Shown one piece after another: positions 1 through 64,000 of a stretch of DNA of 64,000 nucleotides. The first letter of the stretch is position 1, and every line of letters begins with the position of its first letter. The translations under genes and the position numbers were made by a program. Source of the stretch: Photobacterium angustum (GTDB lineage Bacteria > Pseudomonadota > Gammaproteobacteria > Enterobacterales > Vibrionaceae); NCBI RefSeq assembly GCF_002954615.1, contig NZ_MSCJ01000001.1, forward strand, positions 1,798,001 to 1,862,000, read 5' to 3'. The notes below the pieces were generated by a model. That model searched no databases and was not told where the DNA came from. It worked only from the letters and a program-made list of their open reading frames with translations.

Positions 1-139
1 TCTCTCGTTTCACTTCCCTTTTAGAACCCTCTTAATATATCTGTTAAAACAGAACAACATAATAACAATCACATTACCTTTTAGCGAAAAATCATGAACT
101 AAGATCACAAAAAGTAGTTACTGATAAAACTATTATGTT

Positions 140-150
140 AATTTAATGTT
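140..150 (+). promoter_or_regulatory. 11-bp box shared by the two adhesin upstream regions (copy 1)
   Basis: The sequence AATTTAATGTT lies 110 bp before the start codon of the first giant adhesin. The same 11 bases occur at 13340-13350, 107 bp before the start of the second adhesin. Same strand, same sequence and almost the same distance suggest a shared regulator or promoter element, or simply a remnant of the duplication. The rest of positions 1-259 is AT-rich, with no gene and no recognisable riboswitch. Confidence 0.4.
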
Positions 151-178
151 TTTAAGATATTTTTAACTCTAATATAGA

Positions 179-209
179 TATTTGTATCAATAGTTTTTTG
201 ATACAAATA
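179..209. repeat. Perfect 12-bp inverted repeat upstream of adhesin 1
   Basis: The arms TATTTGTATCAA (179-190) and TTGATACAAATA (198-209) are perfect complements separated by 7 bases. The element ends 50 bp before the adhesin 1 start codon. It could be an operator for a dimeric regulator or an RNA hairpin in the 5' leader. It is not followed by a T-run on the + strand, so it is not an obvious terminator. It has no exact counterpart before adhesin 2, where a different inverted repeat (13208-13230) is found. Confidence 0.55.
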
Positions 210-259
210 CTTATCAAAATATTGATTTTACAATAAGAATAAAAAGACAGGGGCCAAGG

Positions 260-3200
260 ATGAAGCCAATGATGTATGTTGTTATTGAAGGCATTATCTG
301 GAAAATTACAGATTCAGGTGAATGGGTTCAAATTCCACCTTCAGAAATTATTGATCAGTCGATTCCTTTCATTAAAGAAAGAGCCTACATCAATGACATT
401 CTAAAAACACAAACCAACCAAGATGACGCCCCTGTTATCGAGAGCTCTTCGCATCGTACCCAGTTTTTTCTTGATGCCAACGTTGACCAAGAGCCGCTAT
501 CAAGCAACAGCGCTTCTTTTATTTCTCAGATAAAAGCCACATTAGCTGAAACCTTACCCAAAGCGGGATTTAGTACACGTTCAATAGCATCTGTTCAAAA
601 AACAGAAAATGAATCTATTGCAGATGCTATCCCATCTCTTAAAGCTTCTGCGACGTTATCAGCCTCCATTATTGATGGTAACGATGGTTATAAAAGCCGA
701 TTTGAAACACCATCAGCAACGCTATTAGGTAACGCTATTGATATTGAAGATGGCAGAATTGTCATAGTTAATGTGACTGATATTAACGGCAAAGTATTCA
801 CTGCCAGTGCGATAGTACAAAATCAAAAATGGATAGTTAATAATCAAGACTTGAGCTCTCTTGCTGAAGGTGAGCTTTCTATTTATGCCTCTGTTACTGA
901 CTTCTACGGCAATGTTGTCGATGCTAAAGACACAACAATCAAAGATACCTTTGCTGAAATAAACGCAAAGATTGACGGCAAAGGTGATAATTACTTAAAC
1001 CTATCTGAAATTACAAATAGTGATTTATTAGGTGAGATAAATTTTGTTGAAAGTGATCAACCAATATCAATCACAATCACCGACAGCCAAGGTAAAACGC
1101 TACGTTTTGAAACCGTCAATGATGCTGCTGCTTGGCAAATAAATAATGCTGATCTTTCTTCTCTTGCTGAAGGTGAACTCACTGTTCTGGCAGAAACTGT
1201 CGATATAGCGGGTAATCCAGCTTCCGCCACCAGCACTATTATTAAAGATACCTTAGCCACTATTACGGCTGATTTTGACGGCAACGGTGATCGCTTCCTC
1301 AATCAAGCCGAAGTCTCAACGACTGGGCTGTTTGGCAGTATCGCGAATATTGAAGATGGACAAACCGTTACTATTACTGTCACTGACAGCAAAGGCTTCG
1401 AGAAAACCTTTGAAAGTACTGTTAGCGTTGGGAAATGGACAGTTAGTAATGCTGACTTCACCGATTTAGCAGACGGTGAACTAACCGTTCTCGCTGAAAC
1501 TACCGATATTGCTGGCAACCCAGCCTCTGCTACCAACACTATTATCAAAGATACTGCGGCAAATATTACGACCAGCGTTGATGGTAAAGGCGATGAGTAC
1601 ATCAACGCCGTTGAAACACCCATAACCGATTTATTTGGCGCTGTTGAAAATATAGAAGACGGACAAACAGTGACTATTGCTATCGCAGATAGCAGCGGTG
1701 CCGAGAAAATTTACACCGCCACTGTTAATAATGGTAAATGGACAATAAATGACGCAGATCTAACATCGCTCGCTGAAGGTCAACTCACCGTTACGACTAC
1801 AGCCACCGATATTGCAGGTAATACAACATCGGCCACTAACACCATTATCAAAGATACCCTTGCTGAAATTACAGCGAACTTTGAAGCTAATGGCGATAGC
1901 TTTTTAAATAAAGCCGAAATCGACACTAAAACCACCCTGTTTGGTGACATTGATTTTGTTGAAGACAATCAACCAGTCACAGTAAAAGTAACAGATAGCA
2001 ATGGTAAAACCATCACCCTGACTACTACAGTCATAAGCGGTGCATGGCAAATTGATGATGTTGATTTATCTGCACTTGCAGAGGGCGAGTTAACCGTTAC
2101 TGCTGAAGTTATTGATGTTGCAGGCAACCCAGCGTCTACTACCAACACCATTATCAAAGATACCCTTTCTACCATTACGGCTAACTTTGATGGTAAGGGG
2201 GATGAATATCTTAATCGTGATGAAATCTCTGTGACTGATCTTTTTGGCTCAGTATCCAATGTTGAAGATGGTCAAACCGTTGAAATTAAAGTCACCGACA
2301 GTAACGGCCTAGAAAAGTCGTTTGAAACCACTGTGATTGATGGCAAATGGACAATAGAAGATGCCGACTTAACCAATTTCGCTGAAGGTGAACTGACGGT
2401 CATCGCTGAAACAGTTGATCTTGCCGGTAACACATCGTCTGCTTCCAACATCATTATTAAAGACACATTCACAGGTATTAGCGCCGATTTTGATGGTAAA
2501 GGTGATGAGTATCTCAACCACGTTGAAATTCCAATTACCGATTTATTGGGTAAGATCGAAAATGTCGAAGATGGACAGTTCGTTACCATTACCATCACCG
2601 ATAGTAACAGATTAGAAAAAATCTATACCACGACCGTCATTAATGGCAATTGGACAGTTGATAATGCTGACTTAACAGGACTTAGCGAAGGTGAGCTCAC
2701 TGTCATCGCTGATACTGTTGATATTGCAGGTAACCAAGTATCAGCCACAGACACCATCATCAAAGATACCTTAGCGACTATTACGGCGGATTTTGAAGGC
2801 AACGGGGATCGCTTCCTTAATCAAGCCGAAGTCTCAACGACTGAGCTGTTTGGCACTATCGCAAATATTGAAGATGGACAAAAAGTTACTATTACCGTCA
2901 CTGACAGCCAAGGCTTAGAGAAAACCTTTGAGAGCACTATCAGCGCAGGTAAATGGTCAGTTAGTAATGCCGACCTAACCGATTTGGCTGAAGGTGAAAT
3001 TACCGTTCAGGCTGAATCTACCGATATTGCTGGCAACCCAGCCTCTGCCACCAATACTATCATCAAAGATACTACGGCAAATATTACGACCAGCTTTGAC
3101 GGTAAAGGCGATGAGTACCTCAACGCCGTTGAAACACCCATAGCCGATTTATTTGGCGCTGTTGAAAATATAGAAGACGGACAAACCGTGACTATTACCA

Positions 3201-6200
3201 TCACAGATAGCAGCGGTGCCGAGAAAATTTACACCACCACGGTAAATAACGGAAAGTGGACAGTGAATGGCGCGGATCTAACAACGCTCGCTGAGGGTCA
3301 ACTCACCATTACGACCACAGCCACCGATATTGCAGGCAATACAACATCAGCCACTGATACCATTACCAAAGATACCCTTGCTGAGATCACGGCGAACTTT
3401 GAAGCTAGTGGCGATAGTTTTTTAAATAAATCAGAAATCGACGCTAAAACAACCCTCTTTGGTGACGTTGATTTTGTTGAAGATAATCAAAACGTTGATG
3501 TTAGTGTCACAGACAAAGATGGGAAAAATCTCACCTTTAGCACAACTGTTCTTAATGGAGCATGGGTCGTTAAGGATGCAGATTTATCGACATTAGCCGA
3601 TGGTGAACTGATCATTACATCAAAAACCAGTGATATTGCAGGTAATCCAGCGTCTATCACCAACACCATTATCAAAGATACCCTTTCTACCATTACGGCT
3701 AACTTTGATGGTAAGGGGGATGAGTATCTTAATCGTGATGAAATCTCTGTGACCGATCTTTTTGGCTCGGTATCCAATGTTGAAGATGGTCAAACCGTTG
3801 CAATTAAAGTCACCGACAGTAACGGTATCGAAAAGTCATTTGAAACCACTGTGATTAATGGCAAATGGACAGTAGAAAATGCCGACTTAACCGATTTCGT
3901 TGAAGGTGAACTGACTGTCATCGCTGAAACAGTTGATCTTGCCGGTAACACATCGTCTGCTTCCAACACAATTATTAAAGACACACTCTCAGGTATTAAC
4001 GCCAATTTTGATGGTAAAGGCGATGAGTATCTCAACCGCGTTGAAACCCCAGTCACCGATTTATTAGGTAAGATCGAAAATGTCGAAGATGGACAGTTCG
4101 TTACTATTACCATCACCGATAGTAACGGATTAGAAAAAATCTATACCACCACCGTCATTAATGGTAATTGGACAGTTGATAATGCTGACTTAACAGGACT
4201 TAGCGAAGGTGAGCTCACTGTCATCGCTGATACTGTTGATATTGCAGGTAACCAAGTATCAGCCACAGACACCATCATCAAAGATACCTTAGCGACTATT
4301 ACGGCGGATTTTGAAGGCAACGGTGATCGCTTCCTTAATCAAGCCGAAGTCTCAACGACTGAGCTGTTTGGCACTATCGCAAATATTGAAGATGGACAAA
4401 CCGTTACTATTACCGTCACTGACAGCCAAGGCTTAGAGAAAACCTTTGAGAGCACTATCAGCGCAGGTAAATGGTCAGTTAGTAATGCCGACCTAACCGA
4501 TTTGGCTGAAGGTGAAATTACCGTTCAGGCTGAATCTACCGATATTGCTGGCAACCCAGCCTCTGCTACCAACACTATCATCAAAGATACTACGGCAAAT
4601 ATTACGACCAGCTTTGACGGTAAAGGCGATGAGTACCTCAACGCCGTTGAAACTCCCATAACCGATTTATTTGGCGCTGTTGAAAATATAGAAGACGGAC
4701 AAACCGTGACTATTGCTATCGCTGATAGCAGCGGTGCCGAGAAAATTTTCACCACCACGGTAGATAACGGAAAGTGGACAGTGAATGGCGCGGATCTAAC
4801 AACGCTCGCTGAAGGTCAACTCACCATTACGACCACAGCCACCGATATTGCAGGCAATACAACATTAGCCACAGATACCATTACCAAAGATACCCTTGCT
4901 GAAATCACGGCGAACTTTGATGCGAATGGCGATAGCTTTTTAAATAAAGCCGAAATCGATGCTAAAACCACCCTATTTGGTGACGTTGATTTTGTTGAAG
5001 ACAATCAACCTGTCACAGTAAAAGTAACAGACAACAATGGTAAAACTATCACCCTTACCACTTCGGTTATCAATGGAGCATGGCAAATTAATGATGCTGA
5101 TTTATCAGCACTGGCTGATGGCGAGTTAACCGTTACCGCAGAAGTGATTGATATTGCGGGCAACACCAAAGAAACAAGCAATACCATCATCAAAGATACA
5201 TCAGTACTTACTATTGATATTGATACAAGCAGTTACCAGCAAGGTGGCTTAAATGTCTCGGCAATAAAAAATGGTCAAGTGCCTTACTTGCAAGGTTCAA
5301 CAACAGGTACCCAAGCTGGCGATAAGATAACCGTTACCTTCAGTGACGGTATAGATACTGTTTCTCTTACAACATCAGTAGATAGCTCAGGCAATTGGCG
5401 TATTGAAGACATTAAATTGTCTCAGTTAGATCCACAACAAATCTGGCAGATGATAGCCACAGTTACAGACACTGCAGGTAATACTGCCAGTGACGATATG
5501 CCCACATTCGCTAGCTCTAGCGACATGACTTTCTCTGAAAAAGCGCTAGAAACGGAATCTTCAATTGAATCAACCTCAACGATTAATATTGAGTTCGCCG
5601 AATTTACTTTTAACGCAGCACAGACCGCTTTAGAACAGTTAACTTCTAATGGTAAAGACGTTACCGTTACTATTTCTGCTGACGGCTTAACGCTAACCGT
5701 ACAAACAGACACCACAACTGTGCTCACTGCGGTTATTGACCCTAGCACTCAAACAGTAAAAACAACATTAAGTGCTGCAATTGATCACTCCCCAGGCAAC
5801 CCTAATACTGAAACATTGATCTTCATTGACGGTATTCAAACGGATAGTGATGGTACGAGTGAAACTGTCATCGTGCCAATCGAGATCAATATTCAAGATG
5901 CCGCACCTGAGATTGTCGATGATACAAGTGAAGTTATTGAAGGCAATGTTGTTACAGGTAATGTACTAACCAATGATGTGGATGTGGATGCTTCTCTTTT
6001 CGTTAAAAGTATCACCATTAATGGAGAGACAAAGGCACTGAATAACACATCGGTCACCTTTGATCTTCCTGAAGGAAAGTTCACCATCAATAGTGATGGC
6101 GAATGGACATTTACCGCCAATCGTAATCTTAATCATAGCCAAGGTGATATCAACCTTGTTATTGATTACGTTGCTTCAGATAAAGATCAATACGAGAACA

Positions 6201-9200
6201 ATGCAAGCCTTACCGTTTCAGTCAAAGATGGTCTTGCCAATGTCATACTCGATAATAATGCCAAGACGATTGAAAGTATGATCACAGCAGGAAGCTCTAC
6301 CTACAAGGGTGAGTTTACTGTACAAGCTGGAGCAGATAATCCTGATCCAAGTAGCCTAACATTTAATTCCAAGACAATAACGGCGCTTGAAGCACTAAAT
6401 TTATATTCTGGTATCTCAACATCATCGCTTAGTTATACCGTCAGCTCCGATGGTAAAACAATCACAGCCAAAGCGGGTGGCGACACTATTTTTACCTTGA
6501 GTTTATCGGCAACCGCCTCAGGCGATAACGCGACGGGTACTGTCACCCTTGTACAACACTTCCCTCTCAATCAACAAGGTTTATCTGATGCTATCACCCT
6601 ACCTCTGTTTATTGATGCAATTGACAGTGATGGGACTGCTATCCCGACAGGGAAATTTGATTGGGTTATCGAAGACGGTGCGAATCCAGTATTAGCAACA
6701 TCTGAGCAATTAGAATTTAAAGAAACCGATCTATCTAATCCGTCAAATCAACCTAATCAACCATTGCAACAAACAGGCACGATCACCGTCACCATTGGCA
6801 GTGATGGTTTAAATGGCACCACAGAGCAAAGTCCGCTGTATTTTGATTTAAGCCAACTACCAACCGGTTTAACCAGCGGTGGAAAAGCGATCTCTTATGT
6901 GATCTCTGCTGATAATCAAACCATTGAAGCGAGGACAAGCTCAGGTAAAGTCTTTGAAATAAGCTTATCTGCTCGCCCAGATGCAGAAGCAAATTCAACC
7001 GTTGACTATGTTTTTATCCTTCATCAAGCACTGGATCAAACCAACGCAAATGATGAATTAACTATCTCTATTCCGGTCTTTATTAAAGATAACGACGGAG
7101 ATATTAACCAAACTGCTATCGATGTTGTCATTGTTGATGGTAATGCCCCTGTTATTAATACAACGTCAATAGAAATATCAGAAACGCCGATGAGTGCTTC
7201 ATCACCAGCAGGTAGTTCAAATCAAGCAGACGCCACAATCACAGTAACCGCAGGGCAAGATCCTATCGTCGATTTAAACCTTGTTTTATCTGGTACGGTA
7301 AAAAGTAGTGATGGCAATAACATCACCTACCAAGGTCAAACATTAACTTGGCAATTTGATGGCAGTAACACCTATAACGCATCATTGCCTAATGGCACAG
7401 TGATCTTTTCTGTCCATTTATCAGATATTGGTGCAGTTCCATCGGGTAGTGCAGCAAATGCAACAATTACAGTGACGCTCAATGAGTCTATCGACCATAC
7501 CAATGGCAACGATACCGAACTTAATTTATTACTGCCCGTTGAAGCGAAAGACAGTGATGGCAGCTCGAGCACATCAAACGTAACGGTGAGTTTTTTAGAT
7601 GGCTTAGTGCCTAGCATTACCGCCAACAGTAACCTTAACGTTCACGAAAATGACTTGCTGGATGATAATTTAGCCGCTGATGCATCAACCACGTCAGCAC
7701 CAACACTCAGCTTTAACCAAAGTAGTGATGAGCTTGCTTCAGTACATCTAGATACTGCGCAGTTTAATAGTCAAAACTATACCAGTGGTGGTGAAAACAT
7801 CACACTTAGCGCAGCAGATGCGAACGGTTGGTATAACGCAACGGCAAACGGTAATAATATTTTCCGTATTAAAGTCAATCTAGATGGTACCGTGCAATTT
7901 GAGCTTTTCGAAGCGATTGACCGCCCGTCATCATCAAGTCAAGGTGTGCTTAATTTAGAGTTTGGCGCCATTGCCACAGACGTAGATGGTGATATGTCAG
8001 CCACCACTCCTTTTGAAGTGGCAGTTACTGACGATATCCCTGTTGCAGGTCCTGATGAACAACTTGCTGTTGTTGAAGGTGTTGATAAGACACTACGCCT
8101 ATTATCTAGAGGCGTTACTGGTGCTGATGGTGGTGAGGTCGTCAGTATCAACTATCGTGGCAAAGAATATCCAGCAGACGGTAACCCAATTGATTTAATT
8201 AATACTCAAACGGTTCCACACACTAAATATGGCACTATCTCTGTTAATGCAGATGGCACAGTCATCATTAAGACGATTGCCAGTGAGGAAAGTAGTGGCG
8301 AGATCAGTGATGATTTCAGCTACACCGTCAAAGACAGCGATGGTGACACTGCGGTAAGAACCAAGAAACTATCTTTTGCAGATGATCCTGGGCGTATTGA
8401 AGTTAATGCGGAACAGATCCTTGAAGACAGCATGAGTAACCCACTCACTATTCAAGTATTCCTTGGTGATATTGACCAGAATGAATCGCTTAGCACTATC
8501 ACAATTAGTGAAAGCTCATTAGCGGGTGGACAGCTGTTTTTAAATGGCACATTACTAACAGCAACAAATGGCGTAATTACCCTTAGCGACTTTATTAGTG
8601 AAGGTGATTTTTATAAGCCAAATGGCGCCCTCACTTACCAGCCAGCATCAAATACTGCGGTTAATCAACAAGATACAGTTGTGCTTAAAATAACAGCGAC
8701 GATATCAACGAATAACCAAGATAAAACACTGACCAAAGATCTCACTATCAAGGTGCTACCTGATGCTGATGCCGCAATTTGGGACGAGACTAAAGATTAC
8801 GAATACACTGCTGTTGAAGATGATAGTAATGGCATTCAACTAAATGTTGCGGCGAATCTACAAGACACCGATGGTTCAGAAACCCTTAAATACCGTATTT
8901 CAGGGATCCCAGACGGCATTACACTCAAACTGGGTAACACCATAATTAGCGACGGTAAAATCATTAACGCTGATCAAATTAATGATGTGAAGATATTTTC
9001 TGATAAACACTCAGCAGGCATATTTACCTTTACCATTACTGCGCTCAGCACAGAAAAAGGTAATAAGTTCCTTGATAAAAGTACCGACCGAACAGAGGAA
9101 TCGCAACGTCTTATCACAGTAAATATTACTCCTGAAGCAGATGCGCCAAAACTCTCGGTTAAAAATCTTAAAGGTCATGAAGATCAGCCTATTGATCTAA

Positions 9201-12200
9201 GTAAGGCCATTATTGGTAAATTAGCTGATAACGATGGTTCAGAAAGCCTCAGTTACCGAATTAAAGTGCAAGATGGTTGGTCAATTCAAGGTGGCGATGC
9301 GATAGAAGAGCCTGCCGGTTCTGGCATATATATTGTGAGTGCAGAATATATTGAAAGTGGTCAAGCACAGCTTCATCCAAAAGCTGATATCAGTTCACAC
9401 TCTGAAAAACTCACTATTGAAGTAACGGCTATATCTACTGAAGCCGCTATTAACGGACTCACCTCTGCTACCAGTACAAAGGGTGCGACCAAGACTATTT
9501 CCATTAACTTAAAAGGCACCATTGACCGTCCAGACATTACAGACGGCGGCAATGGGCATTGGCAATACATTGCTAGTAGTACAGATAACACCACTGGGTT
9601 TAAAGGCACTATTAAAGGCATTAATGGTTTTTATGAAGATCAGCCACTACCGCTCGACTTTTTAATTACCACCAGTGATAACGATAAATCAGAAGAGATA
9701 ACTATCTTAATCACCAACTTGCCTGAAGGTGTGAAGTTTATCGATATTAATGGCAATCCTTTAAACCTTGAAATTGTCGGTAAGGACGCTTCAACGGGGT
9801 TGATCTATCGGATCACATCCGATCAATTAACATCGACTTATTTATCAATACCTAAAGATATAAGTGGCAACTTAGCATTTGATGTCAATGTGATTTCTAC
9901 CGAGCCTGACGGTGCGAGTGGTGAATTTAACTACAAGGTGGATATTGAAGTATTACCCGTTGTTGATGAGCAAGATGGTGCTTTATTGCAAAGCACTGGT
10001 TCTGAAGATCAACATATCTCATTCTTAGTTGAACCGACCATCAGAAAAGATAGCGACAACAGTGAAACGCTGACAGGTTATAAAATCACCAATTTACCTG
10101 ATGGGTTAACCCTATTTATTGATGGTGTAGAAGTTGTTATTCCTGCTAATGGGCTCGATCTTGCCAACTACAAAGGCAACCAATCATGGGCTGAATTTAT
10201 TAACAGTGGTCGCGTAACCATTCTTGCAGATGAAGATCTCAGTGGCATTTTTGATATATCCATCAGCTATGAAGTCACTGACACGTCAACTTCTGGACAA
10301 ACCGCGAATAAAGATATCAATGCGACTGTTCAAGTCAATATTGCAGGCGTCGTTGAAGCTAATACGCGATTAGAATCTATAACAGATCTGCTCAGTAGTA
10401 ACGATGGTAGCCCTATAGATTTAACCAATGCGGTTCACTTTATCGATGAAGATCTTGATGGCTCAGAATATCTAGATTACATCGTGATCGAAGTACCTGC
10501 TGGCATTAACCTCATCATCGATCACCCTAACGGTGCCAATATTGACGGTAGTGGAAATTGGATTATTCCTGCAGCAGGACTTACCAGCGATAGCATTAAA
10601 GAAGCGATGCAAGATCTCTTAGCTGGGGCTACCGTTAGCGCTAGCTTTAATACTGAGGTGATTGATCTTGTGGTTAAAGCCCGTGTGGTTGATGGCAACG
10701 ATTCTCGCTTTTTAGAAGCGCCCGTTCAAATCCAGATCACAGGTAAAACTGGAGGCGGAGGTTCATGTCCTCCGACCGAAGCGCCAGATAAAATTCAAGG
10801 TGATGTGATTATTGCTAAAGAAGGCGAAGATATTAATTTATCAGGTCTACTTAATGGCGATATTGATAATAATCCAGAAATAGCCCTCTCCTTCTTTATT
10901 GACGTTAATGACTTACCTGACAATGTTGAAATTACAGGTATCGGTATCATTACCGAATATAACGATGCGGGTGAAATTATTGGCTATACCATCACAGAAA
11001 ATGGTCTTTCCAATATGACATTCATTGGATTAGATGAAGCTTGGGCTGGATCTTTAGATATTCCGATCACTATCACTCAAACCTCTACCTGTAATGGTAC
11101 AAAATCAACTTCCACACAAAACATCAAAATTGACGTTGTTCCGGTTGTTGATGACATCATTACAACAACTGATATCACCAGTGTTATAGAAGATACCGCA
11201 ACCGCAATTAACCTAACGGTGCTGTTAGGCGATAGCGTTAATAACGGACAAACCATCACGGGTGAAGGTACTTCTGCTACTGGTAAAGAAACCATCAACT
11301 GGATGAAAATCACCTTAGTACCTGGTGGTGAATTGATTGGCGATTCTGCGATAGTAACCCAGAATCCCGATGGTAGTTGGCAAGTACTGGATCCAAGTCG
11401 TTTAGACGAATTGCTTTTAAAGCCGCCTCATAACTACAGCGGCGATTTAACCATTAACGTTGAAACCAACATCACAGATCAATCCGATTCATCATCGCAA
11501 ACGGATACTCAGACCAAAACCTCTTCTGTGATTATTAACGTTGAGCCTGTGACTGATATCGCCACCATGCCGGATACCATCACCGAGCAAGGTGATGAAG
11601 ATGGCTACATTCATATCGTTGGATTAGGCGCAATCTTATACGATGATGATGGTTCTGAAACTATTTCATTGAACCTATCTGGCGTTCCTGATGGTGCAGT
11701 GATGTTCTATTCACCAGACGGTGGCACTACCTTTATCCAATTGCCTAATAACGGAAAGTCATGGAGCTTTGATATTGCGCAAGCCGATAGTATCTATATT
11801 CGCCCACCCACAGATTTCAGTGGTGATATCACATTGAAGTTGGATGCGATCACGAACGAAATTGGTACAACGGAAATAATAACATCGACCTCTGAAGTTA
11901 TTATTGGCGTCAATCCTATTGGTGATGATATTCAATTTATTGGTGTTCCAGAGAGCCTCTCTGGCGATGAAGGTGAAAGCTTCACGATTCCAGTCGATAT
12001 TGAAAGTACCGAAACAAATAGTAATGAAACATTATTCTTAGAAGTGATCTTTAGTGCTGCAGACCAAACTCAGTTAGCAGGCCTAGATAAAATTCAAATC
12101 GGTGATCAAGAGATAAGTATCATTAAAAGTGGTGATATATGGCTTGCAACTGCAATAGTAAATAGCAGTACCTTAGACCAATTAACCCTTTTTAGCTGTG

Positions 12201-13084
12201 ATGCTTTTGGTGATATTAATATCACACTCAAAGCCAGCAGTATTGATACCGACACTATCTTAGGATCAGAAATTACGCATTATGGTCAAACTGTTGAGAA
12301 GAATATCAGTTTAACTATTGAACCTATGCCTGATGCGCCAGAGCTTAATCTTCAATACAACAGCGTTATAGCTAAAACCGAAACGACGATTGCGCTAAAT
12401 CTTGAGCTATCAATGTTTAATCCTGCGCCTAATGAGCAAGGGAGTATTATTATCACAGGTTATCCTAGTGATTTCGTATTCTCAGCAGGCCAAGCGAAAG
12501 GAAATGGTTGGGAAGTCGCATTTGACGATATTGCCGTTCTGACGATGACAGCCAATAGTGAGCAAGATTTCTCTCTTTCTATTGAGCCAATCTCAACTCT
12601 GAATGGACAAACGGCTACGGGGATTACGCAAACCATTGACGTTAGCATCACTGATAAAAATGATAATTCGCTTATCGGCACTGCAAATGATGATGTGATC
12701 TTTGGTACTGCCAATAACGATAGCATGACGGGCGGTAGCGGTAATGATAGCTTTGTATTCAAAGCAGAAGATCAAGGAACAATCACTAATCCGGCACAAG
12801 ATACCATTGTAGATTTCGATATCACAGCTAATAGCGATAATATCGATTTACGCGCTATTTTAAATAGTGTCACTGATGGAATCACGGCTGATAACTTTAT
12901 TGATATTACGGAAAATAACGGTTCAGTGACGTTACATATTAAGGAAAATGGCGAAGATGTTAGCCAAGAGATCACGTTAGAAAACGTGGACAAAAATGCG
13001 CTCTATGGTAGTGATTCAAGTTCAACAACAGATGCCGAGCTTTTACAAAAAATGATAGATGATAATAATTTATTAGCTGGCTAA
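260..13084 (+). CDS. Giant type I secreted RTX/Ig-repeat adhesin (adhesin 1)
   Basis: A 4274-residue surface adhesin of the LapA/BapA type. Residues 1-60 resemble the retention module that anchors such proteins in the outer-membrane TolC channel. About 135-1647 are 15 Ig-like repeats of roughly 101 residues, each ending near IIKDT, and a divergent sixteenth follows to about 1748. Roughly 1760-2600 resemble T1SS-143 repeats, with a VCBS/cadherin-like module near 1890. About 2600-4130 are cadherin-like modules with recurrent DGSE(T/S)L motifs. Residues about 4136-4160 have a few RTX nonapeptides (GGSGNDSF), followed by a VCA0849-type C-terminal secretion signal. There is no Sec signal peptide. 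The start is preceded by GGGGCCAAGG, identical to adhesin 2. The exporter genes lie downstream of adhesin 2. No LapG-type di-alanine site (TAAG) is visible. Family assignment is firm; ligand and role in biofilm or host attachment are inferred. Confidence 0.93.
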   Translation: MKPMMYVVIEGIIWKITDSGEWVQIPPSEIIDQSIPFIKERAYINDILKTQTNQDDAPVIESSSHRTQFFLDANVDQEPLSSNSASFISQIKATLAETLPKAGFSTRSIASVQKTENESIADAIPSLKASATLSASIIDGNDGYKSRFETPSATLLGNAIDIEDGRIVIVNVTDINGKVFTASAIVQNQKWIVNNQDLSSLAEGELSIYASVTDFYGNVVDAKDTTIKDTFAEINAKIDGKGDNYLNLSEITNSDLLGEINFVESDQPISITITDSQGKTLRFETVNDAAAWQINNADLSSLAEGELTVLAETVDIAGNPASATSTIIKDTLATITADFDGNGDRFLNQAEVSTTGLFGSIANIEDGQTVTITVTDSKGFEKTFESTVSVGKWTVSNADFTDLADGELTVLAETTDIAGNPASATNTIIKDTAANITTSVDGKGDEYINAVETPITDLFGAVENIEDGQTVTIAIADSSGAEKIYTATVNNGKWTINDADLTSLAEGQLTVTTTATDIAGNTTSATNTIIKDTLAEITANFEANGDSFLNKAEIDTKTTLFGDIDFVEDNQPVTVKVTDSNGKTITLTTTVISGAWQIDDVDLSALAEGELTVTAEVIDVAGNPASTTNTIIKDTLSTITANFDGKGDEYLNRDEISVTDLFGSVSNVEDGQTVEIKVTDSNGLEKSFETTVIDGKWTIEDADLTNFAEGELTVIAETVDLAGNTSSASNIIIKDTFTGISADFDGKGDEYLNHVEIPITDLLGKIENVEDGQFVTITITDSNRLEKIYTTTVINGNWTVDNADLTGLSEGELTVIADTVDIAGNQVSATDTIIKDTLATITADFEGNGDRFLNQAEVSTTELFGTIANIEDGQKVTITVTDSQGLEKTFESTISAGKWSVSNADLTDLAEGEITVQAESTDIAGNPASATNTIIKDTTANITTSFDGKGDEYLNAVETPIADLFGAVENIEDGQTVTITITDSSGAEKIYTTTVNNGKWTVNGADLTTLAEGQLTITTTATDIAGNTTSATDTITKDTLAEITANFEASGDSFLNKSEIDAKTTLFGDVDFVEDNQNVDVSVTDKDGKNLTFSTTVLNGAWVVKDADLSTLADGELIITSKTSDIAGNPASITNTIIKDTLSTITANFDGKGDEYLNRDEISVTDLFGSVSNVEDGQTVAIKVTDSNGIEKSFETTVINGKWTVENADLTDFVEGELTVIAETVDLAGNTSSASNTIIKDTLSGINANFDGKGDEYLNRVETPVTDLLGKIENVEDGQFVTITITDSNGLEKIYTTTVINGNWTVDNADLTGLSEGELTVIADTVDIAGNQVSATDTIIKDTLATITADFEGNGDRFLNQAEVSTTELFGTIANIEDGQTVTITVTDSQGLEKTFESTISAGKWSVSNADLTDLAEGEITVQAESTDIAGNPASATNTIIKDTTANITTSFDGKGDEYLNAVETPITDLFGAVENIEDGQTVTIAIADSSGAEKIFTTTVDNGKWTVNGADLTTLAEGQLTITTTATDIAGNTTLATDTITKDTLAEITANFDANGDSFLNKAEIDAKTTLFGDVDFVEDNQPVTVKVTDNNGKTITLTTSVINGAWQINDADLSALADGELTVTAEVIDIAGNTKETSNTIIKDTSVLTIDIDTSSYQQGGLNVSAIKNGQVPYLQGSTTGTQAGDKITVTFSDGIDTVSLTTSVDSSGNWRIEDIKLSQLDPQQIWQMIATVTDTAGNTASDDMPTFASSSDMTFSEKALETESSIESTSTINIEFAEFTFNAAQTALEQLTSNGKDVTVTISADGLTLTVQTDTTTVLTAVIDPSTQTVKTTLSAAIDHSPGNPNTETLIFIDGIQTDSDGTSETVIVPIEINIQDAAPEIVDDTSEVIEGNVVTGNVLTNDVDVDASLFVKSITINGETKALNNTSVTFDLPEGKFTINSDGEWTFTANRNLNHSQGDINLVIDYVASDKDQYENNASLTVSVKDGLANVILDNNAKTIESMITAGSSTYKGEFTVQAGADNPDPSSLTFNSKTITALEALNLYSGISTSSLSYTVSSDGKTITAKAGGDTIFTLSLSATASGDNATGTVTLVQHFPLNQQGLSDAITLPLFIDAIDSDGTAIPTGKFDWVIEDGANPVLATSEQLEFKETDLSNPSNQPNQPLQQTGTITVTIGSDGLNGTTEQSPLYFDLSQLPTGLTSGGKAISYVISADNQTIEARTSSGKVFEISLSARPDAEANSTVDYVFILHQALDQTNANDELTISIPVFIKDNDGDINQTAIDVVIVDGNAPVINTTSIEISETPMSASSPAGSSNQADATITVTAGQDPIVDLNLVLSGTVKSSDGNNITYQGQTLTWQFDGSNTYNASLPNGTVIFSVHLSDIGAVPSGSAANATITVTLNESIDHTNGNDTELNLLLPVEAKDSDGSSSTSNVTVSFLDGLVPSITANSNLNVHENDLLDDNLAADASTTSAPTLSFNQSSDELASVHLDTAQFNSQNYTSGGENITLSAADANGWYNATANGNNIFRIKVNLDGTVQFELFEAIDRPSSSSQGVLNLEFGAIATDVDGDMSATTPFEVAVTDDIPVAGPDEQLAVVEGVDKTLRLLSRGVTGADGGEVVSINYRGKEYPADGNPIDLINTQTVPHTKYGTISVNADGTVIIKTIASEESSGEISDDFSYTVKDSDGDTAVRTKKLSFADDPGRIEVNAEQILEDSMSNPLTIQVFLGDIDQNESLSTITISESSLAGGQLFLNGTLLTATNGVITLSDFISEGDFYKPNGALTYQPASNTAVNQQDTVVLKITATISTNNQDKTLTKDLTIKVLPDADAAIWDETKDYEYTAVEDDSNGIQLNVAANLQDTDGSETLKYRISGIPDGITLKLGNTIISDGKIINADQINDVKIFSDKHSAGIFTFTITALSTEKGNKFLDKSTDRTEESQRLITVNITPEADAPKLSVKNLKGHEDQPIDLSKAIIGKLADNDGSESLSYRIKVQDGWSIQGGDAIEEPAGSGIYIVSAEYIESGQAQLHPKADISSHSEKLTIEVTAISTEAAINGLTSATSTKGATKTISINLKGTIDRPDITDGGNGHWQYIASSTDNTTGFKGTIKGINGFYEDQPLPLDFLITTSDNDKSEEITILITNLPEGVKFIDINGNPLNLEIVGKDASTGLIYRITSDQLTSTYLSIPKDISGNLAFDVNVISTEPDGASGEFNYKVDIEVLPVVDEQDGALLQSTGSEDQHISFLVEPTIRKDSDNSETLTGYKITNLPDGLTLFIDGVEVVIPANGLDLANYKGNQSWAEFINSGRVTILADEDLSGIFDISISYEVTDTSTSGQTANKDINATVQVNIAGVVEANTRLESITDLLSSNDGSPIDLTNAVHFIDEDLDGSEYLDYIVIEVPAGINLIIDHPNGANIDGSGNWIIPAAGLTSDSIKEAMQDLLAGATVSASFNTEVIDLVVKARVVDGNDSRFLEAPVQIQITGKTGGGGSCPPTEAPDKIQGDVIIAKEGEDINLSGLLNGDIDNNPEIALSFFIDVNDLPDNVEITGIGIITEYNDAGEIIGYTITENGLSNMTFIGLDEAWAGSLDIPITITQTSTCNGTKSTSTQNIKIDVVPVVDDIITTTDITSVIEDTATAINLTVLLGDSVNNGQTITGEGTSATGKETINWMKITLVPGGELIGDSAIVTQNPDGSWQVLDPSRLDELLLKPPHNYSGDLTINVETNITDQSDSSSQTDTQTKTSSVIINVEPVTDIATMPDTITEQGDEDGYIHIVGLGAILYDDDGSETISLNLSGVPDGAVMFYSPDGGTTFIQLPNNGKSWSFDIAQADSIYIRPPTDFSGDITLKLDAITNEIGTTEIITSTSEVIIGVNPIGDDIQFIGVPESLSGDEGESFTIPVDIESTETNSNETLFLEVIFSAADQTQLAGLDKIQIGDQEISIIKSGDIWLATAIVNSSTLDQLTLFSCDAFGDINITLKASSIDTDTILGSEITHYGQTVEKNISLTIEPMPDAPELNLQYNSVIAKTETTIALNLELSMFNPAPNEQGSIIITGYPSDFVFSAGQAKGNGWEVAFDDIAVLTMTANSEQDFSLSIEPISTLNGQTATGITQTIDVSITDKNDNSLIGTANDDVIFGTANNDSMTGGSGNDSFVFKAEDQGTITNPAQDTIVDFDITANSDNIDLRAILNSVTDGITADNFIDITENNGSVTLHIKENGEDVSQEITLENVDKNALYGSDSSSTTDAELLQKMIDDNNLLAG
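1253..5200 (+). repeat. Higher-order tandem repeat, 1518-bp unit of five Ig-like domains
   Basis: Five distinguishable Ig-domain types (A-E; 101+101+102+101+101 residues) recur in the same order. Unit 1 is 1253-2770, unit 2 is 2771-4288, and a partial unit with A, B and C is 4289-5200. Landmark bases such as TCAAGCCGAAG fall at 1303, 2821 and 4339, exactly 1518 bp apart. Copies of the same domain type in different units are nearly identical in DNA, while different types within a unit are clearly diverged. This is the signature of recent unit-wise duplication or continuing homogenisation. Confidence 0.9.
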
Positions 13085-13113
13085 TACTTCTATTAGGATC
13101 TCCCCCTTCAAAC

Positions 13114-13164
13114 TTAAGTGTTCTGGCGTATTGCTATCTATTTGATAGTAGTACGCCCACTTAA
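13114..13164 (+). other. Long interrupted hairpin after adhesin 1
   Basis: Nested complementary segments pair across 51 bases: 114-120 with 158-164, 125-130 with 152-157, and 134-138 with 144-148 (last three digits), leaving a 5-base loop. There is a 4-base bulge and a 3x3 internal loop. No T-run follows, so it is not a standard intrinsic terminator. It may stabilise the 3' end or be a processing or Rho-related structure between the two adhesin genes. A smaller stem (CTAATA/TATTAG, 13081-13096) overlaps the stop codon of adhesin 1. Confidence 0.5.
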
Positions 13165-13207
13165 CAGCTTAAAGTCATCCCTTACTACGCCTTATTAATA
13201 GACTTAA

Positions 13208-13230
13208 TATAGTTTTATACAAAAACTATA
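13208..13230. repeat. 9-bp inverted repeat upstream of adhesin 2
   Basis: The arms TATAGTTTT (13208-13216) and AAAACTATA (13222-13230) are perfect complements around a 5-base loop. The element lies in the 372-bp region between the two adhesin genes. A weaker 8-bp repeat (13312-13319 with 13329-13336) lies closer to the gene. Together they suggest that adhesin 2 has its own control region. I see no gene in 13085-13456. Confidence 0.4.
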
Positions 13231-13339
13231 AATATAACTATCAAGTAGTTAATGAGTAAACAATGACAGTTAACTCAACCTTATTAATAGTTTTGTTACA
13301 ATGCTCACAAAAAAACAATATCAGTAACATTGTTTTGTA

Positions 13340-13350
13340 AATTTAATGTT
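13340..13350 (+). promoter_or_regulatory. 11-bp box shared by the two adhesin upstream regions (copy 2)
   Basis: AATTTAATGTT, identical to 140-150 and at nearly the same distance (107 versus 110 bp) from its start codon. A second similarity, AATACTTNTCAA, occurs at 206-217 and 13421-13432 but at different spacing. The two genes also share the 10 bases immediately before the ATG (GGGGCCAAGG), which include the presumed ribosome binding site. Confidence 0.4.
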
Positions 13351-13456
13351 CATTCTGACGATTGCTATCTAAAATTGATTAATGTTGCGAGATTATGCAT
13401 TGGATTTAAAACATGCTCGCAATACTTCTCAATAATAATAGATATAGGGGCCAAGG

Positions 13457-16400
13457 ATGAAGCCAATCATGTATGTAGTTGTTGAAGGCGTTATCTGGAA
13501 AATAACAACGGAAGGTGAATGGATACAAGTTCCTCCATCAGAAATCATCGATGACTCTGTTCCTTTCATAGCAGAGCAGGCACAAGTTAACGACATCATA
13601 AAAACTCAAAATAATGAAGACAATGTTGTTGACTTAGCACAATCTGATACTGCACCTCGTCACACACAAAACGCCTCAGAATCTACTGCCAATTCAAGTG
13701 ATGGTATATCTTTTATTACCCGCATTAAGCCTACGCTTGCTGAAACCTTGCCTGAAGCGGGATTTACTACCCGTCCGACAACTTCCGAAGAAAGAAACGA
13801 ACGAGATGAAATTGGTGATACCATTTTATCACTTCGTAATTCTGCCGCTTTAACAGTCACAATTGTTGATGGTGGTGATGGCTATGAGAACCGCTTTGAA
13901 GTGCCTACGGTCGATATCTTTGGTGACGCTATTGATGTTGAAAATGGCCGTATTGTGGTTGTGACTATCACTGATATTAATGGCAAAGTGTTCACAACAA
14001 ATGCGGTTGTGAAAGATCAAAAATGGTTCATTAACGATCAAGACTTAAGTGAACTCGCTGAAGGTCCACTTGATGTTTATGCTTCTGTCACTGACTACTA
14101 TGGCAATTTTGTTGATGCCACAGATAACACCATCAAAGACACCTTAGCTGAAATTACCGCTAAATTTGATGGCAAGGGTGATAACTATCTCAACCAATTT
14201 GAAATCGTTGTTAGTGATTTATTAGGCGATATCACCTTTGTAGAAAATAACCAACCCGTTACGATTACCGTCACCGATAGCCAAGGTAAAACCATCACCT
14301 TTGAAACGACTAACACTGATGGTACTTGGAACATTAACGACACAGATCTGTCCTCCCTCGCCGAAGGTGAACTCACAGTAGTTGCAGACACGGTCGATAT
14401 TGCAGGTAATCCAGCCTCTGCCACCAGCACTATTATCAAAGATACCCTAGCAAGTATAACGGCAAATTTTGACGGTAAAGGCGATGAATACCTTAACCGT
14501 GTTGAAATCCTTGTAACCGAACTTTTTGGCTCAGTATCTAATGTTGAAAATGGTCAGACTGTCACAATTAAAGTTACCGATAGCAACGGCTTAGAAAAAG
14601 CGTTTGAAACCACCGTAATTGATGGCAAATGGACAATCGATGATGCTGACTTAACCAATTTAGCCGAAGGTGAACTCACTATTTTGGCTGAAACTGTTGA
14701 TATTGCGGGTAACCCAGCTTCAGCGACCAACACCATCATAAAAGACACATTGGCAGACATTAACGCTAATTTTAATGGTAAAGGCGATGAATACCTCAAC
14801 CGTTTTGAAATTCCTGTCACCGATTTATTTGGTAATGTCGAAAACGTAGAAGATGGACAACCCGTTACCATTACCATCACAGATAGCAACGGTATAAAAC
14901 AAACCTTCACCACCACTGTTATTAGTGGTCAATGGACAATTGATGATGCTGACTTAACCGATTTAGCCGAAGGTGAACTCACGGTTATCGCTGATACCAT
15001 TGATATTGCAGGCAACCCAATCTCAGCCACTGATACTATTATCAAAGACACCCTTGCTGACATTACCGCTAACTTTGAAGGTAATGGTGATGAATATTTA
15101 AATGAAGCTGAGATTGCCGCTAAAACCAAGTTGTTTGGTGATATCGACTTTGTTGAAAATAACCAGAAGGTTGACGTTACAGTCACCGACAAAAATGGAA
15201 AAACCATTTCTTTCACCACAACCGTTGTTAATGGCGCATGGGTCATTGAGGATGCAGATTTAGCCACATTAGCTGATGGTGAGCTAACCATTACAGCAGA
15301 AACTAAGGATATCGCAGGTAACCCTGCTATCGCCACCGATACCATCATTAAAGATACCTCAGCACTATCTATTGATATCGTCACTGACAACTACGATTTG
15401 GGCGGATTGAATATTACCGCACTCAAGCTTGGTTATGTCGAGTTTTTAGAAGGGACAACAACGGGCACTCAGACGGGTGATAAGATCGAAGTCACGTTTA
15501 GTGATGGCACTGAAACCGTTATCTTAACAACCACTGTAGATAGTGCAGGAAATTGGCGTATTGAAGATTTCGATCTTAGCCAACTCAATGTACAAAAAAC
15601 ATGGGAAATGTCAGCAACTGTTACCGATGTGGCAGGTAATACGGCGACTGATGATATGCCGACATTAAGACATCCTGATTCTTCAGTTTTTTATGAGACG
15701 ACATTAGATTATCAAGGTTCAGCAACAGCAACGGCTTCTATCAATATCGAGTTTGCTGAGTTTACTTTTAATGCCAATCAAACATTACTAGAAAAGCTGA
15801 CCTCTAACGGTAACCCTATTACAGTGACCATCTCACCGGACGGGCTCACACTAACTGCGGTAAGTAATGGCGTCACCGTTTTAACGGCAACCATTCAAAC
15901 CGCCTCTCAAGACATTAAAATTAGTTTATTTGAACCTATTGATACTAAACTTGGTTTCAATAGCACTCAATCTGCAATATTGATTGATGGTGTCCAAACC
16001 GATAGCGATGGCACAACAGAAACGGTTGTTGCACCCGCGTTAATTTATATCCGAGATTCAGAACCAGCGATTCTTGATGACTATAGCAATGTGATTGAAG
16101 GCAATATTACCTCTGGCAATGTACTCAACAATGATAGTGATCTTGATTCCCCTCTCTCTGTTATTCGTGTCACGATTAACGGTGAAACCAAAGATCTAAC
16201 AGGTCCTTCTGTAACGTTTGATCTTCCTGAAGGTCAACTGACCATAAAAGAAAATGGTCACTGGATTTTCACCGCCAACCGCAATCTCGACCATAGTGCG
16301 GGTGATATTGACCTCGTAGTTAACTATATCGCTGGCGATAAAGATAATGACAACGGAAGTGCGGATCTCACCATCACAATTAAAGATGGTGAAGCAAATA

Positions 16401-19400
16401 CCATCATCAATAACAATGAAAGCAATGTTGAAGGACTGATTTCTAATCCAACAGATACCTTTACGGGTGATTTTATTATTCAAGCGGGATCAGATAACCC
16501 CGATCCTAATAGCATCACATTTAACGCCCAAACCATTGCTACTTTAACTGCTTTAAATCTAACTTCAGGTATTTCAGTTAATTTACTTGAATACACATTA
16601 AGTAGTGATGGAAAAACCATTACAGCGACATCTGGTGGAGAAACCATCTTTACTTTGACCCTAACAGGTGTCGCTAATGGCGATGACGTAACAGGTACTG
16701 TCACTTTTGTTCAATATCGTCCTTTAAATCACACCAATGCCAGTAATGTGATCAAATTACCACTACTGATTGATGCTACCGATCTTGATGGTACGAAAAC
16801 CCCAACAGGACAATTTGATTGGTATATAGAAGATGGCGCAGATCCTGAATTAATCGTCAACCAAGCACTCGACTTTGATGAAGCTAACCTCTCTTCAAAC
16901 CAACCGATATCCAAAACAGGCACTATCGATATTGTTGTTGGCAGTGATGGCTTAGATACTACTCTTACTAATAACCCGCTGTATTTTGATGTATCCCTAT
17001 TACCATCAGGACTCACCAGTGGCGGTGAGCTTATCACCTATACAACCGATCCATTAGGTCAAACTATTGTGGCATCCGTTAATGGTGATAAAGTCTTTGA
17101 TATCATCATTACTCAACAACCTGATGCAGAAGGTAACTCGACGGTTGAGTACACCTTCAACCTATATCAATCTATCGACCAAACCGATCCGAGTGGCATT
17201 GAAACCATTACCATTCCAGTCTTTATTCGCGATAACGATGGTGATATCAATCAAGCTAATATCACTGTCACCATTGCTGATGGTAACAACCCTGTCATTA
17301 CTAACACCACATTAGAAATTACCGAAAACCCAATTGCTGTAGCACCCGATGCGCCACCAGCAGGCACGACAGAAACAGCAAGCTCAACAATTTCTGTTAC
17401 CGCAGGGCAAGATCCGATTGTCGATTTACAACTGGCTCTAACAGGTGCAGTTCAAACCAGTGATGGTGATGCGATCACTCATAACGGTGAAGCACTGACG
17501 TGGCAGTTTGATGGCAACAATACCTATGATGCGGTTTTAGCTAACGGTACGGTGATCTTTTCAATCAACCTTTCCGACATTGGTACTATCGCGGCTGGTG
17601 GCAGTGCAGATGCAACCATTACTATTGTTCTGAATGACTTTATTGATCACCTCAATGGCAAAGATACCAAACTCGATATCACCCTTCCGGTTCAAGCCAT
17701 TGATAGTGATGGCAGTGTTGGAACCTCCAATGTAACAGTCACAATTTGGGATGGTTTGAAGCCAGAAATCATCGTTAATGGCGCTTTAAATGTCCAAGAA
17801 AATGATTTACTTGATGATGGTGTAGACAGTGATACATCAAATACTAATGCACCAACAATGAGCTTTAATACTGGCAGTGATGATGTGGTATCCGTTACCT
17901 TAGATACCGCCCTCTTTAATGGTAAAAACTACACCAGCGCAGGCAAGAACATCACGCTTGGCGCACCTAATGCTGATGGTTGGTATATCGCAACAGCCGC
18001 AGGTAAAGAAATCTTCCAAATCAAAGTTAATCTTGATGGTACGGTGCAATTTGATCTGTTTGCCCCTATTGATCACCCAGACGCTACATCACAAGATACG
18101 CTTAACCTTGAATTTGGTGCCATTCTGACTGACAGCGATGGTGACACCTCGCCTGCCACTATCTTTGATGTGAATATCTTAGATGATGTTCCCAAAGGCG
18201 GTACTGACGGCACATTGGTTTTAGTTGAAGGACAGAGCCAAACATTACAACTATTAACCGATGAGATCACAGGCGCTGACGGCGGTGAAATTGTTAGCTT
18301 CATTTACAACGGTACAACTTACTCTATTGATGGTAATCCGATTGATTTAATCAATACTACGGTTTCGCCGGCGAAAAAATACGGCACCATGGTTGTTAAT
18401 GCTGACGGTACAATTGAAATAACGACTGTCTCTACTTCTGAATTTAGTGGGCAGATTATCGATAACCTGACATATACAGTCAAAGACGGTGACGGCGATA
18501 CCGCAGATCGAACCGCAACAATGGCATTGGGTGATAATCCAGGTCATATCAACGTTGAACTAATGGAAGTCTTGGAAGACACATTGACTGCCCCGTTAAC
18601 AATCAAAGTCTTCCCTGGTGATAATGACCAAAATGAAACCCTTACCAGTATCACTATTAGTGAAAGTTCATTGGCAGGTGGACAACTTTACTTGAATGGC
18701 ACGTTACTCACGGCAGTCGGTGGTGTCATCACGATTACCGATTTTATTCAAGACGGTAACTTCTATTCTCCAAACGGTGAACTCACCTATCAACCAGCCC
18801 CTGATGTTGCAATTAATCAGCAAGGTATGGTGAACCTTGAAGTCACAGCAACCATTTCAAAAGATTCAGGCATTACATCCTTAGAGAAGAAGTTACCTAT
18901 TAAGGTATATCCAAATGCTGATGCACCAGTATGGGACGCCCCTGAAACTGAATACACAGGCGTTGAGGATGATAACGGCAGCATTAAACTCGACCTTGCT
19001 GCCAATCTTACCGATACCGATAGTTCAGAAAAATTAACATATCGAATTTCAGGTATTCCAGATGGCATTACATTAAAACTTAATGGCAATGTCGTTAAAG
19101 ACGGTGATGTATTAAATCAAAATCAATTGAATAAAATCACTATAGTTTCAGATAAAAACCTTGCAGGTAAATTTGAATTTACCGTAACCGCTATAGCGAC
19201 CGAAAAAGGTAATCAGTTCATTGATAAAAATGAGCATCAAACCGAAGAAACACCACACCAAGTTATCATTAACATCAAGCCAGACGCTGATACACCTACC
19301 CTATCGGTGAAGAACATTAAAGGTATTGAAGATCAACCGATTAACTTAAGCCAAGTATTAGTCGGTAAGCTTACCGATACCGATGGTTCTGAAAGTTTAA

Positions 19401-22400
19401 GCTATCAAATCAAAGTCCAAGAAGGCTGGTCGATTAAAGGTGGTGGTGCTATTGAGCAACCAGCAGGCTCAGGTGTTTATATTGTCAGCGCCGAAGATAT
19501 TGAAAGTGGCGAAGCCCTACTTTATCCAAAAGAAGATATTAGCTCATGGACAGAAACGCTGACCATTGAAGTCACGGCGGTATCGACCGAAACCTCCATT
19601 GATGGACTTGATCCCGTTAATATCAACGCGGTGAGTGACACCAAAACCATTACCATTGATTTAAAAGGTGTGATTGATCGCCCTGATGTTGCAGATGGCG
19701 GTAATGGTCATTGGGAGTATGTTGCAGATAGCACAGATAATTCCACAGGCTTTAAAGGCACAATCAAAGGTACGGCAGGCTTTAACGAAGATAGTCCATT
19801 ACCTTTAGATTTCATGATCACCACCAGTGATGATGATAAATCGGAACAGATCACTATTATGATCACCAACCTTCCTGACGGAGTGATGTTTGTTGATAGT
19901 AACGGTGATCCGATCACACTAGAGATCGTGGGCGAAAGTGCATCGACTGGCGTGATCTACCAGATCAGCAACGATCAGCTTAAAACCACCTTCTTAAAAA
20001 CACCGAAAGACTTCAGTGGGCAACTTAATTTTGATGTTAACGTGATTTCAACTGAGCCTGATGGTGACAGCGGCGAATTCAATTACCAAGTAGAAATTGA
20101 TGTGCTTCCTGTCGTTGATGAAAAAGATGGCGCTATCCTTGAAACAACAACGCTTGAGGATAAATCAGCAAACTTCTTAATTGAGCCCGTAATTAATAAA
20201 GATATCGATCACAGTGAAAGTTTAACCGGTTATAAGATCACTGGATTACCTTCAGGCTTAACACTCTTTATTGATGGAATAGAAGTTAACGTTCCTACTG
20301 GTGGATTAGACCTTGCCGCCCACAAAACCAGTGGCGAATCATGGACTGACTTCATTAACAGCGGTCGTGTTACCGTGCTTGCTGATGAAGATTTAAGTGG
20401 TTTATTCAATATTTCAATTAGCTATGAAGTCACTGACACCTCACCTACAGGACAAACAGCGACAAAAGACATTAATGCAACCATTCAGCTTGATGTGAAT
20501 GGTATTGTTGAAGGCGATACCCGTTTAGAATCAACATCAGAAGTGCTCACCAGTACCGATGGAAGCCCTATCGATTTAACCAACGCGGTTCACTTTTTTG
20601 ATGAAGATCTCGATGGCTCAGAGTACCTTGATTACATCATCATCGTCGTTCCAAATGGTATTAACTTAATCGTTGAACACCCAAATGGTGCGTCCATTGA
20701 TGGCAGTGGTAACTGGATTATTCCCGCAACGGGATTAACCAGTGACACCGTAAAAGAATCGATGAAAGATATCTTGGCAGGTGCAACCATTAGCTCTAGC
20801 TTTGATACTGACATTATAGATTTACGTGTTGTAGCCCACGTTATTGATGACGAACATTCACGCTATATTGATGCTCCTCTTCAAGTCCAAATTACTGGTC
20901 ACAGCGGCGGTGGTTCTTGTCTTCCAATTGACGATCCAGATAGCATTCAAGGTGACGATGCCATTATTGCCAAAGAAGGTGAAGATATTGATTTATCAGG
21001 GTTGCTGGATGGCAACATTGACGACAACCCTGAAATAGAAATATCGTTTTTTATTGATATCAATGATCTACCTGCAGGTGTTGAAATTGAAGGCGATGGT
21101 GTTATTCCTGAATACAACGCTGTTGGTGAAATTCTTGGCTATACCATTACACCAAGCGGCTTAGAAAATATGGTCTTTGTTGGACTCGATGAAGATTGGG
21201 CTGGCTGTATTAATATTCCGATTGAGATCACTCAAACGTCCACCTGTAACGGCCAGTCGTCCAAAACAACGCAGAATATCAAGATTGAAGTTATCCCTGT
21301 TGTCGATGACATCATTGTTAATGCAGGACAAACCACGATTCAGGAAGACACCGAATCTGCTATCAACTTAGAATTAATCTTAGGCGATAATATTTTCGCG
21401 GGACAAACCATCAGCGGCGAAGGCGAATCAGCCACAGGTAAAGAAACCATTAACTGGTTGAAAATTTCTTTACCTGCCGGGGCAAAACTCAACGGCGATC
21501 CCGCCATTTTACAAGACAACGGCGATAACACATGGACGATTAAAGACCCAACGCGTTTAGGTGAATTAACCCTAACACCACCACTTAACTTCAGCGGGGA
21601 GTTGACCATTAATGTTACAGCCAACATCACTGATGAAGCTGATTGCCCAACCCAAACCGATACCCAAACCAAAACGGCATCAGTGGTAATCAATGTTGCA
21701 CCAGTAACTGATTTTGCTGAAATGCCCGATAAAATCGAAGTTCTAGGTGACGAAGATAGCTACATTAATATCACAGGCCTAGACGCAATTTTATTTGATG
21801 ATGATGGTTCAGAAACACTATCACTGAGTATTTCAGGACTACCTGAAGGTGCTGTGCTGTTCTATTCACCTGATGGCGGAAATACATTCGTCCAGTTACC
21901 TAACAGCGGTCAATCATGGACTATCAGTGCCAGCCAAATGGACGGGGTTTATATACGTCCACCGCTAGATTTTAGTGGTGATATGAAGCTCAAACTAGAA
22001 GCCATCACCAACGAAATTGGTACCAACGATATTAAAACCTCGACCACTGATTTAGTCGTAGGCGTTAAACCTATTGGCGATGATGTTCAGTTCTTTGATG
22101 TACCAGAAAGTCTTGCTGGAACTGAAGGTGATAGTTTCACTATTCCAGTGAATCTAGAAAGCTATGAAACAAACAGTGATGAAGCATTACGACTCACAGT
22201 AACGATCAGTGCGAATGATCCTGCTCAGTTACAAGGGTTAGATAAAATCGTTATTGGCGGTCAAGAAGTTACCTTTGGGCAAAAAGGAAATAATTGGTTT
22301 GCTACCGTCGTCATTAATGCCAATACACTGGATGAATTCACACTTTATCCAGGTGATGCTTATGGCGATATGAAGATCACATTAGCTGCCAATACTGTTG

Positions 22401-23239
22401 ATACAAATATCGTATTAGGCACTGAGTACACTCATGAAGGTGTTATCGCTACCGAAGAGATCAAATTAACCATTGATGCGCTACCTGATGAGCCTGAATT
22501 AACGGCGCAATACAACAGTATTATTGCTGAAACAGATTCAACGATCGCCTTAAATCTTGATCTCATGATGCAAAATCCAGCACCTAATGAAAAAGGTAGC
22601 ATTATGATCACAGGCTTCCCAAGTGATTACACTTTCTCTGCTGGTAAAGCAAAAGATGGTGGTTGGGAAGTCGATCTCGCTGATATTGCCAACCTCACCA
22701 TAACAGGCAACAGCGCACAAGATTTCACTTTATCTATTGAGCCAAGTGCCAGTATCGGCAACCAAACTGCAACGGGCACAGCGCAAACCATCGATTTCAA
22801 AGTCGCAGAGGCTGGTGATAATACCCTAGTAGGTACAGCCAATGACGATTTAATCATCGGCGGTAAAGGCAACGACATAATGTCAGGTGATAGTGGTAAT
22901 GACAGTTTCGTCTTTAAATCTGATGATCTTGGTTCAATCTCTGCACCAGCACAAGATACTATTTTAGATTTTGATACCACAATTAATAGCGACAACATCG
23001 ACTTAAGCGCTATTTTATCAAATGTTACTGGTGGTATTTCAGCCGATAACTATATTGATATTACTGAAAATAACGGTTCCGTCACATTACATGTTAAAGA
23101 CAATGGCACAGATGTTACACAAGAGATAACGTTAGACAATGTGAGTAAAGATGCGCTTTATGGCGCAGATACGAGCTCTGCAACGGAAGCAGAGATTCTA
23201 CAAAAAATGATAGATGATAATAATCTAATTACTGGCTAG
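13457..23239 (+). CDS. Giant type I secreted RTX/Ig-repeat adhesin (adhesin 2)
   Basis: A 3260-residue paralogue of the preceding gene with the same architecture throughout: an N-terminal retention-like region of about 60 residues, five Ig-like repeats of about 101 residues plus a divergent sixth, the T1SS-143/cadherin-like stalk, a few RTX nonapeptides near residue 3122, and a C-terminal secretion domain very like that of adhesin 1. It lacks the expanded 1518-bp array. The length difference of 1014 residues is almost exactly two 506-residue units. Its Ig blocks are most like types D, E and C of adhesin 1, and the DNA is clearly diverged from them. It ends 7 bp before the ABC exporter gene, so it is probably translated from the same mRNA as its secretion machinery. 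Both adhesins probably use the one exporter. Confidence 0.93.
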   Translation: MKPIMYVVVEGVIWKITTEGEWIQVPPSEIIDDSVPFIAEQAQVNDIIKTQNNEDNVVDLAQSDTAPRHTQNASESTANSSDGISFITRIKPTLAETLPEAGFTTRPTTSEERNERDEIGDTILSLRNSAALTVTIVDGGDGYENRFEVPTVDIFGDAIDVENGRIVVVTITDINGKVFTTNAVVKDQKWFINDQDLSELAEGPLDVYASVTDYYGNFVDATDNTIKDTLAEITAKFDGKGDNYLNQFEIVVSDLLGDITFVENNQPVTITVTDSQGKTITFETTNTDGTWNINDTDLSSLAEGELTVVADTVDIAGNPASATSTIIKDTLASITANFDGKGDEYLNRVEILVTELFGSVSNVENGQTVTIKVTDSNGLEKAFETTVIDGKWTIDDADLTNLAEGELTILAETVDIAGNPASATNTIIKDTLADINANFNGKGDEYLNRFEIPVTDLFGNVENVEDGQPVTITITDSNGIKQTFTTTVISGQWTIDDADLTDLAEGELTVIADTIDIAGNPISATDTIIKDTLADITANFEGNGDEYLNEAEIAAKTKLFGDIDFVENNQKVDVTVTDKNGKTISFTTTVVNGAWVIEDADLATLADGELTITAETKDIAGNPAIATDTIIKDTSALSIDIVTDNYDLGGLNITALKLGYVEFLEGTTTGTQTGDKIEVTFSDGTETVILTTTVDSAGNWRIEDFDLSQLNVQKTWEMSATVTDVAGNTATDDMPTLRHPDSSVFYETTLDYQGSATATASINIEFAEFTFNANQTLLEKLTSNGNPITVTISPDGLTLTAVSNGVTVLTATIQTASQDIKISLFEPIDTKLGFNSTQSAILIDGVQTDSDGTTETVVAPALIYIRDSEPAILDDYSNVIEGNITSGNVLNNDSDLDSPLSVIRVTINGETKDLTGPSVTFDLPEGQLTIKENGHWIFTANRNLDHSAGDIDLVVNYIAGDKDNDNGSADLTITIKDGEANTIINNNESNVEGLISNPTDTFTGDFIIQAGSDNPDPNSITFNAQTIATLTALNLTSGISVNLLEYTLSSDGKTITATSGGETIFTLTLTGVANGDDVTGTVTFVQYRPLNHTNASNVIKLPLLIDATDLDGTKTPTGQFDWYIEDGADPELIVNQALDFDEANLSSNQPISKTGTIDIVVGSDGLDTTLTNNPLYFDVSLLPSGLTSGGELITYTTDPLGQTIVASVNGDKVFDIIITQQPDAEGNSTVEYTFNLYQSIDQTDPSGIETITIPVFIRDNDGDINQANITVTIADGNNPVITNTTLEITENPIAVAPDAPPAGTTETASSTISVTAGQDPIVDLQLALTGAVQTSDGDAITHNGEALTWQFDGNNTYDAVLANGTVIFSINLSDIGTIAAGGSADATITIVLNDFIDHLNGKDTKLDITLPVQAIDSDGSVGTSNVTVTIWDGLKPEIIVNGALNVQENDLLDDGVDSDTSNTNAPTMSFNTGSDDVVSVTLDTALFNGKNYTSAGKNITLGAPNADGWYIATAAGKEIFQIKVNLDGTVQFDLFAPIDHPDATSQDTLNLEFGAILTDSDGDTSPATIFDVNILDDVPKGGTDGTLVLVEGQSQTLQLLTDEITGADGGEIVSFIYNGTTYSIDGNPIDLINTTVSPAKKYGTMVVNADGTIEITTVSTSEFSGQIIDNLTYTVKDGDGDTADRTATMALGDNPGHINVELMEVLEDTLTAPLTIKVFPGDNDQNETLTSITISESSLAGGQLYLNGTLLTAVGGVITITDFIQDGNFYSPNGELTYQPAPDVAINQQGMVNLEVTATISKDSGITSLEKKLPIKVYPNADAPVWDAPETEYTGVEDDNGSIKLDLAANLTDTDSSEKLTYRISGIPDGITLKLNGNVVKDGDVLNQNQLNKITIVSDKNLAGKFEFTVTAIATEKGNQFIDKNEHQTEETPHQVIINIKPDADTPTLSVKNIKGIEDQPINLSQVLVGKLTDTDGSESLSYQIKVQEGWSIKGGGAIEQPAGSGVYIVSAEDIESGEALLYPKEDISSWTETLTIEVTAVSTETSIDGLDPVNINAVSDTKTITIDLKGVIDRPDVADGGNGHWEYVADSTDNSTGFKGTIKGTAGFNEDSPLPLDFMITTSDDDKSEQITIMITNLPDGVMFVDSNGDPITLEIVGESASTGVIYQISNDQLKTTFLKTPKDFSGQLNFDVNVISTEPDGDSGEFNYQVEIDVLPVVDEKDGAILETTTLEDKSANFLIEPVINKDIDHSESLTGYKITGLPSGLTLFIDGIEVNVPTGGLDLAAHKTSGESWTDFINSGRVTVLADEDLSGLFNISISYEVTDTSPTGQTATKDINATIQLDVNGIVEGDTRLESTSEVLTSTDGSPIDLTNAVHFFDEDLDGSEYLDYIIIVVPNGINLIVEHPNGASIDGSGNWIIPATGLTSDTVKESMKDILAGATISSSFDTDIIDLRVVAHVIDDEHSRYIDAPLQVQITGHSGGGSCLPIDDPDSIQGDDAIIAKEGEDIDLSGLLDGNIDDNPEIEISFFIDINDLPAGVEIEGDGVIPEYNAVGEILGYTITPSGLENMVFVGLDEDWAGCINIPIEITQTSTCNGQSSKTTQNIKIEVIPVVDDIIVNAGQTTIQEDTESAINLELILGDNIFAGQTISGEGESATGKETINWLKISLPAGAKLNGDPAILQDNGDNTWTIKDPTRLGELTLTPPLNFSGELTINVTANITDEADCPTQTDTQTKTASVVINVAPVTDFAEMPDKIEVLGDEDSYINITGLDAILFDDDGSETLSLSISGLPEGAVLFYSPDGGNTFVQLPNSGQSWTISASQMDGVYIRPPLDFSGDMKLKLEAITNEIGTNDIKTSTTDLVVGVKPIGDDVQFFDVPESLAGTEGDSFTIPVNLESYETNSDEALRLTVTISANDPAQLQGLDKIVIGGQEVTFGQKGNNWFATVVINANTLDEFTLYPGDAYGDMKITLAANTVDTNIVLGTEYTHEGVIATEEIKLTIDALPDEPELTAQYNSIIAETDSTIALNLDLMMQNPAPNEKGSIMITGFPSDYTFSAGKAKDGGWEVDLADIANLTITGNSAQDFTLSIEPSASIGNQTATGTAQTIDFKVAEAGDNTLVGTANDDLIIGGKGNDIMSGDSGNDSFVFKSDDLGSISAPAQDTILDFDTTINSDNIDLSAILSNVTGGISADNYIDITENNGSVTLHVKDNGTDVTQEITLDNVSKDALYGADTSSATEAEILQKMIDDNNLITG

Positions 23240-23246
23240 GGATGGT

Positions 23247-25427
23247 ATGAGTAGTAAAAATCCGCCGTTAGATAATGACCTCTGGCTAGCTGCTATATTG
23301 TGGCTATGCCAGCATTACAGCATTCGCTGTCATCGTCTAAAAGTCACCTCTGGTTTACCCTTAATAGAGGGTAAACTTGACGATTCTCTGTTTGAACGTG
23401 CAGCCAACCAAGCTCAGTTGGACGTTGGCTTACACCCGAAAAAAAAGCTAATCACAGCAAGCTTACCAGCCGTAGGGATAACTGATGCTGGCGAGCCAAT
23501 CATTATTAGTGAGCACGTTGATGGTGTATTTAAAATCGTCCAGTTTAAAACTAATGATGATCATACCCCAACTCCCGTTGTATCTCAGCAATCAAGCGAT
23601 GAGCTAACACATCTGCTCAACGGAGATGTTTGGCAGGTTTCGCCGATCCAAGTTGCTGACCCCCGCGTGGATGATATTAAACCTAAGCCGAAAAAACATT
23701 GGTTACGTGCAGCGATTTCAGAGGTAAAACCTTGGTATCGTGATCTGCTTATTGCCTCTATTTTTATCAACCTACTCGCTCTTGTCGTGCCGTTATTTAC
23801 TATGAACGTATACGATCGCGTGGTACCCAACCAAGCCTTTAATACCTTATGGGTGTTGGCGGCTGGGGTATCAATTGCGTTGATATTTGATTGGTTATTA
23901 CGCGAAGCACGAAGCGCTATCACCGATATGGCTGGGCATCATATTGATACCAAACTATCGGCAATTTTAATGCAAAAAGTATTGGGGATGAAACTTGAAC
24001 ATCGCCCCCAATCAGCCGCTGCATTTGCGCGTCAAATTCAAGACTTTGACAGTGTGCGAGAGTTTTTCACGTCAGTCACTTTAGTTACCTTGGTGGATTT
24101 ACCTTTCACCTTGTTCTTCCTTGCATTAATTGGTTGGCTTGGCGGACCTATGATGTTTGTTCCTATCGCTGTTATGGTGGTGCTATTGCTCCTAAGCACC
24201 ATTATGAAAGGAAAAATTGGTCAAACATTGGATGAGTCAGCTCGCTTATCGACCCAGAAACAAACCCAATTATTAGATAGTTTATATAATCTGTCCGATA
24301 TCAAACAAAACAATGCTGAAGGCATCATCCAACGCCGTTGGGAGCAAACCGTCTCTGCACTCTCTGATTGGCATATCAAATCACGAAAGTACACCAATGT
24401 GGTGTCTCATTCGGTAATGAGTAGTCAGCAAATCGTAACCATTGGATTAATTATCATTGGTGTTTATCGTATTTCAGAAGGCTTGCTCAGTATGGGTGGC
24501 TTGATTGCTATTGTTATGCTGAGCGGGCGTGCCGCGAGTTCAATCAACCAGTTATCGATGTTAATGCTACGATATCAGCAAAGCCGCTCTGCTATTACAG
24601 GGCTTGATCAAGTGATGGCATTACCGCAGGAAAGTAATGAGCATCAGGTCATGGATCGCGGCGAGTTTAACGGTAATGTTCAGTTAGATGATGCGAACTT
24701 TGCCTATCCTGAGCAGCAATTCAATGCCCTCAGTAATATAAAATTAGCGATCCGCCAAGGTGAGCGTGTTGGTATTATTGGCGCGGCAGGCTCTGGTAAA
24801 TCGACCCTATTAGCCCTACTTTCTTATCAATATCGTCCAAGTTCAGGACAATTGTATTTTGAAGGTATTGATGCTCAGTTATGGCCACCCGCCGCCCTTC
24901 GTAACAACATCGGTTGGGTTGGACAGCAGCCAGCTCTTATTTACGGCACTATTTATGAAAATATTCTATTTGGCTGTGATGAAGTCGATGAAAAGCGCCT
25001 AAGTCATGCCATAACCACCTCGGGCTTAAATAGCTTTATGGATCGCCTTGCCAACGGATTAGAAACCCAAGTCGGTGAAAATGGCCGTAATTTATCAGGC
25101 GGTCAACGCCAAGCAGTCGCACTGGCTCGCGCACTGTATCGCTCACCTAGCCTATTGTTGATGGATGAGCCAACTAGCGCTTTAGATCAACAAGCAGAAG
25201 AGCGTTTTCGTCAAGCCCTGCATAAATTACCGCTTGATATCACCATGGTAATTAGCTCTCACCGCCAGTCTATTTTGGCGCAATGTGATCGCATTATTGT
25301 GCTAGAGCGTGGGCAAATAGTGGCTGATGGTGATGCAAAAACCATTCTTGCTAAACAAAAACCACAACGTCCTGTTAGCCGTGTTCGATCCGTCAGTATT
25401 GTTCAAGGAGGCGGTAATGAGCAGTAA
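23247..25427 (+). CDS. Type I secretion ABC transporter, LapB-type (permease/ATPase)
   Basis: A 726-residue inner-membrane exporter that energises secretion of the giant adhesins. Residues 1 to about 140 form a C39-peptidase-like domain without an obvious catalytic Cys, so it probably binds rather than cleaves the substrate, as in LapB/HlyB relatives. Membrane segments follow from about 165 to 310 and near 400-430. The ATPase domain has Walker A GAAGSGKST (about 512-520), signature LSGGQRQ (about 617) and Walker B LLLMDEP (about 636-642). The gene starts 7 bp after adhesin 2 and overlaps the adaptor gene by 11 bp, so the three are co-transcribed. Length and domain order fit the LssB/LapB family. 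Confidence in function is high; specificity for the two adhesins is inferred from position. Confidence 0.93.
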   Translation: MSSKNPPLDNDLWLAAILWLCQHYSIRCHRLKVTSGLPLIEGKLDDSLFERAANQAQLDVGLHPKKKLITASLPAVGITDAGEPIIISEHVDGVFKIVQFKTNDDHTPTPVVSQQSSDELTHLLNGDVWQVSPIQVADPRVDDIKPKPKKHWLRAAISEVKPWYRDLLIASIFINLLALVVPLFTMNVYDRVVPNQAFNTLWVLAAGVSIALIFDWLLREARSAITDMAGHHIDTKLSAILMQKVLGMKLEHRPQSAAAFARQIQDFDSVREFFTSVTLVTLVDLPFTLFFLALIGWLGGPMMFVPIAVMVVLLLLSTIMKGKIGQTLDESARLSTQKQTQLLDSLYNLSDIKQNNAEGIIQRRWEQTVSALSDWHIKSRKYTNVVSHSVMSSQQIVTIGLIIIGVYRISEGLLSMGGLIAIVMLSGRAASSINQLSMLMLRYQQSRSAITGLDQVMALPQESNEHQVMDRGEFNGNVQLDDANFAYPEQQFNALSNIKLAIRQGERVGIIGAAGSGKSTLLALLSYQYRPSSGQLYFEGIDAQLWPPAALRNNIGWVGQQPALIYGTIYENILFGCDEVDEKRLSHAITTSGLNSFMDRLANGLETQVGENGRNLSGGQRQAVALARALYRSPSLLLMDEPTSALDQQAEERFRQALHKLPLDITMVISSHRQSILAQCDRIIVLERGQIVADGDAKTILAKQKPQRPVSRVRSVSIVQGGGNEQ

Positions 25428-26736
25428 TTTAAAATGGGCAAATCAAAAACACGCCTATCGTTCTCGTAAAATCGTTTGGCTTTGTTCGCTACTAGTTATC
25501 TCTATTATCACTTGGTCTGCTTATTCCAAATTGGAAGAAGTGGTCGTAGGTGATGGCAAAGTTGTACCGACCCTCGCCATTCAAAAAATTCAGAGTTTAG
25601 AAGGCGGTATTATTGAACAAGTCTTAGTTAAAGCAGGCGAACAGGTAAAGAAAGGTCAGCCTTTAATTATTTTAGATGACACCCGTTTCCGTACCGCTTT
25701 CCAAGAGTCTGATGAGCATTACCGTACTTTACAAGCACAAATCAAACGCCTGAAAGCCGAATTAGACACAGTAAAAGTCAATACCAAGGAAAAAGATTGG
25801 AAAAAACAAATCACGATTTCCCATCAAGCTATCGCTTTTGATGATTTAAGTAAGCGTGCCCAGCTTAATGCTAAAGCCAACTACAACGAACGTATTGGAC
25901 AAATTGAGTCACAACTTGAAGAAGCACAGCTTACGATTGAACAACAAACTGAAGCGTTACGTGATGCGAAAAGTAATACATCCACACTTTATAGCAGTCT
26001 TCGTTTAGTCAATAAAGAAGCCAAAATGCTCGAAGGGGCGGTAAAACGAGGCGCTGTTGCGGAAGTAGAATTGATCCAAACACGTCGCGATCAGGTCAAA
26101 TTACGCGGCGAAATTGCCAGTTCAAAAGTTGCACAACAAAAAACGTCAGCAGCATTACGTGAAGCGATTGTGATGCGCCGCAATCTTGCGTTGGAATTTA
26201 GAACCTCAGTCCAAGCACAACTCAATGAATTGACCAATCAGTTTGCCCAATTAGAAGATAGTCAAGAAGGGTTAGCCGATCAGTTAAAACGAACCGAAAT
26301 CACCGCCCCAATGGATGGCACTATTAAAGATATTTTAGTGCGCTCATTAGGCGGTGTTGTAAAACCCGGTGAACCTATCATGGAGTTAGTGCCCAATGAC
26401 AGCAAGTTAATCGTTGAAGCGCGAATTTCGCCGCAAGATATTGCTTTTGTACAAACAGGATTAGAAGCCACCATTAAATTTACTGCTTACGATTTTGTGG
26501 TTTACGGTGGACGCAAAGGCACAGTGACATATGTCAGTGCTGATGCCCTACAAACAGAAGACGGTACCGCCTATTACCGCGCCCATATTCAGCTCCATGA
26601 TGATCCCGAGACACGTTTGCAAGTCATTCCCGGCATGCAAGCCATGGTGGATATCTTAACGGGAGAAAAAACCGTTTTGAGCTACTGGTTAAAGCCGTTA
26701 TTACGCGCCAAAGCAAGTGCATTAAGAGAGCCATAA
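25417..26736 (+). CDS. Type I secretion membrane-fusion protein, LapC/HlyD-type
   Basis: A 439-residue periplasmic adaptor linking the ABC exporter to the outer-membrane channel. A short cytosolic N-terminus is followed by one membrane helix at about residues 18-37, a lipoyl-type half near 55-85, a long coiled coil at about 100-285, and a second lipoyl/barrel half with GGVVKPGEPIMELVP. I chose the ATG at 25417 because AAGGAGG lies just before it and the predicted protein then starts in the family-typical way; an upstream in-frame ATG at 25327 would add 30 residues from inside the exporter gene. The 11-bp overlap with the exporter suggests translational coupling. Confidence 0.92.
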   Translation: MSSNLKWANQKHAYRSRKIVWLCSLLVISIITWSAYSKLEEVVVGDGKVVPTLAIQKIQSLEGGIIEQVLVKAGEQVKKGQPLIILDDTRFRTAFQESDEHYRTLQAQIKRLKAELDTVKVNTKEKDWKKQITISHQAIAFDDLSKRAQLNAKANYNERIGQIESQLEEAQLTIEQQTEALRDAKSNTSTLYSSLRLVNKEAKMLEGAVKRGAVAEVELIQTRRDQVKLRGEIASSKVAQQKTSAALREAIVMRRNLALEFRTSVQAQLNELTNQFAQLEDSQEGLADQLKRTEITAPMDGTIKDILVRSLGGVVKPGEPIMELVPNDSKLIVEARISPQDIAFVQTGLEATIKFTAYDFVVYGGRKGTVTYVSADALQTEDGTAYYRAHIQLHDDPETRLQVIPGMQAMVDILTGEKTVLSYWLKPLLRAKASALREP

Positions 26737-26753
26737 CATTTAGCTAATTAGTC

Positions 26754-26777
26754 ATGCCGTTTTACACAAGACGGCAT
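26754..26777 (+). other. Intercistronic hairpin between adaptor and TolC-type genes
   Basis: ATGCCGTTTT pairs with AAGACGGCAT (one G-U pair) around the 4-base loop ACAC. It sits in the 67-bp gap between the membrane-fusion gene and the outer-membrane channel gene. No T-run follows, so it probably modulates mRNA stability or stoichiometry rather than ending transcription. Confidence 0.45.
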
Positions 26778-26803
26778 ACAGAATAAGAGATAAAGGAAAA
26801 GGA

Positions 26804-28114
26804 ATGCGTTTATCATCATTAATAGCAGCTGCGCTATTTTCATCAAGTGCTGCGCACGCGCTCTCTTTAGAAGAGTCTGTTGCCTCAGCCATTGATTACA
26901 GCCCACAAATTGCGGGGCAATATGCCCGTTTTCAATCAGTACTTCGTGAAGTCGATGGCGCACAGGCTGATTACTTGCCACAGGTAAATCTATACGCTGC
27001 TGCGGGTTATGAAGAAACCCGTTACAACAGTGGCAATAAAATCCCAAAAGACGATCGTGGTATGAACCGAACTGAAATTGGTTTAAAAGCCTCGCAGTTA
27101 ATCTTTGATGGCTTTAAAACCTCAGCCAATACTGATCGCCTGAGCTATGAAGCAGAATCTGAGCGGTTAACCTTGTTATCGGATGCAGAGGATATTTCAT
27201 TAGATACCACACGCTTGTACATGGAAGTACTGAAAGCCAAAACCATTCATGAATTAACCCAACGTAACGTCCGTGAACATGAAGCGATCTATCAAGATAT
27301 TCTGGACAAAAATTCAAAAGGCTTAAGCAGTAATTCTGACTTAGCCCAAATCGCAGCACGCGTTGCGACAGCGCGCTCATCACTCATTGCCGCTGAAAAT
27401 AACCTCTATGATCTCGACGCCCAATTCATGCGTTTAGTTGGAAAACCGGCAACAGGTTTAGTCGATCCTGTGGTCGATACTGCCCTACTGCCAAGCAGCA
27501 AAGAAATTGCTATTAAACAAGGCATTAAGCAGCACCCTGAAATTCAAGCAGCCATGGCTGATATTAAAGCGGCACGTGAAGAAATTCGCCGTGAAAAAGG
27601 CAATTACTTCCCTGAATTTAAGTTAGAAGTACACGCAAATGCCAACGACAACGTGGGTAATACACTTGGTCCGGATCAAGATGCCCGTGTCATGCTGACC
27701 ATGAATTACGACATCTATAACGGTGGAAAAACCAATGCTGATACAGAAGCCTCTGCATGGCGTCATGAAGAAGCGCGTACGATCCGTTTGCGTGCAGAAC
27801 GTGAAGTCGTAGAAGGAACGACCCTAGCGTGGAATGCCTACAACATGTTAGAGCAACAGAAGAAATTGTTAAAACAGAACGTTGATGCAGCAAAAGCCGC
27901 AGAAATGGGTTATGAAGAACAATTTCGTTTAGGCCGTCGTAGCTTACTTGACGTACTTGATGCAAAAGTAGAAGTGTTCCTTGCCCGCAAGAGCTACATC
28001 AATACTGAATATGACCACACCCTAGCGGCATATCGCATTCTTAATGCTATGGGTAAATTGACCTATGCGTTACGTGTTGAATACCCAGAACAATGGCAGG
28101 CGAAGGAGCAATAA
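26804..28114 (+). CDS. Outer-membrane channel of type I secretion, TolC family
   Basis: A 436-residue TolC-like protein with a signal peptide (residues 1 to about 19, ending AHA-LSLEES) and the usual two internally similar outer-membrane efflux halves, the second beginning near residue 230. Motifs typical of the family include DYLPQVNL near the N-terminus and LDVLDAKVEVF near the C-terminus. It completes the tripartite exporter with the ABC and HlyD-type proteins just upstream. In LapA systems this is the pore in which the adhesin N-terminus is held. The start has AAAGGAAAAGG before it. The next gene begins 2 bp after the stop. Confidence 0.92.
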   Translation: MRLSSLIAAALFSSSAAHALSLEESVASAIDYSPQIAGQYARFQSVLREVDGAQADYLPQVNLYAAAGYEETRYNSGNKIPKDDRGMNRTEIGLKASQLIFDGFKTSANTDRLSYEAESERLTLLSDAEDISLDTTRLYMEVLKAKTIHELTQRNVREHEAIYQDILDKNSKGLSSNSDLAQIAARVATARSSLIAAENNLYDLDAQFMRLVGKPATGLVDPVVDTALLPSSKEIAIKQGIKQHPEIQAAMADIKAAREEIRREKGNYFPEFKLEVHANANDNVGNTLGPDQDARVMLTMNYDIYNGGKTNADTEASAWRHEEARTIRLRAEREVVEGTTLAWNAYNMLEQQKKLLKQNVDAAKAAEMGYEEQFRLGRRSLLDVLDAKVEVFLARKSYINTEYDHTLAAYRILNAMGKLTYALRVEYPEQWQAKEQ

Positions 28115-28116
28115 TC

Positions 28117-28725
28117 ATGAAAAAATCACTACTTTCTCTCATTTTATTGCCTTTGCTTTTAACTGGCTGTGCAAACATGCCTGATACCCAAGTCACTCGC
28201 CACCAGATTGATGATCTTCGCGATCATGATAAAGATGGCGTGATCAACCAACGGGATATGTGTGCAGATACGCCTGCTGGTACTCAGGTTGATATTACAG
28301 GCTGTGCTCCTTGGGAAGTGAAGCCCAAATACGACATCCAGACAGTTTACTTTAACTTTGATGACGACCATATTCGCTTAGATCAAAATGAAACCTACAC
28401 TCAACTTTTTGATTTATTAAAACAAAAGCCACAGGCAAAAGTGATCCTTGTTGGTGATACTAGCCCTGAAGGTACAAACGAATACAACAAAGCATTAGCG
28501 CAACGTCGTACAGGTGTGATTAAAGATGCATTGATTGAAAATGGTATTGCACCTGAGCGCATCTCAGAGCAAGAGTTTACGCAGGTGACCGAATTAACCA
28601 AGCACCTAAAGAAACGTGAGCGACGCACCATTGCTGTTATAACCAGCAACCAAATGGAGCCTGTAAAAAAATGGACAATTTACAGCTCTGAGCAGTCAGC
28701 GCAACATGCATCAACAGCACAGTGA
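28117..28725 (+). CDS. OmpA-family lipoprotein of the adhesin secretion operon
   Basis: A 202-residue lipoprotein with a lipobox at LLLTGC and a C-terminal OmpA/peptidoglycan-binding-like domain (about 80-180) containing FNFDDDHI and a GDTSPEGTNEYN loop. A DHDKDGV segment before it resembles a type 3 thrombospondin or calcium-binding repeat. I chose the ATG at 28117 because it has AAGGAG 7 bases upstream and begins directly with a lipoprotein signal; an in-frame ATG at 28093 adds 8 residues. OmpA-like genes accompany LapA-type operons elsewhere, such as the bpfA locus of Shewanella. It may tether the export complex to the cell wall, which is inference. Confidence 0.85.
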   Translation: MKKSLLSLILLPLLLTGCANMPDTQVTRHQIDDLRDHDKDGVINQRDMCADTPAGTQVDITGCAPWEVKPKYDIQTVYFNFDDDHIRLDQNETYTQLFDLLKQKPQAKVILVGDTSPEGTNEYNKALAQRRTGVIKDALIENGIAPERISEQEFTQVTELTKHLKKRERRTIAVITSNQMEPVKKWTIYSSEQSAQHASTAQ

Positions 28726-28735
28726 GGGAATACTC

Positions 28736-29662
28736 GTGAATAAATCAACTTTAACTTACATGTTACCACTGGCGCTGTTTGCTTCTTCTGCTTATGCCGA
28801 TAGCAGTAAAACCATTGCGGTTGAAAATGAACTCAATACCGTTGTCAACGAGCTAATTTCAACGGCAACGTTGAACAATCATTTACTCACAGAACAAAGC
28901 AATGACATTCAAAAAGTCATGATTGAAGATGGCGTAAAAATTGGTATTAGCTCTCGTCGTTGGTTAGATAGCGAAGTCGCCGTTTTTAAAGATAAATACG
29001 GTTATAAACCAACCGAACTGTACTTTACATCCGATGCCATCGCCATTTTAGTTAATGATGATAATCCAATTAAGTCTATTTCAATCAATGCGCTGGCTGA
29101 TATCTTTGGCTGCCAATCATCATTAAAATCAATTCAATGGCAGACAGTAAGTCCTGTACTTGCCAACAATACTGAACTGACACAAGTACACGCTTATTCA
29201 GTTAATGGTGATTTATCAGCACACCGTAATTTCACCAAGATGATCACCTGCTACGATGGCCAAAAAACGGCAACTAAATCGTTAAACAGCCGTAAAGATT
29301 TAATCGATACTATTGAATCAAAAGAAAACGCCATTGGTTACACCGTATATCAAAGCCAAGACAAAGATATTAAACGTATTGATATTATTGATAAAAATGG
29401 TGAGATGTTTGGATTAGATCATGAAACAATTTTATCAGGCCGCTATCCGCTTGCTAACGTTTATTACATGTATCTGAATTTAGAACCTACAAATAACTCT
29501 CTATCGCCGCAGCAAACGGCTTTTGTTAATTACGTAATGACACCAGAAGCGCAGCAGACACTCACTGACAACGGCTTTATCGATTTACCTGCAGCGGCAA
29601 TTACGCGCAACAAAGTCGTATTAAAACAACAGCAACCTGAGATTCAGGGCGGTTATAAATAA
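28736..29662 (+). CDS. PstS-like periplasmic substrate-binding-domain protein
   Basis: A 308-residue secreted protein. The signal peptide ends at SAYA-DSS. The body resembles phosphate-binding PstS-type periplasmic proteins, with segments such as ISSRRWL near the start and FVNYVMTPEAQQTLTDNGF at the end. I chose the GTG start at 28736, preceded by GAGGGA, because it gives a clean signal peptide; an ATG at 28706 lies inside the OmpA-like gene. No permease or ATPase for phosphate is adjacent. It sits last in the adhesin secretion operon and is followed by a strong terminator. Whether it binds phosphate, or another ligand as an accessory to adhesin control, cannot be told. Fold assignment is fairly safe, function is open. 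Confidence 0.75.
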   Translation: MNKSTLTYMLPLALFASSAYADSSKTIAVENELNTVVNELISTATLNNHLLTEQSNDIQKVMIEDGVKIGISSRRWLDSEVAVFKDKYGYKPTELYFTSDAIAILVNDDNPIKSISINALADIFGCQSSLKSIQWQTVSPVLANNTELTQVHAYSVNGDLSAHRNFTKMITCYDGQKTATKSLNSRKDLIDTIESKENAIGYTVYQSQDKDIKRIDIIDKNGEMFGLDHETILSGRYPLANVYYMYLNLEPTNNSLSPQQTAFVNYVMTPEAQQTLTDNGFIDLPAAAITRNKVVLKQQQPEIQGGYK

Positions 29663-29718
29663 CTAAACAATTGCTTTAGAGCAACCATAATTTGCTATCT
29701 ATCGCTATCAAAGCAAAA

Positions 29719-29745
29719 GGGGCGTAAAGTTAAACTTTACGCCCC
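29719..29745. terminator. Strong bidirectional terminator, adhesin operon / alaE
   Basis: A perfect 12-bp stem (GGGGCGTAAAGT with ACTTTACGCCCC) around a 3-base loop, flanked by AAAA on the left and TTTTTT on the right. It ends the adhesin operon on the + strand and can also serve alaE, which converges on the - strand. Confidence 0.92.
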
Positions 29746-29771
29746 TTTTTTATTCTATTGAATATTGTTGA

Positions 29772-30215
29772 TCATGCAGCATTTGGTACACGGAACATGC
29801 GGCGACACATTTCTAAAAACTGACCATAAACAATGCCCAACGCACCAGAAACCACGATATTACTGGTTACCGCAGTAACAATCTGATCAAAGTTCGCCCC
29901 TACAACAAATAATATGCAAGCATAGATCGGTGATTGAAATAACACATAGGCCACCATATCAGAGAAGCCTTTCATCCAACGTTTTGTTGAAAAGCGCATA
30001 CCTGTTCGGATCATGTAATCTCTAAACATCCCATAAGGCCAAGCAATCGCAATATTAACTGGGATAGATAATGTTCGTGATGCTAACGACTGCTCAAACG
30101 ACATACCTGAAATAAAGATCTCAATCATCATGCCAGCGGCAAAGCTAAACACAACCATCGCAAAAGTATCTGCTGCGGCATTTCTATACTTTAAAGGAAA
30201 TTTAATCACAGACAT
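29772..30215 (-). CDS. alaE: L-alanine exporter AlaE
   Basis: A 147-residue inner-membrane protein that closely follows E. coli AlaE (149 residues), which exports L-alanine and prevents its toxic build-up. Shared landmarks are ADTFAMVV near the N-terminus, EIFISGMSFEQS, IAWPYGMFRD, FQSPIYACIL and SNIVVSGALGIVYG near the C-terminus. About four membrane segments are visible. It stands alone on the - strand, convergent with the adhesin operon. Confidence 0.92.
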   Translation of the reverse strand: MSVIKFPLKYRNAAADTFAMVVFSFAAGMMIEIFISGMSFEQSLASRTLSIPVNIAIAWPYGMFRDYMIRTGMRFSTKRWMKGFSDMVAYVLFQSPIYACILFVVGANFDQIVTAVTSNIVVSGALGIVYGQFLEMCRRMFRVPNAA

Positions 30216-30484
30216 GGCTATCTCTTACCAAACAATACACTAATTAAAACACTGCATAGAGTGACCTTCACTGCCTTTAAATTATTAAGCAGTTTATTTG
30301 CGTATTAAACCAGAGTTTAACTAAAATAAGACACCATATTTTAATGTTATTTTCATTTTGGTAACTAACTTTCAATATGAAAATAGTGTTTTAAACTGCC
30401 TTTATACAAACCAGCCAGTGTAATCATTTATTTATATAGAGATTAATTATGCTGCGCCCTTTCTCCCCTAGATACAGATATAAA
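30216..30484. other. Gene-free AT-rich stretch upstream of alaE
   Basis: No credible gene here. It must hold the alaE promoter, read leftward, but I cannot pick out a convincing -35/-10 pair by eye. Confidence 0.4.
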
Positions 30485-30517
30485 AAATCCGAGAACTTAT
30501 TATAAGCGCTCGGATTT
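30485..30517 (-). terminator. Terminator after yhjX
   Basis: AAATCCGAG (30485-30493) pairs with CTCGGATTT (30509-30517). On the - strand the hairpin is followed by a T-run. It lies 29 bp past the yhjX stop codon. Confidence 0.8.
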
Positions 30518-30545
30518 ATAGATATTCTTTTCGCGAATTATCCCG

Positions 30546-31757
30546 TTAGTGATTTACAACTAATTGTGCATCACTTTCACCGTTAGGTAACTGAATGGTT
30601 AATGCAATCACCAGAGAGACAATCAATAATGCGAACATCAAGTAGAAAGTTGCAATAAAGCCACCAAAAACGGATGCGACAATTGAACCAATCAAGCTAC
30701 CAACACCGAAGCCTAGGTAAATAACACCGTAGTTTTTAGTTAGATTATTCAAACCAAAGAAGTCACTCACTAATGATGGGAACACGGTTAATGTGCCACC
30801 AAAACTAAACGCGATACACGCTACAGCGGCATAAAATACCATCATATTCAAATGCGCAAATAACAATGCACATACACCCACTAAACAGATCGTCAACGCA
30901 ATCGCTATTACCTTAGTACGTGCTATTTTATCTGACAGAATACCAAGAACTAAACGACCACTGATGTTGGCTACGGCAATGATAGTTACTGCAGATGCCG
31001 CAACGCCAGCAGTTAAGTGTACATAAGATTGACCAATATCTTTGGCAACACCGATAACATATAAGCCGCTCATACATAAGGTTAAGAAGATCAAAGCAAG
31101 CATCCAATATTGTGGGTGTTTCATTGACTCAGCTAAGCTGTAATCACGAGCGCCCTCTGCTGCTTGCTCCGCTGAGATCTCTTGTTTAGGTGCATCAGTC
31201 ATTAACAATCCACCAAGAATAACCATGATCATGGCAACAACACCCCAAATATCAAATGTCGTTTCAAGACCGCCATGCTGAAGGAAATACATGTTAATGA
31301 ATTTAAAGCCTAAACTACCAAGGCCGTAAGCACCAATAGCACACGCTGAAATTAAGCCTTTACGCTCTGGGAACCACTTCACACAGTTAGATAGGGTCAT
31401 TAAATAGCCCGTACCATCGGCAAAGCCAATTAAGAAACCCGCAAACACATAAAGCAAAATAAGGTTAGTAGCATGAGCTGTTAGCAATAAACTTGCACCT
31501 AGTAGCACACCTGCGCCAATGGTCACTTTACGTACACCAAAACGCTCTTGCATTTTACCAGCCATAGAAGAAGCAACAGCCAACGCTAAACTCAATATAC
31601 CAAATGAAAATGCAACACGACTAACAGGCTCTGATAACTTGTCGGCAAGTTGGGCATTGAACAAACTCCATGTGTAAACCGAACCCAATGCAAACTGGGT
31701 AATGATGGTGCCAATTAAGGTTAGAACACGGGTTCTATTCGTGCTGTGAGTGCTCAT
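30546..31757 (-). CDS. yhjX: MFS transporter of the OFA family, YhjX-like (pyruvate-responsive)
   Basis: A 403-residue, 12-helix major facilitator that is a close match to E. coli YhjX along its length: IGTIITQFALGSVYTWSLFN at the N-terminus, then SNCVKWFPERKGLISA, YGLGSLGFKFI, and NNLTKNYGVIYLGFG in the second half. In E. coli yhjX is the main target of the YpdA/YpdB two-component system and is linked to pyruvate. Here the gene lies directly downstream of ypdB. I chose the ATG at 31757, with GGAGAG before it, over an in-frame TTG at 31772. Substrate is not proven; pyruvate or a related carboxylate is the likely signal or cargo. Confidence 0.9.
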   Translation of the reverse strand: MSTHSTNRTRVLTLIGTIITQFALGSVYTWSLFNAQLADKLSEPVSRVAFSFGILSLALAVASSMAGKMQERFGVRKVTIGAGVLLGASLLLTAHATNLILLYVFAGFLIGFADGTGYLMTLSNCVKWFPERKGLISACAIGAYGLGSLGFKFINMYFLQHGGLETTFDIWGVVAMIMVILGGLLMTDAPKQEISAEQAAEGARDYSLAESMKHPQYWMLALIFLTLCMSGLYVIGVAKDIGQSYVHLTAGVAASAVTIIAVANISGRLVLGILSDKIARTKVIAIALTICLVGVCALLFAHLNMMVFYAAVACIAFSFGGTLTVFPSLVSDFFGLNNLTKNYGVIYLGFGVGSLIGSIVASVFGGFIATFYLMFALLIVSLVIALTIQLPNGESDAQLVVNH

Positions 31758-31892
31758 TGTCGTACTCTCCAAGGGGACTTATAACGCTGGCAATAACCTG
31801 TTCAGTTATCGCTTCCTGTTCCCAACATACGACTATTTATAAAGATAACAATAGCATTGAAAAACTATAAAATGAGCTGCCTGCTCAGTGGA

Positions 31893-31922
31893 ATAAAATG
31901 CAATATATCAGCATGAAATGCA
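31893..31922 (-). promoter_or_regulatory. Candidate YpdB binding site (two direct repeats) upstream of yhjX
   Basis: Read on the - strand, TGCATTTCAT (31922-31913) and TGCATTTTAT (31902-31893) form a direct repeat with a 10-base spacer. The E. coli YpdB site at yhjX, as I recall it, is a direct repeat of GGCATTTCAT with a spacer of about 11. The repeat lies about 135-165 bp upstream of the yhjX start, in the ypdB-yhjX gap. A weaker third match lies near 31867-31876. Confidence 0.65.
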
Positions 31923-31939
31923 TTTTATAGCTTTACCTA

Positions 31940-32674
31940 TTACAGCTTCATCCGTTCACGGAACTGCTTAATATTACTGCGACTAACTGGCACCTGTTGT
32001 TCATGATGCTGTAGTTTCAGCATGTAAGTACTGTTTACCCAAGGAATGATTTCCTGCACCCGTGAAAGATTAATACAGTACGAGCGATGGCAACGGAAGA
32101 AGTCAGATTCAGGTAATTTCGCCACCAGCTCACTAATCGCCATTGGCGCAACAAAGCGACCATCAGCAGTATAAACTGTGGTGATTTTTTCGTTGGCTTC
32201 CGCATAATCAATCTCGCAAACAGGCGTTATAACAATACGGTTATCTTTCATTAAATTTATGGTATGACTGCGCGATGGTTCAGACACTTGTTGTTCTTGT
32301 TGGTTAACCTCTTGATGTTGCTGTTCTAATTTCGCTAACAACCCTTTCATCCTTGTTTCACTAATGGGTTTCAGCAAATAATCAAACGCTTCAAGTTCGA
32401 AGGCATCAACCGCATGATCTTTATAAGCGGTGGTAAATACAATATGAGGCTTATGTTTAAACTGAGAAATATTACGTGCGAGTAACATGCCATCAATCGA
32501 CGGAATATTAATATCAAGAAACACAATATCGACTTGGTTAGTTTGGAGAAACTTAAAGGCTTCCAATCCATCTTCAAAAGCAGCCTCAATATGAATATGG
32601 CTATGAGTTTGAATTAAATATGTTAACTCTTCGCGGGCTAAATATTCATCTTCAACAATTAGCGCTTTCATCAT
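31940..32674 (-). CDS. ypdB: LytTR response regulator YpdB
   Basis: A 244-residue two-component regulator with a receiver domain (residues 1 to about 115, phospho-acceptor D54 in FLDINIPS) and a LytTR DNA-binding domain (about 140-244) ending in the typical VPVSRSNIKQFRERMKL. It matches E. coli YpdB in length and sequence. The gene is 10 bp downstream of the sensor kinase gene and 182 bp upstream of yhjX, its expected target. Confidence 0.92.
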   Translation of the reverse strand: MMKALIVEDEYLAREELTYLIQTHSHIHIEAAFEDGLEAFKFLQTNQVDIVFLDINIPSIDGMLLARNISQFKHKPHIVFTTAYKDHAVDAFELEAFDYLLKPISETRMKGLLAKLEQQHQEVNQQEQQVSEPSRSHTINLMKDNRIVITPVCEIDYAEANEKITTVYTADGRFVAPMAISELVAKLPESDFFRCHRSYCINLSRVQEIIPWVNSTYMLKLQHHEQQVPVSRSNIKQFRERMKL

Positions 32675-32684
32675 GGAATAACCT

Positions 32685-34328
32685 TTATTTTACGTAAAAC
32701 AACATTTCAGTGCCTTTTTCTAGGCGGCGAATATGCAAGCCTTCTCCGTAAAGCAGTAACAAACGCTGATGGACATTATTTAAACCTATACGATGCGAAT
32801 CAACATTACCTGTATAAAGTTGGTCGATGATGTTTTGCGAGATCCCAATGCCTGTATCTTGGATCATAATAGCAATTCTCTCACCGACTGTTTTCACTGC
32901 AATCGTCACCGTTCCCGGCTCTCGGGATGGCTGAATACCGTGCAGAATGGCATTTTCAACGATCGGCTGAATGAGTAAACATGGGATCAGAGGATGAACA
33001 TCTTCAATATCAAAAATAACGTCGAGTTTATTACCAAATCGGGCTTGCTCGATAGCGACATAATCGCGTACTTGTTGTAACTCTTCTTGGATATCGATCA
33101 ATTCAACATCACGTTCTAGGTTATATCTCAGAAAATCCGCTAAATTAGCAATCAATTGCCTTGCATGATCAGGACGAATACGGATCAACGTTGAAATCGC
33201 ATTTAACGCATTAAACAAAAAATGAGGGTTAATTTTACTCTGTAAGGCAGAAAACTCGGCTTTGCTTGCCATCGTTTTTAATTGTTCAATTCGGGATACT
33301 TCCATTTGAGTCGAGATAATTTGCGATAAACCAATCGCCATTTCACGTAACGACAAACGTATTTGATCGGGCTTACAATAGAAGATCTTTAACGTACCGC
33401 TCACTTCACCGTTTTCCCATAATGGGATAATTAACAAAGATCGAAACTCATGCACATTTAGGTTATTACTGATAATTTGCTTACCTGTTGTGACCGCTTG
33501 GCGTGTCATACCACTAATTTGATGGTGAGCATCCAGAAAGTTCTCTTCGCCACTCCCCGCATAAGCACGAACATCAACCGTATCAGTAATGGCCACCGCA
33601 TCAGCATAAGTATATTCACGAATAATATTACATACCTTTTGTAGTGATTCTCGGCTATTGATCCGAAAATGCGGTAAGGTTTTATTGGCAATATCTAACG
33701 CCAGTTTGGCTTGCCGAGCAGCCACAATGTCTTTTTCTTCATCCAGTCCTTGGACTAATTTAATAATCAAACCGATACACAGCGTTCCTGTTATCATCGG
33801 AAAACTAATATGAGAGACGATGTTATAGGCAAGTGCTTTATTATTCGATAAAGCCACAATAAGCAGCATAGTTAAAATTTCGCATACCATGCCTGCTAAT
33901 ATCCCCAACTGAGCATAATGCTTTTTCTGACACGATACGTGGATCCATGTTGCTAATACCCCAGCAAAAATACTTGTGATCAAACATGCCACGGACGTTG
34001 GACCATGGATATCAATCAAATAGCGATGAACACCGGCAATGATCCCCGCAGGGATCCCCACCCAAGGGCCAAATAAAATTCCACCTGACACCACCGCAAT
34101 GATCCGCACATTAACTAAAGAACCATCAACTTTCACGCCTGTATAAGTACTTAAAACTGCAAAAAGGATAAATAAAAGGGAAATCATGGCAGTTTCAGCA
34201 GGTCGACGATGTTGTTTTTTAACAATCGACTGAAAGTGCTGGGTTTGTGTTAATAAAAACAGTGCCATTAATAGTAAAGCTGCACGTTCAAATACTGCTA
34301 GCAACATCATTAATTGGTCGTTATACAC
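32685..34328 (-). CDS. ypdA: LytS-type sensor histidine kinase YpdA
   Basis: A 547-residue membrane sensor. Residues 1 to about 200 are a 5TM-LYT domain with several helices; a GAF domain covers about 225-345; the His_kinase domain contains H369 in NPHFLFNALNAIS; and an ATPase domain has DTGIGIS. It matches E. coli YpdA (565 residues) closely, including LLAVFERAALLL at the start and YGEGLHIRRLE near the end. The start codon is GTG. E. coli YpdA responds to extracellular pyruvate at low affinity; the same role is inferred here. It forms an operon with ypdB, and is divergent from ynjC. Confidence 0.92.
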   Translation of the reverse strand: MYNDQLMMLLAVFERAALLLMALFLLTQTQHFQSIVKKQHRRPAETAMISLLFILFAVLSTYTGVKVDGSLVNVRIIAVVSGGILFGPWVGIPAGIIAGVHRYLIDIHGPTSVACLITSIFAGVLATWIHVSCQKKHYAQLGILAGMVCEILTMLLIVALSNNKALAYNIVSHISFPMITGTLCIGLIIKLVQGLDEEKDIVAARQAKLALDIANKTLPHFRINSRESLQKVCNIIREYTYADAVAITDTVDVRAYAGSGEENFLDAHHQISGMTRQAVTTGKQIISNNLNVHEFRSLLIIPLWENGEVSGTLKIFYCKPDQIRLSLREMAIGLSQIISTQMEVSRIEQLKTMASKAEFSALQSKINPHFLFNALNAISTLIRIRPDHARQLIANLADFLRYNLERDVELIDIQEELQQVRDYVAIEQARFGNKLDVIFDIEDVHPLIPCLLIQPIVENAILHGIQPSREPGTVTIAVKTVGERIAIMIQDTGIGISQNIIDQLYTGNVDSHRIGLNNVHQRLLLLYGEGLHIRRLEKGTEMLFYVK

Positions 34329-34554
34329 AAGTAACCTACTAGTAAGGAAATAAACGCAATTATACGGAATATAATTTTAGTCACTGGTTATGAAAGAAAA
34401 GTTTGCAAAAACGGGTCATAGTTATCGTCACGGGTAATTTATTGATTAAATAATTAAAATCGCATTGCTTATTGCATAATTATAATTACTATCAGCATCG
34501 TCTTACGTCTCTTATTTGTTATGACGGCAACCTTTTTAACCATGAGAACACGGT

Positions 34555-36204
34555 ATGTTACCTGCGTTTTACTTTCTTTTAATTGCCGTGTGTATTTTAC
34601 CGACATTGCCAGGGCTACTCGGTGTAGTGATCACTGCATTGGGGTATATGCCACCACTAGGGTTAACTCAATTCTCATTCAACGGTTTTAGCCAAGTATT
34701 ACAATGGCAAGGTGTCGAACACTCCATTGCCTTAACATTTTATACAACGGCGGCTAGCTGTTTTCTTGCTGGTTTATTTACTTTTGCAATCATCCAAACC
34801 TGTTGGGGCACCCGCCTGTGGCAGCGAATTGAATCAGCATTAAGCCCTCTTCTCGCTATTCCCCATGTTGCTTTCGCGATTGGCTTTGCCTTTTTATTTG
34901 CGCCAACAGGTATGGGCGTTCGTTTATTGTATTCAGTACTTCCAGCCAATCTCAGTACTCATGCTGTCAGTGAAACCGCGTTACTGATCAATGAGCCTTA
35001 TGGCTTAGGGCTTATCGTTATGCTCGCCTTAAAAGAAACGCCTTTTTTAGTGCTAATGAGTATTCCGGTTCTCCAACAATTAAATATTGAGCAAACCCAA
35101 AAAGTATCAACATCTCTGGGCTATAACCGTGCTCAAACATGGTTAAAGTGTATTTTCCCTCAGTGGTTACCTAAGATGCGTTTTCCACTATTTGCTATCG
35201 TGGCTTATGGTGTCTCTGTCGTCGATGTTGCACAAATTATAGGGCCAACCAATCCTCCCACCTTTGCCGTTTTAGTCTGGCAATGGTTTATAGATCCAAA
35301 CCTACAACTCATGCCGCGAGCTGCCGCTGGGGCAATCATGCTATTTGTTATCGGCACAATATTGTTAGGTATTACGGTGGCTATAGAATGGCTACTCACC
35401 CAATTTTTTAAACAGTGGCAATGGTCGGGCAGATATGGCTTTGCATTACCAGGAAAATCACTTTTTACCCTATTGCTGGCATTAACAGCGTTGATTATCC
35501 CAATATTAAGTCTATGGTCAGTCGCACTGCGTTGGCGCTTTCCTGATGTACTTCCAAGTCGTTATAGCTTGCGCTTTTGGCAACTAGAATGGAGTCATAT
35601 TCTTAGTACAATCAACATCAGTGTGGTGATCGCACTGATCAGTGCATCGCTTGGATTATGTTTTGCCATTGTCGCGCACGAATATCGTATAAAACATAAA
35701 TGGCATATTCCTAACTACATTATTGCTATTCCGATGCTGATCCCACAGCTATCGTTGCTCTTCGGTTTGCAAGTACTAACTTTATTTTCCTCACTGAATA
35801 CTTATCTACTATGGGTCTGTTGGGCACATCTCTTTTTTGTTTTCCCTTATGTCTATCTCGCACTTGATGGCCCTTATCGCAGTTATGATCAACGTTTAAC
35901 TCAAATTGGATTAAGTTTAGGGAAAACACCTTTTCAGGTATGGCTTAGAATAAAGCTGCCGCAATTATCATCGGCATTTATTTTTGCATGGGTTATTGGC
36001 ATTAGCGTCAGTTTGGCACAATACCTCCCAACATTAATGCTGGGTGCCGGCCGAATAAGTACGTTAACGACAGAAGCCGTAACCCTTGCCAGTGGATCGG
36101 ACAGGCGAGTTACCGCTATTTACGCCTTATGCCAAGCGCTGCTCCCGTTAGGCTTTTTTATTTTAGCTCGACGAATAAACCGACGAAAAACAATAAACGT
36201 TTAA
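34555..36204 (+). CDS. ynjC: ABC transporter permease, double-domain, YnjC-like
   Basis: A 549-residue inner-membrane protein with two tandem binding-protein-dependent permease domains (about 55-280 and 330-540), the arrangement of E. coli YnjC and of ThiP-type permeases. An EAA-type loop is visible in the first half (SLGYNRAQTWLKCIFP) and again in the second (SLGKTPFQVWLRIKLP). It starts the operon ynjC-ynjD-ynjF; ynjD begins 18 bp after its stop. In E. coli the operon also has ynjB, a solute-binding gene, which is absent here. Substrate unknown. Confidence 0.87.
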   Translation: MLPAFYFLLIAVCILPTLPGLLGVVITALGYMPPLGLTQFSFNGFSQVLQWQGVEHSIALTFYTTAASCFLAGLFTFAIIQTCWGTRLWQRIESALSPLLAIPHVAFAIGFAFLFAPTGMGVRLLYSVLPANLSTHAVSETALLINEPYGLGLIVMLALKETPFLVLMSIPVLQQLNIEQTQKVSTSLGYNRAQTWLKCIFPQWLPKMRFPLFAIVAYGVSVVDVAQIIGPTNPPTFAVLVWQWFIDPNLQLMPRAAAGAIMLFVIGTILLGITVAIEWLLTQFFKQWQWSGRYGFALPGKSLFTLLLALTALIIPILSLWSVALRWRFPDVLPSRYSLRFWQLEWSHILSTINISVVIALISASLGLCFAIVAHEYRIKHKWHIPNYIIAIPMLIPQLSLLFGLQVLTLFSSLNTYLLWVCWAHLFFVFPYVYLALDGPYRSYDQRLTQIGLSLGKTPFQVWLRIKLPQLSSAFIFAWVIGISVSLAQYLPTLMLGAGRISTLTTEAVTLASGSDRRVTAIYALCQALLPLGFFILARRINRRKTINV

Positions 36205-36222
36205 AAATAGAGTCAACTAATC

Positions 36223-36873
36223 ATGAGTCTACATATCAACAACGTCACAATATCAATGCCTAATAGTGATGTTTTACTGTCTTCTTTTTGCTTACAAATC
36301 GCAAAAGGAGAAATCGTGACCTTAATGGGAGCGAGTGGCTGTGGAAAATCCACCTTATTAAATTACATAGCAGGCCATTTAAGTGATGCTTTTCAGGCAC
36401 AAGGTAACCTTATATTAAATAATAACGATATCACCGAAGTACCTGCTCACTTACGTCAGATAGGCATGCTATTTCAAGATGATTTGCTCTTTCCTCATCT
36501 ATTAGTCTGGGAAAACCTTGCGTTTGCACTACCCAATCGCATTAAAGGTAAAGATCGCCACAAGCTGGCTCTTAATGCTCTTGAAGAGTTGCAGCTATCA
36601 GCGTTAGCAAATGCTTACCCTCATCAAATTTCAGGCGGGCAACGTGCGCGAATTAGCCTTACTCGACTGTTATTAGCCCAGCCTCAATTAATCTTATTGG
36701 ATGAGCCATTCAGTAAATTAGACAGTGGCCGCCGTGCACAATTTAGAGATTGGGTTTTTAACCAAATTCAGCAAGCACAAATACCCACTTTAATGGTGAC
36801 GCATGATAAACAAGACATCCCAAACAATAGCCGTGTGATCAATTGGCAAACGGAGAGCCATTATGCTCGATAG
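36223..36873 (+). CDS. ynjD: ABC transporter ATP-binding protein, YnjD-like
   Basis: A 216-residue ATPase with Walker A GASGCGKSTL (about residue 36-45), Q-loop region MLFQDDLLFPHL, signature SGGQRARISL and Walker B LILLDEPF. Length and neighbours match E. coli YnjD (217 residues). It energises the YnjC permease. Its end overlaps the start of ynjF by 11 bp, pointing to coupled translation. Confidence 0.88.
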   Translation: MSLHINNVTISMPNSDVLLSSFCLQIAKGEIVTLMGASGCGKSTLLNYIAGHLSDAFQAQGNLILNNNDITEVPAHLRQIGMLFQDDLLFPHLLVWENLAFALPNRIKGKDRHKLALNALEELQLSALANAYPHQISGGQRARISLTRLLLAQPQLILLDEPFSKLDSGRRAQFRDWVFNQIQQAQIPTLMVTHDKQDIPNNSRVINWQTESHYAR

Positions 36874-37468
36874 TGTAAGTATTAAGCTTATTAAAGCCCC
36901 GCTGAATATTATTGCAGCCCGTCTACATCCCTATGGTATTACTGCAAATCAAGTCACCTTTACAGGCTTTCTTATCGGTTGCTTAGCGTTTCCAGCTTTA
37001 ATTACAGAGCACTATTTCATAGCCCTGTTTTTTATCTTGCTCAATCGTATTTGTGATGGTGTTGACGGGGCCCTTGCACGTATTCAAGGTATTACTGATG
37101 CGGGTGGCTTTCTGGATATTAGTTTGGATTTTGTATTCTATTCCTTAATACCTTTCGGCTTTGTACTCGCCAATCCAGAGCAAAATGCCATTGCTGGCGC
37201 ATTTTTAATCTATGCATTTATCGGAACGGGCAGCAGTTTTCTTGCTTTTGCTGTTATGGCCAGTAAGCGAGGTATTGAAAACCCCGTATATCGTAATAAA
37301 TCATTGTATTACATGAGTGGATTAACAGAAGGCACAGAAACAATTGCTTGTTTCATCCTCTTTTGTTTGTTCCCTCAACACTTCGCTGTCATAGCCTATA
37401 TTTTTGCGTCAGCATGCTGGTTTACCACTTTTACGCGTATTTATGGTGGTTTTAACACATTGAAATAA
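36863..37468 (+). CDS. ynjF: CDP-alcohol phosphatidyltransferase family protein, YnjF-like
   Basis: A 201-residue integral membrane enzyme. The family active-site pattern is present as DGVDGALAR, then GGFLDISLD after seven residues; the aspartates needed for metal binding are all there. E. coli YnjF has the same spacing and the same TDAGGFLDISLDF block. The CDP-alcohol and acceptor are unknown. Being coupled to an ABC transporter is odd for a phospholipid-type enzyme and may mean that it uses the imported compound. Confidence 0.87.
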   Translation: MLDSVSIKLIKAPLNIIAARLHPYGITANQVTFTGFLIGCLAFPALITEHYFIALFFILLNRICDGVDGALARIQGITDAGGFLDISLDFVFYSLIPFGFVLANPEQNAIAGAFLIYAFIGTGSSFLAFAVMASKRGIENPVYRNKSLYYMSGLTEGTETIACFILFCLFPQHFAVIAYIFASACWFTTFTRIYGGFNTLK

Positions 37469-37473
37469 AACAA

Positions 37474-37508
37474 TATAAGATGCTAACAAATGTAAAGTTA
37501 GCATCTTA
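37474..37508 (+). terminator. Hairpin after ynjF
   Basis: ATAAGATGCTAAC (37474-37486) pairs perfectly with GTTAGCATCTTAT (37496-37508) around 9 bases, starting 6 bp after the ynjF stop. The T-run that follows is poor, so termination may be partial. The remainder up to 37680 must hold the promoter of the next gene. Confidence 0.6.
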
Positions 37509-37680
37509 TGACTTCCCTCATTCTCATTTCTTATATCTGTCTTAGTTTTTTAAACGCCGTCTCATCTTTTATACTGAACAAAAGAACAACCACTAATGAC
37601 AAATATATCAACTAAACTTATTCAGAGCTTTGTGTTTTTAAAGCGTATTAAAGTCTTATTTCTTAGCATAGGAAATAACA

Positions 37681-38346
37681 ATGTATACATTTAAGCAGAC
37701 AAAAAAGCTGTTTATAAGTGCGATCATCCCTTTAAGTTTAGGGCTAGTATCGTATGTCCATGCAGAGCCATTAACCTCAGAGGATTATGCCAAAGCCAAA
37801 AGCCTTGATGGCAATAATAGCCGTAGCCTACACCCAGTAACATCAAGAGTGATCAAAGTTTCAAAACATCGCTCCAATCTCATGACTCACGGTAGTAAGT
37901 GGATAAATGTTTATCGCTATCATTACCCAACCGACACTACAGAACGTTTAGTTTATGATGTCGTCAATGAGAAAGTCATTGAATCAAAACAATTCAAAAA
38001 CATTCAATTTTCTGCTACTCGTGATGAAATCGCTTATGCAAAGCATCTTCTCGTGCATGATCCTGACTTTATGGAACAATTAGCGACTGAATATTACGAC
38101 CGATATCATCATCCACTACCCGCTCAAGATCCTTTATCTAACCTCAATATAAAAGCCATTGTGTTAACGACCGACAACACTCACAGCCTGCCTGTCTATC
38201 CGGAAACTAAAAACTGCGGATTACATCGCTGCGTGTACTTTTTCTTGGCCTCATTAGAGGCACCTTATGAATATGTAACATTAGAAACCAAAGCGATCGT
38301 CAATTTATCTAAACAAACCATTACCCCTTTTAGTCACAATCGCTAG
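37681..38346 (+). CDS. Secreted protein resembling copper amine oxidase N2/N3 domains
   Basis: A 221-residue protein with a signal peptide ending SYVHA-EP. I do not recognise a named family, but the region after the signal resembles the small N-terminal N2 and N3 domains of copper amine oxidases: PLTSEDYAKAKSL, then a beta-rich segment ending with LVYDVVNEKVIES, then a second segment beginning ATRDEIAYAKHLL and ending with AIVNLSKQTITPF. In canonical enzymes these domains lie directly before the catalytic domain in one chain. Here the two following genes encode catalytic-domain-like proteins, which supports the reading. Two Cys (CGLHRC) may form a disulfide. AGGAAA precedes the ATG. The similarity is judged by eye. 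Confidence 0.55.
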   Translation: MYTFKQTKKLFISAIIPLSLGLVSYVHAEPLTSEDYAKAKSLDGNNSRSLHPVTSRVIKVSKHRSNLMTHGSKWINVYRYHYPTDTTERLVYDVVNEKVIESKQFKNIQFSATRDEIAYAKHLLVHDPDFMEQLATEYYDRYHHPLPAQDPLSNLNIKAIVLTTDNTHSLPVYPETKNCGLHRCVYFFLASLEAPYEYVTLETKAIVNLSKQTITPFSHNR

Positions 38347-38422
38347 GTAAGTGAGCACGTAGATCATCATTAGTACCTGATGATTATTCTCATCTCTATA
38401 CAATGACTTAGGTGGAAGAGTG

Positions 38423-39571
38423 ATGAAAGACTGTAAACTAATTTATGCACTACTTATGCTGTTAGGTTTATCCGCGAGTATTTCCGTACATGCGGTAACA
38501 ACATCAGAAAAGTATCAATGTCCTACTCAGCAACAATATGAATACCAATTTGAGTCAGGTAATCTCTGGCAGTTTTGTTGGCAATGGGACAGTCGTTTTG
38601 GTATCAGCCTACACGATGTTGCATTCAAAACCGTAAGAGAGCGACTTAATACCTATATCGCTTCATCAATTGCTCTCAATCAAATCGAGTTAGTCGATGC
38701 ACAAAACACCAGTAATACTCTTAAAATTAACCAATTAGATAAATCACAATCAATATTAAGTGGTAACTGTCTAAACGGAACATTGCTATCTGATAGTGAA
38801 AATAACCCACTATTATGTATTAAGCCTGCAACATCTGATTATGCCATGCATTATGATGACGAATCTCGCCGTAAAAACTCTGTCGATATACTTAGCCTTG
38901 TCACCGTGAATAACAACCAATTTATTTCCCGCTTACGTTTACACGATGACGGTAGCTTTACTCCTTCAGCGAGCCTCGTTACTGATGACAGCAACAATAC
39001 TCACTACATCGTCAATTACTTCTGGCGTTTAGATTTAGACATAGGTGCAACCGCCACTAACGATCATGTCGAAGAGTTTCGTACCCATATTCGAAAAGGT
39101 CGAAATAAACGTGAAATCAGAACCAACACAGTTCTACAACCTGCTGAATTTAAAAAACAATATGATCGTAAAAAGATGAAAAGCTGGCGTATTTACGATG
39201 GGCAAATTACTAATCAATACAATATGCCTTCGTCTTATCACATTTTCCCATTAAGCCATGCTGCGATTGAACGTGATGCACAACGTCCGTGGACTGAATC
39301 TGACGTTTACTTCACGAATTACCACCCTTGTGAGCATAAAGCGATCATAAATAATGAAACTGATTGTGCTGAGAATGTGGTTCAAATGGTTGATCAAGAA
39401 ACGATAACTGATGTTGTAGCGTGGATTAAATTAACAGCACATTATATTCCGCCTTACACCAGTAGTGACGATCTCGCGCTGCTATGGCAAGAGTTTACTG
39501 TTTATCCTCGAGATGTCTTTAGCAAAAACCCTAATGTTCCCGATCCAGAATATCCAACTCCCCTTGACTAG
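38423..39571 (+). CDS. Secreted copper amine oxidase catalytic-domain homologue, active site degenerate
   Basis: A 382-residue protein with a signal peptide ending SVHA-VTTSE. It is a paralogue of the next gene: both have the order WQFCWQWD / GNCLNG / LLCIKPA / NYFWRLDLD / PCEHK / VVAWIKLTAHYIPP, which tracks the catalytic domain of copper amine oxidases. The active site has gone: the His-x-His copper motif reads Y195-I-V197, the cofactor Tyr position reads Asn in VNNNQF, and no catalytic Asp is evident. Six Cys align with those of its paralogue. I used the ATG at 38423 rather than the in-frame GTG at 38420. A short stem (38363-38384) separates it from the preceding gene. It could be a regulatory or structural partner. 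Confidence 0.6.
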   Translation: MKDCKLIYALLMLLGLSASISVHAVTTSEKYQCPTQQQYEYQFESGNLWQFCWQWDSRFGISLHDVAFKTVRERLNTYIASSIALNQIELVDAQNTSNTLKINQLDKSQSILSGNCLNGTLLSDSENNPLLCIKPATSDYAMHYDDESRRKNSVDILSLVTVNNNQFISRLRLHDDGSFTPSASLVTDDSNNTHYIVNYFWRLDLDIGATATNDHVEEFRTHIRKGRNKREIRTNTVLQPAEFKKQYDRKKMKSWRIYDGQITNQYNMPSSYHIFPLSHAAIERDAQRPWTESDVYFTNYHPCEHKAIINNETDCAENVVQMVDQETITDVVAWIKLTAHYIPPYTSSDDLALLWQEFTVYPRDVFSKNPNVPDPEYPTPLD

Positions 39572-39609
39572 AACATGAAATCAATCGACTTAAATGTAGA
39601 GAGGATAAT

Positions 39610-40776
39610 ATGTTTACAGTAAAAAGATGGTGGAAAATATACTTGGCTCTTGCATGTTTTTACTCATCTAGCGTATTTGCATGTAGCCCAGATGACAGTA
39701 ACTACGTTCAAGAGAACTTCAGCAATGGTGCAAAATGGTCAATGTGTTGGGAGTTCGATAGTGATGAAGGTATCTACCTTACAGATATTACTTATACACC
39801 ACCTAATAGCACCACGCCTTTTAGAGTAATAAATGAAGTTATACTTTCTCAAATTTTTGTGCCTTATGATAATGGTAAAGATCGCTTTCATGATGTAACC
39901 GACTACGACTTTGGCGGTAGCATGATTGAAATTAAACCACAAAACTGCAAAAACGGGTTCATTGAACGTATAGACACCCTTTATGAAGATAACCTTCCTA
40001 GTCTATGTATTAAAACAGCTAGCGATACCACATTACATGATCTAACGGGTGCGCCTGCAAGCAGTGAGTACCTACAACTTTTTTCTTCTCACCAAGTCGG
40101 CGCCTATAATTACATTCCTGATTGGCGTTTCTATAGTAATGGCATGATTGAATTTGCAGTAGGTGCAACAGGTGCATTGCAAACTACCGTCAACATAAAC
40201 AATAACCCTGCAAGAGAAGATCGTTATCGTAAATTAGGATGGAAAATCGGACACAATACTGTGGGTGTATCCCATATCCATAATTACTTTTGGCGTATCG
40301 ATTTCGCCGTAGGTGATCAGGAAAACGATGATGTTTTTAAAGTGCTACGTTATACAAAAGACGGGAATAAAACGGTAGAAAATGCGACCCAGATAACCAA
40401 AGAAGGACGTTTTAATCATAAAGAAAGCAATTTTAAAACGTGGTTTGTACAAGAAAATGTCAACTCCAATAAAGGCTACATTCTTCAGCCTGGGGATTCT
40501 GGTCACCGCTTTAAAGGCATCAAAAAAGAGAAATTCACCCGTAACGATCTTCACATCTCCCGTGATATTGCTTGTGAACGTTACGCCTCACATAACAAAA
40601 TGTGTAACGGTAAAAAACAACTTGCTGACTTTATTCAAGATAATAAATCTATAGAAAACAGAGACTTTGTTGTTTGGTACAACTTAACCTTGCACCACAT
40701 TCCACGCGGTGAAGAATCACCTGAAATGGATATACACCGCAATAGCTTTAAGCTTGTGCCTAGAAATTTATATTGA
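39610..40776 (+). CDS. Compact secreted copper amine oxidase-like protein with conserved active-site residues
   Basis: A 388-residue protein with a signal peptide ending SVFA-CSPDD. It parallels the catalytic domain of copper amine oxidases: GIYLTDITY, then ILSQIFVPY, then DYDFGGS with D100 at the catalytic-base position, a Cys pair (NCKNG and SLCIK) where the family disulfide lies, VGAYNYIPDW with Y166 at the topaquinone position, DWRFYSNGMIEF, H222-I-H224 before NYFWRID at the copper site, GYILQPGDSGH with H299 as third copper ligand, and FVVWYNLTLHHIP near the end. The topaquinone consensus Asn-Tyr-Asp/Glu is Ala-Tyr-Asn here. It is shorter than usual between the HxH and the third His. GAGAGG precedes the ATG. 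Amine oxidase activity is plausible, not shown. Confidence 0.65.
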   Translation: MFTVKRWWKIYLALACFYSSSVFACSPDDSNYVQENFSNGAKWSMCWEFDSDEGIYLTDITYTPPNSTTPFRVINEVILSQIFVPYDNGKDRFHDVTDYDFGGSMIEIKPQNCKNGFIERIDTLYEDNLPSLCIKTASDTTLHDLTGAPASSEYLQLFSSHQVGAYNYIPDWRFYSNGMIEFAVGATGALQTTVNINNNPAREDRYRKLGWKIGHNTVGVSHIHNYFWRIDFAVGDQENDDVFKVLRYTKDGNKTVENATQITKEGRFNHKESNFKTWFVQENVNSNKGYILQPGDSGHRFKGIKKEKFTRNDLHISRDIACERYASHNKMCNGKKQLADFIQDNKSIENRDFVVWYNLTLHHIPRGEESPEMDIHRNSFKLVPRNLY

Positions 40777-40797
40777 GGATAGGTTTTATCTAAACGT

Positions 40798-41053
40798 AAA
40801 AAAGCCGCTAACTTTCGCTAGCGGCTTTCTTTTATATGGCGGAGCAGTTCTGGGGATTTGAGGATTTGAACCCTTCTAATACAAATATCAGATTAATTTT
40901 AAAATATAATCATTCTTCCAGATGCAAAAAAGCCGCTGACTTTCGCTAGTAGCTTTCTTTAATATGGTGGAGCAGTTCTGGGTATTTGAGGATTTGAACC
41001 CTTCTAATATAAATATCAGATTAATTTTAAAATATAATTATTCTTCCAGATGC
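40798..41053 (-). repeat. Two tandem 128-bp repeats carrying a terminator stem and a tRNA 3'-end remnant
   Basis: Units at 40798-40925 and 40926-41053 are nearly identical. Each has an AAAAAAGCCGC...CTTT hairpin, then on the - strand a piece ending CTCCGCCA preceded by a GGGTTCAAATCC-like T-arm, then an AT-rich tail. A third hairpin at 41057-41086 leads into the intact tRNA-Ser(UGA), whose own 3' end is CTCCGCCA. The arrangement looks like partial duplications of the tRNA 3' end and its terminator, comparable in form to the repeats downstream of E. coli tyrT. Confidence 0.85.
40801..40828. terminator. Bidirectional terminator after the amine-oxidase-like cluster
   Basis: AAAGCCGCTA (40801-40810) pairs with TAGCGGCTTT (40819-40828) with an 8-base loop; a T-run follows on + and an A-run precedes it. 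It ends the secreted-protein cluster on + and is the last of three serial hairpins downstream of the tRNAs on -. Confidence 0.85.
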
Positions 41054-41056
41054 AAA

Positions 41057-41086
41057 AAAGCCGCTAAGGGTTAACTTAGCGGCTTT
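41057..41086 (-). terminator. Terminator of the tRNA-Ser pair
   Basis: AAAGCCGCTAAG (41057-41068) pairs with CTTAGCGGCTTT (41075-41086); read leftward it is followed by a T-run. It starts 9 bp after the 3' end of tRNA-Ser(UGA). Confidence 0.85.
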
Positions 41087-41094
41087 CTTTAATA

Positions 41095-41185
41095 TGGCGG
41101 AGAGATAGGGATTTGAACCCTAGATACGCTATAAACGTATGCCGGTTTTCAAGACCGGTGCTTTCAACCACTCAGCCATCTCTCC
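41095..41185 (-). tRNA. tRNA-Ser (anticodon UGA)
   Basis: On the - strand, the 7-bp acceptor stem GGAGAGA pairs with TCTCTCC, followed by discriminator G and an encoded CCA. The anticodon loop reads CTTGAAA in GGTCTTGAAAACC. A long variable arm and the T-loop GGTTCAAATCC are as expected for serine tRNA. Length is 91 nt with CCA. It is the second of two serine tRNAs in one transcript. Confidence 0.95.
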
Positions 41186-41214
41186 TAAATTGTTATCTCT
41201 TAAAAAATAAGAGA

Positions 41215-41302
41215 TGGCGGTGAGGGAGGGATTCGAACCCTCGATACGTTGCCGTATACACACTTTCCAGGCGTGCTCCTTCAGCCACTCGGACACCTCA
41301 CC
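41215..41302 (-). tRNA. tRNA-Ser (anticodon GGA)
   Basis: On the - strand the acceptor GGTGAGG pairs with CCTCACC, followed by G and an encoded CCA. The anticodon arm is CACGCCTGGAAAGTGTG, giving anticodon GGA, with a long class II variable arm and T-loop GGTTCGAATCC. Length is 88 nt with CCA. It lies 29 bp upstream of tRNA-Ser(UGA) and is probably co-transcribed with it. Confidence 0.95.
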
Positions 41303-41340
41303 ACATTGCGTTAATAGGCACTGCCTCTTAACGGACGGCT

Positions 41341-41369
41341 ACTATATTGTGCTAAAGGTATTAGGTCAA
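41341..41369 (-). promoter_or_regulatory. Promoter of the tRNA-Ser operon
   Basis: Read leftward: -35 TTGACC (41369-41364), 17-bp spacer, -10 TATAGT (41346-41341), then the GC-rich discriminator AGCCGTCCG typical of stringently controlled stable-RNA promoters. The expected start near 41334 is about 30 bp before the first mature tRNA. The rest of 41303-41562 shows nothing else clear. Confidence 0.85.
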
Positions 41370-41562
41370 GATAAAACTGAAAGCATCGCATTAAGTGTCT
41401 ACTTTTAAAACAAATCTGATACTTATACGAAAATATCTCATCGTGTCTCTATTTTGACCTAACGAGGCTGTTACAATAAGTAACTAATACTTGATTACTC
41501 TTTCGTTGATCGTTAAATAGGTCAAGGAATATCCTAACAATGATTAAATAGAGACTCTTTAT

Positions 41563-42135
41563 ATGTCTTCAAAACTTAGCGTCATTTTGCAAGATCAACA
41601 GCTTGCCGAACTACTGCTCAACGAAGCGCAAACACGTGGCTTTGTCACTGCAATGGCAGCAGCACCTAATATTATTGCCCCAACAGAATGGCTAGCTTTT
41701 TTATGGGGTGGAGAAGAAACCTCTCCTTTTAGTACGCATGAAGAATTAGAAAACTATGCCAATGCAATCATTGATATTTTAAATGAAGCACGTACAACTC
41801 TCTATGACAACACATGGCAATGGCCTGAAGGCTGTGCACTAGACGATAGCCAAATTGTCACCGAAGCAACCAGTAACTTCTGTGAGGGTATGCTTCAGGG
41901 TTGGCAACTTGCGCGTGATGATTGGGAAACCATTATGCCACCAGAAAGTGAAGATAATGCTCTACTGGGTGGCGTATTGCTTTCTTTCAGCCTACTGTTT
42001 GATCCTGAAACAGCACTTGAAGCATTAAAAGAACAAGATGCTGATGCCTTAGCGCAATTTGAAGAGATCTTTAATGCCATTCCTGTAATGCTATGTGGCT
42101 TAACACAACGTGGCGCAATGTTAGTTCAAGACTAA
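41563..42135 (+). CDS. UPF0149 (YecA/YgfB-like) family protein
   Basis: A 190-residue soluble, acidic protein of the UPF0149 family: LAFLWGGEE near the N-terminus, FCEGMLQGWQLARDDW in the middle and a helical C-terminus. It lacks the C-terminal Cys-rich metal-binding extension found in YecA. Function unknown. It is a single gene with a strong terminator, convergent with nadA. Confidence 0.8.
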   Translation: MSSKLSVILQDQQLAELLLNEAQTRGFVTAMAAAPNIIAPTEWLAFLWGGEETSPFSTHEELENYANAIIDILNEARTTLYDNTWQWPEGCALDDSQIVTEATSNFCEGMLQGWQLARDDWETIMPPESEDNALLGGVLLSFSLLFDPETALEALKEQDADALAQFEEIFNAIPVMLCGLTQRGAMLVQD

Positions 42136-42158
42136 TAATCAACACATTCCCCTAAAAC

Positions 42159-42190
42159 AAAGAAGGCGAACATCTCTGTTCGCCTTCTTT
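42159..42190. terminator. Terminator between the UPF0149 gene and nadA
   Basis: A perfect 14-bp stem, AAAGAAGGCGAACA with TGTTCGCCTTCTTT, around the loop TCTC, with T-runs on both strands. It can serve both convergent genes. Confidence 0.93.
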
Positions 42191-42234
42191 TTTATGCTCG
42201 TTTGTTATTAATTGCCGCTGATTCAACAAAAAGC

Positions 42235-43296
42235 TTAAGCATTACCTTTTACTTTTAATTGCAATTCAGCCGCAAAATCTAGCATTCGGTTTAACGGGAT
42301 CAGTGATTTTTCACGTAGCGATTCATCAACAAAAATTTCATGCTGCTCACCACCATCATTTAATGCGGTGTAAATCGCTTTCAAACCATTCATTGCCATC
42401 CACGGACAATGTGCGCAGCTACGACATGTTGCCCCAGCCCCCGCTGTTGGAGCCTCTACTAATTCTTTCTCTGGCACCATTTGCTGCATCTTAAAGAAAA
42501 TGCCTTTATCAGTTGCTACAATAAGCTTCTGATTCGGTAGCTCTTTCGCGGCTTTAATAAGCTGGCTTGTTGAACCCACAGCATCAGCTAATGCGACAAC
42601 ACTCGCAGGTGATTCAGGGTGAACAAGAATAGCAGCGTCAGGATATAGGTGCTTCATGTCGCGTAGGGCTTTAGCAGAAAACTCGTCGTGAACAATACAT
42701 TCACCCTGCCACAACAGCATCTCTGCACCTGTTTTCTTCTGAATATAAGAACCTAAGTGACGATCTGGTCCCCAAATGATTTTCTTGTCTTCGCTATCTA
42801 AATGCTCAACAATTTCAAGTGCAATACTCGATGTTACAACCCAATCAGCACGTGCTTTTACTGCAGCAGACGTATTGGCATAGACAACAACTGTATGATC
42901 GGGGTGAGCATCGCAAAACTCGCTAAATGCATCAATAGGACAACCTAAATCAAGCGAACATTCAGCATCTAAGGTTGGCATCAATACATGCTTTTCTGGT
43001 GTAAGAATCTTGGCTGATTCACCCATAAAGCGTACACCACAAATAATTAAAGTAGTGGCTGGATGTTGATTACCAAAACGAGCCATTTCTAGTGAATCAC
43101 CAACAAAACCGCCAGTTTCTTCAGCCAATGCCTGTATTTCAGGATCGGTATAATAATGCGCCACTAATACTGCGTCTTTATCCTTTAGCAATTGTTTGAT
43201 TTGCTGAATATATTGCTGTTTTTCAGTATCAGTTAGTCGGGCAGGTTTTGGTGGAAACGGATATACCATCTCTGATGGATCAAATGTAATACTCAT
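42235..43296 (-). CDS. nadA: Quinolinate synthase NadA
   Basis: A 353-residue cytosolic 4Fe-4S enzyme that condenses iminoaspartate with dihydroxyacetone phosphate to quinolinate in NAD synthesis. Visible landmarks are [21 protein letters not shown] (shown here by its first part, [10 protein letters not shown]), [25 protein letters not shown], and the C-terminal cluster motif [14 protein letters not shown]. Length and sequence are as in E. coli NadA. It lies downstream of tol-pal, as in many gammaproteobacteria, but is separated from cpoB by a terminator. Confidence 0.96.
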
Positions 43297-43334
43297 TTTT
43301 CACTTGCTCATTAGCATTCCTTTAGTGTCCGAAC

Positions 43335-43340
43335 ATTATA
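43335..43340 (-). promoter_or_regulatory. nadA: Candidate -10 element of nadA
   Basis: A perfect TATAAT on the - strand, 38 bp before the nadA start and after the cpoB terminator. The -35 region is poor, so the call is tentative. Confidence 0.4.
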
Positions 43341-43397
43341 CGCTGGATTTTCCAAATTTCACCTTTAACCAACACTGCTTCGACTTCGTAGTAACAA

Positions 43398-43438
43398 AAA
43401 AGCCCACAACAGAAATAACCATTTCTTTGTGGGCTTTT
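43398..43438 (-). terminator. Terminator of the tol-pal operon
   Basis: AAAAGCCCACAA (43398-43409) pairs with TTGTGGGCTTTT (43427-43438), and the inner AGAAAT/ATTTCT extends the stem to an AACC loop with one bulged C. T-run on the - strand. It lies 22 bp past the cpoB stop. Confidence 0.9.
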
Positions 43439-43459
43439 AAAATCAAACCGTAACTGCGT

Positions 43460-44182
43460 TTATTTTAACTTCGTAAGCGCTGTTTTAGCTTGATTAGCAG
43501 ACGTTGAATTCGGGTATGCTTTGATCACTTCTTGATAATATGTTTTTGCCGTAGCTATATCATTACCACGTTCTGCAATCACACCAAGTTTCAGCAACGC
43601 ATCAGCGCGCTTACTTGAGTCTTTGGTATCTGCAACCACTTTAAAATTCGTTGCAGCATCTGCTAGCTGATTCTGAGCAAAGAATAATTGCCCCAACCAA
43701 TAACTAGCATTCGGCTTATAAACCGAATTAGGGTAAGTCGTTAGGAAGCTTTGGAACGCTTTTGTTGCGCCTTTATAATCTTTCTCTTTTAAGATCAGAT
43801 TAACCGCTTTTTCATAGGCCGTATTTTCATCGGTATTACTTGAAAAAGCTTCGCTTGATGCCGCTTCTTTTTTAGCGTCCGTAGGCTCGGCTTTCGCTGG
43901 TTGGCGGCTCAAGTTATCAACTTCTCTATAGATGTCGCGTTGACGATCTACCACTTTTTTAATTTCATAACTATTACGTTCAACGTTGCCACGAAGCTCA
44001 TCAATATCTGATGACATCTGTTCTAAGCGACGCTGCATTTGTAGCTGCACCTGCCCTTGCGCTTCAAGCATACGCTCTAAGCTATCTAAATTCGCTGCCG
44101 ATACAGGCGCGGCGACCACTTGGGTCGCCGCGCTCATCAGCAACACTAATGCAAGTTTTCGCATTACTTTGTTACTGCTCAT
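43460..44182 (-). CDS. cpoB: Cell division coordinator CpoB (YbgF)
   Basis: A 240-residue periplasmic protein with a signal peptide, an N-terminal coiled coil (about 30-95, trimerisation) and a C-terminal TPR domain (about 120-240, with YEKAVNLILKEKDY and SYWLGQLFFAQ). CpoB links the Tol machine with peptidoglycan synthesis by PBP1B. It is the last gene of the tol-pal operon, 21 bp after pal. Confidence 0.93.
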   Translation of the reverse strand: MSSNKVMRKLALVLLMSAATQVVAAPVSAANLDSLERMLEAQGQVQLQMQRRLEQMSSDIDELRGNVERNSYEIKKVVDRQRDIYREVDNLSRQPAKAEPTDAKKEAASSEAFSSNTDENTAYEKAVNLILKEKDYKGATKAFQSFLTTYPNSVYKPNASYWLGQLFFAQNQLADAATNFKVVADTKDSSKRADALLKLGVIAERGNDIATAKTYYQEVIKAYPNSTSANQAKTALTKLK

Positions 44183-44203
44183 ATTGGGTTTACCTACATT
44201 AGA

Positions 44204-44743
44204 TTAGTAAACTAAAACCGCACGACGGTTTTTCGCATAATCAGCATCAGTGTGACCTAATACTAATGGTTTTTCTTCACCGTAGCTCACAATTGAAAGT
44301 TGAGATGCAGGTACACCTAATGCTTGCAGGTATTGTGCTACCGCATTGGCACGACGCTCACCTAATGCAATGTTGTATTCTGGCGTACCACGCTCATCAG
44401 CATGACCTTCAACGATGACTTTAATACTTGGGTGGTCACGTAAGTACGCTGCATGTGCTTCTAAAATTGCTTGATACTCAGGTTGAATCTCTGCGTTATC
44501 AAACTTAAAGAAAACAGTTTGTTCTTGACGTAACTGCTGCAGTTGCTGCTCAAGCAATTGTTCTTCACTCATGCTTCCTGATGGATCAACAGGAGTAACA
44601 ATTGTTTGATCAGGCGAAGTGCCGCCATTAGTGCCGTTTTGGTTAGCAGCAGAGCTGTCTGCACTATCTGTTGAACTACATGCAGCCAATGTCATCATTG
44701 GTAGCGCAATCGCTAAACTTTTTAAAATTTTGTTCAGTTGCAT
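44204..44743 (-). CDS. pal: Peptidoglycan-associated lipoprotein Pal
   Basis: A 179-residue outer-membrane lipoprotein with lipobox TLAAC (Cys near residue 22), a low-complexity linker and a C-terminal OmpA-type peptidoglycan-binding domain with FKFDNAEI and [12 protein letters not shown]. It works with TolB and the TolQRA complex in outer-membrane constriction. Confidence 0.96.
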
Positions 44744-44801
44744 CTATATTTCCTTTTTAAACTCAATCGTGCCTCAAAAGGCAAATGAGAACTAACTCAA
44801 A

Positions 44802-46130
44802 TTATAAAAATGGGCCCCAAGATGGCGCTCGTACACGTTTACTTGTTGATGGTAAGCGTGCTTGGAAACGGCCATCGATGGATACCAAAGAAAGTTCGTA
44901 AGTACCATTATTTTGCGCTGAGCTATAAATAATCATACTTCCATTAGGAGCAATACTTGGTGACTCGGCAAGGCGTGCTTTTGTCAAAATTTGCATTGCA
45001 CCTGTTTTAAGATCTTGTTTCGCAATGTTGTAACCACTATCTGAACGGTTTACGACAACAAGGTAACGACCATCAGGTGTAATTTGTGGTCCCATGTTCT
45101 GAGCACCTTGCCAAGTTACACGTTGCGTATCACCTGTTGCTAAATCTAAATGGTAAACCTGTGGGCGACCGCCACGATCAGAGGTGAAGTAAAGAGACTG
45201 ACCATCAGGTGCCCATACCGCTTCCGTATTATTAGCACGGCCGTGAGTAATTTGGCGTAATTGATTGGTTTTCAGATCTTTAATATAGATCTGCAAGCTA
45301 CCTGTTTTAGAAAGTACCATCGCTAATTTAGTACCATCAGGTGAAAACTGTGGTGAACCATTATGGCGAGGGTAATCCGCCACTACTTCACGCTTACCTG
45401 TGTAGATATCTAACACGAAGATTTGTGCTTTACCGCTTTCAAAACTTACATACGCCAGTTTGCTGCCATCTGGAGACCATGCAGGAGACATTAGCGGCTG
45501 TTTGGACTTCAATACCACACGTTCGTTGTAACCATCGTAATCAGCAACACGCAATTGATATGGAAACTTCGATGAACGATTATTATCAACGTATGCAATA
45601 CGCGTTAAGAATGCACCACGTTCACCCGTTAGCTTCTGGTAAATTAAATCAGAAATACGGTGAGCATATTGACGCATGCGGTTAGGCTTCACTGACGCTT
45701 GATTATTCAATAGTAAATAATCACCTTTTGCAGCCCCTTCAGTACCTGCTGCTAGTTTGCCTTTAACAATATCGACTAACTGATAATTAACGGTGTAATT
45801 GCCATCTTGATTCTTAACAATTGTACCTGTTACAACCGCATCAACGCCCATCTTACTCCATGCAGAGTAATCAATTTGGCTTTCATTGTGAGGTAACTGT
45901 GGCAATTTATTTGTCGGCACTGGGCTAAACTTACCACTTCGTTGTAAATCTGATGCAATAACTGCAGAAATATCAGTGGGTAGTTTACCTTCACCTTCCC
46001 ATTGGAAAGGAACAACACCAATTGGGCGTGCAGAATCCACACCATCAGTGATCACTAATTCAAGTTCAGCATGTGCAAATTGGCTAACGCTTAATAGAGC
46101 TAAACATAAGCCCATTATCCAACGTTTCAT
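44802..46130 (-). CDS. tolB: Tol-Pal system beta-propeller protein TolB
   Basis: A 442-residue periplasmic protein with signal peptide ending FAHA-ELEL, an N-terminal alpha/beta domain (to about 160) and a C-terminal six-bladed propeller with repeated [19 protein letters not shown] and [10 protein letters not shown] motifs. It binds Pal and TolA. Length and order in the operon are typical. Confidence 0.96.
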
Positions 46131-46165
46131 CCATCGCTCCTATTTTATGTTGCACCACAAATCAT

Positions 46166-47254
46166 TTACTGTGGCGTGACTGCAAGTTTGATATCTCTTA
46201 ATTTTTTCGCAATTTCTGGATCATCAGGCATTGGGAATTGGCTAACTTTTACTACAGCAGATTTTGCCGCGCGACATAATGCACCATCACCACCAGATTG
46301 AGTGACATCCAGTACTAAACCATCTGCAGATAAACGCATAGTCAAATTACATTCTTGGCCTTTAAAACTTTGATCAACCAATAAATTTTGTTGAATCATT
46401 TGTTTATATATTGCGCCATAACGTGCAACTTCATCAGCAATATGTTGCCCTTTCGCACCACCACGCTGCTCACTTTCCGCTTCAAGGCCTGCAAACATAT
46501 CGTTCAATGCTGCTTCTTTTTGCTGCTGGAGTTTCTTCGCTTCAGCTGCTTTGCGTTTAGCTTCTGCTTCTGCTTTTTTCTTAGCTTCTGCTGCCTTACG
46601 CTCAGCCTCAATACGTTTTGCTTCTGCTTCTTTACGTTTAGCTTCCGCTTTCGCTGCCTCTTCTTCGGCTTTCTTCTTCGCTGCTACTTGCTTTTGACGC
46701 TCAAGTTCAGCTTGTCGACTTGCTTCTTCCGCTTTACGTTGTTCTTCAAGTTTTTGTTGACGCACTTGCTCCGCTTTTTCTGCAGCTTCTTGTTTCGCTT
46801 TACGCTCAGCTTCTGCTTTTGCTGCTTGTGCTTTCGCTACTTTTGCCGCTTCATCAGCTTTACGTTTTTCTTCAGCCGCTTGCTTTTGTTGCTCTGCGAC
46901 TAACTTGCGTTGTTTCTCTGCTTCTCGTGCTTCTTTCTCAGCTTTTAGCTTATCGGCTTTTAACTGTCTAACACGTTCAGCTTCATCTTTTCTCTGCTTT
47001 TCAAGCGCTTCCGTCTGCTCTTCTAGCCTTTTTTTACGTTCTTGCTCAGCACGTTTAGCCGCTTCCCGTTGCTCTCGAATTTGCGTCGCTTGTTGATGAA
47101 TCATTGCAGGATCGACAACCACAGCTTGAATGGTATTGCCGCCCACATCTGATTTTTTCATCGTAAAATCAGCGCCCCAGAACAATAATCCAATCAACAG
47201 CGCATGAATAAATAACGATATAACGGTGGAACCTGTGTAATTGTTATTTTTCAT
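46166..47254 (-). CDS. tolA: Tol-Pal inner-membrane protein TolA
   Basis: A 362-residue protein with one N-terminal membrane helix (about 10-30), a long Ala/Lys/Glu-rich helical domain II (about 55-250) spanning the periplasm, and a C-terminal domain III (about 265-362) with two Cys (QECNL and ALCRA) able to form the usual disulfide. It couples the TolQR motor to TolB/Pal. The repetitive helical codons produce long open frames on the other strand that are not genes. Confidence 0.94.
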   Translation of the reverse strand: MKNNNYTGSTVISLFIHALLIGLLFWGADFTMKKSDVGGNTIQAVVVDPAMIHQQATQIREQREAAKRAEQERKKRLEEQTEALEKQRKDEAERVRQLKADKLKAEKEAREAEKQRKLVAEQQKQAAEEKRKADEAAKVAKAQAAKAEAERKAKQEAAEKAEQVRQQKLEEQRKAEEASRQAELERQKQVAAKKKAEEEAAKAEAKRKEAEAKRIEAERKAAEAKKKAEAEAKRKAAEAKKLQQQKEAALNDMFAGLEAESEQRGGAKGQHIADEVARYGAIYKQMIQQNLLVDQSFKGQECNLTMRLSADGLVLDVTQSGGDGALCRAAKSAVVKVSQFPMPDDPEIAKKLRDIKLAVTPQ

Positions 47255-47263
47255 TCTTTAACC

Positions 47264-47707
47264 TTATTGCTCCAGAGGCTCAGTCATTAAGCCAACAGAG
47301 CCGACACCTGCTTGGTTTAAGGCGTCCAATGTTTCGATAATATGTGCATAAGGTGTACGACCATCACCACCTACCATCACTAACGTTTTAGGCTGCGCTG
47401 CCATTTGTGCTTTCACACGTGCGAGCACTTCTTGCAGCGATAAGCCCCGTTGCATGTCTGCATTGTCGATACTGACACCAAGGTGGCCATCTTTATCAAC
47501 TTCCACAATAATTGGCGGAATATCGCTATCTTTATTCATCTCAGCCACCGTTTCTGCCGTGGTTGTTTGTGGTAGATCCACATCCACACCTTGACTCACA
47601 AACGGCGCTGTTACCATAAAGATAATAAGCAATACCAACATTACGTCGATATAGGGAACAACGTTAATTTCCGCTGTCATTTTGCGCTTTTTCGGTTGAT
47701 AAGCCAT
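47264..47707 (-). CDS. tolR: Tol-Pal proton-channel subunit TolR
   Basis: A 147-residue ExbD/TolR protein with one N-terminal membrane helix (INVVPYIDVMLVLLIIF) that contains the essential Asp, and a periplasmic domain. Works with TolQ as the proton-driven motor. It sits 9 bp before tolA and 3 bp after tolQ. Confidence 0.96.
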   Translation of the reverse strand: MAYQPKKRKMTAEINVVPYIDVMLVLLIIFMVTAPFVSQGVDVDLPQTTTAETVAEMNKDSDIPPIIVEVDKDGHLGVSIDNADMQRGLSLQEVLARVKAQMAAQPKTLVMVGGDGRTPYAHIIETLDALNQAGVGSVGLMTEPLEQ

Positions 47708-47710
47708 TGC

Positions 47711-48400
47711 TTACTTCTCCTGATTAGCGGCAAATGCTTGGCGGTGTAAAATACTTGAAAATTCTTCCATGAACGTTGCGTATGTATGTTCTAGCTTTGA
47801 TACTTTATTGGTTAAACGGTTGTAGAACATTACAGCAGGAATCGCAGCAAACAAGCCCATCGCCGTTGCAATCAATGCCCCAGCGATACCGGGTGCAACG
47901 GTTGCTAATGTTGGCTGTTTCATCGCACCAAGTGCAATAAATGCAGTCATGATACCTAGTACCGTACCAAATAAGCCGATATACGGACTAATTGAACCTA
48001 CCGTTGCTAAAAACGGTAGATTGGTTTCTAATTCATCAACTTCTTTTGACAGAGATACACGCATTGCTCGACTTGTACCTTCCATCACCGCTTCTGGCAC
48101 TTTATCGTTACTACGGTGTAGACGTGCAAACTCTTTGAAACCTGAATAGAAAATTTGTTCAGAACCTGTTAGGTCATCTTTACGTGCTTGTACTTCTTTA
48201 TACAACTGAGATAAATCAATACCTGACCAAAAACGATCTTCAAATTGTGCTGCTTTACGGCTAGCCTCTGACAATACTTGAGAGCGCTTGATGATCATTG
48301 TCCATGATGCAATCGACATGCCTAACAAAATAAGCATCACCATAATTTCAAGCGCACCTGAATTTAGAATAATGTCTAAAACCGTCAACTCTGAGTTCAC
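47711..48400 (-). CDS. tolQ: Tol-Pal proton-channel subunit TolQ
   Basis: A 229-residue MotA/TolQ/ExbB protein with three membrane helices (about 15-37, 135-160, 170-195) and [17 protein letters not shown] in the conserved channel region. It forms the TolQR motor. It begins immediately after the ybgC stop. Confidence 0.96.
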
Positions 48401-48805
48401 TTAATTTATCTCCAGCTTTAATTGTTCAGGAAGTGCAATAGGCTTCATCTTTGTCGGATCGACACAAGCAATTTTCACCAATGCCTTACACAGCACTTCG
48501 TTGTTATTGTTTACTAACTCTTGGCTAAACTCGATTGAAGCTCGTCGTGTATTTTGCACCACTGAATGTACCATTAACTGATCATCAAGTTTTGCACCAC
48601 GAAGAAAATCAATATTTACGCTACGCACAACAAAACTCATATTTTGTGAAAGTAACTGTTGCTGATTTAGCCCAATTTTTCTCAAGTATTCTGTTCGTGC
48701 TCGCTCAAAAAACTTCAAATAGTTAGCGTGGTATACCACCCCACCAACATCGGTATCTTCATAGTAAATGGTTACTGGCCACTTAAAAACATTAAGTTGT
48801 GTCAT
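48401..48805 (-). CDS. ybgC: Acyl-CoA thioesterase YbgC
   Basis: A 134-residue hot-dog fold thioesterase with the family active-site block YEDTDVGGVVYHANYLKF near the N-terminus. It is the first gene of the tol-pal operon and lies directly next to tolQ, the usual order. Hydrolyses short-chain acyl-CoA or acyl-ACP in related proteins. The operon promoter must lie in 48806-49020, where I cannot identify it by eye. Confidence 0.94.
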   Translation of the reverse strand: MTQLNVFKWPVTIYYEDTDVGGVVYHANYLKFFERARTEYLRKIGLNQQQLLSQNMSFVVRSVNIDFLRGAKLDDQLMVHSVVQNTRRASIEFSQELVNNNNEVLCKALVKIACVDPTKMKPIALPEQLKLEIN

Positions 48806-49027
48806 TTTGTTACCATTGAGCCGTGGCTATCATCTATATATGCAAAAATATATTACCGCTACTGTACATCAACTTAATGTAAGTTTGTTACTAAGTGATG
48901 CTTTCAAGGCGTTATTTTATAGAAAATTAACGCTTACGTGTCCATTCTGACAATCAAATCACATTTCTGTTCACATACCATGCGCAACAAGCGAAATGAA
49001 TGTAGTACATACCTAATTTTTATAAAA

Positions 49028-49059
49028 AAACGGCTTACTACCACAGTAGTAAGCCGTTT
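49028..49059 (-). terminator. Terminator of the cydABX-ybgE operon
   Basis: AAACGGCTTACTA (49028-49040) pairs with TAGTAAGCCGTTT (49047-49059), followed on the - strand by a run of T. It lies 25 bp past the ybgE stop. Confidence 0.92.
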
Positions 49060-49083
49060 GATTATTCTACAAATCGTCTTCTA

Positions 49084-49377
49084 TTAAAAAAAGTACAATT
49101 TAAGAACATAAATTAATATCGGAAGTGCGATGATTGGCGAGAAAAATAACTGCCAATACCAACGATGAGGCACAAAACTCATACCAAAAACCATGGCACT
49201 ACATGTTGCCCAAATCATCAACGGCGCAATCACAGGACCAAAGCCACCAATTGCATCAGCAAACTGGTGTGGTTCCCACATAAGTAAGCCTGCAACAGTC
49301 ACTGCCATTGCAATCGCTAATAACTTTAGTGGCAACATCATCAATGGCGCATGTATTGCTTTTATCGCACGATCCAT
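49084..49377 (-). CDS. ybgE: Cyd operon protein YbgE
   Basis: A 97-residue membrane protein with three predicted helices, identical in length to E. coli YbgE. I chose the ATG at 49377 because it lies just after the cydX stop and gives the family start MDRAIKAIHAPLM; a longer frame runs back through cydX and is not real. Role in cytochrome bd function is unclear. Confidence 0.88.
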   Translation of the reverse strand: MDRAIKAIHAPLMMLPLKLLAIAMAVTVAGLLMWEPHQFADAIGGFGPVIAPLMIWATCSAMVFGMSFVPHRWYWQLFFSPIIALPILIYVLKLYFF

Positions 49378-49378
49378 A

Positions 49379-49486
49379 TTACTCACTGTCGTTATCCATG
49401 TTTTCGGTCGTTTCAAGCCATAACGCGTTGACGATACCAAAAGAACAAGCCAGTAGAACACCTAAAATCCAAGCAAAATACCACAT
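49379..49486 (-). CDS. cydX: Cytochrome bd-I small subunit CydX
   Basis: A 35-residue single-helix protein starting MWYFAWILGVLLACSFG and ending in an acidic tail. It is too short for most gene finders. CydX binds CydA and is needed for stable bd oxidase. It lies 14 bp after cydB and 1 bp before ybgE, as in E. coli. Confidence 0.92.
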   Translation of the reverse strand: MWYFAWILGVLLACSFGIVNALWLETTENMDNDSE

Positions 49487-49500
49487 TGTTCGTCTACTCC

Positions 49501-50637
49501 TTAGTACAGTGAAGTTTTGTTGTCTTCGATATATTTAGTATCTAGACGACCAAACATTTTGTAGTAACACCATGAGGTGTAAGCCAAGATCACTGGAACC
49601 ATAATAAAGGCAACTACAGTCATGATCTTCAATGTTAACTCAGAGGATGTTGCATCCCAAATCGTCAAGCTAATGTTTGGATCTAGGCTTGAAGGCATAA
49701 TGAATGGGAATGTTGCAAAACCAAACGTTAAGATCACACCTACAACCGTAAGGCTTGAGAATAAGAAAGCAAAACCAGCACGGTTAGCACGTGAACAAAG
49801 CGCTGTCAGTAACGGCATCACTACAGCAAGGATTGGCGCAATCCATAGTGCAGGGTAGTTCGCATAGTTAATGAACAATGCACCTGTCTGACGCATTACT
49901 TCTTTCGTTGTTGGATCTGAAGGTGCATTTTTAATGATTTCAGATGTAATCACGTAACCATTAATGCTTTGAGATACAAAACCAGCAATAACAAATACAA
50001 CAGCCATCGCTACAGCAGACATCGCAGCTACGTTACGAGAACGCGCGTGAATTGCATCTGTTGTTTTCATTTGTAGGAATGTCGCACCTTGCGTCACGAT
50101 CATCAGCAAGCTAACCACACCACACAATAATGCGAATGGATTTAGCAGACCAAAGAATGAACCCTTATAAGTTGGGATCATGAACTCGTTTAGCTCAAAT
50201 GGAACACCTTGCATTAGGTTACCGAATGCAACACCGAAGATCACAGGTGGTACAAAGCTACCTACGAAGATTGCTTTATCCCAAAGGCTACGCCATTTTG
50301 GATCTGTCAGCTTTGAACGGTAATCGAAGCCAAGAGGACGAAGCCAAAGTGCAGCTAGCGTCAGGATCATTGCAACATAGAAACCTGAAAATGCTGTTGC
50401 ATAAACAAGTGGCCATGCTGCGAACAATGCACCACCAGCGGTGATTAACCATACTTGGTTACCATCCCAGTGAGGCGCGATCGAGTTGATCATTACTCGA
50501 CGTTCATTATCTGTTTTACCAATAATATGAGATAGAATACCTACACCCATATCGAAACCATCAGTGATTGCAAAGCCGATGCATAATACACCGATTAATA
50601 ACCACCAAATTAGTCGCAAGCTTTCATAATCAAACAT
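49501..50637 (-). CDS. cydB: Cytochrome bd ubiquinol oxidase subunit II, CydB
   Basis: A 378-residue inner-membrane protein with eight or nine helices, starting MFDYESLRLIWWLLIGVLCI and containing SIAPHWDGNQVWLITAGGALF, shown here by the part WDGNQVWLITAGGALF. Subunit II of the bd-type terminal oxidase used at low oxygen. 17 bp after cydA. Confidence 0.96.
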   Translation of the reverse strand: MFDYESLRLIWWLLIGVLCIGFAITDGFDMGVGILSHIIGKTDNERRVMINSIAPHWDGNQVWLITAGGALFAAWPLVYATAFSGFYVAMILTLAALWLRPLGFDYRSKLTDPKWRSLWDKAIFVGSFVPPVIFGVAFGNLMQGVPFELNEFMIPTYKGSFFGLLNPFALLCGVVSLLMIVTQGATFLQMKTTDAIHARSRNVAAMSAVAMAVVFVIAGFVSQSINGYVITSEIIKNAPSDPTTKEVMRQTGALFINYANYPALWIAPILAVVMPLLTALCSRANRAGFAFLFSSLTVVGVILTFGFATFPFIMPSSLDPNISLTIWDATSSELTLKIMTVVAFIMVPVILAYTSWCYYKMFGRLDTKYIEDNKTSLY

Positions 50638-50654
50638 TATTTGTTTCTCCCTGC

Positions 50655-52241
50655 TTACGCTTCAACCTGACGTGAAACCACATCTTGTTTTGTGTCATTT
50701 TGTTCGAAATGGTAGCGACCTGTTTTCAAGCTACTTGGACCAAGACGAGCGAATTTAACCATTAGGTAAACTTCAGCAACTAGGAATGCTGTATAAAGCG
50801 CTAAAATTGCTGCTAGTGAGAACCAAATATCAGATGGAGCCAAGTTAGAAGCTGCCATATGAACCGGTAAAATTTCACCTACTGCCCATGGTTGACGACC
50901 ATACTCTGCAACAAACCAACCTGCTTCAATTGCAATCCAAGGTAGTGGAATACCAAATAGCGCAGCTTTTAGTACTAGTTTATTACCCGTGATCTTATGA
51001 CGACAAGACTGGATGAATGCAGCACCAATAATGGCAAACATTAAGAAACCAGCACCAACCATGATACGGAAGCTAAAGAATAACGGCCATACTTGAGGGA
51101 TTGAGTCATCTACTGCTTTTTGAATTTGTTCAGGTGTCGCATCAACAACTTTATCGGTGTAAGGCTTAAGTAGTAAACCGTAACCTAGGTCTTTTTTCAC
51201 TTCATCGAAAGCTGCAATGTTTGCTGGTGTCTTATCACCCGCACGTAATTTCTCTAGTAGGCCGTATGCAACCATACCGTTACGAATACGTACTTCGTGC
51301 TCTTTCTTAAGATCACGGATACCCGTTACTTGAGTGTCAAGAGAACGCGTTGCAATAATACCCATTAGGTAAGGGATCTTAATTGCGTAATCGGTTTCCA
51401 TTGTTTCTTGATTAGGGAAACCAAACGCAGTAAATGCCGCAGGTGCTGGCTCTGTGTGCCACTCTGCTTCAATCGCTGCAAGTTTTGTTTTCTGAACGTC
51501 GCCTAGCTCGTAACCTGACTCATCACCAAGGATCATTACAGAAACGATAGATGCCATACCGAACGCTGCTGCAATTGCAAATGAACGGCGAGCAAAAGCA
51601 ATGTCACGGCCTTTCAGCATGTAGTATGCACTAACACCTAGAATAAACATTGAGCCACATACATAACCTGACGCTACAGTGTGAACGAACTTCACCTGTG
51701 CTACTGGGTTAAATATTACGTCTGCAAAGCTCACCATTTCCATACGCATTGTTTCAAAGTTGAAATCAGCGCCTACTGGGTTTTGCATCCAGCCGTTAGC
51801 AATAAGAATCCATAGTGCGGAGAAGTTTGAGCCAAGAGCTACTAGCCAAGTGACAGTAAGGTGCTGACGCTTGGATAGACGATCCCAACCAAAGAAGAAC
51901 ATGCCGACTAACGTTGATTCTAAGAAGAATGCCATTAGTGCTTCGATTGCCAACGGCGCACCGAAGATATCACCAACATAGTGAGAGTAGTATGCCCAGT
52001 TTGTACCAAACTGGAACTCCATAGATAGGCCAGTAGCCACACCAAGAGCAAAGTTAATCGCGAAAAGCTTACCCCAGAACTTAGTCATGTCCTTGTAGAT
52101 TTGCTTTCCGGTCATTACATAAACGGACTCCATGATGGCTAGTAAAAAAGCCATACCTAGAGTTAGTGGAACGAACAAAAAGTGATACATCGCTGTTAGA
52201 GCGAACTGTAACCGCGATAGTTCGACGACATCAGTTAACAT
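50655..52241 (-). CDS. cydA: Cytochrome bd ubiquinol oxidase subunit I, CydA
   Basis: A 528-residue inner-membrane protein that carries hemes b558, b595 and d and the quinol site. Landmarks are [20 protein letters not shown] with the heme His near the N-terminus, a periplasmic Q-loop with [12 protein letters not shown], and [15 protein letters not shown]. Oxidises ubiquinol and reduces O2 to water with high affinity. AAGGAG precedes the ATG. First gene of the operon. Confidence 0.97.
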
Positions 52242-52256
52242 TGATAACTCCTTTAT

Positions 52257-52274
52257 TCACCAGCTGACTGGTGA
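52257..52274 (-). other. Leader hairpin just upstream of the cydA ribosome binding site
   Basis: TCACCAG (52257-52263) pairs with CTGGTGA (52268-52274) around the loop CTGA, a few bases before the AAGGAG of cydA on the - strand. It may affect mRNA stability or translation of cydA. Confidence 0.45.
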
Positions 52275-52546
52275 CAGTACTACATACGTACCGATTATTG
52301 GGCTTAGCTTCGTATAGAACACTTATTGCAATCTTGCCGACCTTCCTGATCACTTGCTAATAATTACAAGCGTCCATGTTGTGTTGCAATATTGTTTAAA
52401 TAAATTTAAATATACGTAATTCTATAGCTAATTTAGTCGTCGGTAATATTACAGATATTAATTGCAATCTTCAAAGAGTTTATTACGCGTTTTGCTTTGA
52501 CAAATATCAAGAAAAAATGAGCTTGATAGCCAGTACGCCGATATTT

Positions 52547-52560
52547 TTGATTTAGATCAA
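52547..52560. promoter_or_regulatory. FNR-type binding site upstream of cydA
   Basis: TTGATTTAGATCAA is a perfect match to the FNR consensus TTGAT-N4-ATCAA. It is 306 bp upstream of the cydA start. FNR and ArcA control of cydAB in response to oxygen is well established in enterobacteria; a long untranslated leader is normal there. Confidence 0.8.
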
Positions 52561-53140
52561 TTTACGAAAGATTTTGATAGGAAGAATGAATTTGGAAGGA
52601 GAAAACAATGAATTATAATTGTTCGTATTCTGAAATATTGTTCTTTTTCCTGTTCTTATTTAATCATGATAGCTAAACGAAGTGTATCAATATTTTGCTT
52701 TAAATTTGTTATAACTTGATAAATTTCATGAATAATCTACAAAGTTCACAAATCAACTTCTAGACTGTCATTCGTTGTCTTGTAAGGTGTCGTAACTGCC
52801 CCTCAAATATCTAAACTTACGAATGTATAAATATCTAAGTTAAACGAAACGTTTTTTATTTTTTACTAAATATCAGCCCGTTAATGTATAAAGTTAAACC
52901 GTCTAAACAATACAAATAAAAAGCAACGAATTTGAGATATTACCTCGTTTTATATTTCTGATTAGTTTTCACCTAATAAAAATGAAAACTATAATCATAT
53001 TTTTGATAATAAGAAAAATATATAGATCCTATTTGAATCATGAATAAACAGTCTAATTGATATTTAAATTACCAACATGAAAAATAAATAACAATCAACC
53101 ATAACAATAAATTTACAATATGACAAAATTATTAAACAAA

Positions 53141-53167
53141 AAAGCGTGGCTTTAATCACCACGCTTT
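53141..53167 (-). terminator. Terminator after ruvB
   Basis: AAAGCGTGG (53141-53149) pairs with CCACGCTTT (53159-53167) with a T-run on the - strand. It lies 20 bp past the ruvB stop. Confidence 0.88.
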
Positions 53168-53187
53168 ATATTCTCGAATAGTTTTTG

Positions 53188-54207
53188 CTACTTCGTATTT
53201 TCAGGGAGGTCTAAACCAAAATGGAGATATGCGCGGTGTGTCGCAATACGCCCTCTTGGTGTCCGTTGCAGATAACCTTGCTGAATCAAATAAGGTTCAA
53301 GTACATCTTCAATTGTATCTTTCTCTTCACCAATAGCTGCAGCTAAGTTATCTAAACCGACAGGGCCACCCATAAATTTTTCAATAATAGCTAATAGAAG
53401 TTTACGGTCCATATAATCAAAACCGCTGCTATCAACATCGAGCATATCTAATGCTTTATTGGCAATATCAGGGCAAATATGTCCGTTACCTTTTACTTCA
53501 GCATAATCTCGCACACGCCGTAATAAACGATTAGCGATACGTGGCGTACCACGAGCACGCATGGCCATTTCCATCGCGCCGCCTTCTTCCATTGATAGCC
53601 CTAAACATTTAGCACTTCGGCCTACAATGTCTTTGAGATCTTCTACTTTGTAATACTCAAGGCGTTGTGTAATACCAAAACGATCACGTAGAGGTGAAGT
53701 TAATGAGCCCGCTCGTGTCGTTGCACCTATTAAAGTAAAGGGTGGCAAATCAATTTTAATTGAGCGTGCGGCTGGGCCTTCACCTATCATAATATCTAAT
53801 TGGTAATCTTCCATCGCAGGATAAAGTACTTCTTCAACCTGAGGACTTAGACGATGTATTTCATCAATAAACAATACATCGTTTTCTTCAAGGTTTGTGA
53901 GTAGCGCAGCCAAATCACCGGCTTTTTCAAGTACAGGGCCTGAGGTTGTACGAATACTTACCCCCATTTCATTTGCCACTATATTTGCAAGCGTTGTTTT
54001 ACCTAACCCCGGAGGGCCAAAGATCAATAAATGATCTAAGGCTTCATCACGCATCTTTGCCGCTTTAATAAATATTTCCATTTGATCGCGAACATGATCC
54101 TGCCCTTGATAATCATCAAGTAATTTAGGTCGTATTGCGCGATCAATTATATCGTCTTCACGGGTTGTTTCGAAATTACCAGAAACCAGTCGATCAGCTT
54201 CAATCAT
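53188..54207 (-). CDS. ruvB: Holliday junction branch migration ATPase RuvB
   Basis: A 339-residue AAA+ motor with Walker [11 protein letters not shown] (about 65-74), Walker [10 protein letters not shown] and a C-terminal winged helix ending [16 protein letters not shown]. With RuvA it drives branch migration of Holliday junctions. It starts 29 bp after ruvA. Confidence 0.97.
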
Positions 54208-54236
54208 ACTTTAATGCCTATACCCAACTTACAGGG

Positions 54237-54860
54237 TTATACCATTGAGCGTAGTGCATCACGAATAATCGCTTCACTACTCATCTCTGGTTGTGTGACT
54301 TGAGAAACCACTTTCGCGGCAATTTGTGGCTTATAACCTAGCGCAACCAATGCACTCACCGCTTCATCTTCAGCGCGAGCTTGATTTGATGGATCTTGGA
54401 TCGGAGCGTTTGATGCCGCAGTATCAAGTGCAGGCGTAAATAAGTCACCTTCCCCCCACCCTTTCAAGCGATCTTTCATTTCAACAACTAAACGCTCTGC
54501 TGTTTTCTTTCCGACACCGGGAATTTTAACTAGCGTAGTAACATCTTCTAATTCAACGCTGCGAACAAATTGACTTGCAGTCATAGCAGATAAAATTGCT
54601 AAGCCTAATTTAGGCCCAACACCGTTAGCTTTAATTACTTCACGGAATAACTCACGTTCACTTTTCTTATTAAAGCCATACAGTAGTTGCGCATCTTCTC
54701 GTACCACAAAGTGAGTAAAGATAATGGCTTCTTGGCCGATCTGTGGTAACTCATAAAAACAGCTCATTGGCATCTGTACTTCATAACCAATGCCACCAAC
54801 TTCAAGTAGTACTTCAGGTGGCTGCTTTTCAATTACAATTCCGCGTAGTCGACCAATCAA
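54237..54860 (-). CDS. ruvA: Holliday junction binding protein RuvA
   Basis: A 207-residue protein with an OB fold (1 to about 65), helix-hairpin-helix domain with [12 protein letters not shown] and [19 protein letters not shown], and a C-terminal UBA-like domain that contacts RuvB. The start is TTG at 54860, giving MIGRLRG as in other RuvA proteins; nearby upstream ATGs are out of frame, and GAGATG precedes the TTG. Confidence 0.96.
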
Positions 54861-54902
54861 AACATCATCTCTATAGTGAATTTAAATTGGCACTAGAATA
54901 GT

Positions 54903-54930
54903 AAAGAACTGGATAGACATCCAGTTCTTT
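54903..54930 (-). terminator. Hairpin after the chemotaxis receptor gene
   Basis: AAAGAACTGGAT (54903-54914) pairs perfectly with ATCCAGTTCTTT (54919-54930), loop AGAC, 8 bp past the receptor gene's stop. The T-run is short. It suggests that ruvA-ruvB are not simply read through from the receptor gene and have a promoter in 54861-54902. Confidence 0.75.
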
Positions 54931-54937
54931 ATCGAAT

Positions 54938-56392
54938 TTACGAAGAGTGAGAAACAACCTGATCAAGTTGTTGTGTTAAATGACGAACGGCAACCACTTG
55001 CTGATTTAATTCCGTACCGTGCTGCGCAACGATTGCAGCCACATTTTGTGTATTCACCACACTATTAGCAACTTCACTGCTCGCTTCATCCAGCTCTTTT
55101 AATGCGGTTGATTGAGCAGTCATCAAACCCGATAACCCTTGCACATCTTGAGAAATCGTTGTGACTTGCTGAATAATGTTATTCATCCGTTCAGTACTGG
55201 CGTTAATCACCCCCTGACCGTGCCGCACTTCCTGCTCACTGCGATCCAATAGATGGCGGATCTCAACTGCGGATTCACTACTTTTCGCTGAAAGTTCCCG
55301 AACTTGATCTGCGACAACCGCAAACCCTCTTCCCTGATCGCCTGCACGCGCTGCTTCTATCGCGGCATTTAGTGCAAGCAAATTTGTTTGTTCAGCAACA
55401 GAGGTGATTAAGTCTGCCACTTTCATAATCTCATCGTGACTATTAATGATCTGACTGATCGCTTGCGTTGAATCTTCTAAATGCGTCGAACTTTTTTGCG
55501 CCAGTTCATGAACCACATCGCTTTTTTCGCGTAGCTCCTCAACAAACTGACTTGAGCTCTCAATGCCAAGGACCATTTGGTGTACTTGATGGCTCATTTG
55601 TTCAGCAGCGCTGGCTTGTGACTCACTATTAATATTAAGTTCATTGACTTGGCTATCTAGCTGCGAGGATTGATTCGCTAAGCTATAAGACACTTGCTTT
55701 AACTGTTCAGAATTATTATTCGCTTGAATTAATACATCAGATAGACGTAACTCACCTTCCGTTGCTTTACTGGCCTCTGATTCACTTTTTAGCTTAGCTT
55801 TTTCGGCACTATTAATTGCTATATCACGTTGTTTCGCCGTAAAAGCTAATGCAATACAAATAACAATCAATGGCAACACGATCCCAGACCAAACCTCAAT
55901 TTGCTGTGCTGTTTGAGATAAAGAAAGCTGTGGAAATGAAACACCCTGAATATGTTGGTATGTCATGTAAGCCGAAACACAAATGATCAAGCTACTCCAA
56001 AGAATAGCCATAATGCGAGTTGCCGAGAGGAAGAAAGAAACAACTAACAAAGGCACCCAATAAGTCTGTGTTGAATCAACCACACCACCACTTTGATAAA
56101 TGATATTCAGCGCGTGGATTGCCATACCAATAAAGCCTAAATTTAAAGACATTAAAGGCTGTTGAAGCCAACGCAGGCTAGAAATAGCAAGGAGCTCTAA
56201 TACGATCAATATGACGGAGGTGAAAACAAGATTATCATGACCATGGTTTGACCATTTAATAAAACTATAGATACCAACGAGAAAAGCTATAAAAGTAAAT
56301 AAAGAGAGGATATCGGCTTGGCGTTGTTGTGCAGTTGTCCATTGAGGTTGGCGCGGCATAAATATACTGCGCCATAAAGTGGCAGGGTTCAT
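54938..56392 (-). CDS. Methyl-accepting chemotaxis protein, multi-TM, lacking periplasmic sensor domain
   Basis: A 484-residue receptor. Residues about 20-200 contain five or six membrane helices with very short loops and no periplasmic ligand domain, and I see no HAMP domain. A long coiled-coil signalling domain follows, with the conserved tip [20 protein letters not shown] near 335-355. I chose the ATG at 56392 with AAGGAAGT upstream; an in-frame start at 56431 adds 13 unlikely residues. It lies on the same strand between ruvC and ruvA, splitting a cluster that is usually contiguous. The signal sensed is unknown; a membrane or respiration-related cue is possible. Confidence 0.88.
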
Positions 56393-56512
56393 ATTCACTT
56401 CCTTGCTTATTATCATCAGACCTCTGACCACTATAGATAATTAACATTTCTATAACAAATATCTTAAGAAATATATCCCTTAAGTGTCTCATCTTTAATA
56501 ATAGTAAGCCTA

Positions 56513-57034
56513 TTAACGATAACGCCCCTTTCGTGCTCCCGTTGCTTTCCCTGCCATAGCCACTAAGGTTTTATAGGTATGCGCGTGACAAATCGCAACA
56601 GCTAAAGCATCAGCAGCATCAGCTTGAGGCTTGCCTGCTAGCTTTAATACGGAACAAACCATATGTTGTACTTGCGCTTTATCTGCACCACCGTTTCCGA
56701 CTACTGCCTGTTTAATCAATCGCGCAGCATATTCACTGACCGGCAAATCTGCATTTACTGCTGCAACAATTGCACTGCCTCGCGCCTGACCTAATTTAAT
56801 CGCAGAGCTGGCATTTTTGCCCATGAACACTTCTTCAATGGCAAAAAAATCAGGCTGAAATTGCGTGATCACTTCAGACACGCCTGCATAGATTTGCTTT
56901 AATCGTCCAGGAATACCAGGCTCTGAAGTGCGAATACAGCCGCTTCCTAAATACTCTAAATTACGTCCAACCTGACGAATTACCCCGTACCCCGTAATAC
57001 GAGAGCCGGGGTCTATACCTAAAATTATCGACAT
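56513..57034 (-). CDS. ruvC: Holliday junction endonuclease RuvC
   Basis: A 173-residue RNase H-fold resolvase starting [19 protein letters not shown] (active-site Asp in GIDPG), with [20 protein letters not shown] and a C-terminal [13 protein letters not shown] block providing further acidic residues. It cuts Holliday junctions after RuvAB migration. 22 bp after yebC. Confidence 0.97.
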
Positions 57035-57056
57035 TTTTCACTACTATTAGTAGCAA

Positions 57057-57803
57057 TTATTCAAGCGTAGCTGCTACTTCATCTGACATGTCACCGTTAT
57101 GGTAGACTTCTTGAATGTCATCCAAATCTTCTAATGCATCAATTAAGCGTAATAATTTAGGTGCTGTTGTTGCATCTAACTCAGCTTTCGTTGATGGCAC
57201 TAAGGTTACTTCTGCATTTTCTGCTGTAAAACCTGCGGCATCTAATGCATCTTTCACGCGACCGAAATCAGCAGGCGTAGTGTAAACATCGATTGAACCA
57301 TCGTCATTAGTTTCAATATCATCAGCACCAGATTCTAACGCGACTTCCATAACAGCATCTTCATCTAAACCTGCAGCATAAGAAATCACGCCTTTTTTAT
57401 CAAAAAGGTAACTTACACTACCATCCGTTCCAAGATTACCACCCGCTTTAGAGAAAGCATGACGTACGCCCGATACCGTTCGGTTTCGGTTATCAGTTAA
57501 ACACTCAACCATTACCGCCGTACCCGCAGGACCATAGCCTTCATAGATAACAGTTTCTACCCCTTCGTCACCTTCACCACCAGCACCACGTGTCACTGCA
57601 CGGTTAATGGTATCTCGAGTCATATTATTTGATAGTGCTTTATCAATGGCAGCACGTAAGCGTGGGTTATTTTCTGGTTCACTGCCACCTTCTTTAGCGG
57701 CTACGGTAATCTCACGAATTAACTTAGTAAAAATTTTACCGCGTTTAGCATCTTGAGCAGCTTTACGATGTTTTATATTGGCAAATTTACTGTGTCCAGC
57801 CAT
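57057..57803 (-). CDS. yebC: YebC/PmpR-family transcriptional or translational regulator
   Basis: A 248-residue protein starting [22 protein letters not shown], the hallmark of the family (first half [10 protein letters not shown] shown as key). YebC members bind DNA as regulators or assist translation of difficult motifs. Order yebC-ruvC is conserved across gammaproteobacteria. Confidence 0.95.
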
Positions 57804-57930
57804 GTTATCTCCAATCAGGCAATGTTAATTTTTTTGCTTGCATGAAAACATAAACCAAATAAGAAGTTAAAGCGAACAAAACACTTTTACCAAATAAGAT
57901 GTACAGCAGAAAGGAATAAACAAAAGACAA

Positions 57931-57987
57931 AAAAGCCGATGTCTTATAGGCGTTCACTAAAAAGTGGCAAATAAGTCATCGGCTTTT
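57931..57987 (-). terminator. Terminator after aspS
   Basis: AAAAGCCGATG (57931-57941) pairs with CATCGGCTTTT (57977-57987); inner CTTAT/ATAAG and CACT/AGTG lengthen the stem. A T-run follows on the - strand. It lies 20 bp past the aspS stop. Confidence 0.85.
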
Positions 57988-58007
57988 ATTACAACAAATT
58001 AATCAGA

Positions 58008-59798
58008 TCACTCTGCGTCTTTTGCTTCTTCGTCTTTCTTAGCAATTTTAACGGCAATAGATAATTCTTCTAATGCTGCTGGGTTTGCTAGGCTTGGCGC
58101 GTCAGTTAATAGACATGCTGCTGCTGTTGTTTTAGGGAACGCGATAACATCACGGATGTTGTCTGTACCACAAAGTAGCATTACAAGACGGTCAAGACCA
58201 AACGCAAGACCTGCGTGTGGTGGCGTACCGAACTTCAGAGCGTCAAGTAGGAAACCAAACTTCAAACGTTGCTCATCAGCAGAGATACCTAAGATATCAA
58301 ATACTGTTGATTGCATATCAGAGTTATGGATACGTACTGAACCACCGCCCACTTCATAACCATTGATTACCATATCGTACGCGTTTGATAACGCTGCTGC
58401 AGGGTTAGCCGCTAGCTCTTCTGGTGTTAGGTTTAGTGGTGATGTGAATGGGTGGTGCATTGCAGATAGTGAACCATCTTCGTTCTCTTCGAACATTGGG
58501 AAATCAACAACCCAAAGTGGTTTCCATGCTGACTTGTCTGTTAGACCTAGATCTTCACCTAGTTTCAGACGAAGTGCACCCATCGCTTCTGTTACAACAC
58601 GCTTGCTGTCTGCACCGAATAAGATGATGTCGCCAGATTCTGCTTGAGTGCGATCAAGAAGATTAGCAACCACTTCTTCGTTAAGGAACTTAGCAACAGG
58701 AGATTGAACACCTTCAAAACCTGCAGCGCGATCGTTAACTTTCATCCATGCTAGGCCTTTCGCGCCATAGATACCCACGAACTTAGTGTATTCGTCGATT
58801 TGCTTACGGCTTAGCTCTGCACCACCTGGTACACGGATAACCGCTACACGACCTTTTTCGTCGTTTGCAGGGCCTGAGAAGACTTTGAAATCAACATCTT
58901 TAACGATGTCTGCAACATCAACTAGCTCAAGTGGGTTACGTAGATCTGGCTTATCAGAACCGAAACGACGCGCTGCTTCTTCGAAAGACATGATTGGGAA
59001 TGTGCCTAGATCTACGTTTAGTAGCTCTTTCCACATTTCAGTGATCATCTTTTCAGTTACAGCACGAACTTCTTCAGCTGTCATGAAAGACGTTTCGATA
59101 TCGATCTGAGTAAATTCAGGTTGACGGTCAGCACGTAAGTCTTCATCACGGAAACACTTAACGATTTGGTAGTAACGATCAAAACCAGACATCATTAGCA
59201 GCTGCTTAAATAGCTGTGGTGATTGTGGTAATGCGTAGAAGTTACCTTTGTGAACACGACTTGGTACTAAGTAATCACGTGCGCCTTCTGGCGTAGCTTT
59301 TGTTAGTACTGGTGTTTCAATATCAAGGAATGCATTGTCATCTAAGAAACGACGAACGAAGCTTGATGCTTTTGCACGTAGCTTAATACGATCGCTCATT
59401 TCTGGGCGACGAAGATCTAAGTAACGGTACTTTAGACGCTGCTCTTCAGAGTTCTTTTGGTTGAAATCAAGCGGTAACGCGTCAGAACGGTTAATGATTT
59501 CAAGGCCAGTTGCATAAATCTCAACTTCACCTGTTGCCATCTCTTTATTACATTGACTTTCAGGGCGCTCACGCACTTCACCCGTAAGACGAATACAAAA
59601 CTCGTTACGTAATTGGTTTGCTTGTGTGAAGATCTCAGTCATATCAGGATCAATAACAACCTGAACCACACCTTCGCGATCACGCATATCAATAAAGATA
59701 AGGCCGCCTAAATCACGACGACGGTTTACCCAGCCGCATAAATCGACTGTTTGTCCTGCAAGGGACTTGTTCAGGTGTCCACAATAATGGGTGCGCAT
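58008..59798 (-). CDS. aspS: Aspartyl-tRNA synthetase AspS
   Basis: A 596-residue class II synthetase of the bacterial type: N-terminal OB-fold anticodon domain ([20 protein letters not shown] as start), catalytic domain with [19 protein letters not shown] (part [18 protein letters not shown] is motif 2), inserted GAD domain about 290-420, and motif 3 [14 protein letters not shown]. It charges tRNA-Asp. Length matches E. coli (590). Confidence 0.97.
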
Positions 59799-60118
59799 AA
59801 GAAATTCCCAATCTATATACTTTACATTCCTGCGTTTAGTGTCGATAACGCTAAACGTCAGGCGAATTCAATCCCGACCGCTTGCTGTCTAATTTATCGT
59901 CTAAATTGGATAGCAAGAAGGCCAAGAGGCAAAAATAACGAGGCATTATACCCAAACAGCCTCAATAAGCGAAGTGATCCGACGGTAATTCATCACCAAT
60001 TCGTTATGACGACTTTAAAGTCTTATTATGACCAAATATCTACGGCGATTTAGACTTTTACAAACAAAATCACGTAAGATAAATCATCACTCTCAACTTA
60101 ATAAACCCAAGTATTATT
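59799..60118. promoter_or_regulatory. Divergent control region between aspS and yecE
   Basis: 320 bp without a credible gene. CGTTTAG (59833-59839) and CTAAACG (59851-59857) form an inverted repeat about 35-60 bp before the aspS start, which could be an operator or a 5'-leader stem. Promoters for both genes must be here; I cannot place them with confidence. Confidence 0.5.
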
Positions 60119-61027
60119 ATGTCTTCACCTTCTGATTTATCTTTACCGTTATATCTTGGGTTATCTCAATGGTCACATAATCATTGGCAGCAAAGCATAT
60201 ACGGTAAAGGCTGTAAAAATGGTGACCGTTTAGCTCGCTATGCTGAGGTATTTCATACTGTCGAGGGAAATACCACCTTCTATGCTATTCCAAGTATGAC
60301 AACAGTAAAGAACTGGAACGATGCCACACCAGAATCGTTTCGTTTTACCTTTAAAATCCCACAAACCATCACCCACCAGCAGCAGTTACGTCATAGTAAT
60401 CAGAGCCTTGTTGACTTTTTAAATACCATGTCTCCGGTAGAAGAAAAAACGGGCGTATGGATGATTCAGTTACCTGCGAGGTTTAGTCCTCACGATTTAC
60501 CCTTGCTCGATGCCTTTTTAGATCAGTTTCCACGCCACTTTACTACAGGTGTCGAAGTTCGCCATCCTGCGTTCTTTGCCAAAGGCGAAGAGGAAAAAGC
60601 ACTTAATCGAATGCTGTTAGAAAAAGGCAGTAACCGCATTATTATGGATAGCCGTCCCGTATTTTCAGCCATAGCGAATACAGAGGCGGTAATTGATGCA
60701 CAAAAGAAGAAACCTCGCGTGCCTGTTCATGCAATCGCAACCGCTGATAACCCTGTGATCCGCTTTATTGGTCATCCTGATGATGCGTGTAACGATCCTT
60801 TTTTTAAAAACTGGCTACAACGACTGCCTTTATGGTTCAAAGAAGGTAAAACGCCCTATCTCTTTATTCATACCCCAGACAATAACGCTGCGCCTGAATC
60901 AGCCCGTCGGCTTTATAATGTGTTACGCGATCACCTTATCAGCGAAAACAACACTCTTTCGCCACTCCCCGAACTTGCTATACCCAGTGCAGCTGAAATA
61001 AGTACGCCACAAATCTCTTTGCTATAA
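60119..61027 (+). CDS. yecE: DUF72 family protein YecE
   Basis: A 302-residue TIM-barrel-like DUF72 protein, starting with a short polar stretch and LYLGLSQWSHNHWQQSIYG, with FHTVEGNTTFYAIPS and FRFTFKIPQTITH typical of the family. Function unknown. Its place between aspS and cmoAB is the same as in E. coli. Confidence 0.9.
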   Translation: MSSPSDLSLPLYLGLSQWSHNHWQQSIYGKGCKNGDRLARYAEVFHTVEGNTTFYAIPSMTTVKNWNDATPESFRFTFKIPQTITHQQQLRHSNQSLVDFLNTMSPVEEKTGVWMIQLPARFSPHDLPLLDAFLDQFPRHFTTGVEVRHPAFFAKGEEEKALNRMLLEKGSNRIIMDSRPVFSAIANTEAVIDAQKKKPRVPVHAIATADNPVIRFIGHPDDACNDPFFKNWLQRLPLWFKEGKTPYLFIHTPDNNAAPESARRLYNVLRDHLISENNTLSPLPELAIPSAAEISTPQISLL

Positions 61028-61195
61028 CGCAAATAATCAATCAAAGAACAAATCAGAAATCATTAAAGACAAATGCTGCTATTTTCTCTACAATACGCGA
61101 CCTTTCAAAGGTGATGGATCGCCTGAGTATCAGCAAAGTTTGATGCTCAATACGTACAATGGATCCCTGTTCTTTATATATTATGAGGTTCGTGA

Positions 61196-61927
<732 letters not shown>

Positions 61928-61942
61928 GGTTTTTTGTTCCAT

Positions 61943-62917
61943 ATGTTTAGTTTTTCTGATTTTTATCAGCTTCTTGCCCAGCATGAAACATTACGTCCAT
62001 GGCTAAATACTCTACCTAAACAATTAAGTGATTGGGAAAATAGAGAGCACGGTGATATGGCTCGTTGGGTTCGCGCATTGCAAAAGTTCCCAACCGATAA
62101 ACCCGATATTATTGATTTAAAAAATGAAGTTAGTGTTCGTAATGAAGTCCCAATTGCCGATGGCGAGAAAAAACGTTTAGAAAGTCTATTACGTTTGCTT
62201 CACCCTTGGCGTAAAGGCCCATTCACCATGCACGATATTCATATCGATACTGAGTGGCGCTCAGATTGGAAATGGGATCGTGTACTGCCTCACATTACAC
62301 CACTAAAAGGTCGTAGCGTATTAGATGTAGGCTGTGGTAATGGCTATCATATGTGGCGCATGTTGGGTGAAGGTGCAAAGCTTACCGTTGGTATCGACCC
62401 ATCAAGCTTATTTTTAATTCAATTTGAAGCCATTAAACGATTAATGGGCAATGATAATCGCGCATTCTTATTACCATTAGGTATTGAAGAACTGCCAGAA
62501 TTAAAAGCATTTGATACGGTATTTAGTATGGGGGTTCTGTACCACCGTCGTTCACCACTCGATCATATCATTCAGTTAAAAAATCAGCTGCGTAAAGGCG
62601 GTGAAGTCATTCTAGAAACATTGGTGATTGATGGTGATGAAAATGCGGTATTGGTTCCAACTCACCGTTACGCCCAAATGCACAATGTTTATTTCTTCCC
62701 ATCAGCAAAAGCATTAAAAGTGTGGATGGAAAAATGTGGCTTTGTTGATGTGCGTATTGTTGATGAGAATATAACAACAACAGATGAGCAAAGAACGACA
62801 GATTGGATGACAAATAATTCCCTTCCAGAATACTTAGATCCAGAAAATCCGTCAAAAACTATCGAAGGATATCCAGCACCAAAACGTGCGGTTTTAATAG
62901 CCCGCAATCCTGACTAG
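61943..62917 (+). CDS. cmoB: tRNA U34 carboxymethyltransferase CmoB
   Basis: A 324-residue methyltransferase-fold enzyme that transfers the carboxymethyl group of Cx-SAM to 5-hydroxyuridine at tRNA position 34. Landmarks: [19 protein letters not shown]-fold [29 protein letters not shown] and [16 protein letters not shown] at the end. I chose the ATG at 61943, which matches the family length; an in-frame TTG at 61934 would add three residues. Confidence 0.96.
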
Positions 62918-62928
62918 TAACTGACACT

Positions 62929-62947
62929 GGGATGCTGTTCGCATCCC
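62929..62947 (+). terminator. Terminator after cmoB
   Basis: GGGATGC (62929-62935) pairs with GCATCCC (62941-62947), loop of 5 bases, followed by TTTTT. Confidence 0.9.
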
Positions 62948-63003
62948 TTTTTGTAAGGTAAACTACGGTCGACATTAGAAAATAGACGCACATAGGAGAT
63001 ATG

Positions 63004-63813
63004 ATGCTTCGCTTCAGCGTACCATTAATCACAATTGCAATACTGACAGGGTGTTCAACCACGCAGCCTCAAGATCATCAAGAAACCTTGGCTGCGATCA
63101 GCAACGTAGAACAGAACATTAATTCTCAATTCGATACTGTTTCTACTCGAATGGATTCACAACAGCAATATATTACCGAGCTAGAAAGTAAATTAGCGTC
63201 TATATCTAAAGATCTAAAGTTTATTAAGCAAAAAAGCTTAGAAAAGCCTAAAGTTATTGTTGAAAAACAAATTGTTCGAGTGCCTATTGAGCCTAAAATT
63301 GAAGAAAATCCAACACAAGCCAATGGTAAAGCTATCCTTGGTCAGGAAGAGTGGGTTTGGCTTGATTCGGTTAAATCATTCTTTAGAGCACGTGTCGATA
63401 CAGGTGCAACCACCTCTTCTTTAAATGCTGTTGATGTACAAACTTTTGAACGAGATGGTAAAGAGTGGGTGCGTTTTAGCCTAAGCCATGATTCAGCAGA
63501 AGATACACCAGAAGAAAAAGCACAAAACGATAAAGCAACACCTGAAACTATCGAAGCACCTATTCTGCGTTGGGTTCGTATCCGCCAATCAACCTCAGAA
63601 GATGCGGTACGTCGCCCTGTAATTGAAGCTTGGATCACGCTTGGCAATTTACATGAAAAAGCGCAATTCACGCTTGCAGATCGAACTAAGATGGATTTCC
63701 CTGTTTTATTGGGTCGTGAGTTCTTTAAAGACATTGCACTCGTTGATGTGGGTAAAGAATTTGTTCAAGGAAAAACTGAGCCAAAACCAGAGCCAGTTAG
63801 TGCTAATAAATAA
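63004..63813 (+). CDS. Retropepsin-like (RimB/ATP-dependent zinc protease family) lipoprotein
   Basis: A 269-residue lipoprotein with lipobox ILTGC, a coiled coil at about 30-75 and a C-terminal aspartic-protease-like domain of the family long labelled putative ATP-dependent zinc protease (PF05618). The active-site motif is D132-T-G-A in RVDTGATTSSLNA, and FPVLLGREFF near the end fits the second conserved block. I chose the second of two adjacent ATGs because it is better spaced from GGAG. The next gene starts 14 bp downstream. Members often neighbour a RimK-like ligase and a transglutaminase-like membrane protein. Confidence 0.82.
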   Translation: MLRFSVPLITIAILTGCSTTQPQDHQETLAAISNVEQNINSQFDTVSTRMDSQQQYITELESKLASISKDLKFIKQKSLEKPKVIVEKQIVRVPIEPKIEENPTQANGKAILGQEEWVWLDSVKSFFRARVDTGATTSSLNAVDVQTFERDGKEWVRFSLSHDSAEDTPEEKAQNDKATPETIEAPILRWVRIRQSTSEDAVRRPVIEAWITLGNLHEKAQFTLADRTKMDFPVLLGREFFKDIALVDVGKEFVQGKTEPKPEPVSANK

Positions 63814-63827
63814 ATGATGAGGATGTC

Positions 63828-64000
63828 ATGACGTCTAGAGTACCTTTTTATATCCTTATTTCACTGCTTATTATTGCAGGTTTAGGGCTGAGCATGTATC
63901 GCCACGATGTCTACGGTGTGCCGTGGACACCAGGCGATGAGCGTGCAGTGTGGGAAGTTGAAGCACGTGTTCAATTCGATGCTGTTGGTGATCCTGTACA
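63828..64000 (+). CDS. Inactive transglutaminase fused to 7TM domain (partial, cut by window end)
   Basis: The first 57 codons are seen, starting MTSRVPFYILISLLIIAGLG with one membrane helix, followed by YRHDVYGVPWTPGDERAVWE. The helix plus the following block matches the start of the inactive-transglutaminase/7TM family that accompanies the preceding lipoprotein family. GAGGATG precedes the ATG. The rest lies outside the window. Confidence 0.7.
   Translation, partial: MTSRVPFYILISLLIIAGLGLSMYRHDVYGVPWTPGDERAVWEVEARVQFDAVGDPV

Follow-up and report, generated by a model that had tools for sequence, protein, structure and literature searches.

Three consecutive genes lie on the forward strand of the window, by which we mean the whole stretch of 64,000 nucleotides analysed from the 4.9 Mb genome of Photobacterium angustum (Table 1). 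An earlier note, made from the letters of this stretch, had described them as a copper amine oxidase (CuAO) divided among secreted proteins of N2/N3 and of catalytic-domain type, a proposal which is supported by sequence, profile, structure and comparative tests. The three reading frames were found as it had placed them, separated by 73 bases (ORF1/ORF2) and 38 bases (ORF2/ORF3); the gene upstream is presumably ynjF-like. Read by eye, each gene is preceded by a purine-rich Shine-Dalgarno-like stretch and each protein begins with a basic and then a hydrophobic segment ending in a signal-peptidase-like site. All three genes thus carry a candidate ribosome binding site and a candidate signal peptide of their own, as had been claimed. 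Judging from its homologues, the ATG at 38423 is the probable start of ORF2. Named homologues come from Photobacterium, among them P. leiognathi (86%) and P. kishitanii (66%). In existing annotation the homologues of ORF2 and ORF3 already bear the name ‘copper amine oxidase’, and one of ORF1 is a ‘hypothetical protein’.

Table 1. The gene trio and the features found 3′ of it
Feature	Coordinates	Strand	Description
ORF1	37681..38346	+	221 aa; secreted; predicted CuAO N2-N3 fold as a separate subunit
ORF2	38420..39571	+	383 aa; secreted; paralogue of the CuAO catalytic domain lacking the active-site residues (putative pseudoenzyme)
ORF3	39610..40776	+	388 aa; secreted, compact, putative CuAO catalytic subunit with D95, Y166, H222, H224 and H363
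Terminator-like hairpin	40801..40828	+	3′ of the trio; 10-pair stem, T-rich tail
tRNA-Ser genes	41095-41185 and 41215-41302	-	adjoin a 128-nt tandem repeat

The terminator-like hairpin is weak by itself, because five such sites were found across the region against 2.9 in shuffled sequences, and hairpins of this kind are therefore only slightly commoner than expected. A promoter scan of the region returned 9 sites against 15.9 in shuffles. The hairpin lies inside the first of two tandem copies of 128 nt (40789-41044, 91% identical). One stretch of this repeat looks by eye like the 3′ portion of the neighbouring tRNA-Ser genes, and the copies are perhaps repeated partial tRNA ends.

Domains and active-site residues of the three proteins

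CuAOs are textbook quinoenzymes. The canonical bacterial ones, AGAO of Arthrobacter globiformis and ECAO/TynA of Escherichia coli (PF02727-PF02728-PF01179), share with ORF3 the catalytic domain and five active-site residues. Canonical enzymes are single chains of ~620-720 residues (PDB chains matched), whereas ORF1, ORF2 and ORF3 are three secreted proteins with their own starts and stops. The trio further differs from them in a shorter catalytic domain, an altered consensus around the cofactor tyrosine and a paralogue without active site.

ORF3 matches PF01179 with 138.6 bits (curated cut-off 27), covering positions 21-399 of the 407 of the profile. The three copper histidines, the cofactor tyrosine and the catalytic aspartate all find their counterparts in it, at H222, H224, H363, Y166 and D95. 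The earlier note had named five residues, among which Y166, H222 and H224 stand. D100 and H299, its candidates for the catalytic Asp and a copper His, were replaced by D95 and H363 after alignment with the pea enzyme: D95 pairs with chain Asp295, which we take to be the catalytic Asp (D300 in literature numbering), and H363 with chain His598, presumably H603 of the literature. In the best 80 of the 365 loci described below, D95 and H363 are kept in every catalytic-position ORF; column 299 is a His in only 59 of the 84 ORFs having all five residues. From the fold alignment of the model, the active-site residues of ORF3 would be expected to cluster. Relative to four canonical sequences, 3-10 residues are missing from its catalytic domain at seven places. 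The family disulfide was rightly said to be kept, since the C113/C133 pair is present in ORF3; both columns are Cys in two of the four canonical sequences compared.

The consensus for the cofactor topaquinone (TPQ) is Asn-Tyr-Asp/Glu, and ORF3 reads Ala-Tyr-Asn around Y166. Among the 84 ORFs with all five residues, the preceding position is Ala in 57, Ser in 11, Trp in 7, Glu in 5, Gln in 2 and Asp and Lys in one each, never Asn; the following one is Asn (28), Ala (15), Tyr (9), Glu (7) or others, Asp and Glu together accounting for 7. In four canonical sequences, Asn precedes the Tyr in all and Asp follows it in three (the exception is L112). The cofactor is not precluded by an Ala in the preceding position, because two AGAO N381A structures (7wir, 7wis) are titled in the PDB as holo form and catalytic intermediate. 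As a CuAO enzyme, ORF3 would be expected to bind copper, to form TPQ and to produce H2O2 in an amine-dependent manner.

ORF2 also matches PF01179 (36.8 bits, curated cut-off 27, E 2.8e-9) and is ~20-24% identical to ORF3. Its five corresponding positions are K, N, Y, V and Y instead of D, Y, H, H and H, so that the copper histidines, cofactor tyrosine and catalytic aspartate of the enzymes are absent. The second and third proteins had both been called catalytic-domain-like; this holds for their family membership, but the middle one is a paralogue without active-site residues. Searched against the PDB, the ORF2 sequence gave no match up to E 10. Its dN/dS is ~0.09 relative to P. lucens (dS 1.1) and 0.12 relative to P. 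kishitanii (dS 2.8); ORF1 and ORF3 each give 0.05 relative to P. lucens. These values are rough, dS being above 1, and were estimable in four of six comparisons, those of ORF1 and ORF3 with P. kishitanii being the other two. ORF2 thus seems to be still under selection.

For ORF1, Pfam gave no CuAO family match, to N2 (PF02727) and N3 (PF02728) as little as to the catalytic domain. As a single sequence it matched nothing in the PDB better than E 0.66, and that an unrelated protein; in a profile search CuAO ranked first (E 0.083), with an ADP-ribosylation factor at E 0.25. PF02727 matches 3 of 34 ORF1 relatives at E<=1 (best 0.0011), and PF02728 has no match at E<=0.001 in the window's own genome. 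Structure comparison of the predicted ORF1 model with CuAOs revealed an N2 and then an N3 fold, in the same order as in canonical bacterial enzymes. On the strength of this model, the N2/N3-like domains ascribed to the first protein are settled as such.

Distribution, gene order and co-inheritance

We scanned one genome per species (84,980 species) and obtained 365 related stretches, the best 80 of which were analysed. N-middle-catalytic is the arrangement in 49 of these 80 and N-catalytic in 15 (14 plus L091, which appears as catalytic-N since its catalytic ORF over-extends upstream; the two nested genes are in different frames). The catalytic gene stands alone in 9. In two loci a single N gene is surrounded by two middle-catalytic pairs, two others have one N and one middle gene with two catalytic genes, and two have a middle-catalytic pair at a contig start. 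In the remaining one (L031, Caldilineaceae) the middle gene is found in two overlapping ORFs. An ORF1-like N gene is present in 69 of the 80, and no ORF of the 80 combines a match to the N profile with one to the catalytic profile. The split middle gene of L031 (964-2230), from a metagenome-assembled genome, reflects a frameshift or an assembly error.

By record title, the three-gene form belongs to Gammaproteobacteria (Photobacterium, Thiothrix, Leucothrix, Granulosicoccus and others) plus L031, with L029 titled only Proteobacteria. The two-gene form spans Actinomycetota and Chloroflexota, with Streptomyces, Herpetosiphon and kin, Rubrobacter, Anaerolineales and Caldilineaceae (L039), and also occurs in Hydrocarboniphaga. 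Seven two-gene genomes searched whole gave a single match in six and, in one Streptomyces, a second, weaker match in a 537-codon frame. Because the two-gene form makes up 15 of the 80 loci, not every member needs the pseudoenzyme.

The earlier note had looked to Vibrionaceae for the system, which turns out not to be peculiar to them: the trio occurs in other gammaproteobacterial groups, the two-gene form beyond, and within the genus the system is rare, ORF1 and ORF2 each being found in the same 3 of 52 genomes. ORF3 has matches at E<=1e-5 in 9 of 247 family genomes, namely its own, four others from its genus and four from a different one. The last four sit in a 667-codon open frame and are therefore single-chain CuAOs. 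In two further genomes of the genus, all that is left of ORF3 is residues 301-388 or 347-388, beside the ynjF-like gene. These scraps (L113 7381-7644 and L114 7730-7855, in G127 and G115) lie at the syntenic place, and the neighbouring proteins of G127 are 94-98% identical. This is a secondary loss of the operon at the same place, and the operon is thus dispensable in Photobacterium. A plasmid search gave 42 records, all with <60% identity (26.5% for the best among the matches listed); the annotated ones among the 20 listed are primary-amine oxidases.

Within the best 80 loci, all five residues are present in 84 of 143 CuAO-type ORFs. The 59 others comprise 56 full-length proteins and 3 fragments (L031, L080). 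Both histidines of the HxH pair are absent from all 56 and D95 is kept in none; 36 retain none of the five residues, 15 one and 5 two. C46, C113 and C133 are Cys throughout (84/84 and 56/56). In every locus the CuAO-type ORF that comes last is complete for the five residues, and any middle one before it is not; because ‘intact’ was the sorting rule, the catalytic genes are intact partly by definition. In the middle genes of L029, L040, L044, L047 and L048 (Leucothrix and kin) the TPQ position is still a Tyr, with both HxH histidines and the Asp gone.

The genes also tend to occur together. Against 369 genomes of the class, the N profile alone gave 4 matches in 3 genomes, the window's own included, all four adjoining a CuAO-type gene. 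All 9 loci with a lone catalytic gene lie in genomes that also have a full cassette, either by accession (lone/cassette: L028/L034, L035/L026+L056, L049/L021+L053, L057/L029, L064/L044, L067/L048, L078/L047) or by genome search (L038, L042). ‘Lone’ is less sure for three of them, because the ORF reaches the contig end (L042) or only ~3 kb lies upstream (L038, L064). One genome, G320, carries a canonical CuAO as well; the split form is therefore not merely a substitute for it. Over 49 loci, gene-to-gene distances correlate at 0.94 (N/middle), 0.89 (middle/catalytic) and 0.89 (N/catalytic), values reached in 0 of 1000 shuffles, which common inheritance alone could explain.

A quick tree of 146 rows using all columns, run with long-branch warnings, separated the 57 middle rows (the 56 and ORF2 of the window) from the rest by a branch with SH-aLRT 98. 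A second tree was built with more care from 60 of the 142 non-canonical rows, after removal of 29 columns of the active-site region; in it 20 of 25 middle rows grouped together (97/100), the three Photobacterium ones among them, and five Granulosicoccaceae rows were placed apart. A single middle clade was not rejected (p-AU 0.474) and appeared in 24% of 200 bootstrap trees. A single duplication behind the middle genes is plausible and no more, because the all-column tree favours it and the tree without active-site columns does not settle it.

Proposed roles of the three proteins

We read the trio, with a probability of roughly 0.7, as one extracytoplasmic CuAO made of separate subunits, ORF3 being catalytic, ORF2 a dead dimer partner and ORF1 the N2-N3 part. 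Since the same trio recurs in distant bacteria, this is apparently a form of the enzyme that is stably made of several subunits. Against this reading stand the altered TPQ consensus, the loci without a middle gene and the loss of the operon in two Photobacterium relatives, and the distance correlations would also arise by co-inheritance. The computations show that ORF1 and ORF3 have CuAO homology and fold, that ORF2 is homologous, which active-site residues are kept or lost, and that the genes keep their order and are inherited together. As to assembly, stoichiometry, cofactor, catalysis and substrate, we infer the following scheme. H222, H224 and H363 of ORF3 would hold copper, Y166 would be self-processed to TPQ and D95 would be the proton-abstracting base. 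ORF3 would then oxidise a primary amine to the aldehyde, releasing ammonia and H2O2, which is the chemistry of the CuAO family generally. ORF2 would most likely stand in for the second subunit of the CuAO dimer, the resulting heterodimer having one active site, and ORF1 would pack on this ORF2/ORF3 dimer as N2-N3 does within canonical chains.

Alternatively, ORF3 could be an ordinary homodimer on its own, with ORF1 and ORF2 as secreted companions (a chaperone, a copper donor, a substrate or surface adaptor). Separate signal peptides would permit separate fates, the middle gene is absent from 15 of the 80 loci and the catalytic gene is alone in 9. However, those 9 are all in genomes having the full cassette, the ORF1 fold is carried on the same chain in canonical CuAOs, and middle proteins which have kept catalytic-domain homology and the three cysteines without an active site suit a dimer partner. 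We consider this arrangement unlikely, if the most serious of the alternatives. It is less probable still, and quite improbable, that ORF3 is a copper protein without TPQ and without amine oxidase activity, its CuAO fold having been turned to metal binding or signalling. The flanks of Y166, with no Asn before and rarely Asp or Glu after, would fit such a protein, but the five residues occur together in every catalytic-position ORF of the 80 loci, across Gammaproteobacteria, Chloroflexota and Actinomycetota, the same residues are lost in the middle paralogues, and the titles of the AGAO N381A structures speak for a working enzyme with Ala at that place. That ORF1 and ORF2 are decaying leftovers of a canonical CuAO broken up in this lineage is very improbable, in spite of the scraps in two relatives and the missing active site of ORF2, given the identical order and partition in many distant lineages, dN/dS of 0.05-0.12 in the four estimable comparisons (rough, dS above 1) and the branching of ORF2 with middle genes from other lineages.

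To our knowledge, CuAOs have been described as single-chain homodimers, and among titles in the open-licence literature we found no description of a split, heteromeric or pseudoenzyme-bearing one. Pichia pastoris lysyl oxidase (1n9e, 1rky) and vascular adhesion protein 1 (1us1) are single-chain homodimers and, unlike the trio, have neither a separate N2-N3 protein nor a pseudoenzyme subunit. With a subunit enzyme of the kind preferred here, the roles of N2-N3 and of the second subunit become testable, since either can be omitted, swapped or titrated without cutting a protein. A conserved dead partner also bears on half-site behaviour in the CuAO family: that it has been kept across many lineages suggests that a dimer can do with one active site, the second subunit being structural or regulatory.

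Added domains and neighbouring genes in relatives

With ORF starts set mechanically, 12 of the 84 catalytic proteins have up to 420 residues, 44 have 421-600 and 28 are longer. Big_9, He_PIG or cadherin-like domains were found in the three tested (L055, L062, L047). A simple pattern detected a hydrophobic C-terminal stretch with basic residues in 22 of 84, and some of these tails presumably resemble GlyGly-CTERM. Photobacterium ORF3 has no C-terminal extension, extra domain or hydrophobic tail. In L051 (10332-11861) and L055 (10302-11831) a second catalytic gene follows the first, with a single N2-N3 and a single middle gene, and the two catalytic subunits are possibly interchangeable.

At least 16 of the 80 loci, none of them Photobacterium, have 3′ of the cassette and in the same orientation a gene whose product contains two CxxCH motifs (16 of 18 loci examined closely, downstream sequence being short in some): L048 (8377-10474), L023, L025, L027, L029, L034, L036, L041, L042, L043, L045, L047, L051, L053, L055 and L056. 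No such gene follows the window operon. The examples tested resemble MauG/cytochrome c peroxidases, and the closest known counterparts are the di-haem enzymes MauG and MbnH with their partners (TTQ and MbnP systems). The L048 protein, the sole one tested with Pfam, is a CCP_MauG (E 5.9e-45). Four of them score far below the curated cut-offs of TIGR03791 and TIGR04039, and they are therefore relatives and not members of these families. As a guess, they may remove H2O2 or help with cofactor or copper. A gene for a small protein often stands between cassette and two-CxxCH gene; that of L048 matches YtkA below the cut-off (E 0.00088), and four such proteins had no match in NCBIfam.

A wider reading, to which as a whole we give about even odds, would be a second CuAO architecture in several phyla, with a separate N2-N3 protein and, in Gammaproteobacteria, a heterodimer of a working and a conserved dead subunit. 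Some genomes would have several interchangeable catalytic subunits, some of them Ig- or cadherin-tailed, sharing N2-N3 and dead subunits. In Thiotrichales relatives the unit would include the MauG-like di-haem protein and the small YtkA-like one, which at the cell surface would deal with H2O2, deliver copper or mature the cofactor. Granulosicoccaceae loci also have conserved neighbours, among them a protein that by eye is RecQ-like.
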